Assembly (NCBI GenBank): GCA_040743155.1
Contig: JBFLJU010000001.1
Span: 62,001 to 126,000 of the forward strand
DNA: 64,000 nt
Direction of reading: 5' to 3'
Origin: Cycloclasticus sp.
GTDB taxonomy: Bacteria; Pseudomonadota; Gammaproteobacteria; Methylococcales; Cycloclasticaceae
Part shown: piece after piece, positions 1-64,000 of the stretch
Layout of the letters: every line of letters starts with the position of its first letter
Position numbering within the stretch: position 1 is the stretch's first letter
Program-made: the position numbers and the translations under genes
The notes under the pieces: model-generated
The model's database searches: none
Told to the model about the DNA's origin: nothing
The model's input: only the letters and a program-made list of their open reading frames with translations

Positions 1-773
1 CCCATCTTGATAGCGCCATAGGCACGTATGGTTTCAAACCTCGTTAGTGCATTGGCATCGCCATTGATAGCTTCTTGTAATTCAGTGCCGTTATATCCGA
101 TTTCAGCAGCATTAAGAAATACCGTGGGTATGCCCGCGTTGATCATGGTGGCTTTGAATGTGCCGACACCGGGTACTTCAAGGTCGTCAACCAAATTGCC
201 CGTTGGGAACATGGCTTCACTGGCATCTACTGGACTCATGAATTCAACTTCAACTTCAGCGGCAGGGAAGGTCACCCCATCAAGTTCAAAATCACCGGTT
301 TCTTGCACTTCTCCATTAGTGATCGGGACATTGGCGATGATGGTTTTTTTAATGTTGGCTTGCCAAATACGTACCACCGCAATGCCATTGTCGGGTACGC
401 GACTTGGGTCAACGAGGCCACTGCTGATAGCAAATGAACCAACAGCCGCCGTTAAGTTACCGCAGTTACCACTCCAATCTACAAAGGCTTTGTCGATAGC
501 AACTTGCCCGAACAGGTAATCCACGTCGTGCTCAGGTTGGCTGCTTTTAGATAAAATAACCGTTTTACTGGTGCTGGAGGTCGCGCCACCCATGCCGTCG
601 GTTTGTTTAGCGTACGGATCTGGGCTGCCGATGACGCGAAGTAATAACGCATCACGCGCTGCGCCAGCGCTTTGAGCAACTTGTGGTAAATCTGTCAGGT
701 TGAAGAAGACGCCTTTGCTGGTTCCCCCCCGCATATAGGTAGCGGGGATTTTAATTTGAGGTACATATGCCAT
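1..773 (-). CDS. prpF: 2-methylaconitate cis-trans isomerase PrpF (3' end missing)
   Basis: PrpF isomerises 2-methylaconitate made by AcnD so that ordinary aconitase can complete the AcnD branch of the 2-methylcitrate cycle for propionyl-CoA in the cytoplasm. Translating the minus strand from the ATG at 773 gives 257 open codons to the window edge; the family is usually near 390 residues, so the C-terminal third lies outside. Near the N-terminus is the family motif MRGGTSKGVFF (residues 14-24). Lys70 and Cys104 (in GNCGNL) match the two active-site residues known in PrpF. The start is 14 bases after the acnD stop, so the two are surely co-transcribed. The open frame runs uninterrupted. Identification is firm; only the missing end is unknown. 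Confidence 0.93.
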   Translation of the reverse strand, partial: MAYVPQIKIPATYMRGGTSKGVFFNLTDLPQVAQSAGAARDALLLRVIGSPDPYAKQTDGMGGATSSTSKTVILSKSSQPEHDVDYLFGQVAIDKAFVDWSGNCGNLTAAVGSFAISSGLVDPSRVPDNGIAVVRIWQANIKKTIIANVPITNGEVQETGDFELDGVTFPAAEVEVEFMSPVDASEAMFPTGNLVDDLEVPGVGTFKATMINAGIPTVFLNAAEIGYNGTELQEAINGDANALTRFETIRAYGAIKM

Positions 774-787
774 GATAGATCGTCCTA

Positions 788-3382
788 TTAAGCCGCTGGA
801 GAAGATTCAAGGAAGTCTTGAGCGAAGCGTTGTAATACACCGCCAGCTTCATACACTAATACTTCATCTGCAGTATCTAAACGGCAAGTGACGGGTACTT
901 CGACTGTTTCACCATTTTTACGATGGATAATCAACGTTAACGTTGCGCGCGGTGTGATTTTACCAACCACATCGAAGGTTTCTGTGCCATCAATGGAGTA
1001 TGTTTTACGGTTCTCACCAGCTTTAAATTCTACTGGCATAACGCCCATGCCAACGAGGTTGGTACGGTGAATACGCTCAAAGCCTTCCGCTACAATCGCT
1101 TCTACGCCCGCTAGACGGACACCTTTTGCTGCCCAATCTCGTGATGAACCTTGGCCATAATCCGCACCAGCAACAATGATTAACGGCTGCTTACGCTCCA
1201 TGTAGGTTTCAATCGCTTCCCACATACGAGACACTTCGCCTTCTGGTTCAATACGAGCAAGTGAACCTTGCTTGATTTCGCCATTTTCCATCACCATTTC
1301 GTTTAATAGTTTAGGGTTAGCGAACGTTGCGCGCTGTGCTGTTAAGTGATCGCCACGGTGTGTTGCGTATGAGTTGAAATCAACTTCTGGCAGACCCATT
1401 TTATCAAGGTAAGCACCGGCAGCACTGTTGAGCATAATCGCGTTAGATGGCGATAAATGATCGGTTGTGATGTTGTCGCCAAGTACAGCTAATGGACGCA
1501 TGCCTTTCATTGTGCGCTCACCCGCTAAAGCACCTTCCCAATAAGGAGGGCGGCGAATGTAGGTTGTTTGTGGGCGCCAGTCGTAAAGCGGGTCAACTTG
1601 TTCTGTTTGCGCTGTAGATTCTGGGAACATTGGAATGTAAATTTGACGGAACTGCTCAGGCTTAACGCTTTTCGCTACAATTTCGTCAATTTCTTCGTCT
1701 GAAGGCCAGATGTCTTTTAGTGTTATTGGGTTACCGTTTTGGTCGTTACCTAAGATATCTTTTTCAATATCAAAACGAATAGTACCAGCAATAGCATAAG
1801 CAACAACAAGCGGAGGTGATGCTAAGAATGCTTGTTTTGCATACGGGTGAATACGGCCATCGAAGTTACGGTTGCCTGATAAAACAGCGGTTGTGTAAAG
1901 GTCACGGTCAATCACTTCTTGTTGAATAACGGGGTCTAATGCGCCACTCATACCGTTACAGGTTGTACAAGCGAAGCCAACAATACCGAAGCCCATTTCT
2001 TCAAGTTCAGGCAGTAGCTTAGAATCTTCAAGATAAAGCTGAGCTACTTTAGAACCCGGTGCGAATGAAGATTTAACCCAAGGCTTACGTTTTAAACCTA
2101 ATTTGTTTGCGTTGCGTGCAACTAAAGCTGCTGCAATAACGTTGCGTGGGTTACTGGTGTTTGTACAGCTTGTGATAGCAGCAATAATAACTGCACCGTC
2201 TGGCATTAAGCCTTCTTCGTTTTCAACAACGCCTGAAATACCACGTTCGGCTAATTCAGATGTTGGTACACGACGGTGTGGGTTTGATGGGCCAGCAATG
2301 TTACGAACAACAGATGATAGATCAAATGTTAGTGTGCGTTGGTATTCAACTTTAGTTAGGCTATCTGCCCATAGGCCCGTTTCTTTTGCGTATGTTTCTA
2401 CTAATTTAACTTGCTCTGCATCGCGGCCAGTTAGTTTTAAGTAGTCGATTGTTTGCTCATCGATGTAGAACAAACCCGCTGATGCACCAAATTCTGGTGT
2501 CATGTTTGAGATGGTTGCACGATCACCAATGGTTAGCTTAGCTGCGCCTTCACCGAAGAATTCTAGGTATGAAGAAACAACTTTAGAATTACGTAAAAAT
2601 TCTGTAATGGCTAAAACGATATCGGTTGCTGTAATGCCTGGTTGGCGTTCGCCTGTTAGCTCAACACCGATGATGTTTGGTAAGCGCATGTAAGATGGGC
2701 GACCTAGCATGACTGTTTCGGCTTCTAAACCACCAACACCAATTGCGATAACGCCTAAAGCATCAACGTGTGGTGTGTGGCTGTCGGTACCCACTAAGGT
2801 ATCTGGGAATGCAACGCCGTCACGTGCGTGAATAACCGGTGACATTTTTTCAAGGTTAATTTGGTGCATGATGCCATTACCCGGTTGGATAACGTCAACG
2901 TTTTTAAAGGCTTTTTTACACCAGTTAATGAAGTGGAAGCGATCGTCGTTTCTGCGGTCTTCAATGGCGCGGTTCTTTTCAAACGCGTCTTTTTCAAAAC
3001 CAGCATGCTCTACTGCTAGAGAGTGATCAACAATAAGTTGGGTTGGTACAACGGGATTTACTGACGATGGGTCGCCGCCTTTTGCAGCAATCGCATCACG
3101 TAAACCAGCAAGATCAACGAGCGCTGTTTGGCCAAGAATATCGTGACAAACAACACGTGCTGGGTACCAAGGGAAATCCAGGTCTTGCTTGTTGCCAATA
3201 ATTTGTTTTAGTGAGTCGGTCAATGAAGCTGGGTCGCAGCGACGCACGAGGTTTTCGGCGTGAACGCGCGATGTGTACGGCAGTTTGGCATAAGCGCCAG
3301 GCTGAATGGCTTCAACAGCTGCTCGAGTGTCATAAAAGTCCAAATCGGAACTGGGAAGTTTTTTGCGGTATTCAGTATTCAT
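788..3382 (-). CDS. acnD: Fe-S 2-methylcitrate dehydratase AcnD
   Basis: This 864-residue aconitase-family enzyme dehydrates 2-methylcitrate to a 2-methylaconitate isomer, replacing PrpD in bacteria that also carry PrpF. The [4Fe-4S] cysteines are visible as Cys406 (SCTNTSNP) and Cys472/Cys475 (CTTC), and the C-terminal swivel domain carries the YGQGSSRDWAAKG loop. Length fits AcnD, and the adjacent prpF (14 bases downstream) separates it from AcnA-type aconitase and IRP1-like proteins. It lies 83 bases after prpC, and an intrinsic terminator sits in that gap, so its expression may depend on read-through or on its own promoter. The ATG at 3382 was chosen because it begins the conserved N-terminal region. 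Confidence 0.95.
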   Translation of the reverse strand: MNTEYRKKLPSSDLDFYDTRAAVEAIQPGAYAKLPYTSRVHAENLVRRCDPASLTDSLKQIIGNKQDLDFPWYPARVVCHDILGQTALVDLAGLRDAIAAKGGDPSSVNPVVPTQLIVDHSLAVEHAGFEKDAFEKNRAIEDRRNDDRFHFINWCKKAFKNVDVIQPGNGIMHQINLEKMSPVIHARDGVAFPDTLVGTDSHTPHVDALGVIAIGVGGLEAETVMLGRPSYMRLPNIIGVELTGERQPGITATDIVLAITEFLRNSKVVSSYLEFFGEGAAKLTIGDRATISNMTPEFGASAGLFYIDEQTIDYLKLTGRDAEQVKLVETYAKETGLWADSLTKVEYQRTLTFDLSSVVRNIAGPSNPHRRVPTSELAERGISGVVENEEGLMPDGAVIIAAITSCTNTSNPRNVIAAALVARNANKLGLKRKPWVKSSFAPGSKVAQLYLEDSKLLPELEEMGFGIVGFACTTCNGMSGALDPVIQQEVIDRDLYTTAVLSGNRNFDGRIHPYAKQAFLASPPLVVAYAIAGTIRFDIEKDILGNDQNGNPITLKDIWPSDEEIDEIVAKSVKPEQFRQIYIPMFPESTAQTEQVDPLYDWRPQTTYIRRPPYWEGALAGERTMKGMRPLAVLGDNITTDHLSPSNAIMLNSAAGAYLDKMGLPEVDFNSYATHRGDHLTAQRATFANPKLLNEMVMENGEIKQGSLARIEPEGEVSRMWEAIETYMERKQPLIIVAGADYGQGSSRDWAAKGVRLAGVEAIVAEGFERIHRTNLVGMGVMPVEFKAGENRKTYSIDGTETFDVVGKITPRATLTLIIHRKNGETVEVPVTCRLDTADEVLVYEAGGVLQRFAQDFLESSPAA

Positions 3383-3411
3383 TTGTTAACTCACATTTTT
3401 TAATGTTTAGA

Positions 3412-3444
3412 TAAAAAAGCCAGTCTTAAAGTTCAAGACTGGCT
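3412..3444 (-). terminator. Intrinsic terminator between prpC and acnD
   Basis: A perfect 10-base-pair stem (AGCCAGTCTT, positions 3418-3427, against 3435-3444) with a 7-base loop is followed, in the minus direction, by a run of T residues (complement of 3412-3417). It starts about 20 bases after the prpC stop and ends about 30 bases before the acnD start codon, so it lies inside what looks like one operon. A T run also follows on the plus strand, so it could act in both directions. Confidence 0.8.
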
Positions 3445-3465
3445 GTGTTTTTTTGCTAATCGTTT

Positions 3466-4593
3466 TTAGTCGCGATCGGCAATAGCGGTTACAGGACGTG
3501 GATCTGGTCCAGTGTAATCAGCGTTAGGTCGAATAATACGGTTGTTCGAGCGTTGTTCCATCACGTGAGCAGTCCAGCCGGTTACTCGTGACATGACGAA
3601 GATCGGCGTAAATAACTTTGTTGGAATGCCCATGAAGTTATAGGCTGAAGCATGGAAGAAATCGGCATTACAAAATAATTTCTTTTCACGCCACATCACT
3701 TCTTCACAGCGGACAGAGACGGGATAAAGCGTTGTATCGCCAACATCTTTGCCCAGCTTTTCTGACCATTTTTTGATTACAGCATTACGTGGGTCTGAGG
3801 TTGTGTAAACAGCATGACCAAAGCCCATGATTTTTTCTTTACGCGCTAGCATGCTCATCATTTTTTCTTCAGCTTCTTCAGCAGATGTCCAATCTTGGAT
3901 CATATCCATCGCTGCTTCGTTTGCGCCGCCGTGTAATGGGCCGCGTAATGTGCCGATGGCAGCAGTAACACATGAATGAATGTCAGATAAGGTTGAAGCA
4001 CATACACGAGCAGTAAAGGTTGATGCGTTAAACTCATGCTCTGCGTATAAAATAAGCGAAGCACTCATCACTGTTTTGTGCAATTCATTTGGTTTTTCGC
4101 CGCGCAACATATGCAAGAAATGACCACCAACTGATTCGTCATCTGTTTCAGTTTCAATGCGTACGCCTTCATGAGTGAATTTGTACCAGTAGCAAATGAT
4201 TGACGGGAAAACAGCAATCATGCGATCGATTTTGTCTGTTTGCTCAGAGAAGTCTTGCTCTTCTTCTAAGTTACCTAGCATTGAGCAACCGGTACGAATA
4301 ACGTCCATTGGGTGCGCTTCAGCAGGAATGTTTTCTAGGACAGTTTTTAATGCTGCTGGTAAGCCACGTAGAGTCTTTAATTTAGCAACGTATGTGTCTA
4401 GCTCTCCTTGATTTGGAAGTTTGTCGTACGCTAATAGGTACGCCACTTCTTCAAATGAAGAGTTTTCTGCAAGGTCTGTCATGTCGTAGCCACGGTATGT
4501 TAAACCAGTGCCCGATTTGCCTACCGTACATAAAGCCGTTTCGCCTGCTGATTGACCGCGAAGACCTGCTCCGCCAACTTTCTTTTCAGCCAT
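3466..4593 (-). CDS. prpC: 2-methylcitrate synthase PrpC
   Basis: PrpC condenses propionyl-CoA with oxaloacetate to 2-methylcitrate, the entry step of the cycle. The 375-residue protein has the citrate-synthase catalytic residues: His221 in GPLHGGANE, His260 in MGFGHAVY and Asp311 in NADFFHAS. The size and the short N-terminus match the methylcitrate/short citrate synthase group rather than the roughly 430-residue housekeeping citrate synthase, and the position between prpB and acnD settles the call. Its ATG shares a base with the prpB stop (TAATG), indicating translational coupling. It is followed by an intrinsic terminator. Confidence 0.95.
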   Translation of the reverse strand: MAEKKVGGAGLRGQSAGETALCTVGKSGTGLTYRGYDMTDLAENSSFEEVAYLLAYDKLPNQGELDTYVAKLKTLRGLPAALKTVLENIPAEAHPMDVIRTGCSMLGNLEEEQDFSEQTDKIDRMIAVFPSIICYWYKFTHEGVRIETETDDESVGGHFLHMLRGEKPNELHKTVMSASLILYAEHEFNASTFTARVCASTLSDIHSCVTAAIGTLRGPLHGGANEAAMDMIQDWTSAEEAEEKMMSMLARKEKIMGFGHAVYTTSDPRNAVIKKWSEKLGKDVGDTTLYPVSVRCEEVMWREKKLFCNADFFHASAYNFMGIPTKLFTPIFVMSRVTGWTAHVMEQRSNNRIIRPNADYTGPDPRPVTAIADRD

Positions 4594-5480
4594 TATTTTT
4601 TCTCCTTAGAAAATAGCGCGTCTAATTTTTGCTCGTATTCGTGGTAGCCCAATACGTCGTAAAGTTCCATACGTGTTTGCATGGTGTCTACAACATTAAC
4701 TTGCGTGCCTTCTTTACGAATAGTTTCGTATACGTTTAACGCAGCGTTGCTCATTGCACGGAATGCAGATAATGGGTAAAGCACCATGCTTGCGCCGGCA
4801 TCACCCAATTCTGTTGTTGTGAAATAAGGCGTTTGACCAAATTCTGTAATGTTAGCAAGAACAGGTACGTCTACAGCGGCTGTAAATGCGCGATAGTCGT
4901 CTAACTCGTAAACGGCTTCAGCAAAAATCATATCTGCGCCCGCTTCAACGTATGCACAAGCGCGGTCGATAGCAGCTTGTTGGCCTTCGCTGTTGTAAGC
5001 ATCAGTACGTGCCATTAGAACGAAGTCAGAATCAGTTTTAGCATCGGCTGCTGCTTTAACGCGATCAACCATTTCTTCTTTAGTCACTAGCTCTTTGTTT
5101 GGACGGTGTCCGCAACGCTTCGCAGCCACTTGATCTTCAATATGAACCGCAGCAACGCCAGCACGTTCAAATTCTTTAATGGTGCGGGCGATGCTGAAAG
5201 CGCTGCCCCAGCCTGTGTCGATATCCACTAAAAGAGGCACGTCAGTTGCAGCAGTAATGCGGCTAGCATCTGTTAGTACATCATTTAACGTTGTTACGCC
5301 TAAGTCAGGTAAGCCGAAAGAGGTATTAGCAACGCCGCCGCCAGATAGATAAATAGCTTTGTAGCCCGTTTTTTCAGCGAGTAAAGCTGCGTAAGCATTG
5401 ATAGTGCCCATGATTTGTAGCGGTTTTTCTTCGGCCATCGCTTCACGGAAGCGTAGGCCTGCTGATTTAATAGTACTCAT
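4593..5480 (-). CDS. prpB: 2-methylisocitrate lyase PrpB
   Basis: PrpB cleaves 2-methylisocitrate to pyruvate and succinate, the last step of the cycle. The 295-residue protein is a PEP mutase/isocitrate lyase family TIM barrel. The family signature KRCGH is at residues 121-125, with Cys123 as the expected catalytic cysteine; the metal-site region around VDIDTGWG (about 85-92) is present. Length equals that of known PrpB proteins. The gene lies between prpE, 27 bases upstream, and prpC, whose start overlaps its stop by one base. Confidence 0.96.
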
Positions 5481-5507
5481 CTAATATGTGCTCCTAAATT
5501 AGATTAA

Positions 5508-7406
5508 TTAAACGCTTTTTGGATAACCAAGCGTTTTAAGGTTTTCGGCGATTTCGCCTAAAGTCGTTGGGTCGTCAATAGTGGCCGGTACTTTATGTTC
5601 CACGCCGTCGGCCATGCTGCGCATCGTGCCACGCAATATCTTGCCAGAGCGTGTTTTAGGAAGGCGCTTGACAACGGTTGCCATCTTAAAGGCGGCAACG
5701 GGGCCGATTTTTTCGCGAATCAACGCGACAAGTTCTGTCACCACGTCGTCGTCATCGCGGTTAGCGCCAGACTGTAAAACAGCAAAGCCCATGGGTGATT
5801 GACCTTTGAGTTTATCTGCTACGCCGATAACGGCACACTCGGCCACATCGGGATGTGCGGCAATCACTTCTTCCATTGCGCCGGTTGAAAGTCTATGGCC
5901 TGCAACGTTAATCACATCATCGGTACGGCCCATAATGTAGACGTAACCGTCTTCGTCTTGGTAGCCAGCGTCTCCGGTTTCGTAATAGCCCTTGAATGTT
6001 TCTAAATATGAGCTAAAGAAACGTTCGTCATTTTGCCATAAGGTTGGGAAAGTGCCCGGAGGAAGCGGTAGTTTAATAGCAATAGCGCCCATTTCGCCTG
6101 CAGCAACTTGTTGTCCTGCTTCGTCGAGGAACTGAATATCGTAGCCTGGTACTGCTTTGGTGGGTGAGCCGGGTTTAACTGCAAATTCTTCAAGGCCTAA
6201 ACAGTTAGATGCAATTGCCCAGCCGGTTTCTGTTTGCCACCAATGATCAACCACGGGTACTTGAATCTTGTCTTGCGCCCAAAACAATGTGTCGGGATCG
6301 CAGCGTTCACCTGCGAGGAATAGGGCGCGCATGCATGACATGTCGTACTTCTTAATGTAGTCGCAGTTAGGGTCTTCTTTTCTAATGGCTCTAAGCGCGG
6401 TTGGGGCGGTAAACAATGAGGCTACTTTATATTCAGAGATAATGCGCCAGAATGCACCTGGGTCGGGTGTGCCGATGGGTTTGCCTTCGAAAATAACAGT
6501 TGTGGAGCCGTTTAGTAAAGGCCCATAACAAATATATGAATGACCAACCACCCAGCCGATATCTGATGCGGCCCAAAATACCTCGCCAGGTTTGATATTG
6601 TAGAGATTTTTCATCGTCCACATCATGGCAACTGCGTGGCCACCGTTGTCACGAACCACACCTTTTGGTTGACCAGTTGTGCCAGAGGTATAAAGAATAT
6701 AAAGCGGGTCAGTTGCTTCCACAGAAATACAATCAGCCGGCGTTGCATCAGCAACCGCGTTAGTCCAGTCGACGTCGCGGCCTTCTTGCATGCTCGCCGT
6801 TGCTTGAGGGCGTTGCAGAATAACTGTGTTTGTCGGTTTGTGGGTCGACAGTTCGATCGCGCCATCAAGTAATGGCTTGTACTCAATAACACGACTACCT
6901 TCGATGCCACAGGACGTTGAAAGAATAACTTTAGGTTTCGCATCGTTAATGCGCGTCGCTAATTCAGTCGCAGCAAAACCTCCAAATACGACGGAATGAA
7001 CCGCGCCGATTCGTGCGCAAGCCAACATAGCCATGACGCCTTGAGGAATCATTGGCATGTAAATTAATACGCGATCACCCTTGGTGACACCAAGGTCGAC
7101 TAAAACGCCGGCGAGTTTTGAAACTTCGTCTAGGAGCTCTTGGTAGCTATAGGTTTTTTTTGTTTCGGTGACAGGGCTGTCGTAGATTAAGGCGGCTTGT
7201 TCTGCTCGGCCATTTTTTACGTGGCGATCTAGAGCGTTATAGCAGGTATTCAGTTTGGCACCAGAGAACCAACGGTATATGGGGGCCTCTGAATCATCTA
7301 ACACCTTATCCCAAGGCTGATCCCAATCAATCGCTTCAGCGGCCTTTGCCCAAAAAACATCTGGTTGATTCAGTGACTGCTCGTACTGCTCTAAATATTG
7401 ACCCAT
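5508..7406 (-). CDS. prpE: Propionate--CoA ligase PrpE
   Basis: PrpE activates propionate to propionyl-CoA through an acyl-adenylate, feeding the methylcitrate cycle. The 632-residue protein is an acetyl/propionyl-CoA synthetase-type adenylate-forming enzyme: the P-loop YTSGTTGQPKGV lies near residue 240, the hinge region GYETGDAG... YIMGRTDD in the last third, and the C-terminal lysine motif KTRSGKILR near residue 595, whose Lys is the usual acetylation-controlled catalytic residue. Its length and its place at the head of prpB-prpC-acnD-prpF point to propionate rather than acetate. A good Shine-Dalgarno (complement of tctcct) precedes the ATG. No linked GntR or PrpR regulator was found. Confidence 0.94.
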   Translation of the reverse strand: MGQYLEQYEQSLNQPDVFWAKAAEAIDWDQPWDKVLDDSEAPIYRWFSGAKLNTCYNALDRHVKNGRAEQAALIYDSPVTETKKTYSYQELLDEVSKLAGVLVDLGVTKGDRVLIYMPMIPQGVMAMLACARIGAVHSVVFGGFAATELATRINDAKPKVILSTSCGIEGSRVIEYKPLLDGAIELSTHKPTNTVILQRPQATASMQEGRDVDWTNAVADATPADCISVEATDPLYILYTSGTTGQPKGVVRDNGGHAVAMMWTMKNLYNIKPGEVFWAASDIGWVVGHSYICYGPLLNGSTTVIFEGKPIGTPDPGAFWRIISEYKVASLFTAPTALRAIRKEDPNCDYIKKYDMSCMRALFLAGERCDPDTLFWAQDKIQVPVVDHWWQTETGWAIASNCLGLEEFAVKPGSPTKAVPGYDIQFLDEAGQQVAAGEMGAIAIKLPLPPGTFPTLWQNDERFFSSYLETFKGYYETGDAGYQDEDGYVYIMGRTDDVINVAGHRLSTGAMEEVIAAHPDVAECAVIGVADKLKGQSPMGFAVLQSGANRDDDDVVTELVALIREKIGPVAAFKMATVVKRLPKTRSGKILRGTMRSMADGVEHKVPATIDDPTTLGEIAENLKTLGYPKSV

Positions 7407-7479
7407 TTATTTCTCCTCAAGGTTAGCGACAATTTATTATTTTGTATGTTGAATCGCTCGTTAAAAGCGAGTAATACTA

Positions 7480-8421
7480 CTATTTTTGGGTGTTTTTTTC
7501 AACCCACACCCTCAGGCCTTGGACGATCAGGAGCATGTCTAGCGTTAGAATTTCCAATATTTTTTCTGCCTCAAGTGAGCAGCCAGTAGCCAAAACTTCC
7601 TCGATGAAATAGCGTTCTATTTGATTTGATAGCGCATCGCTAGTGGGGGACTCTGTTGCGAGCTTGGCAAATACGTTTATACGATGTCGTAGTGCAGTCG
7701 CTAGCGGCTTTAAGTTCTCTACCATACAAAAATGGGTGAGGTAGGCGCGTTCGCACTGAGTGGCCATTAGCTTATCAATAGAAATTAGCCAGTCAGTCGG
7801 GTTGAAATCAACCGGTGATGATGGCGGAAAAATGAAGGGTTGGCCATCGACGGTGAGTTCTGGGTAGGCAACGCCAAATGTATCCCCAGTAAACATGCCT
7901 TTGCTCGTCGTATCGATGATGCAAAAGTGATGTTTGGCGTGCCCCGGTGTGTCGATGAAGGAGAGTTCTCTTCCTTGAAAGTTTAACCTAAATCCATCAG
8001 CTGCCTCAGTCACGCGTTTTTCATCAATGGGGATGAGGTCGCCGTATTGTTTTTTGAACTCGGCATCGCCATATACTGCCGATGCGCCGGCTTGAAGTCT
8101 GCTGGGGTCGATCATATGACGCGCGCCGCGTGGGTGAATAATCAGCTGGGCATTACGGCACAGTTGCATGAGCTTGCCTGCGCCGCCGGCGTGGTCTAAA
8201 TGTACGTGGGTGGGGATAACGAAATCAACGTTTTCGGTGGGTATGTTTTTGATATCGAGAATTTCCAATAGCAGCGGCACGGTGAAATTTGTGCCGACGT
8301 CGATAAAGGCGGCGTGGCCATTTTGCTCGATCAGATAACAGCTAGCTAAGCCAGGTCGGATATACTGAGAATCGATGCAGCTAACACCATGGCCTAGGTC
8401 TTTGTAAATAAGTTTGCTCAT
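7480..8421 (-). CDS. Metallo-beta-lactamase-fold hydrolase
   Basis: A 313-residue MBL-fold protein with the metal-binding signature HVHLDH at residues 72-77 (His72, His74, Asp76, His77), a further His in the TPGHAKHH segment, the bridging Asp in FTGDTFG, and a late His in LTHF. Such enzymes hydrolyse thioesters, lactones or phosphoesters; the substrate cannot be read from the sequence. The C-terminal 80 residues are helical and beyond the core fold. It is 73 bases upstream of prpE on the same strand and so is probably the first gene of the methylcitrate operon, which suggests a role with propionyl-CoA or a related thioester. It is divergent from the PQQ alcohol dehydrogenase. Confidence 0.8.
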   Translation of the reverse strand: MSKLIYKDLGHGVSCIDSQYIRPGLASCYLIEQNGHAAFIDVGTNFTVPLLLEILDIKNIPTENVDFVIPTHVHLDHAGGAGKLMQLCRNAQLIIHPRGARHMIDPSRLQAGASAVYGDAEFKKQYGDLIPIDEKRVTEAADGFRLNFQGRELSFIDTPGHAKHHFCIIDTTSKGMFTGDTFGVAYPELTVDGQPFIFPPSSPVDFNPTDWLISIDKLMATQCERAYLTHFCMVENLKPLATALRHRINVFAKLATESPTSDALSNQIERYFIEEVLATGCSLEAEKILEILTLDMLLIVQGLRVWVEKNTQK

Positions 8422-8562
8422 GTTTTTGGGGTATTGTTTGACAGAACCTTTATGTTAAACTCAAAAACCGGTGTTTTAAATTAAAATTGCTTGCAAAGAT
8501 TAAGTTGAGACGTATGGCCAGGGGTTTTACATAAAAGAATTAAATATAATGAGGAGTTGTAA

Positions 8563-10359
8563 ATGGAACTAAGCAGATTAAAGTCAGCCTTTATGGTCTG
8601 TTTTGCCAGCACCGTACTAACGGTCAGTGTGGCAAATGCAGGCGTGACCGATGAAGATATTTTAAATGATGCCGCAAACACAGAAAATGTTGTGTCTTAT
8701 GGCATTGGTACAAAAGCACAGCGTTATAGTCCGTTGGCGAAAGTAAATGTGGAGACGGTTAAAGACTTGGTACCTGCATGGTCTTTTTCTTTCGGTGGTG
8801 AAAAGCAAAGGGGGCAAGAAGCACAGCCTGTTATTTATAACGGTCGAATTTTTGTAACCGCATCATATTCTCGTTTGTTTGCTGTTGACGCAAGGACTGG
8901 GCAAGAACTTTGGGAATACAATCATCGTCTTCCAGATGGCATCCTTCCTTGTTGTGACGTGATTAACCGAGGTGCAGCTCTATACGGCGATTTGGTTATC
9001 TTCGGTACCCTGGACGCAAAAATTGTTGCGTTAAACCAAGAAACGGGCAAAGTGGTTTGGAAGAAGAAAGTCGATGATTACAAAGCGGGCTATTCGTTAA
9101 CAGCGGCGCCGATTATTGCCAATGGGAAAGTCATCACGGGTGTTTCTGGTGGTGAATTTGGTGTTGTTGGTCGTGTAGAAGCGCGTGATGCACTAACGGG
9201 TGCGATGGTTTGGTCTCGTCCGGTTATCGAAGGGCATATGGGTTACAAGTATGGCCCTGGTGTGAAACAAAAAAGCGGTAAATACAAAGACGGTGAGAAA
9301 GTCGAGAATGGTATTACTGGTACACGTGGAGCCTCTTGGCCTGGTGATATGTGGAAAACAGGTGGTTCTGCCACTTGGTTAGGTGGAACGTATGACGCCG
9401 AAGTAGGTTTGTTGTTCTTTGGAACGGGTAACCCCGCACCATGGAATGCTCATTTACGTCCAGGCGATAACTTGTATTCATCTTCAACCGTGGCGATTGA
9501 TCCTGAAACTGGGAAGATGGTTTGGCACTATCAGTCAACACCCAATGAAGCTTGGGATTTTGATGGCGTGAATGAATTCGTTTCTTTCGACCTTAAAAAA
9601 GACGGTGAAATTATTAAAGCGGGTGCGAAAGCCGACCGGAATGGTTTTTTCTACGTGATTAACCGTACTAACGGTAAATTAATTTCAGCCAACCCATTTA
9701 TTACACGTCAAGATTGGACCACGGGTGTGGATCTTAAAACGGGCCGTCCAATTGAAACACCTAATGCGCGACCAGGTGACCCTGCAAAAGCGGAAGGTAA
9801 AAAAGGTTCAGCTGTCTTTGCTGTTCCATCTTTCCTCGGTGGTAAAAACTGGATGCCAATGGCATATAGTCCTAAAACGGATCTGTTCTATGTTCCTTCG
9901 AATGAGTGGGGAATGGACCTTTGGAATGAGCCGGTCACTTATAAAAAAGGTGCGGCGTACATGGGAGCTGGTTTTACGATCAAACCTCTTTATGAAGATT
10001 ATATCGGCGCACTGCGAGCGATTGACCCTAAAACCGGAAAATGGATTTGGGAATATAAAAACTATGCACCTTTATGGGGTGGCGTATTAACAACAGGTGG
10101 TGATTTGGTTTTCTTTGGAACACCAGAAGGTTACTTGAATGCGTTAGATGCTAAAACGGGTGAGTTGCTTTGGAGATTCCAAACTGGTTCGGGTATCGTT
10201 GGTATTCCTGTGACTTGGGAAATGGACGGTGAGCAATATATCGCTGTTCCCTCTGGCTGGGGTGGTGCTGTTCCTTTATGGGGCGGCGATGTCGCAAAGC
10301 GCATCAAAACTCTTAACCAAGGCGGTTCATTGTGGGTGTTTAAGCTTCATAAAAGTTAA
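8563..10359 (+). CDS. PQQ-dependent alcohol dehydrogenase, lanthanide type by sequence
   Basis: This is a 598-residue periplasmic quinoprotein of the methanol/ethanol dehydrogenase family, oxidising a primary alcohol with electrons passed to a cytochrome c. A signal peptide ends near residue 26 (ANA). The vicinal disulfide cysteines are Cys130-Cys131 (PCCDVINRG); metal and PQQ ligands appear as Glu198 (GGEFG) and Asn290 (GNPAPWN). The catalytic Asp is Asp332 in WDFDG, and the second Asp at 334 is the extra carboxylate that marks lanthanide-dependent XoxF/PedH-type enzymes; calcium enzymes have a small residue there. There is no fused cytochrome domain. A GAGGAG ribosome site precedes the ATG, and a strong terminator follows. 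No cytochrome or pqq genes are nearby. Substrate is unknown; a short-chain alcohol is likely. Confidence 0.9.
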
Positions 10360-10376
10360 ACGAACTACATTTAGAG

Positions 10377-10404
10377 AAAAGGCCAGACTTTCTGGCCTTT
10401 TTTT
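10377..10404 (+). terminator. Intrinsic terminator after the PQQ dehydrogenase
   Basis: Stem AAAGGCCAG / CTGGCCTTT with a short ACTTT loop, followed by T residues, 17 bases after the stop codon. Confidence 0.88.
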
Positions 10405-10474
10405 GCCTTTAAAAGGTGGCCGCATTGATTTGATCTGTTGGCCACGGCATTAAAATACAGAAATTGGAGTAAGC

Positions 10475-12244
10475 ATGGCAGTTTATAAATCCCCAGTACG
10501 AGATATGGCGTTTGTTCTTAATGAAATTATCAACGTCGGATCCTTAACTGATATTGAGAAATTTGAAGACGCAACTGACGACATCATCACCGGCGTACTT
10601 GATGAGGCAGCAAAGCAAATTGATAACACCATTGGTGTGTTAAATGAGTCTGGCGATTCTGAAGGCGCATCTTTGAAAGCAGGTGAGGTGACAACACCTG
10701 CCGGTTTTAAAGAAGCGTATGCAGCATACGCAGAAAGCGGTTGGATTGGCTTAGATAAAGACGTTGAGTTTGATGGCCAAGGCTTGCCATATGTTCTGGC
10801 CACGGCGGTTACTGACATGTTGTCGGGTGCAAATGCAGCTTTTTCGTTATACCCAGGCTTGAGTAATGGTGCTTATGAAGCGTTGAAAGCGCACGGTACT
10901 CAAGAGCAAAAAGAAACGTATATGAGTCACTTAAGCCTTGGCGATTGGAGTGGCACGATGTGCTTAACAGAGCCAGGAGCAGGTAGTGATCTTGGGCAAG
11001 TAAGAACAAAAGCCGTACCACAAGACGACGGTAGTTATTTAGTCGAGGGTAATAAGATTTTTATTACCGCAGGGGAACACGATCTAACAGATAATATTAT
11101 TCATTTGGTATTAGCTAGAACACCGGGAGCGCCAGAAGGTATTCGCGGTATTAGTATGTTTGTTGTACCCAAGTTTTTGATTAATGAAGATGGTTCGTTG
11201 GGTGCGCGTAATGAAGTGGAATGCGCAAACATCGAAGAAAAAATGGGTATTCATGGTTCATGTACGTGCGTTTTAAACTTTACCGACGCAAAAGGCTATT
11301 TGGTGGGTGAGTTAAACAAGGGTATTCAAAACATGTTTGTGATGATGAATGCAGCTCGCTTAATGGTCGGCTTGCAGGGCTTGGGTGTGGCAGAACGTGC
11401 AACACAAAATGCTATCACGTATGCAAAAGACCGCAAGCAAGGGCGTCCTTTAACCCGGAAAGCGGAATCTTCTTTTGATAGTGACACTATTATTGTCCAC
11501 CCAGATGTGCGCCGAATGTTGTTAACCATGAAAGCATTGACGGAAGGCTGTCGGATGATGGCGTATGACACGGCAAAGCACGTTGATTTATCTGAGAACC
11601 ACCCTGATGATGCGCTTCGTAGCGCGTCTAAAGCACGGGTCGATCTTATGACGCCGGTCTGTAAAGCATTTATTACGGATACGGGTGTGGAAGTGTCTGG
11701 TCTAGGCGTGCAAGTGTATGGTGGTCATGGGTATATCAGTGAGCATGGTATGGAGCAGAATATGCGCGATAGCAAAATCTTCTGTATCTATGAAGGCACG
11801 AACGGTATTCAAGCAATGGATTTGATTGGCCGTAAACTCTCAATGAATAACGGACAGCTACCAAACGACTTTTTTGCAGATGTGAAAAGTGAGTTGGCGT
11901 CAGCGGAACAAGGCATGGACTTTATTGCGAAGCCATTAACGTCAGCTCTTGCCGCCTTAGAAGAGGCGACGAGTTGGTTAGTCCAGTCAAAAGAAAATAA
12001 TCCGAACGATTCAGCGGCCGCTGCGGTTGATTACTTACAGATTTTTGGTTTGGTAACGTTGGGTTATTATTGGTTACGCGCCGCTAAGGTGGCGAGTGCA
12101 AAAGAAGGTGTTTTTTATCAAGGAAAGTTAGCAACGGCCAAGTTCTTTGCAACTAAGCTATTGCCGCGTGTGCACGGTTTGGTGCCAGTTGTAATGGCCG
12201 GTGGTGACTGTGTTATGGATCCGGATGAAGATCTTATCATCTAG
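10475..12244 (+). CDS. Acyl-CoA dehydrogenase with C-terminal extension (DmdC-like)
   Basis: FAD flavoprotein that introduces the alpha-beta double bond into an acyl-CoA, passing electrons to ETF. At 589 residues it is longer than the 380-residue classical enzymes and carries the extra C-terminal helical domain seen in the group that includes 3-methylmercaptopropionyl-CoA dehydrogenase (DmdC) and several short/medium-chain dehydrogenases. Visible signatures are MCLTEPGAGSDLG (about 166-178) and YGGHGYISEHG, with the catalytic base Glu440 in YEGTNGIQ. It has its own terminators on both sides. An acyl-CoA synthetase follows after 115 bases. Whether the substrate is a fatty acyl, branched acyl or sulfur-containing acyl-CoA cannot be decided from sequence alone. 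Confidence 0.88.
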   Translation: MAVYKSPVRDMAFVLNEIINVGSLTDIEKFEDATDDIITGVLDEAAKQIDNTIGVLNESGDSEGASLKAGEVTTPAGFKEAYAAYAESGWIGLDKDVEFDGQGLPYVLATAVTDMLSGANAAFSLYPGLSNGAYEALKAHGTQEQKETYMSHLSLGDWSGTMCLTEPGAGSDLGQVRTKAVPQDDGSYLVEGNKIFITAGEHDLTDNIIHLVLARTPGAPEGIRGISMFVVPKFLINEDGSLGARNEVECANIEEKMGIHGSCTCVLNFTDAKGYLVGELNKGIQNMFVMMNAARLMVGLQGLGVAERATQNAITYAKDRKQGRPLTRKAESSFDSDTIIVHPDVRRMLLTMKALTEGCRMMAYDTAKHVDLSENHPDDALRSASKARVDLMTPVCKAFITDTGVEVSGLGVQVYGGHGYISEHGMEQNMRDSKIFCIYEGTNGIQAMDLIGRKLSMNNGQLPNDFFADVKSELASAEQGMDFIAKPLTSALAALEEATSWLVQSKENNPNDSAAAAVDYLQIFGLVTLGYYWLRAAKVASAKEGVFYQGKLATAKFFATKLLPRVHGLVPVVMAGGDCVMDPDEDLII

Positions 12245-12270
12245 TCTTATCGCAACAGTTTGACCGTCAT

Positions 12271-12307
12271 AAAAACCCCGCTGTTGAGCGGGGTTTTTGT
12301 TTTTTAA
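12271..12307 (+). terminator. Intrinsic terminator after the acyl-CoA dehydrogenase
   Basis: A perfect stem (AAAAACCCCGCT / AGCGGGGTTTTT, loop GTTG) followed by a second T run; it separates the dehydrogenase from the synthetase gene. Confidence 0.92.
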
Positions 12308-12359
12308 GGACGAGTCGCGTGTTAATATTTAGAAAGAATAATAATTAGGTTATTGCCAA

Positions 12360-13979
12360 ATGAATTTTTTTGATATGTCGCTGGATAAAAATCCGGCTAA
12401 CTATGTATCACTTTCCCCGCTTACTTTTTTAAAAAGAGCCGCCGACGTTTACCCAAATAAAATTGCATGTGTCCATGGTGATCAACGTATTACGTGGGCA
12501 GAAACCTACCTTCGTTGCGTCAAACTGGCTTCCGCCTTATCTGCCAGAGGGATAAAAAAGGGCGATACCGTTTCAGCAATGCTACCGAACATCCCGGCTA
12601 TGTTTGAGCTACATTTTGCCGTGCCTATGATCGGTGCGGTGCTGCACTCCATTAACACGCGTTTAGATGTCGAGTCGGTCGCTTTTCAGCTAGACCATGC
12701 TGAAAGTAAAGCTATCTTTATCGATAGTGAGTTTTCTCAGGTGATGGACGCGGCTGTGAAAAAGGCGGAAACACTGCCATTAGTTGTTGATGTTGAAGAC
12801 CTAACATTTAATGCAAATAACCCCGTTGGTGAGCTTGAGTACGAATTGCTCATTAAAGAAGGTAACGAGGATTTTGAATGGGCTCTACCGGACGATGAGT
12901 GGCAATCTATTACACTGAATTACACCTCCGGAACCACTGGCAATCCAAAAGGCGTGGTGTATCACCATCGCGGTGCCTACCTAAATGCTATCAGTAATGT
13001 TATTACGTGGGATATGGGGAATCACCCTACTTACCTTTGGACATTACCAATGTTTCATTGCAATGGCTGGTGCTTTCCATGGAGTGTTGCGGCATCGGCG
13101 GGTACCAATGTATGCCTACGTAGCGTGCTGCCCAAGACAATTTTCAAACTCATTAAATCTGAAAAGGTAGATCATTTTTGTGGTGCACCAACCGTTTTAA
13201 CGATGTTAATTAATACCCCTGAGAAGCACAAGCAGGGTATTGAACACAATGTAAAAGTAATGACCGCTGGAGCAGCGCCACCGGCAGCTGTTATTCAACG
13301 CATGGAAGAGATGGGTTTTAGTGTGACGCATGTTTATGGGTTAACAGAAACTTATGGCCCTTGCACGGTGTGTGCTTGGCACGATGAGTGGGATGAGCTG
13401 TCGGCTGACGAGCAGTCTGTTCTTAGAGCGCGGCAGGGTGTGCGTAGTGCGATGTTAGAAGACTTGATGGTCGCTGATCCTGAAACACTTGAGCCTATGC
13501 CGAAAGATGGTGTGAGCATGGGCGAGATCTTTATGCGTGGTAATAATGTTATGAAGGGCTACTTAAAAAACCCGGCTGCTTCAGAGGAGGCTTTTAAAGG
13601 AGGCTGGTTTCATTCAGGCGATTTGGCGGTTTGGCATGAAGATGGCTATATCGATATTAAGGATCGATCAAAAGATATCATTATTTCAGGTGGCGAGAAC
13701 ATCTCAACGTTAGAGGTGGAATCTGTTTTATATCGTCACCCTTCTATTTTAGAGGCAGCCGTTGTCGCAAAGCGTGATGATGTTTGGGGTGAGAAGCCGT
13801 GTGCATTCGTTACCTTAAAAGAGGGTGAGGTGGTAACAGAAAAGGACATAGTGGCCTTCTGTCGTGAAAATTTAGCCCATTATAAAGCACCCAAACTTAT
13901 CGTGTTCGGAGCGTTGCCGAAAACATCAACGGGGAAAATTCAGAAGTTTATATTAAGGGACCGGGCAAACGAGATTTAG
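12360..13979 (+). CDS. Acyl-CoA synthetase (medium-chain/DmdB-like AMP-forming ligase)
   Basis: Adenylate-forming ligase of 539 residues that activates a carboxylic acid with ATP and CoA. Motifs in order: P-loop YTSGTTGNPKGV (about residue 188), the substrate-pocket segment MFHCNGWCFPW (about 235), VYGLTETYGP (about 330), the FHSGDLAV motif and the hinge DRSKDIIISGGENIS (about 435-450), and the C-terminal lysine in PKTSTGKIQK. This pattern is shared by AlkK-like medium-chain ligases and by the 3-methylmercaptopropionate ligase DmdB. The preceding gene is a matching acyl-CoA dehydrogenase. A terminator lies between them, so it probably has its own promoter; the leader has no obvious Shine-Dalgarno. 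It converges on the next gene with no intervening base. Confidence 0.87.
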   Translation: MNFFDMSLDKNPANYVSLSPLTFLKRAADVYPNKIACVHGDQRITWAETYLRCVKLASALSARGIKKGDTVSAMLPNIPAMFELHFAVPMIGAVLHSINTRLDVESVAFQLDHAESKAIFIDSEFSQVMDAAVKKAETLPLVVDVEDLTFNANNPVGELEYELLIKEGNEDFEWALPDDEWQSITLNYTSGTTGNPKGVVYHHRGAYLNAISNVITWDMGNHPTYLWTLPMFHCNGWCFPWSVAASAGTNVCLRSVLPKTIFKLIKSEKVDHFCGAPTVLTMLINTPEKHKQGIEHNVKVMTAGAAPPAAVIQRMEEMGFSVTHVYGLTETYGPCTVCAWHDEWDELSADEQSVLRARQGVRSAMLEDLMVADPETLEPMPKDGVSMGEIFMRGNNVMKGYLKNPAASEEAFKGGWFHSGDLAVWHEDGYIDIKDRSKDIIISGGENISTLEVESVLYRHPSILEAAVVAKRDDVWGEKPCAFVTLKEGEVVTEKDIVAFCRENLAHYKAPKLIVFGALPKTSTGKIQKFILRDRANEI

Positions 13980-15062
13980 CTAAGCGATAATATCGTTGCT
14001 AATGTTTGATACAGATGAGCAGCCAGCGAGGGCCATTGCGAGTTCGAGTTCGGATTGTAGAATGTTGAGGACGTCTTCGACACCTTGTTGGCCTGAATGA
14101 CTTAAGCCCCAAATAACCGGACGACCGATTCCAGTACATTGGGCACCAAGAGCGAGTGCTTTTAAAATATCGCTGCCTCTGCGGATGCCGCCATCTAAAA
14201 TGATGGGTATTTGTTGGTTGACGGCTGTTGAAATCGCAGGCAGCGCATTAATACTCGCAATGCTGCCATCCAGTTGGCGGCCGCCATGGTTTGATACGAT
14301 GATGCCATCAATGCCATGTTCAACGGCTAGTTTGGCATCTTGTGGGTGCAAAATACCTTTCAAATAAACGGGCATGTTTGCGTGTTCTTTAATCCAGCCG
14401 ATGTCTCTCCAAGTTAAGCTCTTGTCGATTAGGTTTTCAAAATAATGGGCAAGGCCAGAGTGCCCGTGTTTGTTTGGTAATTGCGAATGCTCTAATGCGT
14501 GTAGGTTGCTCATTTTGAGGTGTGACGGCAATTGAAATTGGTTTCTAACATCTCGTTCACGGCGACCTAAAAAGGGGGCGTCGACAGTAATAACGAGCGC
14601 TTGGCAACCAGCATTTTTTGCGCGTTCAATGAGTGCTAATGTGGCTTGTTTATCCTTATACACATACAGTTGAAACCAAACGGGTGAGTTTGTCGCAGCG
14701 GTTATATCCTCAATAGGGTGATTCGACATGGTGCTGCAAATCATAATTGTGCTTGAGTTATTTGCGGCTCTAGCAACAGCTAACTCGCCGTCAGGGTGTG
14801 CCATGCCTAAAAAAGCTGTCGGTGAAATAATTAAGGGTGATGGTAGGGAGTTCCCAGCAAGTTCTATGGAGCTGTTTAACTGGCTAACATCCTTTAATAC
14901 ACGCGGTAAAAATTTAATACGTTGGTATGCGTCAATGTTGTCGGCCAGCGTATGCTCACCCATCGAGCCACTTTGATAGTAGTCATTAGCTTGGGGCTCT
15001 AGGAGTAATTGGCTTGCTTTCTCGTAATCAAATACATTTAATGGTTGTTTAGCTATGGTCAT
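13980..15062 (-). CDS. FMN-dependent 2-hydroxy-acid dehydrogenase/oxidase (LldD family)
   Basis: A 360-residue FMN TIM-barrel enzyme that oxidises an L-2-hydroxy acid such as lactate, glycolate or mandelate to the 2-oxo acid. The family landmarks are present: the YYQSG tyrosine near residue 29, the FMN-binding ISPTAFLGMAHP segment, FQLYVYKD, the active-site Lys in PVYLKGI, and the signature SNHGGRQLDG with the catalytic His and the substrate-binding Arg, then DGGIRRGSD and ALGA for phosphate binding. No membrane-anchoring insertion is evident, so it may be soluble or peripheral. The exact hydroxy acid is not readable from the sequence. Its stop codon directly abuts that of the acyl-CoA synthetase on the other strand. 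Confidence 0.85.
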   Translation of the reverse strand: MTIAKQPLNVFDYEKASQLLLEPQANDYYQSGSMGEHTLADNIDAYQRIKFLPRVLKDVSQLNSSIELAGNSLPSPLIISPTAFLGMAHPDGELAVARAANNSSTIMICSTMSNHPIEDITAATNSPVWFQLYVYKDKQATLALIERAKNAGCQALVITVDAPFLGRRERDVRNQFQLPSHLKMSNLHALEHSQLPNKHGHSGLAHYFENLIDKSLTWRDIGWIKEHANMPVYLKGILHPQDAKLAVEHGIDGIIVSNHGGRQLDGSIASINALPAISTAVNQQIPIILDGGIRRGSDILKALALGAQCTGIGRPVIWGLSHSGQQGVEDVLNILQSELELAMALAGCSSVSNISNDIIA

Positions 15063-15109
15063 ACGAGTTCTCGGTGAGTGTAGGTGGTTTTAATTAATGT
15101 AAAGAAAAT

Positions 15110-15295
15110 ATGGCTGAAATAATACCCTTTAAGAGGAAAAAGCTGTCGGAAAGGCATAGAGGAGATACTTTGTGTCGAAATGGTCATCATCTTTGGAAGG
15201 CCGATAAACAGCAAAAATTTGACGTTAAGCAAGGAAAATTAGTAACGCTGTACAAGTGTAAGCGCTGTGGTGACATCAAGCGAAAGCTGACATAA
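15110..15295 (+). CDS. Small basic zinc-ribbon-like protein, function unknown
   Basis: A 61-residue, lysine-rich protein with a putative four-ligand metal site: Cys22 and a His pair four residues later (CRNGHH) and a CKRC pair near the C-terminus. It starts MAEIIPFKRKK, a form I associate with short conserved proteins of unknown role in gammaproteobacteria. It sits alone between the 2-hydroxy-acid dehydrogenase gene (divergent) and the OmpA genes. The start lacks a strong ribosome site. Codon use and the paired cysteines argue for a real gene, but no function can be assigned. Confidence 0.6.
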   Translation: MAEIIPFKRKKLSERHRGDTLCRNGHHLWKADKQQKFDVKQGKLVTLYKCKRCGDIKRKLT

Positions 15296-15388
15296 CTCAT
15301 ATTTATGATTCACCAATATTTTTCAGGTAGGTGGCTGCGTTACAATGGCAAAGTTGAGATTTAATACCTTTAAAAGATGGAGTAAGTA

Positions 15389-16147
15389 ATGAGAAGAATT
15401 AAGAATTTAGCGGCGGTTTTAGTGGCAACAATATTGGTAACAGGTTGTGCTTCTGTTAAAACAGATAGCTGGCAGAGCTGTGCAGTGGCCGGTGCTGCAA
15501 TAGGTGGTGCGGCGGGTGGTTTTGGCGATGATCATGATAGGTCTGACCTGATTGTTAGTGCTATTGGCGGCGCAATCATTGGTGGTACGGTTTGTGCCCT
15601 GATGGCTGAAGATGAGGTGGTCGCACCAACAGATGGCGACGGCGATGGTGTGGCAGATAGCGCTGATGAATGTCCAACAACGGCTGAGGGCGTTGCAGTG
15701 GATAGCAAAGGTTGTGCTTTAGATGGTGATAACGATGGTGTTGCAGATTATAAAGACCAGTGCCCACATTCTGTAGCGGGTGCTGTAGTGAACGATTTAG
15801 GTTGTGTCAAACCCCTCGTGTTAGACGGTGTTAACTTTCACACGGACTCTGCTGAATTAACTGAGGCGGCAAAAGCTATATTGACTCCAATAGCAATGGC
15901 TCACCACACGCACCATAATGATGTGGATTTGCTGATTAGTGGGCATACGGATTCGCAAGGCTCAGCGGCGTATAACCAATTGTTATCTCAAAAACGTGCA
16001 CAAGCGGTTGTGGCTTTTATGGTTGAGCATGGCTGTGATGCGGCGAGATTGACTGCGGTTGGTTATGGTGAAAGCCAAGCAGTTGCAGATAATGCGACTA
16101 AAGAAGGTCGTGCTAAAAATCGTCGTGTTGAGTTAAGCGTGAAATAA
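15389..16147 (+). CDS. OmpA-family lipoprotein with calcium-binding-type repeats, copy 1
   Basis: A 252-residue outer-membrane lipoprotein. The signal peptide ends in the lipobox LVTGC, giving a lipidated Cys near residue 20. A glycine-rich, possibly membrane-inserting stretch (about 30-70) resembles glycine-zipper domains. Two thrombospondin type-3-like repeats rich in Asp (DGDGDGVADSADECP and DNDGVADYKDQCP) follow, then a C-terminal OmpA peptidoglycan-binding domain (about 140-252) with GHTDSQGS and the NRRVEL signature. It probably tethers outer membrane to peptidoglycan. The next gene is a close paralogue, so this is a tandem duplication. A TACAAT box at 15341-15346 could be its -10 element. 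Confidence 0.9.
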   Translation: MRRIKNLAAVLVATILVTGCASVKTDSWQSCAVAGAAIGGAAGGFGDDHDRSDLIVSAIGGAIIGGTVCALMAEDEVVAPTDGDGDGVADSADECPTTAEGVAVDSKGCALDGDNDGVADYKDQCPHSVAGAVVNDLGCVKPLVLDGVNFHTDSAELTEAAKAILTPIAMAHHTHHNDVDLLISGHTDSQGSAAYNQLLSQKRAQAVVAFMVEHGCDAARLTAVGYGESQAVADNATKEGRAKNRRVELSVK

Positions 16148-16173
16148 GAAAAACACTTAAAAGTACGCGGTTA

Positions 16174-16201
16174 AAAAAACGGGGCTTGCCCCGTTTTTTT
16201 G
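16174..16201 (+). terminator. Intrinsic terminator after first OmpA gene
   Basis: Stem AAACGGGG / CCCCGTTT with a short loop and a seven-T tail, 27 bases after the stop. Confidence 0.88.
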
Positions 16202-16281
16202 TGAGTACTGTTGAATAGATAGGGGAAGTGCTAAGAGAGGTCAGCAGGTGGTTCGGTGATGGGTAGAACAGCTTGAAGTTA

Positions 16282-16309
16282 TTGATCTTTATCTTGTTTA
16301 GGTTAGAAT
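16282..16309 (+). promoter_or_regulatory. Sigma-70-like promoter of second OmpA gene
   Basis: TTGATC (16282-16287), a 16-base spacer and TAGAAT (16304-16309) match the sigma-70 pattern about 40 bases before the start codon, with a clean GGAGA ribosome site at the gene. Found by eye only. Confidence 0.5.
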
Positions 16310-16349
16310 CGTCGAGTAGGGATAAAAATTTAGAACTTAAACGGAGAGA

Positions 16350-17111
16350 ATGATGAGAATTTACAAAAAACTGACTGCAATGTTGGCAGCAGCAATGTTA
16401 GTAACAGGCTGTGCAACTGTTGAAACAGAAAGTTGGCAAAATTGTGCGATTGGCGGTGCCTTACTAGGCGGTGCCGCGGGTGCATTTGTTGAGGGTGCAA
16501 CAGAAGTGGCAGTTGGAGCAGTTGTTGGTGGTACTATCGGTGGTTTGATTTGTGGGGATGCGGCTGAAGCAGTGGCACCTGGAGCTGAGCCAGATACGGA
16601 TAGTGACGGGGTCGTAGATAGCCGTGATGAATGTCCAAATACACCTGTAGGGGCAACGGTTGACATGAAAGGTTGTACGTCAGATTCAGATGGTGATGGC
16701 GTTGCTGATTATAAAGATCAGTGTCCTAACTCGGTGCCGGGTGCAAAAGTTAATGCATTAGGCTGTGCCGAAGCGCTTGTGTTAGACGGTGTTAATTTCC
16801 ATACGGCGTCAGCGGAGCTTACGGATTCTGCGAAGGCTATTTTGCTTCCAATTGCTAGAGCCCATCACATGCATCATGCAGACGTGAGTTTAGTTATTGA
16901 TGGGCATACCGATTCGCAAGGATCAGATGCCTATAACCAAGATTTATCTGAAAGGCGTGCAGCAGCGGTTCGCTCCTTTATGATTACGCATGGCTGTGAC
17001 GCTGATAAACTGTCAACGGCTGGTTATGGCGAAAGTAAAGCAATAGCGGATAATGACACATCAGAAGGCCGTGCTAAGAACCGTCGTGTTGAGATGAGTG
17101 TTAACGAATAA
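16350..17111 (+). CDS. OmpA-family lipoprotein with calcium-binding-type repeats, copy 2
   Basis: A 253-residue paralogue of the preceding gene with the same order of parts: signal peptide and lipobox LVTGC, glycine-rich hydrophobic stretch (about 30-68), two Asp-rich type-3 repeats (DTDSDGVVDSRDECP, DSDGDGVADYKDQCP), and an OmpA C-terminal domain with GHTDSQGS and NRRVEM. It is separately transcribed, with its own promoter and terminator. The two proteins are nearly collinear over their whole length and differ mainly in the hydrophobic stretch, so the pair may have diverged in how they sit in the outer membrane. Confidence 0.9.
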   Translation: MMRIYKKLTAMLAAAMLVTGCATVETESWQNCAIGGALLGGAAGAFVEGATEVAVGAVVGGTIGGLICGDAAEAVAPGAEPDTDSDGVVDSRDECPNTPVGATVDMKGCTSDSDGDGVADYKDQCPNSVPGAKVNALGCAEALVLDGVNFHTASAELTDSAKAILLPIARAHHMHHADVSLVIDGHTDSQGSDAYNQDLSERRAAAVRSFMITHGCDADKLSTAGYGESKAIADNDTSEGRAKNRRVEMSVNE

Positions 17112-17175
17112 CGCGTAGCACAATATAGAAAGTAGGTGCCGGTCAGCTAAGCATTGATCTGGTACTTAATGTTTG

Positions 17176-17209
17176 AAAAAGAGTAGCCTAATAGGCTGCT
17201 CTTTTTTTT
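17176..17209 (+). terminator. Intrinsic terminator after second OmpA gene
   Basis: Stem GAGTAGCC / GGCTGCTC (one G-T pair), loop TAATA, followed by eight T residues. Confidence 0.88.
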
Positions 17210-17317
17210 GGAAGCTCATGAGCCGATGAATTGGCCGCCATTATGTCGGCGATAACTTGCTGAACCATTAGTAGCGCAGTTCCCCAAGGCTAGCGGTTAG
17301 CTTTATTTACTGTAGGG

Positions 17318-17334
17318 TGCGACAATTTGTCACA
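17318..17334 (+). promoter_or_regulatory. Inverted repeat upstream of TonB receptor, candidate operator
   Basis: TGCGACAA-T-TTGTCACA is an inverted repeat with seven of eight arm positions matched, 60 bases before the receptor start codon and overlapping a possible -35 (TTGTCA). This is the position and shape of a repressor site; the regulator is unknown. Confidence 0.4.
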
Positions 17335-17393
17335 TTCTAATTAGTACATAAGTCGGTAGGATTGCTTAGTTATAAAAAATAAAAAAGGATTTT

Positions 17394-19442
17394 ATGAAGC
17401 ATCTTAAGTTAAGTTTATTGTCCGCCGCGATGATGTCGCTGTCAGTTAATGCCGCAGATTACACTAATCAAACCATTATTGTTGAAGGTAGCCTAATGCG
17501 GCCAGGTACGTTTGGTATTGCTCCAGACTCTTTAGCGTTAAAAGATACGGCCTCTTTATTAAAACGTATCCCAGGTGCCAACGTTAACCGTAATGGCCCG
17601 TTGACAGGTATAGCCTCTTATCGTGGCCAATTTGGTAGTCGAGTAAACTCTGTGGTCGACGGGATGTCTTGGAAGGAAGTTGGCCCGAACAGCATGGATC
17701 CCCCGTTAAGCCATATTCCAGCTGCGTTAACTGATAACTTAACTGTGTATAGAGGGATTGCGCCTATTAGTAGCGGCATTGAAACCATTGGCGGCACAAT
17801 GATCGCAGAATCTCGTAAAAGTAAATTCACGGACAGTAGTGAATTTGAACTTCATGGCTTAGCTTCTTTAGGCTATAGCGAAGCGGATAATGGTTTAACC
17901 AGTAGTGTGCTGGCTAGCTATGCGAATGACAGTCATCGATTTCACGCGAGTATGAGCCAAGAGCAAGGCGATGACTATGAGTTTGATGGCAGCAAATCAG
18001 TTGACCCAAGCCAGTATGATCGTGATGCCTACACCGTTGGGTATGGTGCAAAACTTGGTGCACATGAATTAGGGTTTAACTACAGTAATAACGATACAGG
18101 TCATACAGGTTCGCCCTCGTTACCGATGGATATTATTTGGGTGAGAGGCGGCATATTCTCAGCTGATTACAATATTCAGCTTGGAGATTCGCGCTCACTG
18201 GAAGTGTCTTACTATTATCAAGATATGCGCCATTTGATGAATAACTTCACATTGCGTACAGCTGGCATGGTTATGCAGAATTTAACTACAGTTGATGGCG
18301 GTGGCTTATCGGCTGTTTATCAGGTGCCATTATCTGGTGGTGAATTAAGTTTAGGTCTTGAAGGGGATCTGTCGACACATGATGCAACGGTGACAATGTT
18401 CGGCATGATGGATATGGATACGACGATATTCAAGGGTGCTGAGCGTAATCGGTACAGTGTTTTTGGTGAATGGAAGGGTGTTGTTCAACAAGGACTAGAA
18501 CTGGAGATGGGTCTACGATATACGCAGGTGGAGATGGATTCAGATGAGGTTAGTTCTGATATGGGAATGTTGAGCGGTTTGGTTTCAAGTTTTAATGCCA
18601 GTGACTTGTCCCAAACAGACCACAACTGGGACTTTGATGCCATCTTAAGGAAGACGCTATCAAGCGAATTAACAGCAGAAATTGGGTTTGCACGAAAAAC
18701 ACGTTCGCCATCATATCAAGAGCGCTATTTGTGGAGTGCTCAAGAAGCAACGGGAGGATTGGCTGATAACAGAACCTATATTGGTGACGTGAACTTAGAC
18801 CCAGAGACAGCGTATCAATTTGAAGCGGGCTTGGAGTATGCCGCCAATGGTTTTTATGTTGCGCCGCGGGCATTTTATCACCGCGTAAATGACTATATCC
18901 AAGGCAAAGAAATTTTTGGAACGACAGCTAATATGGTGAAAGGGATGATGTCGGGTGATTCAATAGTCCTTCAGTTCACTAATGTAGACGCTGAGCTTTA
19001 TGGTATGGATGTTGAGTGGGGATACGAAATGAGCGGTGACTGGCGTTTAGACGGTACAGTGAGTTATGTGCGAGGTCGTCAGCGAGATAACGGCGGCGAT
19101 AATCTTTACCGTATAGCACCGCTTAACGCACGTACGCAGCTAACGTATGCACAAGACAGCTGGTCTGTTGCAACAGAAGTTGAAATGTATTCTGCGCAAA
19201 ATGATGTGGCTGATTATAACGGTGAGATGAAATCAGCGGGCTATGGTTTGCTTCACCTCCGTGGAGAAACTCAACCGATAGCGGGCTTGAATATTGGTTT
19301 GGGTGTGGAAAATGTTCTAGGTAAAGATTATGCGGACCATACCGCTGCCATCAATAGGGCGATGGGTTCTGATGTATCTACTGGCGATAAAGTGCCAGGG
19401 CAAGGCAGAAATGTATACATAACAGCCAGCTATGAGTGGTAA
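17394..19442 (+). CDS. TonB-dependent outer-membrane receptor (copper-receptor-like plug)
   Basis: A 682-residue TonB-dependent receptor. A signal peptide ends near residue 20 (VNA); a likely TonB box (TIIVEG) follows, then a plug domain (about 40-145) and a beta barrel ending in an aromatic residue (ASYEW). The plug carries NSMDPPLSHIP, similar to the MDPP segment of OprC/NosA-type copper receptors, and the barrel is unusually rich in methionine (for instance MFGMMDMDTT and MVKGMMSG). I infer a metal or metallophore substrate, with copper the first guess; a lanthanide complex is conceivable given the PQQ enzyme 9 kb away. It is monocistronic, with an inverted repeat before it and a terminator after it. 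Confidence 0.85.
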   Translation: MKHLKLSLLSAAMMSLSVNAADYTNQTIIVEGSLMRPGTFGIAPDSLALKDTASLLKRIPGANVNRNGPLTGIASYRGQFGSRVNSVVDGMSWKEVGPNSMDPPLSHIPAALTDNLTVYRGIAPISSGIETIGGTMIAESRKSKFTDSSEFELHGLASLGYSEADNGLTSSVLASYANDSHRFHASMSQEQGDDYEFDGSKSVDPSQYDRDAYTVGYGAKLGAHELGFNYSNNDTGHTGSPSLPMDIIWVRGGIFSADYNIQLGDSRSLEVSYYYQDMRHLMNNFTLRTAGMVMQNLTTVDGGGLSAVYQVPLSGGELSLGLEGDLSTHDATVTMFGMMDMDTTIFKGAERNRYSVFGEWKGVVQQGLELEMGLRYTQVEMDSDEVSSDMGMLSGLVSSFNASDLSQTDHNWDFDAILRKTLSSELTAEIGFARKTRSPSYQERYLWSAQEATGGLADNRTYIGDVNLDPETAYQFEAGLEYAANGFYVAPRAFYHRVNDYIQGKEIFGTTANMVKGMMSGDSIVLQFTNVDAELYGMDVEWGYEMSGDWRLDGTVSYVRGRQRDNGGDNLYRIAPLNARTQLTYAQDSWSVATEVEMYSAQNDVADYNGEMKSAGYGLLHLRGETQPIAGLNIGLGVENVLGKDYADHTAAINRAMGSDVSTGDKVPGQGRNVYITASYEW

Positions 19443-19475
19443 ATAGCGGGTTCCAACTTCATTGATGGATGTGGA

Positions 19476-19504
19476 GAGCCCAAGTGAAAACTTGGGCTTT
19501 TTTG
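19476..19504 (+). terminator. Intrinsic terminator after TonB receptor
   Basis: Stem AGCCCAAG / CTTGGGCT, loop TGAAAA, followed by T residues. Confidence 0.9.
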
Positions 19505-19611
19505 TGCGTAAATATTGCTGTAAGAATAAGCTTAAATGATACGGTCAACTGCTTCAAACTTAGGGTTGAAGCAGTAAAGTCATAGCTTGCGTGATATTTA
19601 TCTTCATTAAC

Positions 19612-19654
19612 CTAACTTTTGTTTGACGATGGAAAAAGATGATGTTTCTATAGA
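19612..19654 (+). promoter_or_regulatory. Promoter module of first alcohol dehydrogenase
   Basis: CTAACTTTTGTTT (dyad-like core AACTTTTGTT at 19614-19623) is followed 35 bases later by a -10-like TATAGA (19649-19654). The same core and spacing occur twice upstream of the extradiol dioxygenase at 24116. No good -35 hexamer is present, which is typical of activator-dependent promoters. Confidence 0.45.
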
Positions 19655-19719
19655 GGGTAAATACAGACTTTATTGGATGTTCGTTTTTTATAATTTAAAA
19701 GCAATTAAGGAGAGAGTAT

Positions 19720-20823
19720 ATGAAGATTGAAGCTGCGGTGGTTCGCGAGGGTAAAGGAGATTTCAAAATTGAAACTCTAGAGTTAGCAGAGCCATCTGAT
19801 GATCAAATTTTAATTAAAATTGTGGGTGTGGGCTTGTGTCATACCGACTTAACCTGTCGTGATCAGCTTTATCCAGTGCCTCTGCCTATGGTGTTTGGTC
19901 ATGAAGGCTCTGGTGTAGTAGAAAAAATTGGTAAAAATGTAACTAAGGTTGAGCCAGGTGATCACGTGGTTTTAACTTTTTATACCTGTGGTACATGCGA
20001 TGCGTGTTTAACGGGTGACCCGACTAGTTGTGCAAACTCTTTTGGCCCTAATTTCATGGGACGTGCGGTGGATGGTAGCTGTACGATTCACGACCATGCT
20101 GGCGATGAAGTAGGTTGTAGCTTCTTTGGCCAGTCCTCATTTGCTAGCCATGCGCTTGCCTACGAGCGTAACACCGTTAAAGTACCTAAAGATGCTCCTC
20201 TTGAGCTGCTTGGCCCATTAGGTTGTGGTGTTCAAACAGGGGCGGGTTCAGTATTAAATGCGTTAAACCCACCAGCGGGTAGTGCTATTGCTGTTTTTGG
20301 TGCGGGCGCGGTTGGTCTGTCAGCAGTGATGGGCGCAGTTGTGGCAAATTGCACAACGATTATTTCAATTGATGTTAAAGAAAACCGTTTGGAGTTGGCT
20401 AAAGAACTAGGGGCGACACATACCATTAATGCAGCAGAAGTTGACCCAGTTGAAGAAATCCAAAAACTAACTGGCGGTGGCGGTATTGCTTATGTGCTTG
20501 AAACAAGTGGTGTTGCACCTGTTTTGAGTCAAGCAATCATGTCATCTTGCGTGGGCGGTGAAATTGGTATCGTGGGTGCGCCAGCGATGGGAACAACGGT
20601 TCCTCTGGATATTAACTTCATGTTATTTAACAGAAAATTACGTGGTATCGTTGAAGGTGAATCAAACTCTGACATCTTTATTCCGAGATTGATTAGTCTT
20701 TACCAGCAAGGTAAATTCCCGTTTGATAAATTAGTTAAGTTCTATGATCTTGACCAAATCAATGAAGCGGCGGCTGACTCAGAAAAAGGAACGACGCTTA
20801 AAGCGATTTTACGAATTAAGTAG
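19720..20823 (+). CDS. Zinc-dependent aryl/benzyl alcohol dehydrogenase (XylB-like), copy 1
   Basis: A 367-residue medium-chain NAD(P)-dependent alcohol dehydrogenase. Catalytic-zinc residues are Cys40 and His61-Glu62; the structural-zinc cysteines are Cys90, Cys93, Cys96 and Cys104. The segment [14 protein letters not shown] and the Rossmann motif [12 protein letters not shown] are characteristic of the benzyl-alcohol (XylB) group, which oxidises aromatic alcohols to aldehydes. An AAGGAG ribosome site precedes the ATG, and a terminator follows, so it is a single-gene unit. A close paralogue lies at 26089, on the other side of the oxygenase genes. Cofactor choice is not certain from sequence. 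Confidence 0.9.
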
Positions 20824-20843
20824 TCAGTATTAAGTTGACGATT

Positions 20844-20877
20844 AAAACCGGAGCAGGTATTTGGCTCCGGTTTTTTT
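20844..20877 (+). terminator. Intrinsic terminator after first alcohol dehydrogenase
   Basis: Stem AAACCGGAGC / GCTCCGGTTT followed by seven T residues, about 20 bases after the stop. Confidence 0.9.
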
Positions 20878-20944
20878 ATGCCTATTACTTTTGGCTGAGT
20901 TTTAAAGCAAGTTGCGTTTTTAACATAAGAAATGGAGAGCAAGT

Positions 20945-22135
20945 ATGTCAGTTAACGAAGGAGCTGATGCCACGATAAAGTGGCCAGCAAAAACAAACCA
21001 TGTGCCGAAAGAAGTATTCGAGAAAGAAGGCTTGTGGGAAAAAGAGTTAGAAGCTATTTTTTATGCAGAAGAATGGCATCCCATCGTTCATCGTGCAGAA
21101 ATTCCTGAACCAGGGGATTACAAAGCGGCGCAAATAGGTGAAATTAACATTTTTGCGGTGCACGGCAATGATGGGGAGATAAGGGTTTTTCAAAACACCT
21201 GCACTCATCGGGGTACGTCGTTAGTAACGGAAAGCTCTGGCAATAAAAAAGAGTTTGAGTGTCCCTATCACCGTTGGTTGTTTAGTTTGGAGGGTGAGTT
21301 GGTCGGTTGCCCTAATAGTCGCGAGTTTTCGCCAGATTTTGATGTAAAAGATTATGGCCTAATGACATTACGTGTAGAAGAGTTTTATGGTTTGTACTTC
21401 GTCACGATGAGCGATAAGACGCCAGCCTTGAAGGAATATTTTGGTAAAAGTTTTTATGAGCCTTTGCAGCGACTCTTAGGTGGTGACGGCCGCTTGAATT
21501 TGATTGGCTATCAAAAGGTTACATACGACTGTAACTGGAAGGCTTATTGCGATAATGATGGCTACCATGGAGCCTTATTACATAAAGCGTTTGCGATGTT
21601 AAATTGGCAAGGAGGTAAGGGAACACAAATTGTGACGGAAAACGGGCACTTGTGCTTCGATTCTGAGCTAACGATTCCTGATAAAGTAGATGCTCTGGAA
21701 GATGGCTCAATTCTTGATTTTAAAGGGACGGAAACCAGCAATGGTTCTATTGTGTTGATGTCATTCCCGATAACGGTCTATACCAAGCACATGGATATGT
21801 TAAATATTCGTTATTCTTTCCCTAAAGGCACTAAAGGGGTTGAGGTTCATTATGCGTATTTCTCACATCAAGACGATGATGATGAAATGGTCAGGCATCG
21901 CGTCCGGCAGTCGAGTAATTTATTAGGCCCTTGTGGTTTAATCAGCATGGAAGATGCCTCGGTTTTTTCACGTATCGATAAGGGCAATAAAACTCATGGT
22001 AACGCTATTTTTCAAAAAGGCGTTAAAGATGAATACGCTATCCCATTAGCTGTTGGGCAGACGGATGAAACAGGGAATTTGGCTCGTTGGGAGCGTTATA
22101 GAGCACTAATGGGTTTTGAAAGGAGTCCAGCATGA
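20945..22135 (+). CDS. Rieske aromatic ring-hydroxylating oxygenase, large subunit
   Basis: Catalytic alpha subunit (396 residues) of a Rieske non-haem iron oxygenase that adds oxygen to an aromatic ring. The Rieske centre is Cys86-x-His88 and Cys106-x2-His109, with the usual 17-residue gap. The mononuclear iron site is His208 and His213 in DGYHGALLHKAF with the third ligand at Asp337 (SMEDASVF), and Asp205 is the bridging carboxylate to the neighbouring Rieske centre. It overlaps its small subunit by 4 bases (ATGA). No ferredoxin or reductase gene is nearby, so electrons must come from elsewhere. Close context with a XylM-like enzyme suggests a benzoate- or alkylbenzoate-like substrate, but this is inference; it is shorter than most naphthalene-type subunits. 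Confidence 0.92.
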   Translation: MSVNEGADATIKWPAKTNHVPKEVFEKEGLWEKELEAIFYAEEWHPIVHRAEIPEPGDYKAAQIGEINIFAVHGNDGEIRVFQNTCTHRGTSLVTESSGNKKEFECPYHRWLFSLEGELVGCPNSREFSPDFDVKDYGLMTLRVEEFYGLYFVTMSDKTPALKEYFGKSFYEPLQRLLGGDGRLNLIGYQKVTYDCNWKAYCDNDGYHGALLHKAFAMLNWQGGKGTQIVTENGHLCFDSELTIPDKVDALEDGSILDFKGTETSNGSIVLMSFPITVYTKHMDMLNIRYSFPKGTKGVEVHYAYFSHQDDDDEMVRHRVRQSSNLLGPCGLISMEDASVFSRIDKGNKTHGNAIFQKGVKDEYAIPLAVGQTDETGNLARWERYRALMGFERSPA

Positions 22136-22620
22136 AAAAAGTTTCGTTAGCTAATAAAAAACTCATTGAAGATTTAAATAGTGACTATATCAGTGCGCTA
22201 AATGACTTTAATATGGATAACTGGTTGCGCTGCTTTAGCGAGCAAGGGCAGTATATTTTGAACTCTGAAGAGAACGTGCGTAGAGGTCTGCCAGTTGCGT
22301 TTATGTTGGATGATTGTTATGCACGGTTGAAAGACCGGGTAAAGCAAGTGATGGAGATTCAATACGACTCATCTGAACATTATCAGATGCGCCATTTCAC
22401 CCAGCTGATCTCTGTTGCAGAGCAAGCCGATGGTAGCTTTCAGGCGAGCCATAACTTGTCTGTTTATTACACTCCCAAAGATACGCATCAAACGGCAACG
22501 CTTTGTGTGGGAAGCTATAAGGACACCATCGTGATAGAAAATGAAGAAGCTAAGTATCTGAAGAAACTAGCGGTTGTTGATACCAATGTGTTGCCGCGTT
22601 ACGTTATCTACCCTGTTTAA
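22132..22620 (+). CDS. Ring-hydroxylating oxygenase, small (beta) subunit
   Basis: A 162-residue SnoaL/NTF2-fold protein matching the beta subunits of aromatic-ring dioxygenases in size and pattern: an N-terminal helix containing the DWxxCF-like DNWLRCF stretch and a C-terminal strand pair ending in VIYPV. It has a structural role in the alpha3-beta3 hexamer and carries no catalytic metal site. The ATG overlaps the alpha stop by 4 bases, which is strong evidence for partnership. A long hairpin follows. Confidence 0.9.
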   Translation: MKKVSLANKKLIEDLNSDYISALNDFNMDNWLRCFSEQGQYILNSEENVRRGLPVAFMLDDCYARLKDRVKQVMEIQYDSSEHYQMRHFTQLISVAEQADGSFQASHNLSVYYTPKDTHQTATLCVGSYKDTIVIENEEAKYLKKLAVVDTNVLPRYVIYPV

Positions 22621-22638
22621 ATTAAGTTAACCAACGTC

Positions 22639-22666
22639 ATTGGGCCGGTGTTTCCACCGGCCCAAT
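22639..22666. terminator. Perfect 12-base-pair hairpin between convergent genes
   Basis: ATTGGGCCGGTG / CACCGGCCCAAT with loop TTTC lies between the convergent small-subunit and XylM-like genes. It has no clear T run on either side, so it is a probable but weak two-way terminator. Confidence 0.5.
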
Positions 22667-22693
22667 TTGGTCTCTCGAGGACTTTAAAACACC

Positions 22694-23818
22694 TTAGGTG
22701 CTTGCAATGTCGATGGGCTCTTCGATGTCTTCCCCGAGCCAGTCCGGCCAGCCAGCGGCCTTATTTGCTTCTCGTGCGAGAACCCTTTCTTCAGGTGTGG
22801 CGCGGGTCAAATCCCATTCTTTTAGTTTTGGCTGTGCGTAAAACTTAAACCAAATGGGTGGGATTAACGCCGCATTAAAGGATAGAAACATACTGGGGCC
22901 TTGTGGGCCATCTGGATTTGGCTTTAATTCATAAAAGGGGATGTATGAGTCTAGGTGGTGATCATTATGGTTTGAAATTTCATAAGCGAGCGGGCGAATA
23001 ATATAGGATAAATGATTCCAAATATGACGTGACTCGTAGGGCTTACCAATAACGCGGACTAGACCGTTATGTTGGAAATAGTTAAAGCCTTCGGCGAATA
23101 ATTTTGCCAACATTAAAGCGATAATGGTCATGCCCATTGCATAAATGCCACCAAACCAAGTCACGACGCCTATGAGTACCGAGACTTGAACGATCGCGCG
23201 GACTAATCGACCGGTGGGTGACCAGATGCTTTTATTGGTCTTTTTGCACATCTCACGTTCTGCGTGGATGAAGTCTTTATAGCTGCCAAATGAGGCTCTA
23301 AACATGTAACTGTAAATTATCTCACCCCGTCTAGCGGTATCAGAGTCCTCCGGTGTGGCAAGATTTATGTGGTGGTTATGGATATGAGCGACATCCCGCG
23401 TTGGGTCTAAGAAAAAAGTGCCAAGCAATGTGGCGAGGTAGCGGCCAAAATCTCTGCGGTGCATTAGCTCGTGGGTGACGGGCACATTTGGCATCGCGCC
23501 TAGAAGTCCCAATGAAAATACAGCGCCAATCATATCTATCACTGGAATAGAGCCCGATGCTTGAACGGTCGTATTGATCCAATGTACGAAGGCAGTATAC
23601 AAGGCAATCATAATAAACAAGTGGAGGTAAAGAGGGATGTTGACGATAAAAGGATGGTTTATTTTACGCATGTTAAGGTCAGGTTTTGCTAGTACATCCA
23701 GTAGTGTGATGGGCATCAGCAAGCCAATGCCAGTCCAAACCCAATGCCCTCCTTGTGTAAAGCCTAATATGGCAATACAAACAATTGCCGTGCCAAAGTA
23801 ATATCGTAAATAATCCAT
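22694..23818 (-). CDS. XylM/AlkB-like membrane di-iron hydroxylase
   Basis: Integral-membrane monooxygenase of the fatty-acid-desaturase superfamily, which hydroxylates methyl groups of alkyl-aromatics (XylM, CymAa) or alkane termini (AlkB). The eight-histidine signature is visible: HELMH (116-120), HIHNHH (145-150), QHNG (His250) and HNDHH (284-288). The asparagine-containing second and third boxes and overall length fit the xylene/p-cymene group better than AlkB. About six hydrophobic segments lie before and between the boxes. I place the start at 23818 (374 residues) because GGAGGA sits seven bases upstream; an earlier in-frame ATG at 23860 has no ribosome site. The reductase partner (XylA type) is absent here. 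Confidence 0.85.
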   Translation of the reverse strand: MDYLRYYFGTAIVCIAILGFTQGGHWVWTGIGLLMPITLLDVLAKPDLNMRKINHPFIVNIPLYLHLFIMIALYTAFVHWINTTVQASGSIPVIDMIGAVFSLGLLGAMPNVPVTHELMHRRDFGRYLATLLGTFFLDPTRDVAHIHNHHINLATPEDSDTARRGEIIYSYMFRASFGSYKDFIHAEREMCKKTNKSIWSPTGRLVRAIVQVSVLIGVVTWFGGIYAMGMTIIALMLAKLFAEGFNYFQHNGLVRVIGKPYESRHIWNHLSYIIRPLAYEISNHNDHHLDSYIPFYELKPNPDGPQGPSMFLSFNAALIPPIWFKFYAQPKLKEWDLTRATPEERVLAREANKAAGWPDWLGEDIEEPIDIAST

Positions 23819-23887
23819 GCTATTCCTCCGTTGAAATGTGATGTTTCTTATTTTGACCAAAAATTAAGCTACCACAGCGCACAGTAG

Positions 23888-23935
23888 ATAACTAACATTT
23901 GTTTTAATGATTGTGAGCAATGACATCAGCATTAT
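23888..23935 (+). promoter_or_regulatory. Promoter module P1 before the extradiol dioxygenase
   Basis: The dyad AACATTTGTT (23894-23903) is followed 36 bases later by a -10-like CATTAT (23930-23935). The dyad centre would be near -43 from the likely start of transcription, the position of a class II activator. Confidence 0.42.
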
Positions 23936-24002
23936 TAGTCGGCTGTTGAAAAGTGACTGTTGTCATTTTGTCTGGATATTAAGCTGTCGCACCGCATTCA
24001 AA

Positions 24003-24049
24003 ATAACTAACATTTGTTTAATTAGTGTGAGCAGTGGCATCAGTATAAT
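24003..24049 (+). promoter_or_regulatory. Promoter module P2 before the extradiol dioxygenase
   Basis: The dyad AACATTTGTT (24009-24018) is followed 35 bases later by a perfect -10 TATAAT (24044-24049) without a recognisable -35. It is the better of the two copies and the nearer to the gene; transcription would start near 24056. Confidence 0.5.
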
Positions 24050-24115
24050 CAGTTTCTTTTTATATAGGTGTCATGCTAAACAGGACGTTAGGCATTACTA
24101 CTGAAGGGGAATTAA

Positions 24116-25042
24116 ATGATCAGATATAAGAAACTGGGTTATGTGGCTCTCGGGGTTACAGACCTCGAAAAATCAATTAGCTACTACCGCGACCTAATCG
24201 GTTTACAGCTTAACCATCAAGAAGATGGTGTGGCTTATTTCACGTGTAGTGACGACCACCATAACCTTGTGCTATATCAGAGCGCAGTGGCTGGCTTGCA
24301 ACGTATTTCTTGGGAAGTAGAAAGTGACGCCGAGCTAGATAATGCTGCTGAAACATTTAAAAAACATGGGCTCGACGTTTATGAGTTGCCGGAAGAAGAA
24401 AGTGCGGCAATATTCCAAGCGCGCACCTTACGTTTTATAGAGCCGAATGACGGCATTTGCTTCGAGCTGTATAGCCAGCAATATAAGCGAGCTGATCCGT
24501 TTAAAGCCACAGTTAGCAAAATTGCGCGTTTAGGCCACGTTGTCGTTAGCTTTTCTGACTGGCATGCAACGATTAAGTTTTTCAGAGACGTGATGAACTT
24601 TGATACCTCCGATTCGATTGATGGGTTTATTAATTTTATGCGTTGTTTCCCTAATCCTTATCACCATACCTTTGGTGTTAGTAGCGCCAAATTAAGAGGT
24701 GACAGGCCTGGTTTACATCACGTGAACTTTATGGTGACAGACATGGATGATATTGGCCGTGCATTGAATAGATTGCCGGAAAATGATATTCCTATTGTGT
24801 TTGGTCCTGGACGTCATCCACCATCGGGTAGTATTTTTTATTACTTTCTTGACCCCGATGGAATGACAGTTGAGTACAGTTTTGGTATGGAAGAATTTCC
24901 AGAGCATAATCCACGTAAGCCACGCTCATTAGAGCCACGTCCAGATTCGGGGGATTACTGGGGCGGGCTGCCCAAAGAAGACTGGGCCAAAAGAGGTGAC
25001 ATACTGCCCGCCAAACCACAATTAATAGGTAAGTTGCTTTAG
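24116..25042 (+). CDS. Extradiol ring-cleavage dioxygenase, type I (VOC fold)
   Basis: A 308-residue two-domain vicinal-oxygen-chelate protein of the catechol 2,3-dioxygenase class, which meta-cleaves a catechol with Fe(II). The N-terminal domain begins LGYVALGVTDLEKS, and the catalytic C-terminal domain begins near residue 138 (RLGHVVVSF). Iron ligands are His141, one of His201/His202 (GLHHVNF) and Glu253 (MTVEYSFG), in the right order and spacing for the family. The final 50 residues are hydrophilic. An AAGGGG ribosome site precedes the ATG, downstream of the duplicated promoter module. A decarboxylase-like amidohydrolase follows 27 bases later, so it may cleave a carboxylated catechol. Confidence 0.88.
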   Translation: MIRYKKLGYVALGVTDLEKSISYYRDLIGLQLNHQEDGVAYFTCSDDHHNLVLYQSAVAGLQRISWEVESDAELDNAAETFKKHGLDVYELPEEESAAIFQARTLRFIEPNDGICFELYSQQYKRADPFKATVSKIARLGHVVVSFSDWHATIKFFRDVMNFDTSDSIDGFINFMRCFPNPYHHTFGVSSAKLRGDRPGLHHVNFMVTDMDDIGRALNRLPENDIPIVFGPGRHPPSGSIFYYFLDPDGMTVEYSFGMEEFPEHNPRKPRSLEPRPDSGDYWGGLPKEDWAKRGDILPAKPQLIGKLL

Positions 25043-25069
25043 TTATTGCGACTTAGCTAGTCGTTTAAA

Positions 25070-26062
25070 ATGATTATTGATGTACATACTCATGTCGTAC
25101 CTGAGAGCTTTCCTGCGTACAGCGGGAAAAATTTAGACGCACGGTGGCCGTCAATGGGCTGTTGTGACCAACCTCATCACCGTGCGGTTTTAATTGGAGG
25201 CAAAACCTTTCGCGAGGTGAGTCACCAGTGTTGGGACGTAGCTCAGCGCTTGTCGGATATGCAAGCAGAAGGGGTTAGTCGGCAAGTATTATCACCAATG
25301 CCCGAGTTGTTATCTTATTGGTTTGACATTGATGATGCCATCCGCATGTGTGCGCACATTAATTCGAGTATTGCTCATATGGTGAGCAGTTCGCCGAATG
25401 ACTTTTACGGCTTAGGCATGGTGCCCTTGCAAGACCCTGAACGAGCAGCCGAAGCAATGTCGCGGTTACGGGATGAGTATGGTTTAGTTGGGATTGAAGT
25501 GGGTACCAATATTAATGGTCGGCCTATCGGTGATCCATTTTTTGAACCTATCTTTGCCGCAGCCGTTAAGCATGATTTATCCATTTTTATTCACCCGCTG
25601 CACCCTGCGGGTGTTGAGCGTATTGTAGGCCCAGCCGCAATGTCTGCGTTGGTTGCCTTTCCAAATGAAACGGCTTTCGCCGCAGCGTCCTTAGTCAGTG
25701 GCGGCATGTTAACTAAGTACCCAGAACTACGAGTGGGCTTAAGCCATGGCGGCGGAACATTTGCTTTAATGCTGCCACGGATGATGCACGGCTGGAAAAC
25801 TATGGGTAACCATTTGTTTAATGAGTCACCGATTGAGATCGCTAAGCGGCTTTATTTCGATACCTTGGTGTACGACAACGAGACCCTTAAATACCTCATC
25901 AAATCATTCGGTATCAAGCAGTTGATGCTGGGTTCTGATTACCCTTTTGTTATTCGCGAAAAATCACCCGGCAAGCGAATACAGTCATTAGGGCTAAATG
26001 AGCAAGAGATGGCGCTATTGCTATCAAAAAATGCACTGCGCTTTTTGGGCAGTGTTAAATAA
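25070..26062 (+). CDS. Amidohydrolase, ACMSD-like decarboxylase
   Basis: A 330-residue metal-dependent amidohydrolase of the 2-amino-3-carboxymuconate-semialdehyde decarboxylase (ACMSD) branch. Metal and catalytic residues align closely with ACMSD: His6-x-His8, His175 (IFIHPLHP), catalytic His226 (GLSHGG) and Asp290 (LGSDYPF). Relatives decarboxylate ring-cleavage products or hydroxybenzoates (gamma-resorcylate, 5-carboxyvanillate). Directly behind the extradiol dioxygenase, it probably removes CO2 from a carboxylated meta-cleavage product. Its leader lacks a strong ribosome site, and it sits 27 bases from each neighbour, so translation is probably from a polycistronic message. Hydrolysis rather than decarboxylation remains possible. 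Confidence 0.85.
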   Translation: MIIDVHTHVVPESFPAYSGKNLDARWPSMGCCDQPHHRAVLIGGKTFREVSHQCWDVAQRLSDMQAEGVSRQVLSPMPELLSYWFDIDDAIRMCAHINSSIAHMVSSSPNDFYGLGMVPLQDPERAAEAMSRLRDEYGLVGIEVGTNINGRPIGDPFFEPIFAAAVKHDLSIFIHPLHPAGVERIVGPAAMSALVAFPNETAFAAASLVSGGMLTKYPELRVGLSHGGGTFALMLPRMMHGWKTMGNHLFNESPIEIAKRLYFDTLVYDNETLKYLIKSFGIKQLMLGSDYPFVIREKSPGKRIQSLGLNEQEMALLLSKNALRFLGSVK

Positions 26063-26088
26063 TGTTAACCCAACTTAGGAATCAATAA

Positions 26089-27189
26089 ATGGAAATTAAT
26101 GCGGCTATTGTGCGAGAAAGTAAAGGTGAATTTAAACTGGAGTCTCTTGAGTTAGCAGAACCTTCAGCTGATCAAATTTTAGTAAAAATAGTAGCCGTGG
26201 GGCTTTGCCACACAGACTTAACTTGTCGTGATCAAGCATACCCAGTCCCTTTGCCAATGGTTTTCGGGCACGAAGGCTCTGGTATTGTCGAGAAAGTTGG
26301 CGCCAATGTAACGAAGGTAGAGCCAGGCGATCACGTGGTTCTTACATTCTATACCTGCGGCCATTGCGAGGCGTGTTTGAATGGTGAACCTGCACGTTGT
26401 GAGGCAGCGTTTGAACCGAATTTTTTAGGCAAAGCTGTTGATGGGAGTTGTACGATTCATGACCACTCAGGTGATGAAATTGGCTCCAGCTTCTTTGGAC
26501 AATCATCTTTTGCCAACTATGTGCTTTCTTACGAGCGCAATACAATAAAAGTGCCTAAAGATGTGCCTCTGGAGCTATTGGGCCCCTTAGGCTGTGGCGT
26601 GCAAACAGGTGCAGGTTCGGTCCTTAATGCGTTAAACCCTGCTGCGGGTAGTGCCATTGCTATTTTTGGTGCCGGTGCCGTTGGCCTGTCAGCGGTGATG
26701 GGCGCTGCGGTCGCTAACTGCACAACAATTATTGCCATTGATGTTAAGGAAAACCGTTTAAAGTTGGCGAAAGAACTCGGTGCCACTCATGTCATTAATG
26801 CCGCTGAAATGGATCCGGTTGACGAAATTAAAAAATTGACCGGTTCAGGGATAGCGTATGTGCTTGAAACCAGTGGTGTGCCGGATGTGTTGGTTCAAGC
26901 GATTACTTGTTCAAAACCTGGGGGCGAAATAGGTATCGTTGGTTCGCCGGCGCTAGGTGTGACGATACCGGTAGATGTTAGCTTTATGTTGGATAACCGG
27001 ACTTTGCGAGGCATCATCCAAGGGCAGTCTAATTTTGATGTTTTTATTCCTCGCTTAATCGAGTTGTATAAACAAGGTAAGTTTCCATTTGATAAATTAA
27101 TAACATTTTATGAATTCGACCAAATTAACCAAGCGGCGGCGGATTCCGAGAAAGGTAAAACACTTAAGGCGGTGATGCGAGTTAAATAA
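26089..27189 (+). CDS. Zinc-dependent aryl/benzyl alcohol dehydrogenase (XylB-like), copy 2
   Basis: A 366-residue paralogue of the protein encoded at 19720, collinear except for one deleted glycine in the GGGG/GSG loop. Zinc residues are conserved (Cys40, His61-Glu62; Cys90, Cys93, Cys96, Cys104), as is [12 protein letters not shown]. It should oxidise an aromatic or related primary alcohol to the aldehyde. It is 26 bases after the amidohydrolase and thus the last gene of the dioxygenase-decarboxylase-dehydrogenase transcript; a terminator follows. Why the locus keeps two is unclear: different substrates or different regulation are both possible. Confidence 0.9.
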
Positions 27190-27212
27190 AGCACGAGTAG
27201 TTGCTGCTAAGG

Positions 27213-27239
27213 CCGAGGTGTTAAAGCCTCGGTTTTTTT
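27213..27239 (+). terminator. Intrinsic terminator after second alcohol dehydrogenase
   Basis: Stem CCGAGG / CCTCGG with an 8-base loop and seven T residues. Confidence 0.87.
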
Positions 27240-27297
27240 ATACCTAAAATTTATATGAGAGATTTGAGGCAGGTTGTTATCGACTGCTATCATGATT

Positions 27298-27321
27298 TAC
27301 TAGTTAGGTCGCGAACTAGTA
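27298..27321 (+). promoter_or_regulatory. Perfect inverted repeat upstream of FadL-type gene, candidate operator
   Basis: TACTAGTT (27298-27305) and AACTAGTA (27314-27321) are perfect inverted arms separated by 8 bases. A -10-like TATAGT lies at 27340-27345, so the right arm overlaps the -35 region. The arrangement fits a dimeric repressor or activator controlling the channel. Confidence 0.48.
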
Positions 27322-27393
27322 GTATGCTTAGGATAGTCGTATAGTTTAACGCTGAGTAGTTTCCATATCTAAAAAAAACAAGAAGGGGAATGT

Positions 27394-28707
27394 ATGCAGT
27401 TGTTGGTTGTTCCATTGCGAAGTGCGCTAGTGTGGGCTGTTATTCTAATGTGTGTGCTTTCCAATAATGCTTTTGCAGGCGGCGGGTATTTTTCCCTCGG
27501 TTACGGGCACGTCGCGAAACAAACCGCAGGAGCGGTAACGGCTGTTGCGGAAGATGCGTTTGCAGGCGCGTCTAACCCGGGAAAGTTGACGGCGGCAGGT
27601 AACCAATTCGAAGTGGGTGCAGAACTATTTAACCCTCATCGAAAAGTAAAACGCAGCGATTCCGGTACGCCGTTTGATTTCTCATCAAACAGTCGGAATT
27701 CCTTTTTTATCATTCCCGAATTTGCTTTTTCACACCAACTAGACGATACCTTAGCAATCGGCATAACGGCGTATGCAAATGGGGGCTTGAATAGCGAGTA
27801 CGCGAATACCACAGAGGTTCCTGGAACCAATGCTAACCCAGCTGAATGTGGGGCGAAACAGGGTAACTTTTTTACCGGCTGTGATGAGGCAGGGTTTGAT
27901 TTAGCTCAATTAATTATCGCGCCGACGATTGCATGGGAGTTTTCCCCTGGTTATAGCTTTGGATTTTCCCCGTTGATTGCTTTGCAGCGATTTGAAGCGT
28001 TTGGTTTGCACGGGTTTGCTCCGTTATCAAAATACCCTGATAAATTAACAAATAATGGCCATGATATTGCTTTTGGTGCAGGCGTTCGTGTGGGTTGGTA
28101 TGGTGAGGTGAGGCCTTGGTTATCGCTAGGTGCTGCTTATTCGTCGAAGGTGTATATGCAAGAGTTTGATAAATATAAGGGGCTCTTTGCCGAAGGCAGT
28201 TTTGATATACCCGCTAATTACAGTATTGGCGTGGCGATGCGGCCCAATGTTGACTGGATTATTGCACTGGATATACAGCGAGTAGAATTTTCTGAGGTGA
28301 AAGCTCTGGGCAATAGCGTATTGAATTCGTTGTCGCCAAGTGCGCCACCCATTGGCAGTGATTCAGGAAGTGCATTCGGTTGGCAGCGCAATCAAACAAA
28401 TTATAAGTTGGGTGCGACTTATATTGCGTCGTCTCAGTTAACATTAAGAGCCGGTTACGCCTATGGCGAGAGGCCGAATGATAATGATATTAATGCCACG
28501 AGTTTTAGTTTATTGACGCCTAACCCGATACATCAAGCAAGTATTGGCTTGAGCTGGAAAAGTGAGCATGGCGATGAGCTGCACCTTGGTTTTGAGCATT
28601 ATTTCAAGGAAACATACCGTGGTCCTTCTGCTCTTTTTCCCGGCGCGAGTGAATCTTTGACGCCTTACGTCAATGCGTTCCACATCGCTTATACATGGGC
28701 CCTATAG
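27394..28707 (+). CDS. FadL/TodX-family outer-membrane hydrophobic-compound channel
   Basis: A 437-residue outer-membrane protein of the FadL/OmpP1/TodX/XylN family, which carries long-chain fatty acids or aromatic hydrocarbons across the outer membrane. The signal peptide ends at AFA near residue 28. The mature protein starts GGGYFSLGYGHVAKQTAGAV with the family's NPA-like region as AFAGASNPGKL. The barrel follows, with an aromatic-rich end YTWAL. Location directly after the aromatic block suggests uptake of the aromatic substrate, as with TodX and XylN. It is monocistronic with a strong AAGGGG ribosome site and abuts the convergent thiE gene by two bases. Confidence 0.85.
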   Translation: MQLLVVPLRSALVWAVILMCVLSNNAFAGGGYFSLGYGHVAKQTAGAVTAVAEDAFAGASNPGKLTAAGNQFEVGAELFNPHRKVKRSDSGTPFDFSSNSRNSFFIIPEFAFSHQLDDTLAIGITAYANGGLNSEYANTTEVPGTNANPAECGAKQGNFFTGCDEAGFDLAQLIIAPTIAWEFSPGYSFGFSPLIALQRFEAFGLHGFAPLSKYPDKLTNNGHDIAFGAGVRVGWYGEVRPWLSLGAAYSSKVYMQEFDKYKGLFAEGSFDIPANYSIGVAMRPNVDWIIALDIQRVEFSEVKALGNSVLNSLSPSAPPIGSDSGSAFGWQRNQTNYKLGATYIASSQLTLRAGYAYGERPNDNDINATSFSLLTPNPIHQASIGLSWKSEHGDELHLGFEHYFKETYRGPSALFPGASESLTPYVNAFHIAYTWAL

Positions 28708-28709
28708 CG

Positions 28710-29330
28710 CTAAAATAAGGCGGCGAAACGTTTGCAGCTTTCAGTGATATCAGCCGCGGCAAAAACGTTATCAACGACGGCGAGGTTGTCGGCGCCATTG
28801 ATGACCAACGGCTTTGCATTATCGTGATTTATTCCGCCAATGGCCACGACTGGGATAGACAGATTTTTTTTTGCCTTGGCTAACGTTTGAAGCGTGGCTA
28901 ATGGTGCGCCGGGTTTTGTCGATGACTTAAAAAAGCGCCCAAATGCAACATAGTTGGCACCTTGTTCTTCAGCTAGTACAGCGAGCGATACATGGTGATG
29001 GCAGGTCGCGCCTATGATGGCGTTCGCACCTAATAGTTTTCTTGCGTGCTGAATGCTGCCGTCACCTTGGCCAAGGTGAACGCCCTCGGCGTTACATGCT
29101 AAAGCGAGTTGAGGATCGTCATTAATGATCAAAGGCACCTTGTAGCGGAAGCACAGTTGATGGATATCCTTTGCCCTTCGCAAGCGCTGTTTGGGGGGGC
29201 TTGTTTTATCTCTGTATTGCAGTAGCACGGCGCCGCCGCGCAATGCGAGTTCAACTTTTTTTAATAATAAATCGCTATCGCTGATGCTGGGTGTAATGGC
29301 GTATAAGCCTTTTTGAAGCAAATTGTTCAT
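28710..29330 (-). CDS. thiE: Thiamine-phosphate synthase ThiE
   Basis: ThiE joins HMP-pyrophosphate and thiazole phosphate to form thiamine phosphate. The 206-residue TIM-barrel protein shows the family pattern: YAITP at the N-terminus, QYRDK near residue 40, the IINDD segment, GVHLGQGD, IGATCHH, YVAFGRFFKS with the phosphate-binding ST, and VAIGGIN near residue 165. Length is typical. Its ATG overlaps the thiD stop, so both come from one message. Confidence 0.93.
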   Translation of the reverse strand: MNNLLQKGLYAITPSISDSDLLLKKVELALRGGAVLLQYRDKTSPPKQRLRRAKDIHQLCFRYKVPLIINDDPQLALACNAEGVHLGQGDGSIQHARKLLGANAIIGATCHHHVSLAVLAEEQGANYVAFGRFFKSSTKPGAPLATLQTLAKAKKNLSIPVVAIGGINHDNAKPLVINGADNLAVVDNVFAAADITESCKRFAALF

Positions 29331-30130
29331 TGCTGACTGCGGTCTGGAAAAGCCTGTCCGCGGCCTAGTTGATGGGCTTGCTTGATGGCTTTGTCGACAT
29401 ATTCCTGTGCGAGTTCGATGCTGTCGGCTATGGCGTGGCCTTTAGCCATTAATGCTGCAATGGCCGAAGCCAAGGTGCAGCCAGTGCCGTGAAACTCACC
29501 AGCTTGTCGCGGCCATACGCTCGTTCGACGTATTTGCTTGTCGTGAAATAAGCTGTTTTTTATCGTCGCCGTCGACTCATGCCCGCCGGTGATTAGCACG
29601 TAGTGTGCGCCTTGAGCTAGCAAATCAAGCCCAAGCTCGGCAGTGCTTGTTGTTTTTGCTCGGCCAGATAATTGAGCGGCTTCTAGCGTATTAGGCGTTA
29701 ACACGGTCGTTAATGGAATAAGCGTGTCTTTTATAACGTGAATTAATTCAGTGTTGGCAAGTGATGTGCCATCGCCACAGGCAAGCACCGGATCAAAAAC
29801 AACCGGAATATCAGGGTGCGATTTGAGAATCTCGACGATGGCGTTAACGACATTAACCGAACCGGTTAAACCGATTTTAATAACGGCGATAGGCATATCG
29901 TTAAATAGAGCATTCGCCACATCAGTGATGTGGGCAGCATCCAGTGGTATAAGGCGGTGTACGGTACTGGAATCTTGCACGGTTAAGCAGGTCAAAATCG
30001 AGCAGGGGTGGCAGCCAAAGTGAGCCAGCACTTCAGCATCGGCCTGTATGCCCGCGCCGCCGGTTGGGTCGTGCCCAGAAAGGCTGAGTACGATAGGTTT
30101 TACCGGTGAGTTTTTTGAAGAGTATGGCAA
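29327..30130 (-). CDS. thiD: Hydroxymethylpyrimidine (phosphate) kinase ThiD
   Basis: ThiD phosphorylates HMP and HMP-phosphate for thiamine synthesis. Ribokinase-fold landmarks are visible: LSLSGHDPTGGAGIQAD near the N-terminus, VFDPVLACGDG, LTPNTLEAAQLSG, and the C-terminal GEFHGTGCTLASAIAA with the catalytic Asp position replaced by the usual GTGC oxyanion loop. The open frame extends upstream past the metH start without an ATG, giving an implausible 72-residue extension. I place the start at the TTG at 30130, which gives 267 residues, the normal size, and clears the metH gene. No clear Shine-Dalgarno supports it, so the start is inferred. Confidence 0.88.
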   Translation of the reverse strand: MPYSSKNSPVKPIVLSLSGHDPTGGAGIQADAEVLAHFGCHPCSILTCLTVQDSSTVHRLIPLDAAHITDVANALFNDMPIAVIKIGLTGSVNVVNAIVEILKSHPDIPVVFDPVLACGDGTSLANTELIHVIKDTLIPLTTVLTPNTLEAAQLSGRAKTTSTAELGLDLLAQGAHYVLITGGHESTATIKNSLFHDKQIRRTSVWPRQAGEFHGTGCTLASAIAALMAKGHAIADSIELAQEYVDKAIKQAHQLGRGQAFPDRSQQ

Positions 30131-30252
30131 ATAAGTGTTGTGTTGGCAGATGTTTAACGGGATGTTAGAGGAATAAATTGATAACAACAAGTGCCTGTTT
30201 TGTAGTAAAAGCGTAAAATGATGGGTCAATATAATAGACCACGTACCGAACA

Positions 30253-33200
30253 ATGGCGCAAACAGAAAAACACACCCAGCTTTTAGATTTACTAAAGCAA
30301 CGCATCTTAATGCTAGACGGTGCGATGGGAACGATGATTCAAGCATATAACTTTAGCGAAAGCGATTATCGGGGTGAGCGTTTTTCTGATTGGCCCAGTG
30401 ACGTAAAGGGCAATAACGATTTATTGTCACTAACGCAGGCTGACACGATAAGGGCGATTCATTTGGCGTACCTAGAAGCCGGCGCAGATATTATTGAGAC
30501 CAATACGTTTAATTCAACGCGCGTGGCAATGGCCGATTACGATATGGAGGATTTATCGTATGAAATTAATGAAGAATCTGCCCGTATTGCGCGAAAAGCG
30601 GCGGATGATATTGAGGCTAAGTACCCAGAAAGAACATGTTTTGTTGCGGGTGTCCTCGGCCCCACAAATCGTACCGCGAGTATTTCACCCGATGTAAATG
30701 ACCCGGCGTTTAGAAACATCAGTTTTGACGAGCTTGCTGAAGCTTATACAGAGTCGATCGATGCTTTGATCAAAGGGGGTGCGGACATTTTGTTAGTAGA
30801 AACTATTTTCGACACGCTTAATGCGAAAGCAGCGCTGTTTGCGATAGAAGAATACTTTGACGCGCATGGCGTGCAATATCCAGTGATGATCTCAGGCACC
30901 ATCACTGATGCATCTGGTAGAACCCTATCCGGCCAGGTGACAGAAGCATTTTGGAATTCGGTTCGTCACGTAAAACCCATTAGCATTGGCTTTAACTGCG
31001 CCTTGGGTGCGGAAGAGCTACGTCAATACGTTGAGGAGTTATCGCGCGTTGCTGATACCTATATTAGCGCACACCCCAATGCTGGCTTGCCGAATGAATT
31101 TGGCGGTTACGATGAAACCCCAGAAGATATGGCGGGGCACATCGGCGAATGGGCGCAGAGTGGTTTCTTAAATATTATTGGCGGTTGTTGTGGCACCTCA
31201 CCAGAATTTATCACGGCGATGAAAGAGGCGGTGAGTGAGAGTGCGCCTAGAGCGATTCCTGACATTGAGGTTGCTTGTCGCTTATCGGGTTTAGAGCCGT
31301 CGAATATTTATAACGATTCGCTGTACGTCAATGTCGGTGAGCGGACCAATGTGACCGGCTCAGCTCGGTTTAAACGCTTGGTTAAAGAACAAGACTACGA
31401 AACCGCCTTAGATGTTGCGCGTCAACAAGTTGAAAGTGGCGCACAGGTTATCGACATTAATATGGACGAAGGCATGCTGGAGTCTAAAGCTGCGATGGTT
31501 CGCTTCTTAAGCCTGATTGCGGCAGAACCGGATATTTCCGTGGTGCCGGTGATGATTGACTCGTCTAAGTGGGACATTTTAGAAGCGGGTTTAAAATGCG
31601 TGCAAGGCAAGGCCATTGTTAACTCGATCAGCCTAAAAGAAGGCGAAGAAAACTTCATTAATCAAGCGAAAACCATTATGCGTTATGGCGCGGCGGTTAT
31701 CGTGATGGCGTTTGATGAAAACGGGCAAGCCGATACTTTTGAGCGTAAAGTTGACATTTGTACGCGAGCTTATAAGGTGCTGACCGAAAAAGCAGGCTTC
31801 CCAGCAGAAGACATTATTTTTGACCCGAATATTTTTGCGGTAGCAACGGGCATCGATGAGCACAATAATTACGCCGTTGATTTTATCGAAGCGACGCGCG
31901 TTATTAAGCAAACCTTACCGCACGCGATGGTGTCGGGTGGGGTATCGAACGTGTCGTTCTCATTTCGAGGTAACAACACGGTACGTGAAGCGATACACGC
32001 TGTGTTTTTATATCATGCGATTAAAGCCGGTATGGACATGGGCATTGTTAACGCAGGGCAATTGGCGGTGTATGACGATATTCCCAAAGAGCTACGCGAG
32101 TGCGTTGAAGACGTAATTCTAAATCGCACCCCTGCACAGGGTGACAGCGCAACCGAGAATTTATTAGCGGTGGCTGAAAAGTACCTTGATGGTGATTCTG
32201 AGGCGGCGGTAAAAGAAGCGGCCGAATGGCGCTCGTGGCCGGTAAAAAAACGCTTGGAACACGCTTTAGTAAAAGGTATTACCGAGTTTATTGAAGAAGA
32301 CACCGAGCTGGTTCGCCAAGAGGTTGAGCGTCCCTTGCACGTGATTGAAGGGCCGTTAATGGACGGTATGAACGTGGTGGGTGACTTGTTCGGAGAGGGC
32401 AAAATGTTTTTGCCGCAGGTGGTGAAATCTGCCCGTGTGATGAAAAAAGCGGTGGCCTACTTGATGCCGTTTATGGAAGAAGAAAAAGGCGATGTGATTA
32501 GCAGTAACGGCAAAATATTAATGGCAACCGTTAAAGGCGACGTGCACGATATCGGCAAAAATATTGTCGCGGTGGTGTTGCAATGTAACGGCTTTGAAGT
32601 GATTGATATTGGCGTTATGGTGCCAGCGGATACCATTTTAAAACAAGCGCGAGAGCACAACGTGGACGCGATTGGTCTGAGTGGTTTAATTACCCCATCA
32701 CTCGATGAAATGGTGCACATGGCGAAAGAAATGGAACGTCAAGGGTTTAAAGTGCCGCTGATGATTGGTGGTGCAACGACCTCGCGTGCACACACCGCGG
32801 TAAAAATAGAGCCAAATTATCACGGTGCCAGTGTTTACGTCACCGATGCGTCAAGGTCGGTGGGCGTGTTAACGAAATTGTTAGATAAAAACGCGGCAAA
32901 TGATTATCAGCAAAAAGTGCGCGATGAATACGCGGAGGTTCGTGAGCGTCACAAAGGGCGTCAATCAACCAAGCGCCAGCTGAATATAGACGATGCACGT
33001 AATAATGCCACGATCCTTGATTGGGACAGTTATACGCCGGTCAAACCAAGCTTTTTGGGCACCAAGGTGCTTAATGAGTTTCCGCTAGAGGAGATTGCCG
33101 AATTTATCGATTGGTCGCCATTTTTCCATACATGGGAACTGGCGGGCAGCTACCCTAAAATTTTGGACGATGAAATTGTCGGTGTGCATGCCAAAGATCT

Positions 33201-33966
33201 ATTTAAAGACGCGCAAGCGATGTTGAAAAAAATCATTGATGAGAAATGGTTAACAGCGCGTGCTGTATTCGGCTTTTATCCAGCGAATAGTCGCACCGAT
33301 GATGTTGTTATTTATGATGATGAATCGCGGACAAAAGAAACGACGGTATTGCATCATCTTCGTCAACAAAATATCAAGCCGCCGGGCCGTAAAAATTACT
33401 GTTTATCAGACAATGTGGCACCTGAAAACTCAGGCGTTAATGACTACGTGGGTGGGTTCGCTGTAACAGCCGGCATTGGTATTGAAGAGCACGTCACGCG
33501 CTTTGAGGCAGAGCATGATGATTATCAATCCATCATGGTCAAAGCGTTAGCAGACCGTTTAGCCGAGGCGTTTGCTGAATGCTTGCATCAACGAGTTAGA
33601 AAAGATTATTGGGGTTATGCGGCAGATGAATTATTGGATAATGATGAATTAATTAAAGAAGGTTATAAGGGGATTCGTCCTGCGCCTGGTTATCCGGCAT
33701 GTCCCGACCACACAGAAAAAGCGACCTTGTTTTCATTACTCAATGCGACAAAAGAAGTGGGCATTGAGCTAACCACAAGCTTTGCCATGTATCCAACAGC
33801 GGCGGTCAGCGGCTGGTATTTTGCACACCCTGAAGCAAACTATTTTAACGTGGGTAAACTAAAGAAAGACCAAGTCGAAGATTACGCTGAGCGTAAAGGT
33901 GAATCGGTGGATTATGTTGAACGTTGGTTGGCGCCAAGTCTAGCTTATGACCCAGATGACAATTGA
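30253..33966 (+). CDS. metH: Cobalamin-dependent methionine synthase MetH
   Basis: MetH transfers the methyl group of methyltetrahydrofolate to homocysteine through cobalamin. All four modules are present in 1237 residues: homocysteine domain (1 to about 335) with zinc cysteines Cys249, Cys312 and Cys313; folate domain (about 350-620); cap and cobalamin domain (about 650-895) with the cobalt-binding His765 in DVHDIG; and the AdoMet reactivation domain (about 900-1237) with [12 protein letters not shown]. Length is close to the E. coli enzyme. A TATAAT box at 30230-30235 puts the likely transcription start about 10 bases before the ATG, and there is no Shine-Dalgarno. No cobalamin or SAM riboswitch was recognised. 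The next gene overlaps its end by 20 bases. Confidence 0.97.
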
Positions 33967-34270
33967 GTTAGAGTCAAATGTCGTAGATTGTATTGGCTCA
34001 GCTGAGAACGCTCAGCTAGCCTATACAGCCTTAACTTTTTACACAACCGATGGTTGTCATTTGTGCGAAGAAGCGATCGTTCTTCTGAGGCAGCTATTGG
34101 CGCAATACCCAGACCGCTTTTCAATTGAGATAGTTGATATTATTGAGTCTGAGGAACTTGTTGAGCGATACGGAACTCGTATTCCCGTTGTCATGAAAAA
34201 TGACGTGCAGAACGATTTAGGTTGGCCTTTCAGCTATGCTGAATTACTCGGTTTTGTTGCTCTACATTAA
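33947..34270 (+). CDS. Glutaredoxin-like family protein (DUF836 type)
   Basis: A 107-residue thioredoxin-fold protein with the redox motif CHLC in [15 protein letters not shown] (about residues 30-44) and the cis-proline segment RIPVV (about 84), the pattern of the small glutaredoxin-like YruB/DUF836 group. It probably takes part in thiol-disulfide exchange; partners are unknown. It overlaps the metH 3' end by 20 bases, or by 11 if the second ATG at 33956 is used, so it is likely co-translated with metH. Confidence 0.8.
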
Positions 34271-34318
34271 TTTAAACTTGGCCTTAGTCTGATGCTCTTG
34301 CCCTGTTAGACTACCTCT

Positions 34319-35617
34319 ATGTATTTAGACTATTTCGGACTAACCAAGCAGCCTTTCGGGATTACCCCTGATACTTCATTGTTTTTTAAGGGCGCTGAGC
34401 GGGGCGAAATTCTAGAGGCGATTTTATATGCGTTGAACTCTGGCGAAGGCATCATCAAAGTAGTGGGTGAAGTGGGTAGCGGTAAGACAATGCTCTCTCG
34501 TATGCTGACTAAAAAGGTGTCAGATAATACGGTTTTTGTTTTTTTATTAAATCCAAGTATTCAGGCAGAGCAAGTGTTTTATGCGATTGCTTATGACCTG
34601 GGTTTAACGGTTGATGAGAGCAATCAATCGATTCAAGTGCTGCATTTGCTCCAGAAAAAGCTGTTTCAGTTATACGAAGAAGGTAAAAAAGTTGTTCTAG
34701 TTATTGACGAAGCGCAACAAATGCCACTGGCAACCTTGGAAGAAATTCGCCTGTTGAGTAACTTAGAAACGGAAACTGAAAAACTATTGCAAATCATTAT
34801 GTTTGGCCAGCCTGAACTGGATGAGCATATTGATACGCCAAGCGTTCGACAGTTGCGAGAAAGAATTACCTATAGCTTTTACCTAAGCCCATTAACCTGG
34901 AATTTGGCAGAAACTTATTTGACGTTTCGGCTTGAAAAAGCGGGTCATCAAGGGCGAGGAATTTTTAAACAAGCGGCGATCAAGCTGCTCACTAAAAGCT
35001 CACATGGAACATTACGCCGTTTGAACGTGTTGGCAGATAAGGCGCTTTTAGCGGCTTTTCTAGATAAGAATGCGGTGGTTGAAGCGAAGCACGTGAAAAT
35101 TGCGCTACAAGATAGCAACAAGGGGCAAGGGAAAAATTACACCAGTACAATTGCTGCGGTATTAAGTGTGGTCGCGGTTTTACTGGGTGTAGGGGTGTTT
35201 TATTGGCTAGTTCAGTTTGAGCCGCAAGCGTCGTCAATGGCGGCTAAACGCATTGTTGATAAGCCTATTGTGCCAAGGGCTAGTGAACGGGTTATTAAGG
35301 TGAATGCGAGTAATGCATTGCTGGAAAATAAATTGGGTAGCTTTGGCATATGGCAGCAGCAAACGAACAGTAAATACACCATTCGCTTATTATCTGCGTC
35401 GGGCGATAAGGCGCCGTTAGTTGAGGGTTTTCTTCGAAGCGTACAGAACCTAGGTGATATTGATCGCCTGAATGTCGCCCAGCTGACGCTTAAAAGTAAA
35501 GATTATGTTGTGTATTACGGTGAATTCTCTCAATATTCAGATGCCTTGAAGGTGCTAAATACACTGCCCAAGAAGCTAACGAAATTTTCACCTTATATTA
35601 GCGCTATTCCTAAATAA
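34319..35617 (+). CDS. mshM: MSHA biogenesis AAA ATPase MshM (ExeA-like)
   Basis: A 432-residue AAA protein of the ExeA/GspA group, thought to help insert or assemble the secretin. The N-terminus YFGLTKQPFGITPD is typical, with Walker A GEVGSGKT (about 52-59) and Walker B VVLVIDEA (about 128-135). A transmembrane helix lies near residues 278-297, followed by a C-terminal periplasmic part (about 340-432) resembling a SPOR-like fold. It is the first gene of the MSHA-type pilus locus; mshL begins 105 bases later. Confidence 0.85.
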   Translation: MYLDYFGLTKQPFGITPDTSLFFKGAERGEILEAILYALNSGEGIIKVVGEVGSGKTMLSRMLTKKVSDNTVFVFLLNPSIQAEQVFYAIAYDLGLTVDESNQSIQVLHLLQKKLFQLYEEGKKVVLVIDEAQQMPLATLEEIRLLSNLETETEKLLQIIMFGQPELDEHIDTPSVRQLRERITYSFYLSPLTWNLAETYLTFRLEKAGHQGRGIFKQAAIKLLTKSSHGTLRRLNVLADKALLAAFLDKNAVVEAKHVKIALQDSNKGQGKNYTSTIAAVLSVVAVLLGVGVFYWLVQFEPQASSMAAKRIVDKPIVPRASERVIKVNASNALLENKLGSFGIWQQQTNSKYTIRLLSASGDKAPLVEGFLRSVQNLGDIDRLNVAQLTLKSKDYVVYYGEFSQYSDALKVLNTLPKKLTKFSPYISAIPK

Positions 35618-35722
35618 AAACTCCCAGTAAAAACATTGGCTTAATCTTTTTTTGAGGTGTGATTTATGGCTGAATTAGTCTAAACTTTGCTGAAATAAAT
35701 AATAAAGATACATGGACTTGTT

Positions 35723-37363
35723 ATGACGATACGCTCTGCTGCGCTATTGGCGGGTAGCTTTTTAGTGTTAGCTGCTTGTGCACCTGCTTCAATAAAAGTT
35801 TCTAGCCATCATATTCAAGAAACAGCAAGACCCTCAGGCGAGCCGTTGCCTGTTCTTCAGACGGCGCCGCTGCCAACACCACCATCACACTCTAAACAAG
35901 AAGACGTGTTTACTGTGGTCGTCAATGATGTACCCGTTAAGGAGCTGTTATTTGCGATTGCACGTGACGCGAATGTGGAAATTGATATTGCTCAAGATGT
36001 CGACGGGCGGGTAACGCTAAATGCGATTGACCGGACATTTGATCAAATTATAAGCCGAGTTAGTCGGCAAGCCGATATCCGTTATAGCGTTGAAAAAGGC
36101 GTTGTATTTGTCAAAAAGGATGGCCAATTTCTAAAGCATTACGATGTGGGGTATGTCAACTTAGCCCGAACGAGCGACTCTACCATCGCTATTTCGACCG
36201 AGGTCGCTTCAACGGGAGGTACATCAGGTAATTCAAAGGTGGGGAATACTTCGGATACCTCCATTAATAACAAATCGGTGCATCAATTTTGGAAAACCAC
36301 GGTCGATAATGTTCGTGCGATTCTGCAAGAAGATGAAAAGGTGAGCGCGGAGTTCGTTGCCGTTGCAAAATTAACAGGAGGCCAAACAGAGCGTTCCGTT
36401 GAGATGGGAGAGGGCAAGCAGTCTCGAGTGATAGCCAGCCCTGAAAGTGGTTTGCTTAGCGTTTTTGCGACACAAAAACAGCATCATATGGTTGAAAAAT
36501 ACTTAGACTTGACCCTAGCCGGCGTTAAACGGCAAGTCTTTATAGAAGCAACGATTGTTGAAGTGGAACTGAATGATGACTACCAAGCGGGAGTTGACTG
36601 GAGTCGTTTAGTGCAGGCAGGGACAGAAGGCTTTAGTGTTTCTCAAGCTTTGCTGGGTACTAATTTAGCTGGGGCACCTGTTACAACATTGACCTATAAC
36701 AACCCAGGTAGTAAGTACGACCTGAACGCGACGGTTAAGCTGTTAAACCAATTTGGTAATACAAAGGTGCTTTCTTCACCAAAACTAATGGTGCTGAATA
36801 ATCAAACTGCCTTGCTAAAGGTGGTTGATAATCGTGTTTACTTTACCGTTTCTGTCGAAACGGACACCTCAGAATCGGGCTTGCTTACCCGCACCTTTGA
36901 GACCGAAATCCATACCGTTCCCGTGGGCTTGGTGATGAGCGTTACGCCGTATATTTCATCAGAAAATATGGTGACCTTGAACGTTAGACCAACTATTTCT
37001 CGAATTTTAAAGTTTGTTGAAGACCCTAATCCAGAGTTGGGCACGGGCGATGCTGCGAGCTTAATTCCTGAGATTTCGGTACGTGAAATCGAGTCTATGT
37101 TGCGGGTCAAAAGTGGTGATGTGGCCGTTATTGGCGGCTTAATGCAAGATAATCATCGTTATAGTACTGACGGTGTTCCAGGCTTGTCTAAGATGAACTT
37201 TATTGGCGACTTCTTTAGTTATAAGGATAATTCGGTATCGAAATCTGAGCTAGTCATTTTCTTGAAACCGATGGTTGCTGAGAAGCCAACGTTGAATGGG
37301 CAGTTTGCCAAATACAAACGTTTTCTAGACGCGCAAGAAAGTAGCGCCGAGTTGGGAAGATAA
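35723..37363 (+). CDS. mshL: MSHA pilus secretin MshL
   Basis: Outer-membrane secretin (546 residues) forming the pilus exit channel. The signal peptide ends in a lipobox (LAAC, Cys19), so it is a lipoprotein. A secretin/TonB short N-terminal domain lies near residues 65-130, and the secretin core fills the C-terminal half, with VEVELNDDYQAGVDWS, the VLSSPKLMVLNNQTA motif and the gate-region VIGGLMQDN. The order mshM-mshL-mshN-mshE-mshG supports the assignment over a type II secretion secretin. It ends 3 bases before mshN. Confidence 0.92.
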   Translation: MTIRSAALLAGSFLVLAACAPASIKVSSHHIQETARPSGEPLPVLQTAPLPTPPSHSKQEDVFTVVVNDVPVKELLFAIARDANVEIDIAQDVDGRVTLNAIDRTFDQIISRVSRQADIRYSVEKGVVFVKKDGQFLKHYDVGYVNLARTSDSTIAISTEVASTGGTSGNSKVGNTSDTSINNKSVHQFWKTTVDNVRAILQEDEKVSAEFVAVAKLTGGQTERSVEMGEGKQSRVIASPESGLLSVFATQKQHHMVEKYLDLTLAGVKRQVFIEATIVEVELNDDYQAGVDWSRLVQAGTEGFSVSQALLGTNLAGAPVTTLTYNNPGSKYDLNATVKLLNQFGNTKVLSSPKLMVLNNQTALLKVVDNRVYFTVSVETDTSESGLLTRTFETEIHTVPVGLVMSVTPYISSENMVTLNVRPTISRILKFVEDPNPELGTGDAASLIPEISVREIESMLRVKSGDVAVIGGLMQDNHRYSTDGVPGLSKMNFIGDFFSYKDNSVSKSELVIFLKPMVAEKPTLNGQFAKYKRFLDAQESSAELGR

Positions 37364-37366
37364 GCC

Positions 37367-38578
37367 ATGAGCTTATTGCTTGATGCCTTAAAGCAGGCGG
37401 AAGAAAATAAAAAAAAGGTAGCCGGCACGGCGCAGGTAACCTCAATACCTAGAGACTCTGCTGAGTTAACGTTAGAAGAGCAGGTTGTTTCGGCTAAGGT
37501 TAATGTCGAGGCGGTGCCAAACAGTTCAGTTGATTTACAGGTTGAGCCGGTTTCTATGGAGCAAGAAGAGGCGGTCAGCGTTGAAGCTAAGGTAACCGAA
37601 CCGCTTGTAAAGAAAAAAACGCCGGCTAGCGCTATAAAGCCAGCGTCAGTTGATATCCTTTCCGTCGGCAAGAAACCAGTTAAAAATATAGGGTATAAAA
37701 AGATTGGTGCATTACTGGTGCTGCTGTTATTTACTGGTGTGGCTAGCTTGTTTCTGATCGATCAAGAAAGGTATCAGCAAGTGCCTTATAAGGATCAAGT
37801 CGCGGCGCAAAAGGCGGCAATGGCTAAACAGCTTGCGCCGACTAAAAAAGAGGCCGTTAACACTCCTGTTGTGGCTGCTGTTGTCGACATGGCCGATAGC
37901 AAAAAAGTGGATTCAGTTGCACTAATACAGAAGCCTGCTCAGGTTTCTTCGCCTGATGAAAATCCTAGCGCCATTCAAATTAAGAGACGCAGAACCTCAT
38001 CAAGTTTGACCAATAAACTTAGCGAAGCTTACGCTGCATTGGTTGGGAATGAACTGGATCGAGCGGCTCGTCTTTATAACAGTGTATTGCAGAAGCGGCC
38101 TAATCAAGTGGATGCGTTATTAGGCTTGGCGAATATTGAGAGTCAAACCGATCAGGCGCAATCCGCACGAGCATTGTATGAGCGGGTGTTACGCGTGGAC
38201 GGCGCAAACAGCATTGCGCAGATAGGCTTGCTGCAAACGTACAATCAGCAAGGTGCAGTTCAGCGACAGCAAGTGCTCGAAGAGCTGGTCGGAAAATACA
38301 GCAATAACCCCGAGGTGCATTTGGCGTTGGGTCACGCATTTGCGGAACAACTGAAGTGGGCAGCAGCGCAGAAATCATATTTCAAGGCATTTTCACTCAA
38401 TCCAAATAACACGGTGTACGCCTACAATTTAGCGGTTAGTTTAGATAGGTTAGAGCAATATACCGCTGCAAAAACGTACTATCAAAAAACCTTGAACCTT
38501 AATAAGCAGTCAGCGAAGCCGCTGAGTTTAGAACGGGTGAATAATAGGTTAACGGAGTTAAGTGAAGTGTATGAGTGA
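37367..38578 (+). CDS. mshN: MSHA biogenesis TPR protein MshN
   Basis: A 403-residue inner-membrane protein. It begins MSLLLDALKQAEENKKK, the typical N-terminus of MshN/GspB-like proteins. A single transmembrane helix (about 106-125) is followed by a disordered basic stretch and TPR-type repeats in the C-terminal half (about 210-400, for example LLGLANIESQTDQAQSARAL). It probably acts as a periplasmic scaffold linking the ATPase and secretin parts. The stop overlaps the start of mshE. Confidence 0.82.
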   Translation: MSLLLDALKQAEENKKKVAGTAQVTSIPRDSAELTLEEQVVSAKVNVEAVPNSSVDLQVEPVSMEQEEAVSVEAKVTEPLVKKKTPASAIKPASVDILSVGKKPVKNIGYKKIGALLVLLLFTGVASLFLIDQERYQQVPYKDQVAAQKAAMAKQLAPTKKEAVNTPVVAAVVDMADSKKVDSVALIQKPAQVSSPDENPSAIQIKRRRTSSSLTNKLSEAYAALVGNELDRAARLYNSVLQKRPNQVDALLGLANIESQTDQAQSARALYERVLRVDGANSIAQIGLLQTYNQQGAVQRQQVLEELVGKYSNNPEVHLALGHAFAEQLKWAAAQKSYFKAFSLNPNNTVYAYNLAVSLDRLEQYTAAKTYYQKTLNLNKQSAKPLSLERVNNRLTELSEVYE

Positions 38579-40274
38579 GCTACAGCCAAAAAAAAGGATC
38601 GGTGATGAGCTGATTGATCGAGGTATTATTAGTCTGGATCAGTTAAAGATTGCTTTGCAGGAACAAAAGGTATCGAGCGGACAAATTGGTAAAATTTTAA
38701 TTGATCTTGGTTTTATCACCGAGACATTATTAAAAGAAGTCTTGGGTGAGTCTCAAGGTGAAGACAGTATCGATCTGAATGAAGTGGTGCCGGATGCGGA
38801 TGCTATCTCTTTTATTGATAAAAAGTTAGCGCAGCAGTTGAGAGTGTTGCCCTGTGACTTCAATGCAGACAGCAAAGTGTTACAGCTGGCAATGGCCGAC
38901 ACCTTTGATATTTTGGCGTTGGATAGAATTAAAGCGGTAATTCCGGCGGATATTACCGTGTCGCCCGTACTGGCTGGTGTAAAAGAGATTGAACGGAATA
39001 TAGATCACTTTTATGGTTACGAGTTGTCGATTGATGGCATTCTTCGTGAAATTGAAACCGGCGAATTTGAAGAAGCCCAGCAGCGCATGGATTCGGCGGA
39101 GTATACGCACCCACTGGTTCGCTTGGTGGATGCCTTCTTAACGGATGCGGTTAAACGGGGTGCGTCGGATATTCATTTTGAACCGGAAGCGGGCTTTCTT
39201 CGAGTGCGTTATCGACTGGATGGCGTATTACATCAAATTAGGAGTTTGCATAATAAATATTGGCCTTCTATCGTTGTACGCTTGAAAGTAATGTCAAATA
39301 TGAACCTGGCGGAAACAAGGGCACCGCAAGATGGGCGTATTCATTTGAAGGTTGCCGGTCACCCCATTGATTTTCGTGTGGCATCACAACCGACCATCCA
39401 CGGTGAAAATTTTGTATTGCGAATTTTAGACCGCGATAAATCCATCGTTCCTCTGGATAGTTTAGACATTGCAGAAGATAACAAGCAGTTACTGAAACTT
39501 TTAATGGCCCGGCCAGAAGGCATTATTTTGGTAACGGGCCCAACGGGTAGTGGTAAAACGACGACCTTGTATTCGATGTTGAACCACTTGAATGATGAGT
39601 CCGTTAACATCATGACATTGGAAGACCCAGTTGAATACCCGATGGGATTAATTCGTCAAACATCAATCGGTATGTCGTCAAAAATGACGTTTGCCGATGG
39701 CATTCGCTCACTAATGAGGCAAGACCCAGATATCATTCTCGTCGGCGAAATGCGCGACCTAGAAACAGCAGAAATGGGTTTTAGGGCGGCTATGACGGGG
39801 CATCAGGTTTTCTCAACGCTACACACCAACTCTGCCATAGGCGCGTTCCCACGATTATTAGATATGGGCGTGTTGCCGGATGTTGTATCTGGCAACATCA
39901 TAGGCCTTATTGGTCAACGACTGATTAGGAAGTTATGCCCTAAGTGCAAAGAACAAACTGCGATAACCGATATTGAGAAGCAATTGCTTGGCCCAGATGG
40001 TGAGCAAGTAACGCATTTAGCGACCGCAGTTGGTTGTGCATTTTGTCACCAGACGGGCTTTAAAGGACGAGTTGCCTTACTTGAGATTTTGAGAATGGAT
40101 ACAGACTTAGATGAGCTGATTGCACAAAAGTCGTCGCAAAGAGAGATCATCGAAATGGCCGAAGAGAAAGGCTTTAGAAGTTTAGTGAAAGATGGGATTC
40201 GACAAATATTGTCTGGGCATACGACTTTGAGTGAGCTGTCACGAGTGGTCGATTTAACGGCAGCGTTAAAATAA
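38571..40274 (+). CDS. mshE: MSHA pilus extension ATPase MshE (c-di-GMP-binding N-domain)
   Basis: GspE/PilB-type hexameric ATPase powering pilin polymerisation. The N-terminal MshEN domain reads RIGDELIDRG...ALQEQ and then QIGKILIDLGFITETLL, the paired motif that binds cyclic di-GMP. Walker A GPTGSGKTTT lies near residue 325, Asp box and Walker B follow (DPDIILVGEMRD, with Gly-Glu), then the zinc-binding CPKC...CAFC near residues 460-505. I chose the ATG at 38571 (567 residues) because it puts the first motif arginine at residue 9, the position expected for MshE; a GTG nine bases earlier is also open. It overlaps mshN by 8 bases. Confidence 0.93.
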   Translation: MSELQPKKRIGDELIDRGIISLDQLKIALQEQKVSSGQIGKILIDLGFITETLLKEVLGESQGEDSIDLNEVVPDADAISFIDKKLAQQLRVLPCDFNADSKVLQLAMADTFDILALDRIKAVIPADITVSPVLAGVKEIERNIDHFYGYELSIDGILREIETGEFEEAQQRMDSAEYTHPLVRLVDAFLTDAVKRGASDIHFEPEAGFLRVRYRLDGVLHQIRSLHNKYWPSIVVRLKVMSNMNLAETRAPQDGRIHLKVAGHPIDFRVASQPTIHGENFVLRILDRDKSIVPLDSLDIAEDNKQLLKLLMARPEGIILVTGPTGSGKTTTLYSMLNHLNDESVNIMTLEDPVEYPMGLIRQTSIGMSSKMTFADGIRSLMRQDPDIILVGEMRDLETAEMGFRAAMTGHQVFSTLHTNSAIGAFPRLLDMGVLPDVVSGNIIGLIGQRLIRKLCPKCKEQTAITDIEKQLLGPDGEQVTHLATAVGCAFCHQTGFKGRVALLEILRMDTDLDELIAQKSSQREIIEMAEEKGFRSLVKDGIRQILSGHTTLSELSRVVDLTAALK

Positions 40275-40275
40275 G

Positions 40276-41478
40276 ATGGCGAACTATAACTACAAGGCAG
40301 TTAGAAGTGACGGCGTGGTTATAAAAGGTGCAATGGAGGCGTTACATATATTGGATTTAGAATCTCGTTTAGAAAAAACGGGCTGTGCGTTGATTTCTGC
40401 AAAAACGAAATCGTCAGGCCTTAATTTGTTGCAGAAAAATATAACGCGTCGTGATTTGATCGATTTCTTTGTCTATATGGAGCAAATGATCTTGGCGGGT
40501 GTGCCCATTGTGGCATCACTAGAAGACTTTAAGCAAGGCCTTGAGCCGTCAGAACTAAAAGAAGTTGTTGGCGAGTTGATTGAAAAAATAAACAGTGGCA
40601 GTACGTTATCGCATGCGATGGAAGGCTCAAAGAAAGTCTTTAGTAATCTAGTTGTTGAGCTAGTAAAAGTAGGTGAAAAAAGTGGTTTGTTAGCGACTAT
40701 TTTTGGTGAAATAAAAGAAGCGCTTAAGTGGCAAGATGAGCTGATTACGCAAACCAAAAAGATCCTTATGTATCCCGCCTTTGTTGGTACGGTGGTATTT
40801 GCAGTGCTGTGTTTTATGATGATCTATCTAGTACCGCAGATGGTTGGCTTTATAGCGAATATGGGTGGTGAGTTGCCATTTCATACCAAGCTACTGATGG
40901 GGGTGTCTGATGTTTTTGTTAATTATTGGTATTTAATTATTTCATTGCCCGTCGTGTTCACAATAGCGATGAAAATAACGCTTAATAACAGTGAACGTGC
41001 GCGACTCTTGTTTGATAAAAATGTTCTGAAGGTTCCTGGACTTGGTTCTGTGTTAAAGAAAATAATTTTGGCTAGGTTTACCTCAAACTTTGCACTGTTA
41101 TATCGTTCGGGTATTGGCGTTCTTGAGGCGCTTCGGATTACTAAAGGTGTGGTGGGCAATGCTTATGTAAAACAGGAAATTGAATTTATTCATGACCAAG
41201 TGACAGAAGGTACGGGTATTTCTGATGCGTTTGCAAGAACACAGTTATTTCCTCAATTAGTCATGCGAATGATTCGGGTGGGAGAGCAAACAGGGGCGCT
41301 TGATAAATCATTAGTCAACGTGAGTTATTTCTTCAATAGGGATGTTGAGGATTCGATTGAGAAGCTGCAAAGCATGATAGAGCCGGCAATGACGGTTATC
41401 TTAGGGCTGATATTGGGCTGGGTGATGATGTCAGTACTTGGGCCAATTTATGACTTGATTGGCAATCTGGAATTGTAA
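40276..41478 (+). CDS. mshG: MSHA pilus inner-membrane platform protein MshG
   Basis: Polytopic GspF/PilC-family protein (400 residues) that forms the rotor platform under the ATPase. It starts ANYNYKAVRSDG, the standard N-terminus, and holds two repeated GspF domains (about 60-185 and 265-390), each with the GE(K/Q)(S/T)G motif (VGEKSGLL near 134 and VGEQTGAL near 337), with three main membrane helices at about 165-190, 215-235 and 370-395. It starts two bases after mshE. Confidence 0.93.
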   Translation: MANYNYKAVRSDGVVIKGAMEALHILDLESRLEKTGCALISAKTKSSGLNLLQKNITRRDLIDFFVYMEQMILAGVPIVASLEDFKQGLEPSELKEVVGELIEKINSGSTLSHAMEGSKKVFSNLVVELVKVGEKSGLLATIFGEIKEALKWQDELITQTKKILMYPAFVGTVVFAVLCFMMIYLVPQMVGFIANMGGELPFHTKLLMGVSDVFVNYWYLIISLPVVFTIAMKITLNNSERARLLFDKNVLKVPGLGSVLKKIILARFTSNFALLYRSGIGVLEALRITKGVVGNAYVKQEIEFIHDQVTEGTGISDAFARTQLFPQLVMRMIRVGEQTGALDKSLVNVSYFFNRDVEDSIEKLQSMIEPAMTVILGLILGWVMMSVLGPIYDLIGNLEL

Positions 41479-43031
41479 TGCAGGTAAAACACGTACTTTA
41501 TTTGTCCGATGTGTCACTTATTTTCTGTGAGATAGACAGCGCCGGCCTGAAGTCTATTTTCACGCACTCATTAACTGATGCGGACTATATTGATAAATTT
41601 CAACGTTTTTTAGCAAAGCATCAGCCCGAATCGTTTAGCATTTTCCTCGATGTAATGGGGGAAGAGTTCAAGCACGAAAAAATCCCACATATCGGCGGGA
41701 AAGACCGTGAGTTACTGCTAGACAGAAAGTGTAAAGGCCTATTCGCTAACGCGAACCTAACGTGGCGCAAGCATCTTTATAGAGAAAAGACGGGGCGTAA
41801 AGACGATGTTTACCTGTTAATAAGCGTTCCTTTGCCCTCGGCAGTCGAACATGTTTTTGACGCCCTTATGCAGATGAAACAAAAAGTATCGGGTGTTTAT
41901 TCGGCGTCAATTCTTGAGCGGGATTTACTGAGCGCTTTACCAACGTCGCCACAAAGCTTAACTGTTTCGAGGATATTAGGTAGTTCGCCAGGTAAAAAAC
42001 TGTATCGTCAAACGTTTATGAAAGAGGGTGAACTGCTGATGAGTCGTGTAACGTCCATTAGCGGTGAAACTCATGAGCAAGTCTTTCCTCAGTTGCTTAG
42101 TGAAGTTGAGAGGATGAGGCATTTCTTAAGTGGAACAAGGCAATTAGATTCAAGGCAGAAACTGGATGTCTTGTTGGCGCTTGATGATGCCGAATCAGCG
42201 CAGTTGTTACAGCAGCAAGCAGATAACGATAAAGTAAACATGTCGGCTGTCAGCTTAGATGGCATAGCAAAAAACAAAAAACTAGGAAGTCATGGCTCAT
42301 TTTCGAGCTTAGCTGAATTATTGTTGGCGTACGTTTCGCTCAAACATGTAAAACCACATTTCAAGCCTGCAGGCCTGTGTGATTCGTTTCAAACCAAGCA
42401 TGCGAAAGGTTTTGTTCGTTGGTGTTCGGCGGGCTTGCTCGTGTTATCGATAGTGGCTGCATCGGTGATTATTTTTTTAGCGAAGAGTGAGCAAGCGAAA
42501 GTCGATGCTTTGCAAGCGGGTGTGGCGCAATTAGAAAGCCATAAAGACGTATTATCGGCTAGCGCTCAAGTAACGGAGCTTGAGCCGCGCCTAATGAAGC
42601 AAATCGTAGACTTGCATCAGTTGCTTAGCCTGTATCAATACGGGCCTGATCGTGTGCTAAGCGTTTTATCGCGTGCTTATGCTGGTTTTAATACCATCTC
42701 ATTGCTTGAACTTAGTTGGGTAAAAGGCAAACAAGATAAACAGCGTCGTAGAGGCAAGAATAGCGGTCCGTTCACGAATAAACTTAAGGAACTAAGGAAA
42801 TTTAAGCTGAAGGTCGGCCTGCCTGCTAGCTTAGGGAACCGAGTGATTTTAGACAGAGTGAGTGACTTTTCGGATGCCCTAATGGAGCAGCCAGAAATAC
42901 AACAAGTAACACGCGAAATGGCAGCGATTGATACCAGTGCCAAAGCACAAATAGCTGAAACCTTGGGAGAGGGTGCCTCTTTGAAGCGGCCCGTAGAATT
43001 TACGTTGCTAATTACGATGGGGTTATCGTGA
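41478..43031 (+). CDS. Pilus assembly protein, MshI-like (GspL/PilM-N role)
   Basis: A 517-residue protein with a cytoplasmic part of about 310 residues, one transmembrane helix near residues 315-335, and a periplasmic part that begins with a coiled coil. That layout fits the MshI/GspL class linking the ATPase to the periplasmic ring. Sequence motifs of an actin-like fold are not obvious to me, so the name rests on layout and on the position between mshG and mshJ. The ATG shares a base with the mshG stop (TAATG). Confidence 0.65.
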   Translation: MQVKHVLYLSDVSLIFCEIDSAGLKSIFTHSLTDADYIDKFQRFLAKHQPESFSIFLDVMGEEFKHEKIPHIGGKDRELLLDRKCKGLFANANLTWRKHLYREKTGRKDDVYLLISVPLPSAVEHVFDALMQMKQKVSGVYSASILERDLLSALPTSPQSLTVSRILGSSPGKKLYRQTFMKEGELLMSRVTSISGETHEQVFPQLLSEVERMRHFLSGTRQLDSRQKLDVLLALDDAESAQLLQQQADNDKVNMSAVSLDGIAKNKKLGSHGSFSSLAELLLAYVSLKHVKPHFKPAGLCDSFQTKHAKGFVRWCSAGLLVLSIVAASVIIFLAKSEQAKVDALQAGVAQLESHKDVLSASAQVTELEPRLMKQIVDLHQLLSLYQYGPDRVLSVLSRAYAGFNTISLLELSWVKGKQDKQRRRGKNSGPFTNKLKELRKFKLKVGLPASLGNRVILDRVSDFSDALMEQPEIQQVTREMAAIDTSAKAQIAETLGEGASLKRPVEFTLLITMGLS

Positions 43032-43648
43032 AAATGGCGGGTCATTCATTCATAAAAAAATTGAAAGTTGAACTACTACAGTTAATTGGCGTTATGACGC
43101 TCTCAGCTTTTATCCTGACATTAAGCCTCTTTTATATGGGCAATATTGATGAGCAAATGCTGAGAGTTTTAGCTAAGCAAGGCCAGCTGAATGGGGATAT
43201 TGATCGTTTAATGGAAGACGAGGCGATACTGAATGAGATTGGTGATAGTTTTTCGGCGTTGAAAGTAAAAGGGTTTTACGGAGAGGAAGACAGGCTTGCT
43301 TGGACGGAGGTTTTAAAACAGCTGTCGGAGGAATTAACATTGCCTAATTTTAAATATTCGATAGCCCCTCAGCGGGAGGTGTCTAATATTGGTTCGGGTT
43401 TCCAATCTAGGCTAGGGCTGTCTGAAAGCATGATGAGCATCGAAGCAGACCTTTTGCATGAAGGTGATTTTGTAACGATTGCCCAGCAATTATCGGATTT
43501 TGCGCCGGGTGTTTTTCGCGTAAAAGAGTGCAAAATGACCAAAGGCGACGTTATTTCATTCCATCAGATAAAAAGAAACGTGGGTATCAGCTGTTCATTA
43601 GCGTGGTATACCGTCAAACCATTTGTCTCAAGAGAGGTAAATAAATGA
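43028..43648 (+). CDS. Pilus assembly protein, MshJ/PilO-like
   Basis: A 206-residue bitopic membrane protein: short cytoplasmic end, a transmembrane helix (about 17-38), a coiled-coil stretch and a small C-terminal alpha-beta domain, which is the MshJ/GspM/PilO layout. It pairs with the preceding MshI-like protein. It starts with GTG overlapping the previous stop (GTGA), with GGGG eight bases upstream; an ATG six bases further is the alternative start. Confidence 0.65.
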   Translation: MKMAGHSFIKKLKVELLQLIGVMTLSAFILTLSLFYMGNIDEQMLRVLAKQGQLNGDIDRLMEDEAILNEIGDSFSALKVKGFYGEEDRLAWTEVLKQLSEELTLPNFKYSIAPQREVSNIGSGFQSRLGLSESMMSIEADLLHEGDFVTIAQQLSDFAPGVFRVKECKMTKGDVISFHQIKRNVGISCSLAWYTVKPFVSREVNK

Positions 43649-44049
43649 GAGCAGTTAATAAGTACCTAATGACAGCTTTCCTTTGCTTTATATCGTTGCA
43701 GGCGCATGCGTTTGGTGACTTCTTTACCACTGCGCTTCAGCGTCACGCGCTAGATGCGATGCGTGAACGAGGTGGTATAGAAACACCAGCAGCTAAGCCG
43801 CAAACAAAAGTATTGAAGGTCAATGGTTTTTATTTCAAGAGCCATGATAAACGTGAGAAAGGGGTTGTCTGGGTCAATGGTCAGCGAGTGAATCCAGATG
43901 ATGCCATTAATGGCATTCTAGTAAAGAAACTAAGCGAAAAAGAGCAAACATTAAACATGGCTATTGATGGCAATGAGCGCTTGTTACCGTTTAAAGCCGG
44001 TCAGAAGATGTACCTTGATGATCATAAAGTTGTCGATGCCTATCAATAA
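43645..44049 (+). CDS. Small periplasmic pilus protein, MshK-like
   Basis: A 134-residue secreted protein with a signal peptide ending near residue 22 (AHA). The C-terminal part has the VLKVNGFYFKS...GVVWVNGQRVN pattern, a small beta fold like those of MshK and PilP-type proteins that dock on the secretin. It overlaps the MshJ-like gene by 4 bases (ATGA). The assignment comes from position and general form. Confidence 0.55.
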   Translation: MRAVNKYLMTAFLCFISLQAHAFGDFFTTALQRHALDAMRERGGIETPAAKPQTKVLKVNGFYFKSHDKREKGVVWVNGQRVNPDDAINGILVKKLSEKEQTLNMAIDGNERLLPFKAGQKMYLDDHKVVDAYQ

Positions 44050-44058
44050 ATATTTGTT

Positions 44059-45021
44059 ATGAATGTTAATACGCAGATGAGCAATAGAATGAACAACAAG
44101 CAGGGTGGTGCTGCATTGTTGATTCTAATGCTTATATTGGCGCTAACGATATCTACCGTTTTGGTGACAGGAGCAGGTAGAAAAGATAATACGGTTAAGC
44201 GAGATCAAGTATCGAGCGAGGCATTGGCTAAGGCTAAAGGTGCATTAGTGGGTTACGCATACCGCAACGATGGCGCGTTACCTTGTCCGGATTCTACTGG
44301 TAATGGGCTTGGGGATTCATGCTCAACTGCAGAAGGTTGGTTGCCGTGGCAAGCGCTAGGCGTTAAACCGTTAAGGGATGGTGATGGCGCATGTTTGCGT
44401 TATGCGGTGTCGGCAGCTTACGAGGGTGTGGCGCCTGCGAGTTTGGTGGACGGTGACTTTGAAATCCAAGATGTTAATAATAATACGCGTGATACAGGGA
44501 TAGTTGCTGTTGTATTAGCGCCATTAGAGGCGCTATCGGGACAATTGCGAGGCATGGGAAGTGGCAGTAACAGTGTGTGTGGCAGTACGGATTCTTCGGC
44601 ACAGAAGAATGATGCCGTGAATTATTTGGATATCATCAGTGGGGTTAATAATGCAGCCAGTAACCCGACTGTTTTTATACAGGCGGATAAGGCTGATGCG
44701 TTTAACGATGTCTCTATATGGCTCAGTACAACGGATATAACAGGCTCTATCGTGGTGGTCGCTTCGTGTGATGCTGGCTATACATTAATTAACGGTGTCT
44801 GTGAGCTTATACAGTCATGTGATACGGGGTATAGCCTTAATGAGGATGGAGAGTGCGTCGACGACATATATGGCTGCTTAGTAACAGAGGCGCCTAACAA
44901 TGGTGGGCAATGTAAGAATATTGTGTGTGATGAAGGCTATACCGCTAATAATGGTGGTCAATGTATAGCGGATAATAACGGAAACGGAAACGGAAACGGA
45001 AATGGAAATGGAAATGGGTAA
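44059..45021 (+). CDS. Minor pilin-like protein with EGF-like cysteine repeats and Gly-Asn tail
   Basis: A 320-residue pilin-like protein. The N-terminus (KQGGAALLILMLILALTIS) is a type-III-like leader and hydrophobic helix without the usual Glu5, as in tip pilins such as GspK or PilX. The middle carries LPCPDSTGNG...WLPWQALGV, which is shared with the next gene. The last 75 residues hold three repeats of the form C-D-x-G-Y-(S/T)-x4-G-x-C, like EGF modules, ending in seven Asn-Gly pairs encoded by a hexanucleotide repeat. I infer a tip adhesin-like minor pilin. It is followed by another pilin gene 15 bases on. Confidence 0.7.
   Translation: MNVNTQMSNRMNNKQGGAALLILMLILALTISTVLVTGAGRKDNTVKRDQVSSEALAKAKGALVGYAYRNDGALPCPDSTGNGLGDSCSTAEGWLPWQALGVKPLRDGDGACLRYAVSAAYEGVAPASLVDGDFEIQDVNNNTRDTGIVAVVLAPLEALSGQLRGMGSGSNSVCGSTDSSAQKNDAVNYLDIISGVNNAASNPTVFIQADKADAFNDVSIWLSTTDITGSIVVVASCDAGYTLINGVCELIQSCDTGYSLNEDGECVDDIYGCLVTEAPNNGGQCKNIVCDEGYTANNGGQCIADNNGNGNGNGNGNGNG
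44980..45015 (+). repeat. Hexanucleotide tandem repeat GGAAAY, six copies
   Basis: Three GGAAAC units followed by three GGAAAT units encode the Gly-Asn tail of the minor pilin-like protein, ending just before the stop. A six-base unit keeps the frame, so slippage would change only tail length. Confidence 0.95.
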
Positions 45022-45036
45022 GGGAAGAAATAGAAG

Positions 45037-45726
45037 ATGAAACCTAGAAAGGAGCTATTCTGCGTTCGGAAAATAAAGGGCTTTACTTTGGTTGAAATAG
45101 CCATTGTATTATTGGTTTTTGGCTTAGTGATTGGGGGGCTGATGGGGCCTTTGCAAGTACAGCTAGAAAGCTTGGATAGGAAAGCGACAGTGAAAGAAAT
45201 CGGGCTAATTAAAGAATCGATAGTTGGCTTCGCAATAAGAAATGGGCGGCTTCCGTGTCCTGACACAGATAGCGATGGTGCAGAAGATATGTCAGGCTCT
45301 GCTTGTACGCAGGTTTATGGTAACGTCCCTTGGGCCACACTGGGCGTGGGAATAATGGACGGTTGGAAAAGACCTTTCACTTATCGTGTTGACACAACCT
45401 ATGCCGATACAACGGATGGTTCAGGTTGTGCGGATGATGATACGGCTGGCGTATCGTTTGAAATATGTTCGGCAGGTGATATTAGTGTATTGGATAGTCA
45501 AGGTGGTAATGCCGTTGCATCTAATTTGCCTGCGATAATCGTTTCACACGGTAAAAACTGGGCGCAAGCGACAGGTAATGATGAAGGTGAGAATACGGAT
45601 GACGATGCCATTTTTGTTGACAAGACGTATGCGAGTGGTGGCAGTAATAACTACGACGATATTGTAGATTGGGTCAATTTAAATAATTTGATTGCAAAAA
45701 TGGTGGCAGCAAAAAAGTTACCCTGA
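45037..45726 (+). CDS. Type IV pilin-like protein with N-methylation motif
   Basis: A 229-residue prepilin. The cleavage site KGFTLVEIAIVLLVFGLVIGG (near residues 15-35) has the Gly, Phe and Glu5 of class IVa pilins, followed by the helix. The body has LPCPDTDSDGAED...VPWATLGV, shared with the preceding protein, so the two form a related minor-pilin pair. Cysteines suggest a C-terminal disulfide loop. Which Msh minor pilin it equals (MshB, C, D or O) cannot be told. Confidence 0.8.
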   Translation: MKPRKELFCVRKIKGFTLVEIAIVLLVFGLVIGGLMGPLQVQLESLDRKATVKEIGLIKESIVGFAIRNGRLPCPDTDSDGAEDMSGSACTQVYGNVPWATLGVGIMDGWKRPFTYRVDTTYADTTDGSGCADDDTAGVSFEICSAGDISVLDSQGGNAVASNLPAIIVSHGKNWAQATGNDEGENTDDDAIFVDKTYASGGSNNYDDIVDWVNLNNLIAKMVAAKKLP

Positions 45727-45825
45727 CGCTAAACTTAAAGTTAGGCTTGTAACTTATTATTATTACGCTATATTTTGTCAGTGAATATAAGCTTTGATGG
45801 ATAAAATAAAAACTAGGGAATTGGG

Positions 45826-46398
45826 ATGAACAATATAAATAAACAAAATGGATTTACACTAGTAGAAATAGCAATTGTATTGGTGATTATTGGTTTACTA
45901 CTAGGCGGTGTTCTTAAGGGGCAGGAAATGATTAAGAATGCTGAGATTCGTAATGTGATTACTGATGTTAGTGGTGTTACAACGGCGCTGTACGCGTATA
46001 GAGATCGTTATAACGCGATTCCTGGGGATGACCTTCTTGGTGTGACGCATACTGGTGTAGCCAGCAGTAATGGCGATGGTAATGGAGCGATTGCGAATGG
46101 CTCAGGCGGCACCCCTGCAGAAGAAACAAACTTCTTTGCTCACCTAAGAGCCGTTAACCTGCTGACCGGCAGTGGAACAACGTTACCAAGCCACTCTTTA
46201 GGTGGGACGTTGACTGTCGCTAATGGGACTAATGGATTATCCGGAAATGTTGTCTGTGCGAGTGGGGTTGATGGAGCTGACGCGCTAATTGTAGATACGA
46301 AAGAAGATGATGGTGTTTACAATACGGGAACTGTCCGTAGTGATGGATCGGCTGCGTATGCATCGGGAACGGCGGTATCACTTTGTTTTGAAATGTAG
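45826..46398 (+). CDS. Pilin, probable major subunit (MshA-like)
   Basis: A 190-residue prepilin with a short leader and the cleavage motif NGFTLVEIAIVLVIIGLLLGG, including Glu5, followed by a helix with KGQEMIKNAEIRNVI. The globular part is rich in Gly, Ala and Thr, and two cysteines flank the C-terminal loop (VVCAS and LCFEM). A 99-base gap before it and a strong terminator behind it fit a separately and strongly expressed major pilin, but this is inference. Confidence 0.8.
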   Translation: MNNINKQNGFTLVEIAIVLVIIGLLLGGVLKGQEMIKNAEIRNVITDVSGVTTALYAYRDRYNAIPGDDLLGVTHTGVASSNGDGNGAIANGSGGTPAEETNFFAHLRAVNLLTGSGTTLPSHSLGGTLTVANGTNGLSGNVVCASGVDGADALIVDTKEDDGVYNTGTVRSDGSAAYASGTAVSLCFEM

Positions 46399-46417
46399 TA
46401 AAAACTGATTTATGACG

Positions 46418-46454
46418 ACCTTCCCATTACCGAGCGTTATGGGAAGGTTTTTTT
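46418..46454 (+). terminator. Intrinsic terminator after the pilin gene
   Basis: Perfect stem ACCTTCCCAT / ATGGGAAGGT with an 11-base loop and seven T residues, just before the PilZ gene. Confidence 0.92.
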
Positions 46455-46467
46455 ATGAAATAAAATA

Positions 46468-47214
46468 ATGAAAAAACAAATATCAAATCGACGTAACGAG
46501 AAACGGCTTCATTTGCCAGATGTGCAAATAAAGGTGCGTAAATTATCGCTGGGTATAAATGCCTCTTTTGTTGAGTGTTTACCCATTGATGTAAGCCAGA
46601 ATGGTTTGGCGTTTGCATCGGATGAGTTGAGTTTTGATTTGTTGCAAAAGATTTATATTGAGCTGTCTGTTGGTCATCGGAAAATTGAAGGCAAGGCGCT
46701 TATTTGTCATATCGTAGAAAAAGATGATGTGACTCAATACGGCGTATTGTTTATTGATGTTGCGCCTTCAGTTGAAGAGACGCTTAGCCTCGAAACGCTG
46801 TCATCTGTTCGTGTGAAGGATTTTTCTGCTGGCATCGCCGACAATATGGTATTAAAGCTTCGCCAAAACGCGGACCATAAGCGTTTAAAAAAGGCCCAAA
46901 TACATTTATTTGACGGTGTGAATGCCTTTAAATCACGTTTGATTGAACTGCTTAAAGATGATGTGGATGGACAAGGTCATTCATACCAATTAGACACATT
47001 GTTTGAATTTGATACCCAGGCGATGTCAATCACGGTGCCGATGAAAGATACTGAAGGGACTTCTTTAACGCGTTGTACGATTAAACCAGTACTGGTACGT
47101 GGTCAGAAAAAGGTCGTGTTTGAAACAGACGCGGGCCGTGAGTTTGGTAACTTATTTGATGTGCTACAAGAAATAAGCGATACCTTCCAATGGATGCTAT
47201 CTGAACAAGCTTAG
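46468..47214 (+). CDS. PilZ-domain cyclic di-GMP binding protein
   Basis: A 248-residue protein. Near the N-terminus it has the PilZ signature RRNEKR (about 8-13) and DVSQNG (about 46-51), which together bind c-di-GMP; the rest of the PilZ barrel extends to about residue 110. A helical C-terminal region (110-248) of unknown role follows. Just behind the pilin terminator, it is a likely sensor for pilus or surface behaviour. Confidence 0.85.
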   Translation: MKKQISNRRNEKRLHLPDVQIKVRKLSLGINASFVECLPIDVSQNGLAFASDELSFDLLQKIYIELSVGHRKIEGKALICHIVEKDDVTQYGVLFIDVAPSVEETLSLETLSSVRVKDFSAGIADNMVLKLRQNADHKRLKKAQIHLFDGVNAFKSRLIELLKDDVDGQGHSYQLDTLFEFDTQAMSITVPMKDTEGTSLTRCTIKPVLVRGQKKVVFETDAGREFGNLFDVLQEISDTFQWMLSEQA

Positions 47215-47362
47215 TGCCTTGAGTATCTAGTCCGTAGTTTCTTGATAATGCAAGTGCTGACAAAAAGCCGGTATCGCAGGTTACTTTAAAACTTTCATCT
47301 GTCGTTGAGCTACAAAAGAAACGGCCAGTTTTTAGCGATGATTTTCCTGTATTTGGATGCGT

Positions 47363-48232
47363 TTAAACGAAGACGATGCAACGATTTTTATACACTAATA
47401 CTTCGTGTTGAAGGTGGTGTCTGATCGCGCGGGATAAGACAATTTTCTCGTTGTCTTGACCTTTGCGTTTTAAATCGTCAACGTTGTCGTTATGCCTGAT
47501 GCGCACGATGTCTTGCTCGATGATAGGGCCTGCATCAAGTTCAGTGGTGACGTAGTGGCTTGTTGCGCCAATAATTTTTACGCCCCTTTCATGAGCTGAA
47601 TGGTACGGTTTAGCGCCAGGGAATGCCGGTAGGAATGAATGGTGAATATTAATAACCTGATGAGGGTAATGATCAATAAAATTAGCGCTTAATATTTGCA
47701 TATAACGCGCGAGCACAATGGTATCGACTTGATGCTCTGCCAGTAAATTAAGCTGAGTTTGTTCTTGTTGCTGTTTATTGTCGGCGGTTATCGGTAGGTG
47801 ATGAAACGCAATGCCCGCGTTTTCAGCGAGAGACCGGTAGTCTTGATGGTTACTGATGATTAGAGGAATTTCAACGTTCCACTCGCCCGATTGGTAGCGA
47901 GATAAGATGTCGAATAAACAGTGCCCGTGTTGTGAAACAAACAGCGCTAATCGGGGTTTAATATCAGAAAAGGCGATTTGCCAGTTCATATTAAGCGTTG
48001 AACCAACTTGCTGGGCAAAGGCTTGTTGAATGGAGTCACGTTGAATGGCGAAGTGCTCGAGCTGCCACTCAACGCGCATAAAGAAGTGCTTATCATCGGT
48101 ATCAACGTGCTGTTCCAAATCAACAATATTGCCATTGTTTCGTGACAGAAAGTCAGTCACTTTTGCGATGATGCCCGGTTGGTCAGGGCACTCTGCCAAC
48201 AATATAGCGGATGCTTGATTATGCGATGTCAT
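47363..48232 (-). CDS. purU: Formyltetrahydrofolate deformylase PurU
   Basis: PurU hydrolyses 10-formyl-THF to formate and THF, balancing one-carbon pools. The 289-residue protein has an N-terminal ACT domain (ILLAECPDQPGIIAKVTDFL, about 9-28) and a C-terminal formyltransferase domain with the catalytic NIHHSFLPAFPGAKPYHSA (about 205-223) and the Asp in TELDAGPIIEQD. Length matches. It is the last gene of a minus-strand group with the HIT and moaC genes. Confidence 0.95.
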   Translation of the reverse strand: MTSHNQASAILLAECPDQPGIIAKVTDFLSRNNGNIVDLEQHVDTDDKHFFMRVEWQLEHFAIQRDSIQQAFAQQVGSTLNMNWQIAFSDIKPRLALFVSQHGHCLFDILSRYQSGEWNVEIPLIISNHQDYRSLAENAGIAFHHLPITADNKQQQEQTQLNLLAEHQVDTIVLARYMQILSANFIDHYPHQVINIHHSFLPAFPGAKPYHSAHERGVKIIGATSHYVTTELDAGPIIEQDIVRIRHNDNVDDLKRKGQDNEKIVLSRAIRHHLQHEVLVYKNRCIVFV

Positions 48233-48239
48233 TTTTGTT

Positions 48240-48677
48240 CTAGTCTGTAGGGAGCGTTGGTGTGAAGCTCATATTGTGGAGTAATTGCAATGTTTTATGG
48301 GTGCGCTCCGCTAGAGAGACCTCATCATAGGGTTTTGCGTCAACGTAACCCCACACTGGGTTTGGCCATGCGGCATCTTTTTTATAACGCACGATATGGT
48401 GAAGGTGTAATTGAGGCACCATATTGCCTAAAGCAGCGATGTTCATTTTGTCAGCAGTAAAGGCTTTACTTAAAGCATGACTGAGTTGTAATGATTCATG
48501 TTGTAATTTTTGTTGATCGATAAGGCTGAGTTGAAAAGCCTCACTAATGCCCGCTTCTCTTGGTACAAGTATGTACCACGGGTAATTCGCGTCTTTGCTC
48601 AGCAATAATGCGCACAGAGGAAAGTCTCCAAGGTAATGGCAGTCCTCAGCGAGTCTAGGGTGTAGTTCAAATTGCAT
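48240..48677 (-). CDS. HIT-family (histidine triad) protein
   Basis: A 145-residue HIT-superfamily hydrolase or nucleotidyltransferase-like protein. It has VPQLHLHHIVRY, a near form of the HxHxH triad (His-Leu-His-His), near residue 98, and a W-containing PWYILVPR segment. It most resembles the small HIT proteins that hydrolyse dinucleoside polyphosphates or AMP esters. I place the start at 48677, two bases after the moaC stop, since the extension upstream overlaps moaC and lacks a ribosome site. Confidence 0.8.
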   Translation of the reverse strand: MQFELHPRLAEDCHYLGDFPLCALLLSKDANYPWYILVPREAGISEAFQLSLIDQQKLQHESLQLSHALSKAFTADKMNIAALGNMVPQLHLHHIVRYKKDAAWPNPVWGYVDAKPYDEVSLAERTHKTLQLLHNMSFTPTLPTD

Positions 48678-48679
48678 TG

Positions 48680-49162
48680 TTAATCGGCCTCTCGTTTCCA
48701 ATGTCCAGATTTACCGCCTTTTTTCTCAAGCAAGCGAACGCCCTGTATTGTCATGCCGCGATCAACGGCTTTGCACATATCGTAAATCGTTAGTAAAGCA
48801 ACTTGTGTCGCGTTCAGTGCTTCCATTTCAACACCTGTTTTACCCGAGGTGGTGACGGTCGTTTGGCAAACAATGCGGTTGTTGTTGGTATCGGGCTCGA
48901 GTTTTATATCCACGTGGGTAATGGGGAGTGGGTGGCATAAAGGCACCAAGTCGGCGGTTTTCTTACTGGCCATAATGCCTGCGATACGGGCAATGCCAAG
49001 CACGTCACCTTTTTTATTATCACCATCAATCACACGTTGCAGTGTGGCGGCGTCCATTTCAATAAACCCCTCTGTTATTGCAGTACGGTCTGTGTCGGCC
49101 TTTGCGCTAATGTCTACCATATGGGCGTCGCCGGCGGCGTTAAAGTGTGTGAGCTCTGACAT
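48680..49162 (-). CDS. moaC: Cyclic pyranopterin monophosphate synthase MoaC
   Basis: MoaC forms the cyclic pyranopterin of the molybdenum cofactor from the MoaA product. The 160-residue protein has [14 protein letters not shown] near the start, [15 protein letters not shown] (about 65-80), and [23 protein letters not shown] with the conserved catalytic Asp and Lys. The ATG at 49162 gives the standard length; an earlier ATG adds 18 residues that do not look like MoaC. It is divergent from moaD, and moaA is not in the window. Confidence 0.95.
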
Positions 49163-49243
49163 ATCTAGTGACTTTCTTTGTTTGTTAGCGTGGTAATATG
49201 TTGAATTATGACACATTCAAATAGCGAGATGTACGGAGAAATC

Positions 49244-49477
49244 ATGCCGATAAAAGTACTTTATTTTGCCAGTTTAAAAGAGATATTTGGGCGAAGCGAA
49301 GAGCAGCTCAGTGTGGAAGGGTTGACGACGGTTGGGGATGTTTGGAAGCGCGTTAGCGCGGGCCATAAAATATCACAGCAAGTTTTATATTCGGTTAATC
49401 AAGAATACGCCCAAGCAGATTCTATTGTTAAAGTGGGTGATGAAGTGGCTTTTTTTCCTCCTGTAACCGGCGGTTAA
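49244..49477 (+). CDS. moaD: Molybdopterin synthase small subunit MoaD
   Basis: A 77-residue ubiquitin-like sulfur carrier ending in the required Gly-Gly (PPVTGG), which is thiocarboxylated and inserted into MoaE. The core begins MPIKVLYFASLKEIFG. I place the start at 49244 because GGAGA lies upstream at the right spacing; an earlier ATG would add 12 odd residues. MoaE starts one base after the stop codon. Confidence 0.95.
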   Translation: MPIKVLYFASLKEIFGRSEEQLSVEGLTTVGDVWKRVSAGHKISQQVLYSVNQEYAQADSIVKVGDEVAFFPPVTGG

Positions 49478-49478
49478 G

Positions 49479-49931
49479 ATGATTAAAGTAACCGACAGTG
49501 AGTTTGACCCTTGGCATGAGCTGTCCACGTTCCAGCGTGAAATGAGGCGGGATGGTGAATTTGGTGCATGCGCTAATTTTATTGGCACGATGCGTGATAT
49601 GAACGAGGGTGATTTGATCAACGGGATGGTGCTTGAGCATTACCCAGGGATGACTGAGAAGCACCTAGAGAAGATAGTGCAGGCAGCGAAAGAACAGTGG
49701 GATCTGTTAGAGGCTTTGGTGATTCATCGGGTCGGTGAGTTGTTGCCGAACGACCCCATTGTATTAGTGGCAGTATGGTCGGCACACCGTAAAGACGCTT
49801 TTGAGGCCAGTCGTTTTATTATGGAAGATTTAAAGAGCAAAGCACCTTTCTGGAAAAAGGAAAGTCTACGTGCGAGCGATCAGCAGACAGAAAAAAACCG
49901 CTGGGTTGCAAAAAACACCAGCGGTTACTAA
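49479..49931 (+). CDS. moaE: Molybdopterin synthase large subunit MoaE
   Basis: A 150-residue catalytic subunit, which with MoaD converts cyclic pyranopterin to molybdopterin. Family landmarks: GACANFIGTMRDMNEG (about 28-43), the LEHYPGMTEK segment, VIHRVGEL, and the catalytic lysine region KSKAPFWKKE (about 123-132). The C-terminal 12 residues are encoded by DNA that also forms the terminator of the convergent ppa gene. Confidence 0.95.
   Translation: MIKVTDSEFDPWHELSTFQREMRRDGEFGACANFIGTMRDMNEGDLINGMVLEHYPGMTEKHLEKIVQAAKEQWDLLEALVIHRVGELLPNDPIVLVAVWSAHRKDAFEASRFIMEDLKSKAPFWKKESLRASDQQTEKNRWVAKNTSGY
49891..49926 (-). terminator. Intrinsic terminator of ppa, inside moaE
   Basis: Stem AACCGCTGG (49896-49904) with CCAGCGGTT (49918-49926), 13-base loop, followed in the minus direction by seven T residues (complement of 49891-49897), 21 bases after the ppa stop. 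It lies wholly within the moaE coding sequence. Confidence 0.85.
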
Positions 49932-49947
49932 CCGGAATTGTCAGTTT

Positions 49948-50496
49948 TTAGAAACGAGGCTTGTCGTCGGTAGCTTCGTAGCGTTCGACACTTTCCATGA
50001 TTTCTTTTGCAGCGCCTTCGACACCTTCCCAGCCTTCAATTTTTACCCATTTACCAGACTCTAAATCTTTGTAATGTTCAAAGAAGTGAGAAATTTGGTT
50101 TAAAACAATGGCCGGAATGTCTTTGTGAGATTTTACGTCATCATAAAGCGGTGTTAATTTTGACACGGGGACGGCTAATACTTTCGCATCTTCACCGGCT
50201 TCGTCAGTCATTTTTAGCACGCCAATGGGGCGACAACGAATCACAGAACCGTTCATTAATGGGACTGGAGTAATAACTAAAACGTCAACAGGGTCGCCAT
50301 CATCAGATAACGTGTGTGGCACATAGCCGTAGTTGCAAGGGTAGTGCATCGCTGTGCCCATGAAACGGTCTACGAATAATGAGCCTGACTCTTTATCGAC
50401 TTCATATTTAATAGGATCAGCATGTGAGGGTATTTCAATAATGACGTTAATGTCGTGGGGTAAGTCGTTTCCTGACGGGACTAAATTAAGGCTCAT
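49948..50496 (-). CDS. ppa: Inorganic pyrophosphatase Ppa (family I)
   Basis: Soluble family I pyrophosphatase, 182 residues, hydrolysing PPi to drive biosynthesis. The signature [10 protein letters not shown] (about residues 66-75) with its magnesium-binding aspartates, the basic residue in KYEVDKESG, and the YNY-like region YPCNYGY are all present. A perfect TATAAT (minus strand, 50542-50537) lies about 40 bases before the start. It diverges from the membrane pyrophosphatase. Confidence 0.95.
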
Positions 50497-50671
50497 ATTA
50501 TTTCCTATGTTTTATATTTTATAATTGCTGTGCTGCATTATACAGGGGTGCGCTAAATTAATTAAATTTTATACTTGCACCATTCTTATAGGCAGGTTAA
50601 AAAAGACGAGTTGTTGTATTTTTGTGTGAATTAAAAATTCTAGATCAATAAAAAAACATCGGGAGAAAAAC

Positions 50672-52678
50672 ATGGAGTTGAGTCATTTATTGCCCCCTAT
50701 CATAGGGTGTTTTGGTTTATACGCAGCCAAGTATGTGTACGGCTTAGTGATGAAGTACCCAGAAGGTGAAGGAGCGGTAGCGAAAATTGCTGAGCAGATC
50801 CATCTAGGTGCGATGGTTTTTATGAAGCGCGAATATAAAATGCTGGCTAATGTTGCCGCTGTATTATTTGTTTTAACCTTTATATTTTTGGGCTGGGCAA
50901 CGGCGCTCTGTTTTTTGATTGGTGCCTTGGCATCGGGAGCGGCGGGCTACATTGGTATGAACACCGCGACTAAGGCGAATGTTAGAACCACCACGGCGGC
51001 CCACGTAGATGGCGCAGAGGCCGCGCTGTCGGTCGCTTTCTTCGGTGGTTCTATTATGGGTTTGGCGGTCGCGTCACTCGGTTTGATGGGGTTAGGTTTA
51101 ATGTACCTGTTCTTTGGTAGCGACCCAGAAACCTCGCACGCGATTCATGGTTTTGCGATGGGCGCTTCAGTCGTGGCTCTTTTTTCACGAGTGGGTGGCG
51201 GGATTTTCACTAAAAGTGCAGATGTTGGCGCTGACTTGGTGGGTAAAATTGAAGCGGGTATTCCAGAAGATGATCCGCGAAATCCCGGTGTTATAGCCGA
51301 TAACGTGGGTGACAATGTAGGCGATGTTGCTGGTATGGGGTCTGATATTTTTGAGTCTTATTGCGGCTCAATGATTGCGACGATTGCGATTGCATCAACC
51401 ATGTCAGCTGTTTTATTGTCAGAGCTTGGTGCCCAATCAAGTTTAATGTTTTTACCCCTAGCATTAGCGTCTATCGGCTTACTTTGTTCGATAGGGGGAA
51501 TCATCATTGTAAAAAAGAACGCATCAAAATCACCAGAAAAAGCACTACGCATGGGAACGATGGGGGCATCTTTACTATTTATTGTGGTGGCACTGTTGCT
51601 GATTTTAATGATGGACGTGAATACGTATGTCTGGATGGCCGTTTTAGCAGGAGCGGTGGGCGGCATTATTATTGGCCTTGTGACGGAATATTACACCGCT
51701 GGCGCGCCGGTTCAACATATAGCGAAATCGGGTGAAACGGGGCCAGCCACGGTGATGATTTCTGGACTAGCCGTGGGCATGCAATCAGTCGCCATACCTG
51801 TTTTTACTATTTGTGGAGTGATTGGAGTGGCTAGCCATTTTGCTAGTTTATACGGTGTGGGTATCGCGGCAGTTGGTATGTTGGCAACGGTTGGCATTAC
51901 CATGGCCATTGATGCTTATGGTCCTGTGGCCGATAACGCGGGCGGCATTGCTGAGATGGGGGGCTTGGGTGAAGAAACGCGCAAGATCACCGATTCATTA
52001 GATGAACTAGGCAATACAACCGCCGCGATCGGTAAGGGCTTTGCGATTGGCGCGGCCGCATTGGCTGCGTTGGCCATCATTACTGCGTTTATTGAAACAG
52101 TGTCGGCACATGTGCCTGATTTTTCATTGGAGTTGAATGACCCGCAGGTATTAATTGGTTTGTTTATCGGTGGAGTTATTCCTTTTGTCATCGCGGCGCT
52201 GACGATGACAGCTGTTGGCGATGCGGCATTTGAAATGATCAAAGAGATTCGCCGTCAATTTAGAGAAATAGATGGCTTATTAGAAGGTACCGCAGAACCA
52301 GACACGGCTAGATGTATTGATATTGCGACAACAGCGGCACTTAAAAAAATGATCGTGCCGGGTGTTATTGCGATCAGTGCGCCACCGTTAGTTGGTTTTT
52401 TAATCAGCGCAGAAGCCTTAGGCGGCATGCTGTCTGGAGCTTTACTATGCTGCGTATTGATGGCGCTAATGATGGCTAATGCCGGTGGGGCGTGGGATAA
52501 CGCAAAGAAATATGTTGAAAAAGGCAATCTCGGTGGTAAGGGCTCAGATACTCACACGGCTGTGGTGGTGGGCGATACCGTGGGTGATCCGTTTAAGGAC
52601 ACATCGGGTCCATCAATGAATATTTTGATTAACGTGATGGCGATTGTGAGCTTGGTCATCGCGCCTTTGCTGGGTTAA
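50672..52678 (+). CDS. hppA: Membrane-bound ion-translocating pyrophosphatase HppA
   Basis: A 668-residue integral-membrane pump with about 16 transmembrane helices that couples PPi hydrolysis to proton or sodium export. Catalytic motifs [13 protein letters not shown] (about 190-202), [12 protein letters not shown] (about 213-224) and the C-terminal [18 protein letters not shown] are present. The signature [14 protein letters not shown] carries Ala rather than Lys, the marker of the potassium-dependent class, which includes proton and sodium pumps; the ion cannot be decided here. A GGGAGA site precedes the ATG. A terminator follows. Confidence 0.95.
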
Positions 52679-52702
52679 AGCGTTCTCGTAAACGATACAG
52701 AT

Positions 52703-52736
52703 AAGGCAGCTGCATCAGCAGTTGCCTTTTTGTTTC
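52703..52736 (+). terminator. Intrinsic terminator after hppA
   Basis: Stem AAGGCAGCTGC / GCAGTTGCCTT (one G-T pair), loop ATCA, followed by T residues. Confidence 0.9.
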
Positions 52737-52813
52737 TTAAACCCTTTGTTTTGTTAAAAATGTTGAAGAGCTATCTCCTATAATGCTTACTCCTAAAACT
52801 AATAATTTTTCGT

Positions 52814-53584
52814 ATGTTGTCTTATCCAAATATTGACCCCGTTGCACTTTCTTTGGGAAGTCTGAAAATTCATTGGTATGGGTTAATGTATCTGGTGGGT
52901 TTTGCGGGCGCGTGGTGTTTAGGGCGTTTACGAGCAAAAAAAATAGGCTGGGATGCAGAGCAAATTGATGACTTAATTTTCTATGCCGCTATGGGTGTGG
53001 TCTTGGGTGGCCGGATTGGTTATGTGTTGTTTTATAACTTTCCAGCGTTTACCGATAACCCCCTTATTTTATTTAAAATTTGGCAAGGTGGCATGTCATT
53101 TCACGGTGGTTTGTTGGGCGTTATTATTGCCATGTTTTTGTTTGCTAAAAAGTATCAACACCGTTTCTTCGAAGTGACCGATTTTATTGTGCCATTGGTG
53201 CCAATCGGTTTAGGTGCGGGGCGTATAGGTAATTTCATCAATGGTGAGTTATGGGGCAAGCCAACTGATTTTGTTTTAGGTGTGTCGGTGCCAAATCTAG
53301 GTGTAGTACACCCTTCAAGCTTATATGAAGCGGCCTTAGAAGGCCTCGCGTTATTTATTATATTATGGCTTTACTCAAGTAAGCCAAGGCCGGTAATGGC
53401 GATATCAGGCTTGTTTTTAATAGGCTACGGGGTGTTTAGATTTGCCGTAGAATTTGTACGGCTCCCCGATGCCCACCTAGGTTATTTAGCGTTTGACTGG
53501 TTAACCATGGGGCAAATACTCACTACCCCTATGTTGTTACTAGGAGCAATCTTAATGTTTAAAGCCAATTCAAAAAAGGTCTAA
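52814..53584 (+). CDS. lgt: Phosphatidylglycerol--prolipoprotein diacylglyceryl transferase Lgt
   Basis: Inner-membrane enzyme (256 residues, about seven helices) that transfers diacylglycerol to the lipobox Cys of lipoproteins. The signature [15 protein letters not shown] (about 136-150) and the essential His in WYGLMYL-adjacent HGG (SFHGGLLG, about 97-104) are present. It serves proteins such as the OmpA lipoproteins and MshL in this window. The leader lacks a Shine-Dalgarno. thyA follows 3 bases after the stop. Confidence 0.94.
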
Positions 53585-53587
53585 TAA

Positions 53588-54382
53588 ATGAAGCAGTACT
53601 TAGAGTTAATGCAAGATATCCTCGATAATGGAACCGATAAAGAGGACAGAACGGGTACGGGCACGCGGTCTGTGTTTGGTCGGCAAATGCGCTTTGACCT
53701 GTCTAAAGGTTTTCCACTGGTTACGACTAAGAAGCTTCATTTGCGTTCCATTATTCATGAACTGTTGTGGTTTCTAAATGGTGATACGAATACCGGCTAT
53801 TTAAAAGATAATGGCGTGAGTATTTGGGATGAATGGGCAAATGAAAAGGGTGATTTGGGCCCCGTCTATGGTCATCAATGGCGCTCTTGGCCAACGCCAT
53901 CAGGTGATAGCATCGATCAGATGAGTGAGGTGCTAGAGCAAATAAGAAACACCCCCGACTCGCGGCGTTTGATAGTCAGTGCGTGGAATGTCGGCCAAAT
54001 ACCCGATATGGCGCTACCACCGTGTCATTTGTTATTTCAGTTTTATGTGGCAGATGGTCGTTTGTCGTGTCAACTGTATCAACGTTCAGCCGATTTTTTC
54101 CTCGGTGTTCCCTTTAATATTGCCAGTTATGCTTTGTTAACGTACATGGTCGCGCAACAAACGGGGCTGGAAGTGGGTGATTTTGTTTGGACTGGTGGTG
54201 ATGTGCATTTGTATAGCAACCACTTCGAGCAAGCAAATTTGCAGTTATCGCGTGATACATTGGCGCTGCCTCAATTAAAGATTGCTCGCAAACCTGATAC
54301 CTTGTTTGATTATAACTACGAAGATTTCGACATAGTCGGATATGAGTCACATGCTGGAATTAAAGCGCCGGTCGCAATTTGA
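53588..54382 (+). CDS. thyA: Thymidylate synthase ThyA
   Basis: ThyA methylates dUMP to dTMP with methylene-THF. The 264 residues equal the E. coli enzyme. Catalytic Cys146 sits in [12 protein letters not shown], followed by [20 protein letters not shown] with the dUMP-binding Arg, Ser and Asn, and DVHLYSNH. It is adjacent to lgt, an arrangement common in gammaproteobacteria; folA lies 1.8 kb downstream with a chemoreceptor gene between. Confidence 0.97.
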
Positions 54383-54399
54383 CGGTAAGTTAGATGGCG

Positions 54400-54425
54400 C
54401 TGGAATTGATTTAAATCAATTCCAG
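54400..54425. promoter_or_regulatory. FNR/Anr-type box in a 26-base perfect palindrome
   Basis: Positions 54406-54419 read TTGATTTAAATCAA, an exact match to the FNR/Anr consensus TTGAT-N4-ATCAA, and the match extends symmetrically to 54400-54425. It is 105 bases upstream of the Aer-like receptor gene and 18 bases after the thyA stop. Confidence 0.75.
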
Positions 54426-54443
54426 TCAATGTTAAACGAAAAT

Positions 54444-54493
54444 CCCAAGCAATATCTGAGTATTCAACAATACTCCGTTTAAGAGTACTTGGG
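54444..54493 (+). other. Structured leader of Aer-like gene
   Basis: A hairpin GAGTATT (54458-54464), loop CAAC, AATACTC (54469-54475) is enclosed by CCCAAG (54444-54449) and CTTGGG (54488-54493). It has no T run, so it is not an evident terminator; it may fold in the 5' untranslated region or be a binding site. Confidence 0.4.
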
Positions 54494-54529
54494 TGCAAAG
54501 TTCTCTGTGAATATACATAGGAACTTAAA

Positions 54530-56101
54530 ATGAAACAGAACTTACCTGTCACGTCGAAAGAAGTGATCTTAACTGATGCTGACGAAATTATTTCTACCAC
54601 CGATCTGAAGGGGCGAATTACCAGTGTGAATGATACGTTTGTGCGCGTATCAGGTTTTAGTCGTGAAGAGTTGATTGGTAAAAGTCATAATATGGTTCGT
54701 CACCCTGATATGCCGCCAGCTGCATTTCAAAATCTTTGGGGTGACCTTAAAGCGGATAAGCATTGGATGGGCGTTGTTAAGAATCGCTGTAAGAACGGTG
54801 GTTTTTATTGGGTTGATGCATTTGTTACACCTATTGTCGAAAACGGAGTAACGGTGGGGTATGAGTCAGTTCGTGTCAAACCGGCGTTGCAAACGCTAGA
54901 ACGAGCTGAGGCGCTATATACAAGTTTAAATAATAGTCGTGCTAATCCGTTAAAGTCGGGTTTAGGTGTTCAAGTAACGTTATTGGGCTCGTTGATTATT
55001 ATTGTCAGTTTGCTTTCGCTTACGGCTTATTTAACAGGTGCCTCAATGTTGCTCTTTTCGAGCGTCGCCGTTATATCTTGTGTTCTTGGTTATGCGGCTA
55101 TTGCAGTTGCATTGAAGCCATTAAGTGTTGCGGCAAGGACAAGTAAGGCGATAGCGGATAATCATTTAATTCAATATTTATATACGGGCCGGACAGACAG
55201 TATTGGCCAGTTGCAATTTTCAAGTCTAATGCTTGAGGCGCGCTTGCGTACCATTGTCGGTCGGATAGAAGAGTCTTTTGCTAGTATAAGTAATGGGGTT
55301 TCTGGTTTAGCGGAGTCTTCGGAAAAAACCTACTCTGGTGTTCTGGTTCAACAACAACAAACGGAGTCTGTGTTAAATGCCATGAGCGAAATGAACCTTG
55401 CGGTTCAAGAGGTGGCGAATAATGCATCTAATACGTCAAATGCGACGACAGAGGTGTCGAGTAAAGTTAATGAGGCACAAGTGGTGTTATCTGGAACGAT
55501 TGCAGCGATTGCTCAATTAGCCGATTCAATGGATGTATCAAGTGGCGTTATTCAACAGCTAGAGAGCGATAGTGATGAAATTAACGGTGTATTAGGTGTT
55601 ATTCAAAGCATTGCTGAGCAGACAAATTTACTTGCCTTGAATGCGGCTATTGAAGCGGCAAGAGCTGGAGAGCATGGTCGGGGCTTTGCGGTGGTCGCAG
55701 ATGAAGTTCGCTCGTTGTCCCTTCGAACGCAAGAATCAACGGTGGAAATTCAGCGAATTGTGGAGTTATTGCAGCAGCGCTCGCGCGATGCTGGGGTAGC
55801 GATGAAAAATGGTTTGAAACAAACGGCGCTGACAGTCGATAGCGCTCAAGAAACGCACCGGCATTTAGACGAGGTTGTTGTGGAAGTTGTAGCCATTGAA
55901 AGGATGAATTTCAGTGTTGCAGCCGCGGTTGAAGAGCAAAGCCAAGTGACCGCCTCGGTGATGAATAGCGTAGAACAAATAAGTGAATTAGCTCGAGAAA
56001 GCTCGGACCAGTCGGCCAGCGCAAAGGAGCTATGCGAGGATTTATCCAAAACGGCCAATGAAGTCCATGGTATGACGTTACGGTTTAAACAAGTAAAATA
56101 G
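54530..56101 (+). CDS. PAS-domain methyl-accepting chemotaxis (aerotaxis) receptor, Aer-like
   Basis: A 523-residue chemoreceptor. An N-terminal PAS domain (about 20-125) has the Aer pattern [11 protein letters not shown] and [22 protein letters not shown], the FAD-binding region. Two hydrophobic segments (about 150-170 and 174-195) form a membrane hairpin without a periplasmic sensor. The C-terminal signalling domain has the hairpin tip [21 protein letters not shown]...VVADEVRSL. It should report redox state or oxygen to CheA. A perfect FNR/Anr box lies upstream. Confidence 0.88.
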
Positions 56102-56159
56102 GAGTGAAAAAACGGGTTATGCTATTCGCCCGTACTCTTTAACCTAGATGTAATATTTT

Positions 56160-56642
56160 ATGATTTCAATGATTGTGGCGATGGCCGATAACGGCGCCAT
56201 CGGCAAAGATAACGAGTTGCTTTGGCATTTGCCTAAAGACTTCCAGCACTTTAAAGCAGTAACGATGGGCAAGCCTATTCTCATGGGGCGTAAAACCTAT
56301 GAATCTATTGGTAGACCGTTGCCGGGCCGAAAGAATATTGTTATTACGCGTGATGAGCGTTTTGATGCGGAAGGGGTGACGGTCGTTCACTCGATCAGCT
56401 CGGCGCTAGAAGAGGCTAAAGAATTTGACGATGTGATGGTGATTGGTGGCGCTAGTTTTTATGAACAGATGCTACCTAGGGTGGATACGCTATATGTAAC
56501 GGTGGTGCGGCAACACTTTGATGCCGACGCCTTTTTTCCGGAGATTAATGCGGCGGAATGGCAAATAGTAGAGCAAGTGAATCATGAGCCAGATGAGAAG
56601 CACGCCTACCCATTTTCATTTATTACTTATCAACGGATTTAA
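56160..56642 (+). CDS. folA: Dihydrofolate reductase FolA
   Basis: A 160-residue NADPH-dependent reductase of dihydrofolate. MIVAMADNGAIGKDNELLWHLPKD contains the Met20-loop and the catalytic Asp (LPKD), followed by MGRKTYESIGRPLPGRKNIV and VIGGASFYEQMLP. It complements thyA at 53588. Its stop overlaps that of the convergent apaH. Confidence 0.96.
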   Translation: MISMIVAMADNGAIGKDNELLWHLPKDFQHFKAVTMGKPILMGRKTYESIGRPLPGRKNIVITRDERFDAEGVTVVHSISSALEEAKEFDDVMVIGGASFYEQMLPRVDTLYVTVVRQHFDADAFFPEINAAEWQIVEQVNHEPDEKHAYPFSFITYQRI

Positions 56643-57466
56643 TAAGGTTCTAGAGAACAATCGCAATCGAGAGAAATAATTTGTTCTGAGCGGTCTAGTT
56701 TGATCGCGCTCAACTGGCCGCCCCACAGGCAACCACTATCTAAGCAAAAGGTATTGTTTTTCTTATTTAAACCCAGCGTTGACCAGTGGCCAAAGATTAT
56801 CTTGTCATTCACTGTTTTCCGACCGCTGACCTCAAACCAAGGTGTTAATTTATCTAATTGCGCACTGGGAGATTTTTTTTCGTTGAGTTCCAGTTCGCCA
56901 TGTTGATTGTAGAAGCGTAACCGTGTGAAGCAATTAATGATAAAACGGAGGCGATCGTTGCCTGATAAATTATCATGCCATTGAGCCGGTTCATTGCCAT
57001 ACATGTCGGCTAAGAAAGCATCAAATTGATTGCCTTTAAAAACAGCCTCTAACTCTTTTGCGTATTGTTTAGCGTCGTTGAGCGTCCACTGGGGAGGCAG
57101 CCCTGCGTGAACCATCGTGTAACCCAGTGTTTTATCTTCGTGCAAGAAGGCTTGGGAACGAACCCAGTCGATGAGTGTGTCAGCGTCATCGGCTTCTAGA
57201 ATGTCTAGAAAAGTATCGCTACGGTGCGGTTTTTTGTGACCACGAGCCGACGCTAGAAAATGGCATTCATGGTTGCCGAGGATGCTACGTGCGCTGTCGC
57301 CCAGCGAGATGATGAAACGTAAGGTCTCTAACGATTTAGGGCCGCGATTGATTAGGTCGCCTGCAAACCATAATTGGTCCTCGTTAGGGTCGAAATTAAT
57401 TTTATCTAAGAGTCGACGGAGAGGATCATAACAACCCTGTACATCCCCTATGGCGTAGGTTGTCAT
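56639..57466 (-). CDS. apaH: Bis(5'-nucleosyl)-tetraphosphatase ApaH
   Basis: A 275-residue symmetrical Ap4A hydrolase of the metallophosphoesterase family. Motifs: YAIGDVQGCYDPLRRLL (Asp and His), FAGDLINRGPKS, LGNHECHF and MVHAGLPPQW, all metal-binding elements of the fold. ApaH controls Ap4A and removes NAD-like and Np4 RNA caps in known systems. ApaG lies 11 bases upstream, as in many gammaproteobacteria. Confidence 0.95.
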   Translation of the reverse strand: MTTYAIGDVQGCYDPLRRLLDKINFDPNEDQLWFAGDLINRGPKSLETLRFIISLGDSARSILGNHECHFLASARGHKKPHRSDTFLDILEADDADTLIDWVRSQAFLHEDKTLGYTMVHAGLPPQWTLNDAKQYAKELEAVFKGNQFDAFLADMYGNEPAQWHDNLSGNDRLRFIINCFTRLRFYNQHGELELNEKKSPSAQLDKLTPWFEVSGRKTVNDKIIFGHWSTLGLNKKNNTFCLDSGCLWGGQLSAIKLDRSEQIISLDCDCSLEPY

Positions 57467-57477
57467 CTGGTTCTACT

Positions 57478-57861
57478 TTAATGCAGCGTTCTGGGGATGG
57501 ATAAAGAGAACGGTGGAATCGTTGCGCTAAATTTTTCGCCGTCCGAGTCGAGTAAGTCATAACTGCCTTGCATGGCACCGACCGAGGTTTCAATCACAGC
57601 ACCACTGGTGTATTGAAAAGACTCACCCGGCTGTAGATGTGGTTTCTCGCCGACGACGCCTTCACCATGCACTTCTTGTACTTTTCCGTTGGCATCGGTG
57701 ATGATCCAATGACGGCTCAGCAGCTGAGCTTCAATGTTGCCTGTGTTCTTTATGGTAATGGAATAAGCAAAGACGTATCGCGCCGCTTCTGGTTCTGACG
57801 AAGAAGCGATGTAAGCGGTGTCTACATCGATTTGGATGTCTTGAAGTTTTTGTTCACTCAT
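57478..57861 (-). CDS. apaG: ApaG protein (CO2+/MG2+ efflux-associated ApaG domain)
   Basis: A 127-residue beta-sandwich ApaG-domain protein. Landmarks: YVFAYSITIKNTG (about 28-40), LLSRHWIITDANG, VHGEGVVGEKPHLQPGESFQYTSG and the PPFSL end. The biochemical role is unclear in bacteria. It is upstream of apaH on the same strand and divergent from mpl. Confidence 0.92.
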   Translation of the reverse strand: MSEQKLQDIQIDVDTAYIASSSEPEAARYVFAYSITIKNTGNIEAQLLSRHWIITDANGKVQEVHGEGVVGEKPHLQPGESFQYTSGAVIETSVGAMQGSYDLLDSDGEKFSATIPPFSLSIPRTLH

Positions 57862-57996
57862 AAGTTTATTTCAGGGTAATTTTTCTTTCTGGTCAGTAGA
57901 AAGCTAAGCCGTAGCGATAAGTACGTCTTTAACTTTAATTATAAACGGCATCTGAAGTAAGATGGTCTCAAGCGATATTATCAAGGAAAAGGTGAT

Positions 57997-59352
57997 TTGA
58001 GAGTACATATTTTAGGTGTTTGTGGCACCTTTATGGGTGGGCTTGCTGTAATGGCGAAGCGGATGGGCCATACAGTCACTGGATCTGATGCGGGTGTTTA
58101 TCCACCGATGAGTACACAGCTTGAAGCAGAAGGCATTGAGTTAATGCAAGGTTACAGCGCAGATAATCTTGCGATAAAACCGGACATCGTTGTGATTGGT
58201 AATGCATTATCACGGGGTAATGTAGAAGTCGAGGCGGTGTTGAATTTAGACCTGCCGTATACGTCGGGTGCGCAATGGTTGGCTGAGCACGTGCTGCAAG
58301 GTCGTTGGGTGTTGGCCGTGGCGGGCACTCATGGGAAAACCACGACGAGCTCAATGTTGGCCTGGATCTTGGAGTATGCGGGCTTACACCCAGGTTTTCT
58401 AATCGGCGGGGTACCCTTAAATTTTGGTATTTCGGCTCGATTGGGTGAATCTGATTATTTTGTTATTGAGGCGGACGAGTACGATACGGCCTTTTTTGAT
58501 AAGCGTTCAAAATTCGTCCATTACCGTCCAAAAACCTGCGTTTTAAATAATCTTGAGTTTGATCATGCTGATATTTTTGAGGACCTTGATGCGATAAAAC
58601 GCCAATTTCACCATTTAGTTAGAACAGTGCCGAGTAATGGCTTATTGCTGTCACCTGCCAATGATAGCAATTTAGATGAAGTAGTCGACTTGGGTTGTTG
58701 GACAGCGGTTGAACAATTTTCTGCAGAGGCCTCCGCTGACGCGTTGTGGCTTGCCGATAATATAAGCGCAGGTGAAAGTGAGTTTGATGTGTACTATCAG
58801 CGAGACAAAGTGGGGCGAGTGGCTTGGTCATTAAGTGGCCGACATAATGTCTCAAATGCTTTGGCTGCACTGGCTTCGGCTAATCATGTTGGGGTGAAAC
58901 CTGCGATAGCGATAGAGGCCTTAGCAGCCTTTCAAAACGTTAAGCGTCGTATGGAAATTCGAGCGGTTATCAATAACATTACTTTATATGACGACTTTGC
59001 TCACCATCCAACGGCCATTGCGAGTACCTTGGCCGGCTTGCGGGGCAAGGTGGGTGAGCGGCGAATTATTGCTGTATTAGAACCGCGATCAAACACCATG
59101 AAGATGGGCGTGCATAAAGAGACGCTATTGCCCTCGTTGGTGGATGCGGATCAGGCGTTTATTTACCTGCCGGATGAAATAAGCTGGCGGATGGATGTAG
59201 AGGCCCATGCAAATACTCGAGTATTTAAAAGCATGGATACGTTGATTAATGCGATCATATTAGAAGTGAAAGAAAATGATCAGGTGCTATTTATGAGTAA
59301 TGGTGGTTTTGGTGGTATTCATCAGACGGTTGAAGAGTTGCTGAGTCAGTAA
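57997..59352 (+). CDS. mpl: UDP-MurNAc-tripeptide ligase Mpl
   Basis: Mpl reattaches recovered L-Ala-D-Glu-meso-DAP to UDP-MurNAc in peptidoglycan recycling. The 451-residue Mur ligase has HILGVCGTFMGGLA at the N-terminus, the ATP loop GTHGKTTTSSM (about 110-120), the central HNVSNALAAL and VLEPRSNTMKMG (about 369-380). The start is a TTG at 57997, since it begins the conserved RVHILG strand and has AAGGAAAA upstream; no ATG is possible at that position. It sits divergent from apaG. Confidence 0.93.
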   Translation: MRVHILGVCGTFMGGLAVMAKRMGHTVTGSDAGVYPPMSTQLEAEGIELMQGYSADNLAIKPDIVVIGNALSRGNVEVEAVLNLDLPYTSGAQWLAEHVLQGRWVLAVAGTHGKTTTSSMLAWILEYAGLHPGFLIGGVPLNFGISARLGESDYFVIEADEYDTAFFDKRSKFVHYRPKTCVLNNLEFDHADIFEDLDAIKRQFHHLVRTVPSNGLLLSPANDSNLDEVVDLGCWTAVEQFSAEASADALWLADNISAGESEFDVYYQRDKVGRVAWSLSGRHNVSNALAALASANHVGVKPAIAIEALAAFQNVKRRMEIRAVINNITLYDDFAHHPTAIASTLAGLRGKVGERRIIAVLEPRSNTMKMGVHKETLLPSLVDADQAFIYLPDEISWRMDVEAHANTRVFKSMDTLINAIILEVKENDQVLFMSNGGFGGIHQTVEELLSQ

Positions 59353-59360
59353 GCTTAACG

Positions 59361-59945
59361 ATGCGTATCCCAACAGAAAATGTCCCTATCTTTCCCTTGT
59401 CTACAGTGCTTTTTCCTGAGGGGGTGTTGTCGTTAAGAATATTCGAAACACGTTATTTAGATATGGTGAGCAGTTGTTTAAAGCAAGACGTGCCTTTTGG
59501 TGTTTGCATGATTGCCAATGGCCATGAAGTGGGTGGCGCTGCAAGGTGTTATCAAATAGGCACTCTGGCAAAGATTGTTAATTGGGAGCAATCTAAAGGT
59601 GATGTGTTACAGATTGAGGTGCTGGGTTGTCAGCGGTTCAAAATATTAGACAGTAAGGTTTCTAGCCAAGACTTAATAACAGCGACCATCAAAATAATGG
59701 ATGAAAAGCCAGTGGTGCCTGTGCCGAATGAGTTGTTCAAATTAACGGGCATGTTGGAAACTGTGCTTAAGAAGCAAGCAATTAATATCTCGCCGGATGC
59801 GGAGCAACTCAACAATGCAAATTGGGTGGGTTGCCGTTTAACAGAGGTGCTACCAATGGAAGGAGTTATCCGCCAACGTTTATTGGAAATTGATGACCCC
59901 GTTGAAAGGTTGCATATGATTTTAGGGCTGTTTACAAATAGGTGA
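59361..59945 (+). CDS. LON-type substrate-binding domain protein
   Basis: A 194-residue stand-alone LON N-terminal domain. It begins with the typical PIFPLSTVLFPEGVLSLRIFETRYLDMV and includes GTLAKIVNWE and a helical C-terminus. It has no ATPase or protease part, so it is not the protease itself; function is unknown. It starts 8 bases after mpl. Confidence 0.85.
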   Translation: MRIPTENVPIFPLSTVLFPEGVLSLRIFETRYLDMVSSCLKQDVPFGVCMIANGHEVGGAARCYQIGTLAKIVNWEQSKGDVLQIEVLGCQRFKILDSKVSSQDLITATIKIMDEKPVVPVPNELFKLTGMLETVLKKQAINISPDAEQLNNANWVGCRLTEVLPMEGVIRQRLLEIDDPVERLHMILGLFTNR

Positions 59946-60035
59946 TTTCAATGCCTTGCTTGCCTTGAAGATTTGGTTTTTTCTGCTATATTTTTTTTTC
60001 GAAGAAAAAGTTGCTTACTAAATAATAATTTTAAA

Positions 60036-60923
60036 ATGCATGTGAAAAGAAAGAGCTGTGCTGAGATAAGGTATGTCATAGCCTTAATACTTGTTTTGTG
60101 TGCTGCTTGTGGCCAAGCTGCCAGCAGTAATAATATTTTGCTGACGGTAGGTGAGGTTAAAGAAATCATGAGCCGACAAGAGGTTACGCTGGTTGATGCC
60201 CGCCCTTTTATAGCGTTTAAACGGGGGCATATTCAAGGTGCAGTTTCGATGCCGACAGATGAAACATTCACCAAAAAGGGGCGTTCGGATTTAGTAGCCT
60301 CTCTTCCTGAAATGCGTGACCTTATGAATCATGCAGGGGTGACGCAACAATCCCAAATTATTGTTTATGGCGGCAGAAACTTCTTGGATATTTCAAGGCT
60401 GTTCTGGGTGCTGGAGACGTTTGGTGTTAAAAAGGTTGCCATCATGAATAGTTCTTTTTCAGAGTGGAAAAAACTAGGCTACCCAACCGAAAAAGGTGAG
60501 CTGGCTACCAAGAAAACAGATGTTTACCCAACCTTAAAAGAAGAAAAACTTGCAACGATGTTAATGGTGTTTGCAGCAATCACCAAGGAAAGTGAAGGGT
60601 TAGTTGATGCGAGAAGTGAGCAAGAGTACAGCGGGCAGCAGTCTCAAACGGCAGTGTTTGGACATATCCCTTCAGCGATTAATATTCCGTGGGCTAGCAA
60701 CCTAACAAAAAACTATTCCAGCTTTAGGCCTATTGACGAGCTGAAAGAGCTTTATAAAGGCGTCATTACGAATCAAATGAATACAGTTTATTGCAACCAA
60801 GGTAAAGAGTCGGCGGTTAATTACGTTGCGTTGCGTGTGTTGGGTGCAAACGTACGTGCTTATGATGGCTCTTGGTTTGAGTGGAGTCAGCAATCGGGTT
60901 TACCGATAGCTCCTGCTGAATAA
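60036..60923 (+). CDS. Tandem rhodanese-domain sulfurtransferase, exported
   Basis: A 295-residue protein with an N-terminal signal-like segment (YVIALILVLCAACGQA) and two rhodanese domains (about 40-145 and 170-290). The first domain has Gly where the catalytic Cys should be (IVYGGRN), and the second keeps Cys in VYCNQGKES, the usual arrangement of thiosulfate/mercaptopyruvate sulfurtransferases. I use the ATG at 60036, which gives a normal signal peptide; a TTG at 59973 would add 21 residues. Periplasmic or lipoprotein location is uncertain, because the AAC lipobox is imperfect. Confidence 0.82.
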   Translation: MHVKRKSCAEIRYVIALILVLCAACGQAASSNNILLTVGEVKEIMSRQEVTLVDARPFIAFKRGHIQGAVSMPTDETFTKKGRSDLVASLPEMRDLMNHAGVTQQSQIIVYGGRNFLDISRLFWVLETFGVKKVAIMNSSFSEWKKLGYPTEKGELATKKTDVYPTLKEEKLATMLMVFAAITKESEGLVDARSEQEYSGQQSQTAVFGHIPSAINIPWASNLTKNYSSFRPIDELKELYKGVITNQMNTVYCNQGKESAVNYVALRVLGANVRAYDGSWFEWSQQSGLPIAPAE

Positions 60924-60950
60924 TTAAGTGAAGCTAGGCTGCTGAATATT

Positions 60951-62999
60951 ATGAAATTTTCCTACTTATCTGTTAGACACCAATTTATTGTATTGATGAT
61001 GGTGCTGGCGTCTGCGCTGATCATTCTGTATTCGGCTTTTACTTATCAGAATGAAAAGCTAGAGTATACGGAGGACTCCTCTAATGAATTAAAGACAATT
61101 AGCCGCGTGTTAGAAAGTGATTATGCGGCATTGATTTTAATGGGGTTACCGAGCTCGAGTGTAGAGCTGATGCGTAAATGGAAGCTATTTGCAATGATTG
61201 AGCACGCAGATCTGGTCAATGCTTTAGGTGAACCCATTCTGCATTATTCAAAGACCGAGGGGACGCATTTTGATATTCACGTAGAAGAAGCGAATCAAAT
61301 TAAAGTGGTAGACGATTTGTTTTTATATAAACATATCGTTATGTTTCAGGGCGAAGCGGTTGGTGTCGTTAGTTATGCTATTTCGAATAAAAATTATGAG
61401 GTCTTACTCGACGAATTAACTAGGATGATCCTGATATCTATTCCAGTCGCATTTGCTTTTGCAATACTGCTGTCAATTTGGTTGCAAGGTATTTTTGTTT
61501 TGCCATTGCAACGTTTAATGACAACCATTAAAGGAATTACGGAAGATCAGGGATATTCAAAGAAGGTGGTGGTAGATAAGGCGGATAAAAGTGATTTTGC
61601 AGTGCTAGGTAGGCATTTCAACGCCTTGTTACAGCAGATGCACAAAACATTAGAAGACGTTGAGAAATCAAAGGATCATGCTCAAAAGTTGGCTTATTAC
61701 GATGAGCTGACAGGGTTGCCAAATAGGCGGTTGTTCACAGAACACATGGAGCATATGCTTGATATTGCTAAAAGAGAAGCTCAGTACGGCGCGTTATTGT
61801 TCATTGATTTGGATAATTTTAAAACGCTTAATGACTCGCGTGGGCATGCAGCTGGAGATGAGCTGTTAAAGCAAGTAGCCGATAGTTTGAAGCAGGTGTT
61901 TCGCGCAGCCGATACGATAGCTCGCTTGGGTGGTGATGAGTTTGTGATTTTATCAGGGCACCTTGAGGATTCGGAGGAGTCTGTGATCAATCAGGTGCAT
62001 TCTTTGATGTTGAAACTGCGGCATGTTCTGAGTGAGAAATTCATTGTACAAGGAGAGTCGTATCATTTGACGGCGAGCGTGGGCATTACGACGTTTCCGA
62101 GTATGGCACATAATTCAGCAGAGTTAATGAAACAGGCTGATACGGCTATGTATTGTGCAAAAGAGGCCGGACGAGATGGTTATCGTTTTTATCAGCAAGA
62201 AATGCAGGTCGTAGCGGATGCCAGGTTGCAAATGGAAACAGATTTGCGGTTTGCTTTAAGTGAAGGTGAGCTTGAGTTGTTTTACCAACCACAAGTGGAT
62301 GAGTTTGGCAGGATACTTGGTGCAGAAGCGTTATTACGCTGGTTCAAGAAGGGCGGCGGCATGGTTTCTCCCGCCGAGTTTATACCTGTTGCGGAGTCAA
62401 CTGGCTTGATCTTGCCGATTGGTGAGTGGGTCATCAAAGAAAGCTTTATGCAGTTAAAAAACTGGGGGGAAGCAGGCGTTGACTCAGGTTTTAGGTTGTC
62501 AATTAATATAAGTCCGTTTCAATTTCATCAAGATAATTTTGTTGGAAATATCAAAGAGTTGCTTACAGAGACGGGGGTGTTGGCAAGTAACGTGACGTTA
62601 GAGGTTACGGAAGGTATTACGATTGCGGATATACAATCAACGATTGATAAAATGAAAGTGTTAACTGCCTTGGGTTTCAAAATTTCAATGGATGATTTTG
62701 GTACGGGGTATTCATCATTAACTTATTTGAAAAAATTGCCACTTAGTGAGCTGAAAGTTGACCAGTCATTTGTCCGTGACTTGCACGTGGATCAGTCAGA
62801 TGCGGAAATTGCTGCGACGATAATTGCGATGGCAAAGAATTTAAATTTAGAGGTGGTGGCAGAAGGGGTTGAGAAAGAGAGTCAACTGGTGTTTTTAAGC
62901 CGTCATGGTTGTTTGGTGTTCCAAGGATACTATTTTCATAAGCCGATGCGCGCAGCTAATTTGACTGAATTATTGTTTGGACACTTAGTTATTTTGTGA
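60951..62999 (+). CDS. Membrane GGDEF-EAL cyclic di-GMP protein
   Basis: A 682-residue bifunctional c-di-GMP enzyme. A transmembrane segment (about 10-28), periplasmic sensor (about 30-150), second segment (about 160-182) and a HAMP-like linker lead to a GGDEF domain (about 250-410) and an EAL domain (about 425-675). The cyclase motif RLGGDEF is intact, with the inhibitory RxxD (RAAD) five residues upstream. EAL residues are also intact: EALLRW, the DDFGTGYSS loop and LKVDQSFV. Both activities are therefore possible. It overlaps the convergent dedA-like gene by 15 bases. Confidence 0.92.
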   Translation: MKFSYLSVRHQFIVLMMVLASALIILYSAFTYQNEKLEYTEDSSNELKTISRVLESDYAALILMGLPSSSVELMRKWKLFAMIEHADLVNALGEPILHYSKTEGTHFDIHVEEANQIKVVDDLFLYKHIVMFQGEAVGVVSYAISNKNYEVLLDELTRMILISIPVAFAFAILLSIWLQGIFVLPLQRLMTTIKGITEDQGYSKKVVVDKADKSDFAVLGRHFNALLQQMHKTLEDVEKSKDHAQKLAYYDELTGLPNRRLFTEHMEHMLDIAKREAQYGALLFIDLDNFKTLNDSRGHAAGDELLKQVADSLKQVFRAADTIARLGGDEFVILSGHLEDSEESVINQVHSLMLKLRHVLSEKFIVQGESYHLTASVGITTFPSMAHNSAELMKQADTAMYCAKEAGRDGYRFYQQEMQVVADARLQMETDLRFALSEGELELFYQPQVDEFGRILGAEALLRWFKKGGGMVSPAEFIPVAESTGLILPIGEWVIKESFMQLKNWGEAGVDSGFRLSINISPFQFHQDNFVGNIKELLTETGVLASNVTLEVTEGITIADIQSTIDKMKVLTALGFKISMDDFGTGYSSLTYLKKLPLSELKVDQSFVRDLHVDQSDAEIAATIIAMAKNLNLEVVAEGVEKESQLVFLSRHGCLVFQGYYFHKPMRAANLTELLFGHLVIL

Positions 63000-63614
63000 G
63001 GACTTTTCACGACTCTTCTTTAGTAGCTTAACTAGCAGAATAATAGCGACAAGAATAGCAAGCCCAATTGGCCATTGTTCTAACAGAGAGACGGGTACGA
63101 TTGAGATGGCGCTGCCAAATAATATACCAGGGAATAAATAGGCGGGCGCCCATAACATTGAGGCGATTAAATTAATGGGGATGTACTGTTTGAGCGGCAT
63201 GTCCAAAATGCCGGCAACCAACGGGATTACTGCTCGAATGGGACCTATAAAGCGTCCGATTAAAATACTGAAAATACCGTATTTTTCAAAAAAAAGATGC
63301 CCCTTAGTGAGTACTTCGGGATGCTTTTTAAACCACCCAACAGTATATATTTTTTCTTTGTAATGCCGACCTAAGAAAAAGCTCAAGCCATCACCAAGCG
63401 AGGCTCCTGCGGCAGCCCATATGATGCTGCTAGACATATCGAGCGTACCATTGCTGATCAGCGTGCCGATGGCGAACATGATGGCAACGCCGGGAACAAC
63501 AACGCCAATAATAGCGAGCGACTCGATCATTGCGACCAAGAAAATAATCGCGCCGGACCAAAGCGGGTAGTCAACGACCCATTGGGTAATTAAGTTGAGG
63601 AAGTCAGCAAACAT
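62985..63614 (-). CDS. DedA-family membrane protein
   Basis: A 209-residue membrane protein of the DedA/SNARE-associated family, whose members move undecaprenyl-phosphate or other lipid carriers. Signature segments: VVPGVAIMFAIGTL (about 38-51), the FLGRHYKEKIY region and FFEKYGIFSILIGRFIGPIRAVIPLVAG with the conserved Arg residues. About five hydrophobic segments are visible. It is 11 bases after the haemoglobin gene, so probably co-transcribed. Confidence 0.88.
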   Translation of the reverse strand: MFADFLNLITQWVVDYPLWSGAIIFLVAMIESLAIIGVVVPGVAIMFAIGTLISNGTLDMSSSIIWAAAGASLGDGLSFFLGRHYKEKIYTVGWFKKHPEVLTKGHLFFEKYGIFSILIGRFIGPIRAVIPLVAGILDMPLKQYIPINLIASMLWAPAYLFPGILFGSAISIVPVSLLEQWPIGLAILVAIILLVKLLKKSREKSSQNN

Positions 63615-63625
63615 TAACGTTGGTG

Positions 63626-64000
63626 TTATTTATTTTGATTGCGCATAAAATCTGCGGTATTGAAAAAGGCCTGCATTAATTCATCGTGCATGGGTTTTTC
63701 AATGTTCATTTTATTCAATGCGGTATCCATGCAGTGTAACCACTGATCGCGCTCTTTTGTGCCAACAGAAAAGGGTAAGTGACGTGCGCGTAAACGTGGG
63801 TGGCCGAATTTCTCAATATATAAAGAAGGGCCTCCAAGCCAGCCGCTTAAAAAGAGATAGAGTTTGTCTTCGGCTTCGCTAAGGTCTGGTGCATGCATGT
63901 CGCGTATTGTTTTTACCTCAGTAGTGCTGTCCATCGCTTCGTAAAAATAGTTAACCAGTTGGCGCACACCGACTTCACCGCCTAGCTTCTCATATTGGGT
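63626..64000 (-). CDS. Group II truncated haemoglobin (5' end missing)
   Basis: The minus strand is open to the window edge and gives 124 residues. The start TQYEKLGGEVGVRQLVNYFYEAMD matches the N-terminal A/B helices of group II truncated haemoglobins. Proximal His lies in KFGHPRLRARH, and the group II tryptophan in RDQWLHCM. Only a few N-terminal residues are missing. Such proteins bind oxygen or act on NO and peroxide. An internal GTG at 63967 is inside the conserved region, so it is not the start. Confidence 0.92.
   Translation of the reverse strand, partial: TQYEKLGGEVGVRQLVNYFYEAMDSTTEVKTIRDMHAPDLSEAEDKLYLFLSGWLGGPSLYIEKFGHPRLRARHLPFSVGTKERDQWLHCMDTALNKMNIEKPMHDELMQAFFNTADFMRNQNK

Follow-up and report, generated by a model that had tools for sequence, protein, structure and literature searches.

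CRP/FNR-family boxes and PrfA/FNR-type boxes are 14-bp dyads with a 4-bp spacer. In Cycloclasticus P1, the CRP/FNR proteins DPR-1 and DPR-2 activate PAH dioxygenase operons together with c-di-GMP, and that regulation paper (PMC8547461) concerns PAH operons. The regulation of non-PAH aromatic clusters in the genus appears to be little described. Here, we analyzed a window of 64,000 nucleotides (the whole stretch of DNA under study) from the 2.56-Mb genome of an oil-degrading marine Cycloclasticus and characterized an element between two divergent genes of an aromatic cluster. No description of this operator was found in the open-licence PMC literature, as judged by titles and the starts of abstracts.

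The gene order around the sites is a TonB-dependent receptor, ADH1, oxygenase alpha and beta subunits, FAD on the opposite strand, EDO, amidohydrolase, ADH2, and a FadL/TodX-type porin. The genes closest to the sites are as follows.

19720..20823, plus strand: ADH1, a zinc-type alcohol dehydrogenase
20945..22620, plus strand: ring-hydroxylating oxygenase, alpha and beta subunits
22694..23818, minus strand: FAD, a membrane enzyme of the fatty-acid-desaturase family, divergent from EDO
24116..27189, plus strand: extradiol dioxygenase (EDO), amidohydrolase (AmH) and second alcohol dehydrogenase (ADH2)

The genes from the oxygenase through FAD, EDO and the amidohydrolase to ADH2 (20945-27189) form a module inserted between ADH1 and FadL. 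In genomes G007 and G009, FadL is the next gene after ADH1 among those tested. The two alcohol dehydrogenases are ~79% identical, and the closest named relatives of EDO in the EDO search were from Cycloclasticus. No regulator gene was found among the 37 annotated of the window's 68 listed open reading frames (ORFs), and we therefore take the regulator to be encoded elsewhere. In two Porticoccaceae contigs carrying relatives of EDO, no adjacent regulator was seen among 10 annotated ORFs (two of them without a family). The FAD/EDO gap had no copy on known plasmids. A known RNA element was considered and rejected, with 0 Rfam matches within 17000-28000.

The FAD/EDO gap contains the element ATAACTAACnnnnGTTA, with the core dyad CTAACnnnnGTTAG, which is conserved in four genomes and stands twice in the window.

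23887..23907, plus strand: operator copy 1, GATAACTAACATTTGTTTTAA (score 21.0), which includes a 10-mer at 23894-23903
24002..24022, plus strand: operator copy 2, AATAACTAACATTTGTTTAAT (score 19.9), which includes the 10-mer at 24009-24018

The best score among reversed-sequence controls was 16.9. All four FAD/EDO gaps have AAATAACTAAC in common, and none of 1,000 shuffles reached 11 bases (maximum, 8); the 12-mer common to the window and G016 as a pair is less rare (14/1,000 shuffles). The genomes are not independent, as parts of G001 and G016 closely resemble each other. The arms AATAAC-N8-GTTATT are perfect in the three relatives (G001, G002 and G016), and the right arm is degenerate in the window copies, which keep three of five arm pairs. 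Written as CTAACN4GTTAG, the dyad covers 14 bp with a 4-bp spacer and has three to four of five arm pairs in 12 sites. The distance from the nearest copy to the start codon is 63 to 78 nt for FAD and 104 to 119 nt for EDO. Genome-wide, the full site-based patterns were no commoner than their reversals and thus give no sign of a large regulon.

The two operator copies belong to the two halves of a diverged tandem duplication of ~115 bp.

23821..23939, plus strand: first copy of the duplication, with 87 of 118 columns identical between the copies
23936..24053, plus strand: second copy of the duplication, borne out by the length of the gap relative to that in related genomes

The duplicated segments comprise 84 bases at 71% identity (spacing, 115) and 37 bases at 81% (spacing, 114). 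The longest identical run between the copies is 20 bases and spans the operator (P = 0.038 by permutation); it is longer than scattered mismatches predict, a mild sign that both operator copies may have been kept. The FAD/EDO gap of the window measures 297 bp, and subtracting 115 leaves 182, which matches the gaps of 182 (G002), 183 (G016) and 188 bp (G001); the three relatives thus represent the single-operator arrangement. The center of copy 1 is 78 nt from the FAD start codon (63, 69 and 73 nt in the relatives) and that of copy 2 is 104 nt from the EDO start codon (119, 114 and 115 nt), so that FAD and EDO each own one copy near the ancestral distance. Two putative −10 hexamers lie in the duplicated region.

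24044..24049, plus strand: TATAAT, possible −10 of EDO, with CATTAT (23930-23935) as its counterpart in copy 1
23863..23868, minus strand: CTTAAT, possible −10 of FAD, 25 nt from the 10-mer, as read from the sequence

CTTAAT is repeated in the second duplication copy (23978-23983), and at that distance from the motif it is absent from the FAD/EDO gaps of the relatives.

The preliminary description of this region had centered on the 10-mer AACWTTTGTT, as a recurring site 35 to 36 bases before a −10-like hexamer at three places. The letters and spacings are exactly as claimed: start to start, AACTTTTGTT at 19614-19623 is 35 bases from TATAGA at 19649 (ADH1 site), AACATTTGTT at 23894-23903 is 36 bases from CATTAT at 23930 (EDO site 1), and AACATTTGTT at 24009-24018 is 35 bases from TATAAT at 24044 (EDO site 2). 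The two EDO sites are not separate instances, being the products of the one duplication, and the 10-mer is only part of the conserved FAD/EDO element, with inner letters that vary between the gaps of the relatives. Nor is the motif above chance in the genome, where AACWTTTGTT has 18 copies versus 24 for the reversed pattern, and where 13 of these copies fall within ORFs of 80 amino acids or more; on these counts, a 10-mer regulon was rejected. The five copies outside ORFs are the three described, one before a gene that we take to be rpoB-like from its N-terminus, and one with no downstream gene assigned. Allowing one mismatch, the window has 15 copies versus 20.1 expected. Of 300 shuffled pairs of the ADH1 and FAD/EDO gaps, 11% contained a same-strand match as good as the 12/13 observed, and 97% contained a 9/10 match. 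When hexamers with at least four of six matches to TATAAT were counted at 40 offsets from the 18 genomic copies, offset 35 was the commonest (6/18) and offset 37 was the runner-up (5/18); the six copies with offset 35 include two of the described sites, three inside ORFs and the one before the rpoB-like gene. A scan of the plus strand for consensus promoters predicted none overlapping either EDO site. Most likely, the "three promoters" are one duplicated site and one coincidence, at ADH1, an illustration of how a striking threefold motif can shrink.

Upstream of ADH1, a different sequence is conserved.

19592..19654, plus strand: ADH1 upstream block, TGAT..TTTGACGA..GAAAAAGATGATG..TATA, gapless in six genomes
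19623..19628, plus strand: TTGACG, a −35-like hexamer of ADH1, 20 bp before TATAGA (19649-19654) and invariant in six orthologues

This block of ~63 bases holds the 10-mer in an ungapped alignment of six orthologous promoters. Of the 23 columns from TTTGACGA through GATGATG, 19 are invariant, compared with 6 of 10 in the 10-mer; two of the six orthologues retain the C of its AAC and five the G of its GTT (TTTGACGA itself is kept in all six). The earlier statement that no −35 can be seen does not hold for ADH1, where TTGACG is invariant, and TTGACG and TATAGA, 20 bp apart, may form a long-spacer promoter. The block occurs without mismatch in 6 of 18 genomes of the genus, each time with ADH1 downstream, and with two mismatches in two further genomes, inside ORFs. 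It is single-copy, and the GAAAAAGATGATG spacer between TTGACG and TATAGA is conserved. In G007 and G009, no oxygenase, FAD, EDO, amidohydrolase or ADH2 was found next to ADH1, and the top EDO matches anywhere in these genomes are 26 to 27% identical. As the block is present there without the module, the promoter belongs to the TonB-ADH1-FadL arrangement, independently of the aromatic module. The operator matrix gave scores of at most 8.6 on the ADH1 gaps of six genomes, versus 19.9 to 22.6 for the FAD/EDO sites. The ADH1 and EDO promoters do not have the same conserved element, and ADH1 was rejected as a member on account of its different block and these scores.

We scanned 26 loci (506,939 bases) with matrices of the operator, using 1,012,890 positions as controls. 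A matrix made only from FAD/EDO sites found the oxygenase promoter in two relatives, G002 and G016, whose sites were reached by 6 and 7 control positions, respectively. The corresponding region of the window is given below.

20824..20944, plus strand: ADH1-oxygenase gap, with the operator present in G002 and G016 and absent here (best score, 1.0)

The gap is 208 bp in G002 and 207 bp in G016. When the second Rieske promoter (see below) was included in training, the G016 oxygenase site scored above every control and the G002 site scored above all but six. The chance of such an oxygenase match is ~0.002 to 0.003 per gap (two strands), a figure that serves only as a guide because the gaps are related and the scan was wider. 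The oxygenase sites were first seen in the 26-locus scan, and their test is therefore partly after the fact. With a score of 1.0, the present genome has lost the oxygenase operator. The weaker fourth site proposed before the oxygenase does exist in its letters (TACTTTTGGC near 20886 and TAACAT near 20921) but is not conserved in the relatives, and it was rejected as an operator member for this reason and for the low score of the gap.

The second Rieske promoter emerged from G000, where four sequences fit the footprint pattern with no more than two mismatches, one before a Rieske oxygenase (identified by Pfam), one inside an ORF and two outside. The genes that follow this oxygenase are presumably SDR-like, GST-like and second-oxygenase-like, as named by their N-termini. 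The element is conserved in five genomes, as TACTAATTAACGTTCGTTAG in G001 and G009, as CACTAACTAACATTCGTTAT in G000, and as one-base variants of TACTAATTAACGTTCGTTAG in G002 and G016. With the FAD/EDO-only matrix, the G000 site was reached by 1 control position and those of G001, G009, G002 and G016 were reached by 46, 46, 428 and 340, respectively. As such scores are expected by chance at two to three per million positions, the standing of this site rests on its place and conservation. It lies 63 (G000), 68 (G002) and 67 nt (G001) from the start codon. The five promoters have a −35-like TAGACA (TGGACA in G009) 17 bp before TTTACT (TTCACT in G000 and TGTACT in G009), a putative −10 that the operator overlaps or abuts. 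Weaker matrix matches occurred at L269:15405 and L269:7602 (G009) and at L261:8310 (G000).

A similar sequence, CTAACnnnnGTTTT, precedes an outer-membrane-protein gene of the PAH cluster, with AAC-N4-GTT in four and CTAAC in all of six orthologues. By the FAD/EDO-only matrix, the sites in G001 (16.7) and G002 (15.9) scored above every control, and those in G000, G014, G009 and G017 were reached by 31, 27, 313 and 850 controls, respectively; by the all-site matrix, all six genomes fell inside the control range. This site was met among many scanned gaps and is therefore a lead only, which leaves the probabilities given below unchanged.

Upstream of the outer-membrane-protein gene G000:2317717-2319777: CAACnnTGTTGTAAAA dyad and GTATAAA, conserved in six genomes (L206-L211)
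17318-17334, minus strand: palindrome TGTGACAAATTGTCGCA, before the TonB receptor at 17394

On the opposite strand, a CTAACnnnnGTT-like element lies immediately next to the −10-like GTATAAA and is a candidate operator member. The palindrome TGTGACAAATTGTCGCA also stands before a TonB gene in G001, G002, G007 and G009 (twice in three of them), and in G016 it follows an argG-like gene close to the end of a contig. It occurs at four places in the window genome, including before a second TonB receptor and before an outer-membrane-type protein, and the reversed controls totaled 2 over six genomes. The best NCBIfam match of the receptor at 17394 was TonB-copper, below the cutoff. The palindrome is a candidate marker of a small envelope or metal-uptake regulon.

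On balance, we think it probable that the FAD/EDO operator is common to several aromatic units, was duplicated in this genome, and is bound by a putative dimeric regulator, most likely for repression. The operator ATAACTAAYnnnnGTTA, built on the core dyad, would be recognized by a dimer encoded elsewhere and would also serve other aromatic transcription units of Cycloclasticus, at least two in number: the cluster oxygenase (through a site retained in two relatives and lost here) and the second Rieske-oxygenase operon. The ~115-bp duplication would have copied a single ancestral operator, giving FAD and EDO one each at roughly the ancestral distance. The operator is most likely a repressor site, which we infer to be relieved by a pathway compound. 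At the oxygenase, the operator center and the start codon are only ~40 nt apart, a stretch that also holds the ribosome site. Unless the start codon is itself the transcription start, the operator must thus either overlap the core promoter or lie downstream of it, and this placement makes a repressor likelier than a class II activator. The position of the second Rieske site over or next to a putative −10 likewise favors repression. On the EDO side, where TATAAT is downstream of the operator, activation would be compatible with the arrangement. If the duplication has acted in this way, two operators, one per gene and 115 bp (~11 helical turns) apart, could permit separate control or cooperative looping. 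The shared aromatic-regulon operator of the preliminary description is plausible for the EDO element, which relatives retain and which resembles sites upstream of other ring-hydroxylating-oxygenase genes, but does not extend to ADH1 or the fourth site.

The same evidence bears on other explanations. It is highly improbable that a class II activator drives three or four promoters (ADH1, EDO twice, and the oxygenase) from AACWTTTGTT at about −43. The spacings of 35 to 36 to a −10-like hexamer are real, and offset 35 is the commonest among the genomic copies; however, two of the sites amount to one duplication, the fourth is not conserved, and at ADH1, which has TTGACG, the orthologues preserve TTTGACGA better than the motif and carry their block in G007 and G009 without the adjoining oxygenase, FAD and EDO. 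Furthermore, at 35 to 36 bases from the motif, G001, G002 and G016 have GAAGAAG, CTTGGGT and TTGAGTT among them, with no −10, so that a class II site near −41.5 at a fixed −10 distance was not observed. That the FAD/EDO element is strictly local, and resembles the oxygenase and second Rieske sites only by chance among AT-rich promoters, also strikes us as unlikely. In favor of a local operator are the genome-wide counts, at or below those of reversed controls, and the held-out scores, which for several sites are no higher than those of the best controls. Against it, only 6 and 7 control positions reach the oxygenase sites, and the second Rieske element is itself conserved in five genomes.

We regard it as quite doubtful, too, that the operator is the CRP/FNR-family activator box of DPR-type c-di-GMP regulators. 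The dyad has the shape of that family, each of six genomes has four to seven HTH_Crp_2 matches, and the similar element before the outer-membrane-protein gene is in the PAH cluster. DPR-1 and DPR-2 do activate dioxygenase operons in P1, according to PMC8547461. On the other hand, TTAACN4GTTAA, which precedes a dpr-2-like gene in G000, was not found in four orthologues, and an activator at −41.5 would need more room before the start codon than the oxygenase site has. Set against the DPR box, a shared but repressing operator remains our preferred reading, and we offer as a tentative extension of it that an undescribed regulator-operator pair (CTAACnnnnGTTAG) coordinates several ring-hydroxylating-oxygenase operons, and maybe the PAH-cluster outer-membrane-protein gene, apart from DPR/c-di-GMP, with the duplication having split a shared divergent operator. 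The conserved sites offer compact probes with which the missing regulator can be sought.

Compared with PrfA/FNR-type boxes, the operator has the same 14-bp dyad and 4-bp spacer (here, TAACnnnnGTTA), but it lies near start codons, which suggests repression. Its dyad spacing also fits the family of DPR-1 and DPR-2. The likeness to these proteins further includes the genus and the control of ring-hydroxylating dioxygenase operons, whereas the named DPR targets are PAH operons, which are not equated with this cluster (PMC8547461). As with shared operators in divergent catabolic promoters, a dyad between divergent genes has been kept while the rest of the gap drifts; here, by contrast, no regulator is adjacent among the annotated ORFs and the operator has been duplicated, which makes this genome a natural example of a shared divergent operator being split.
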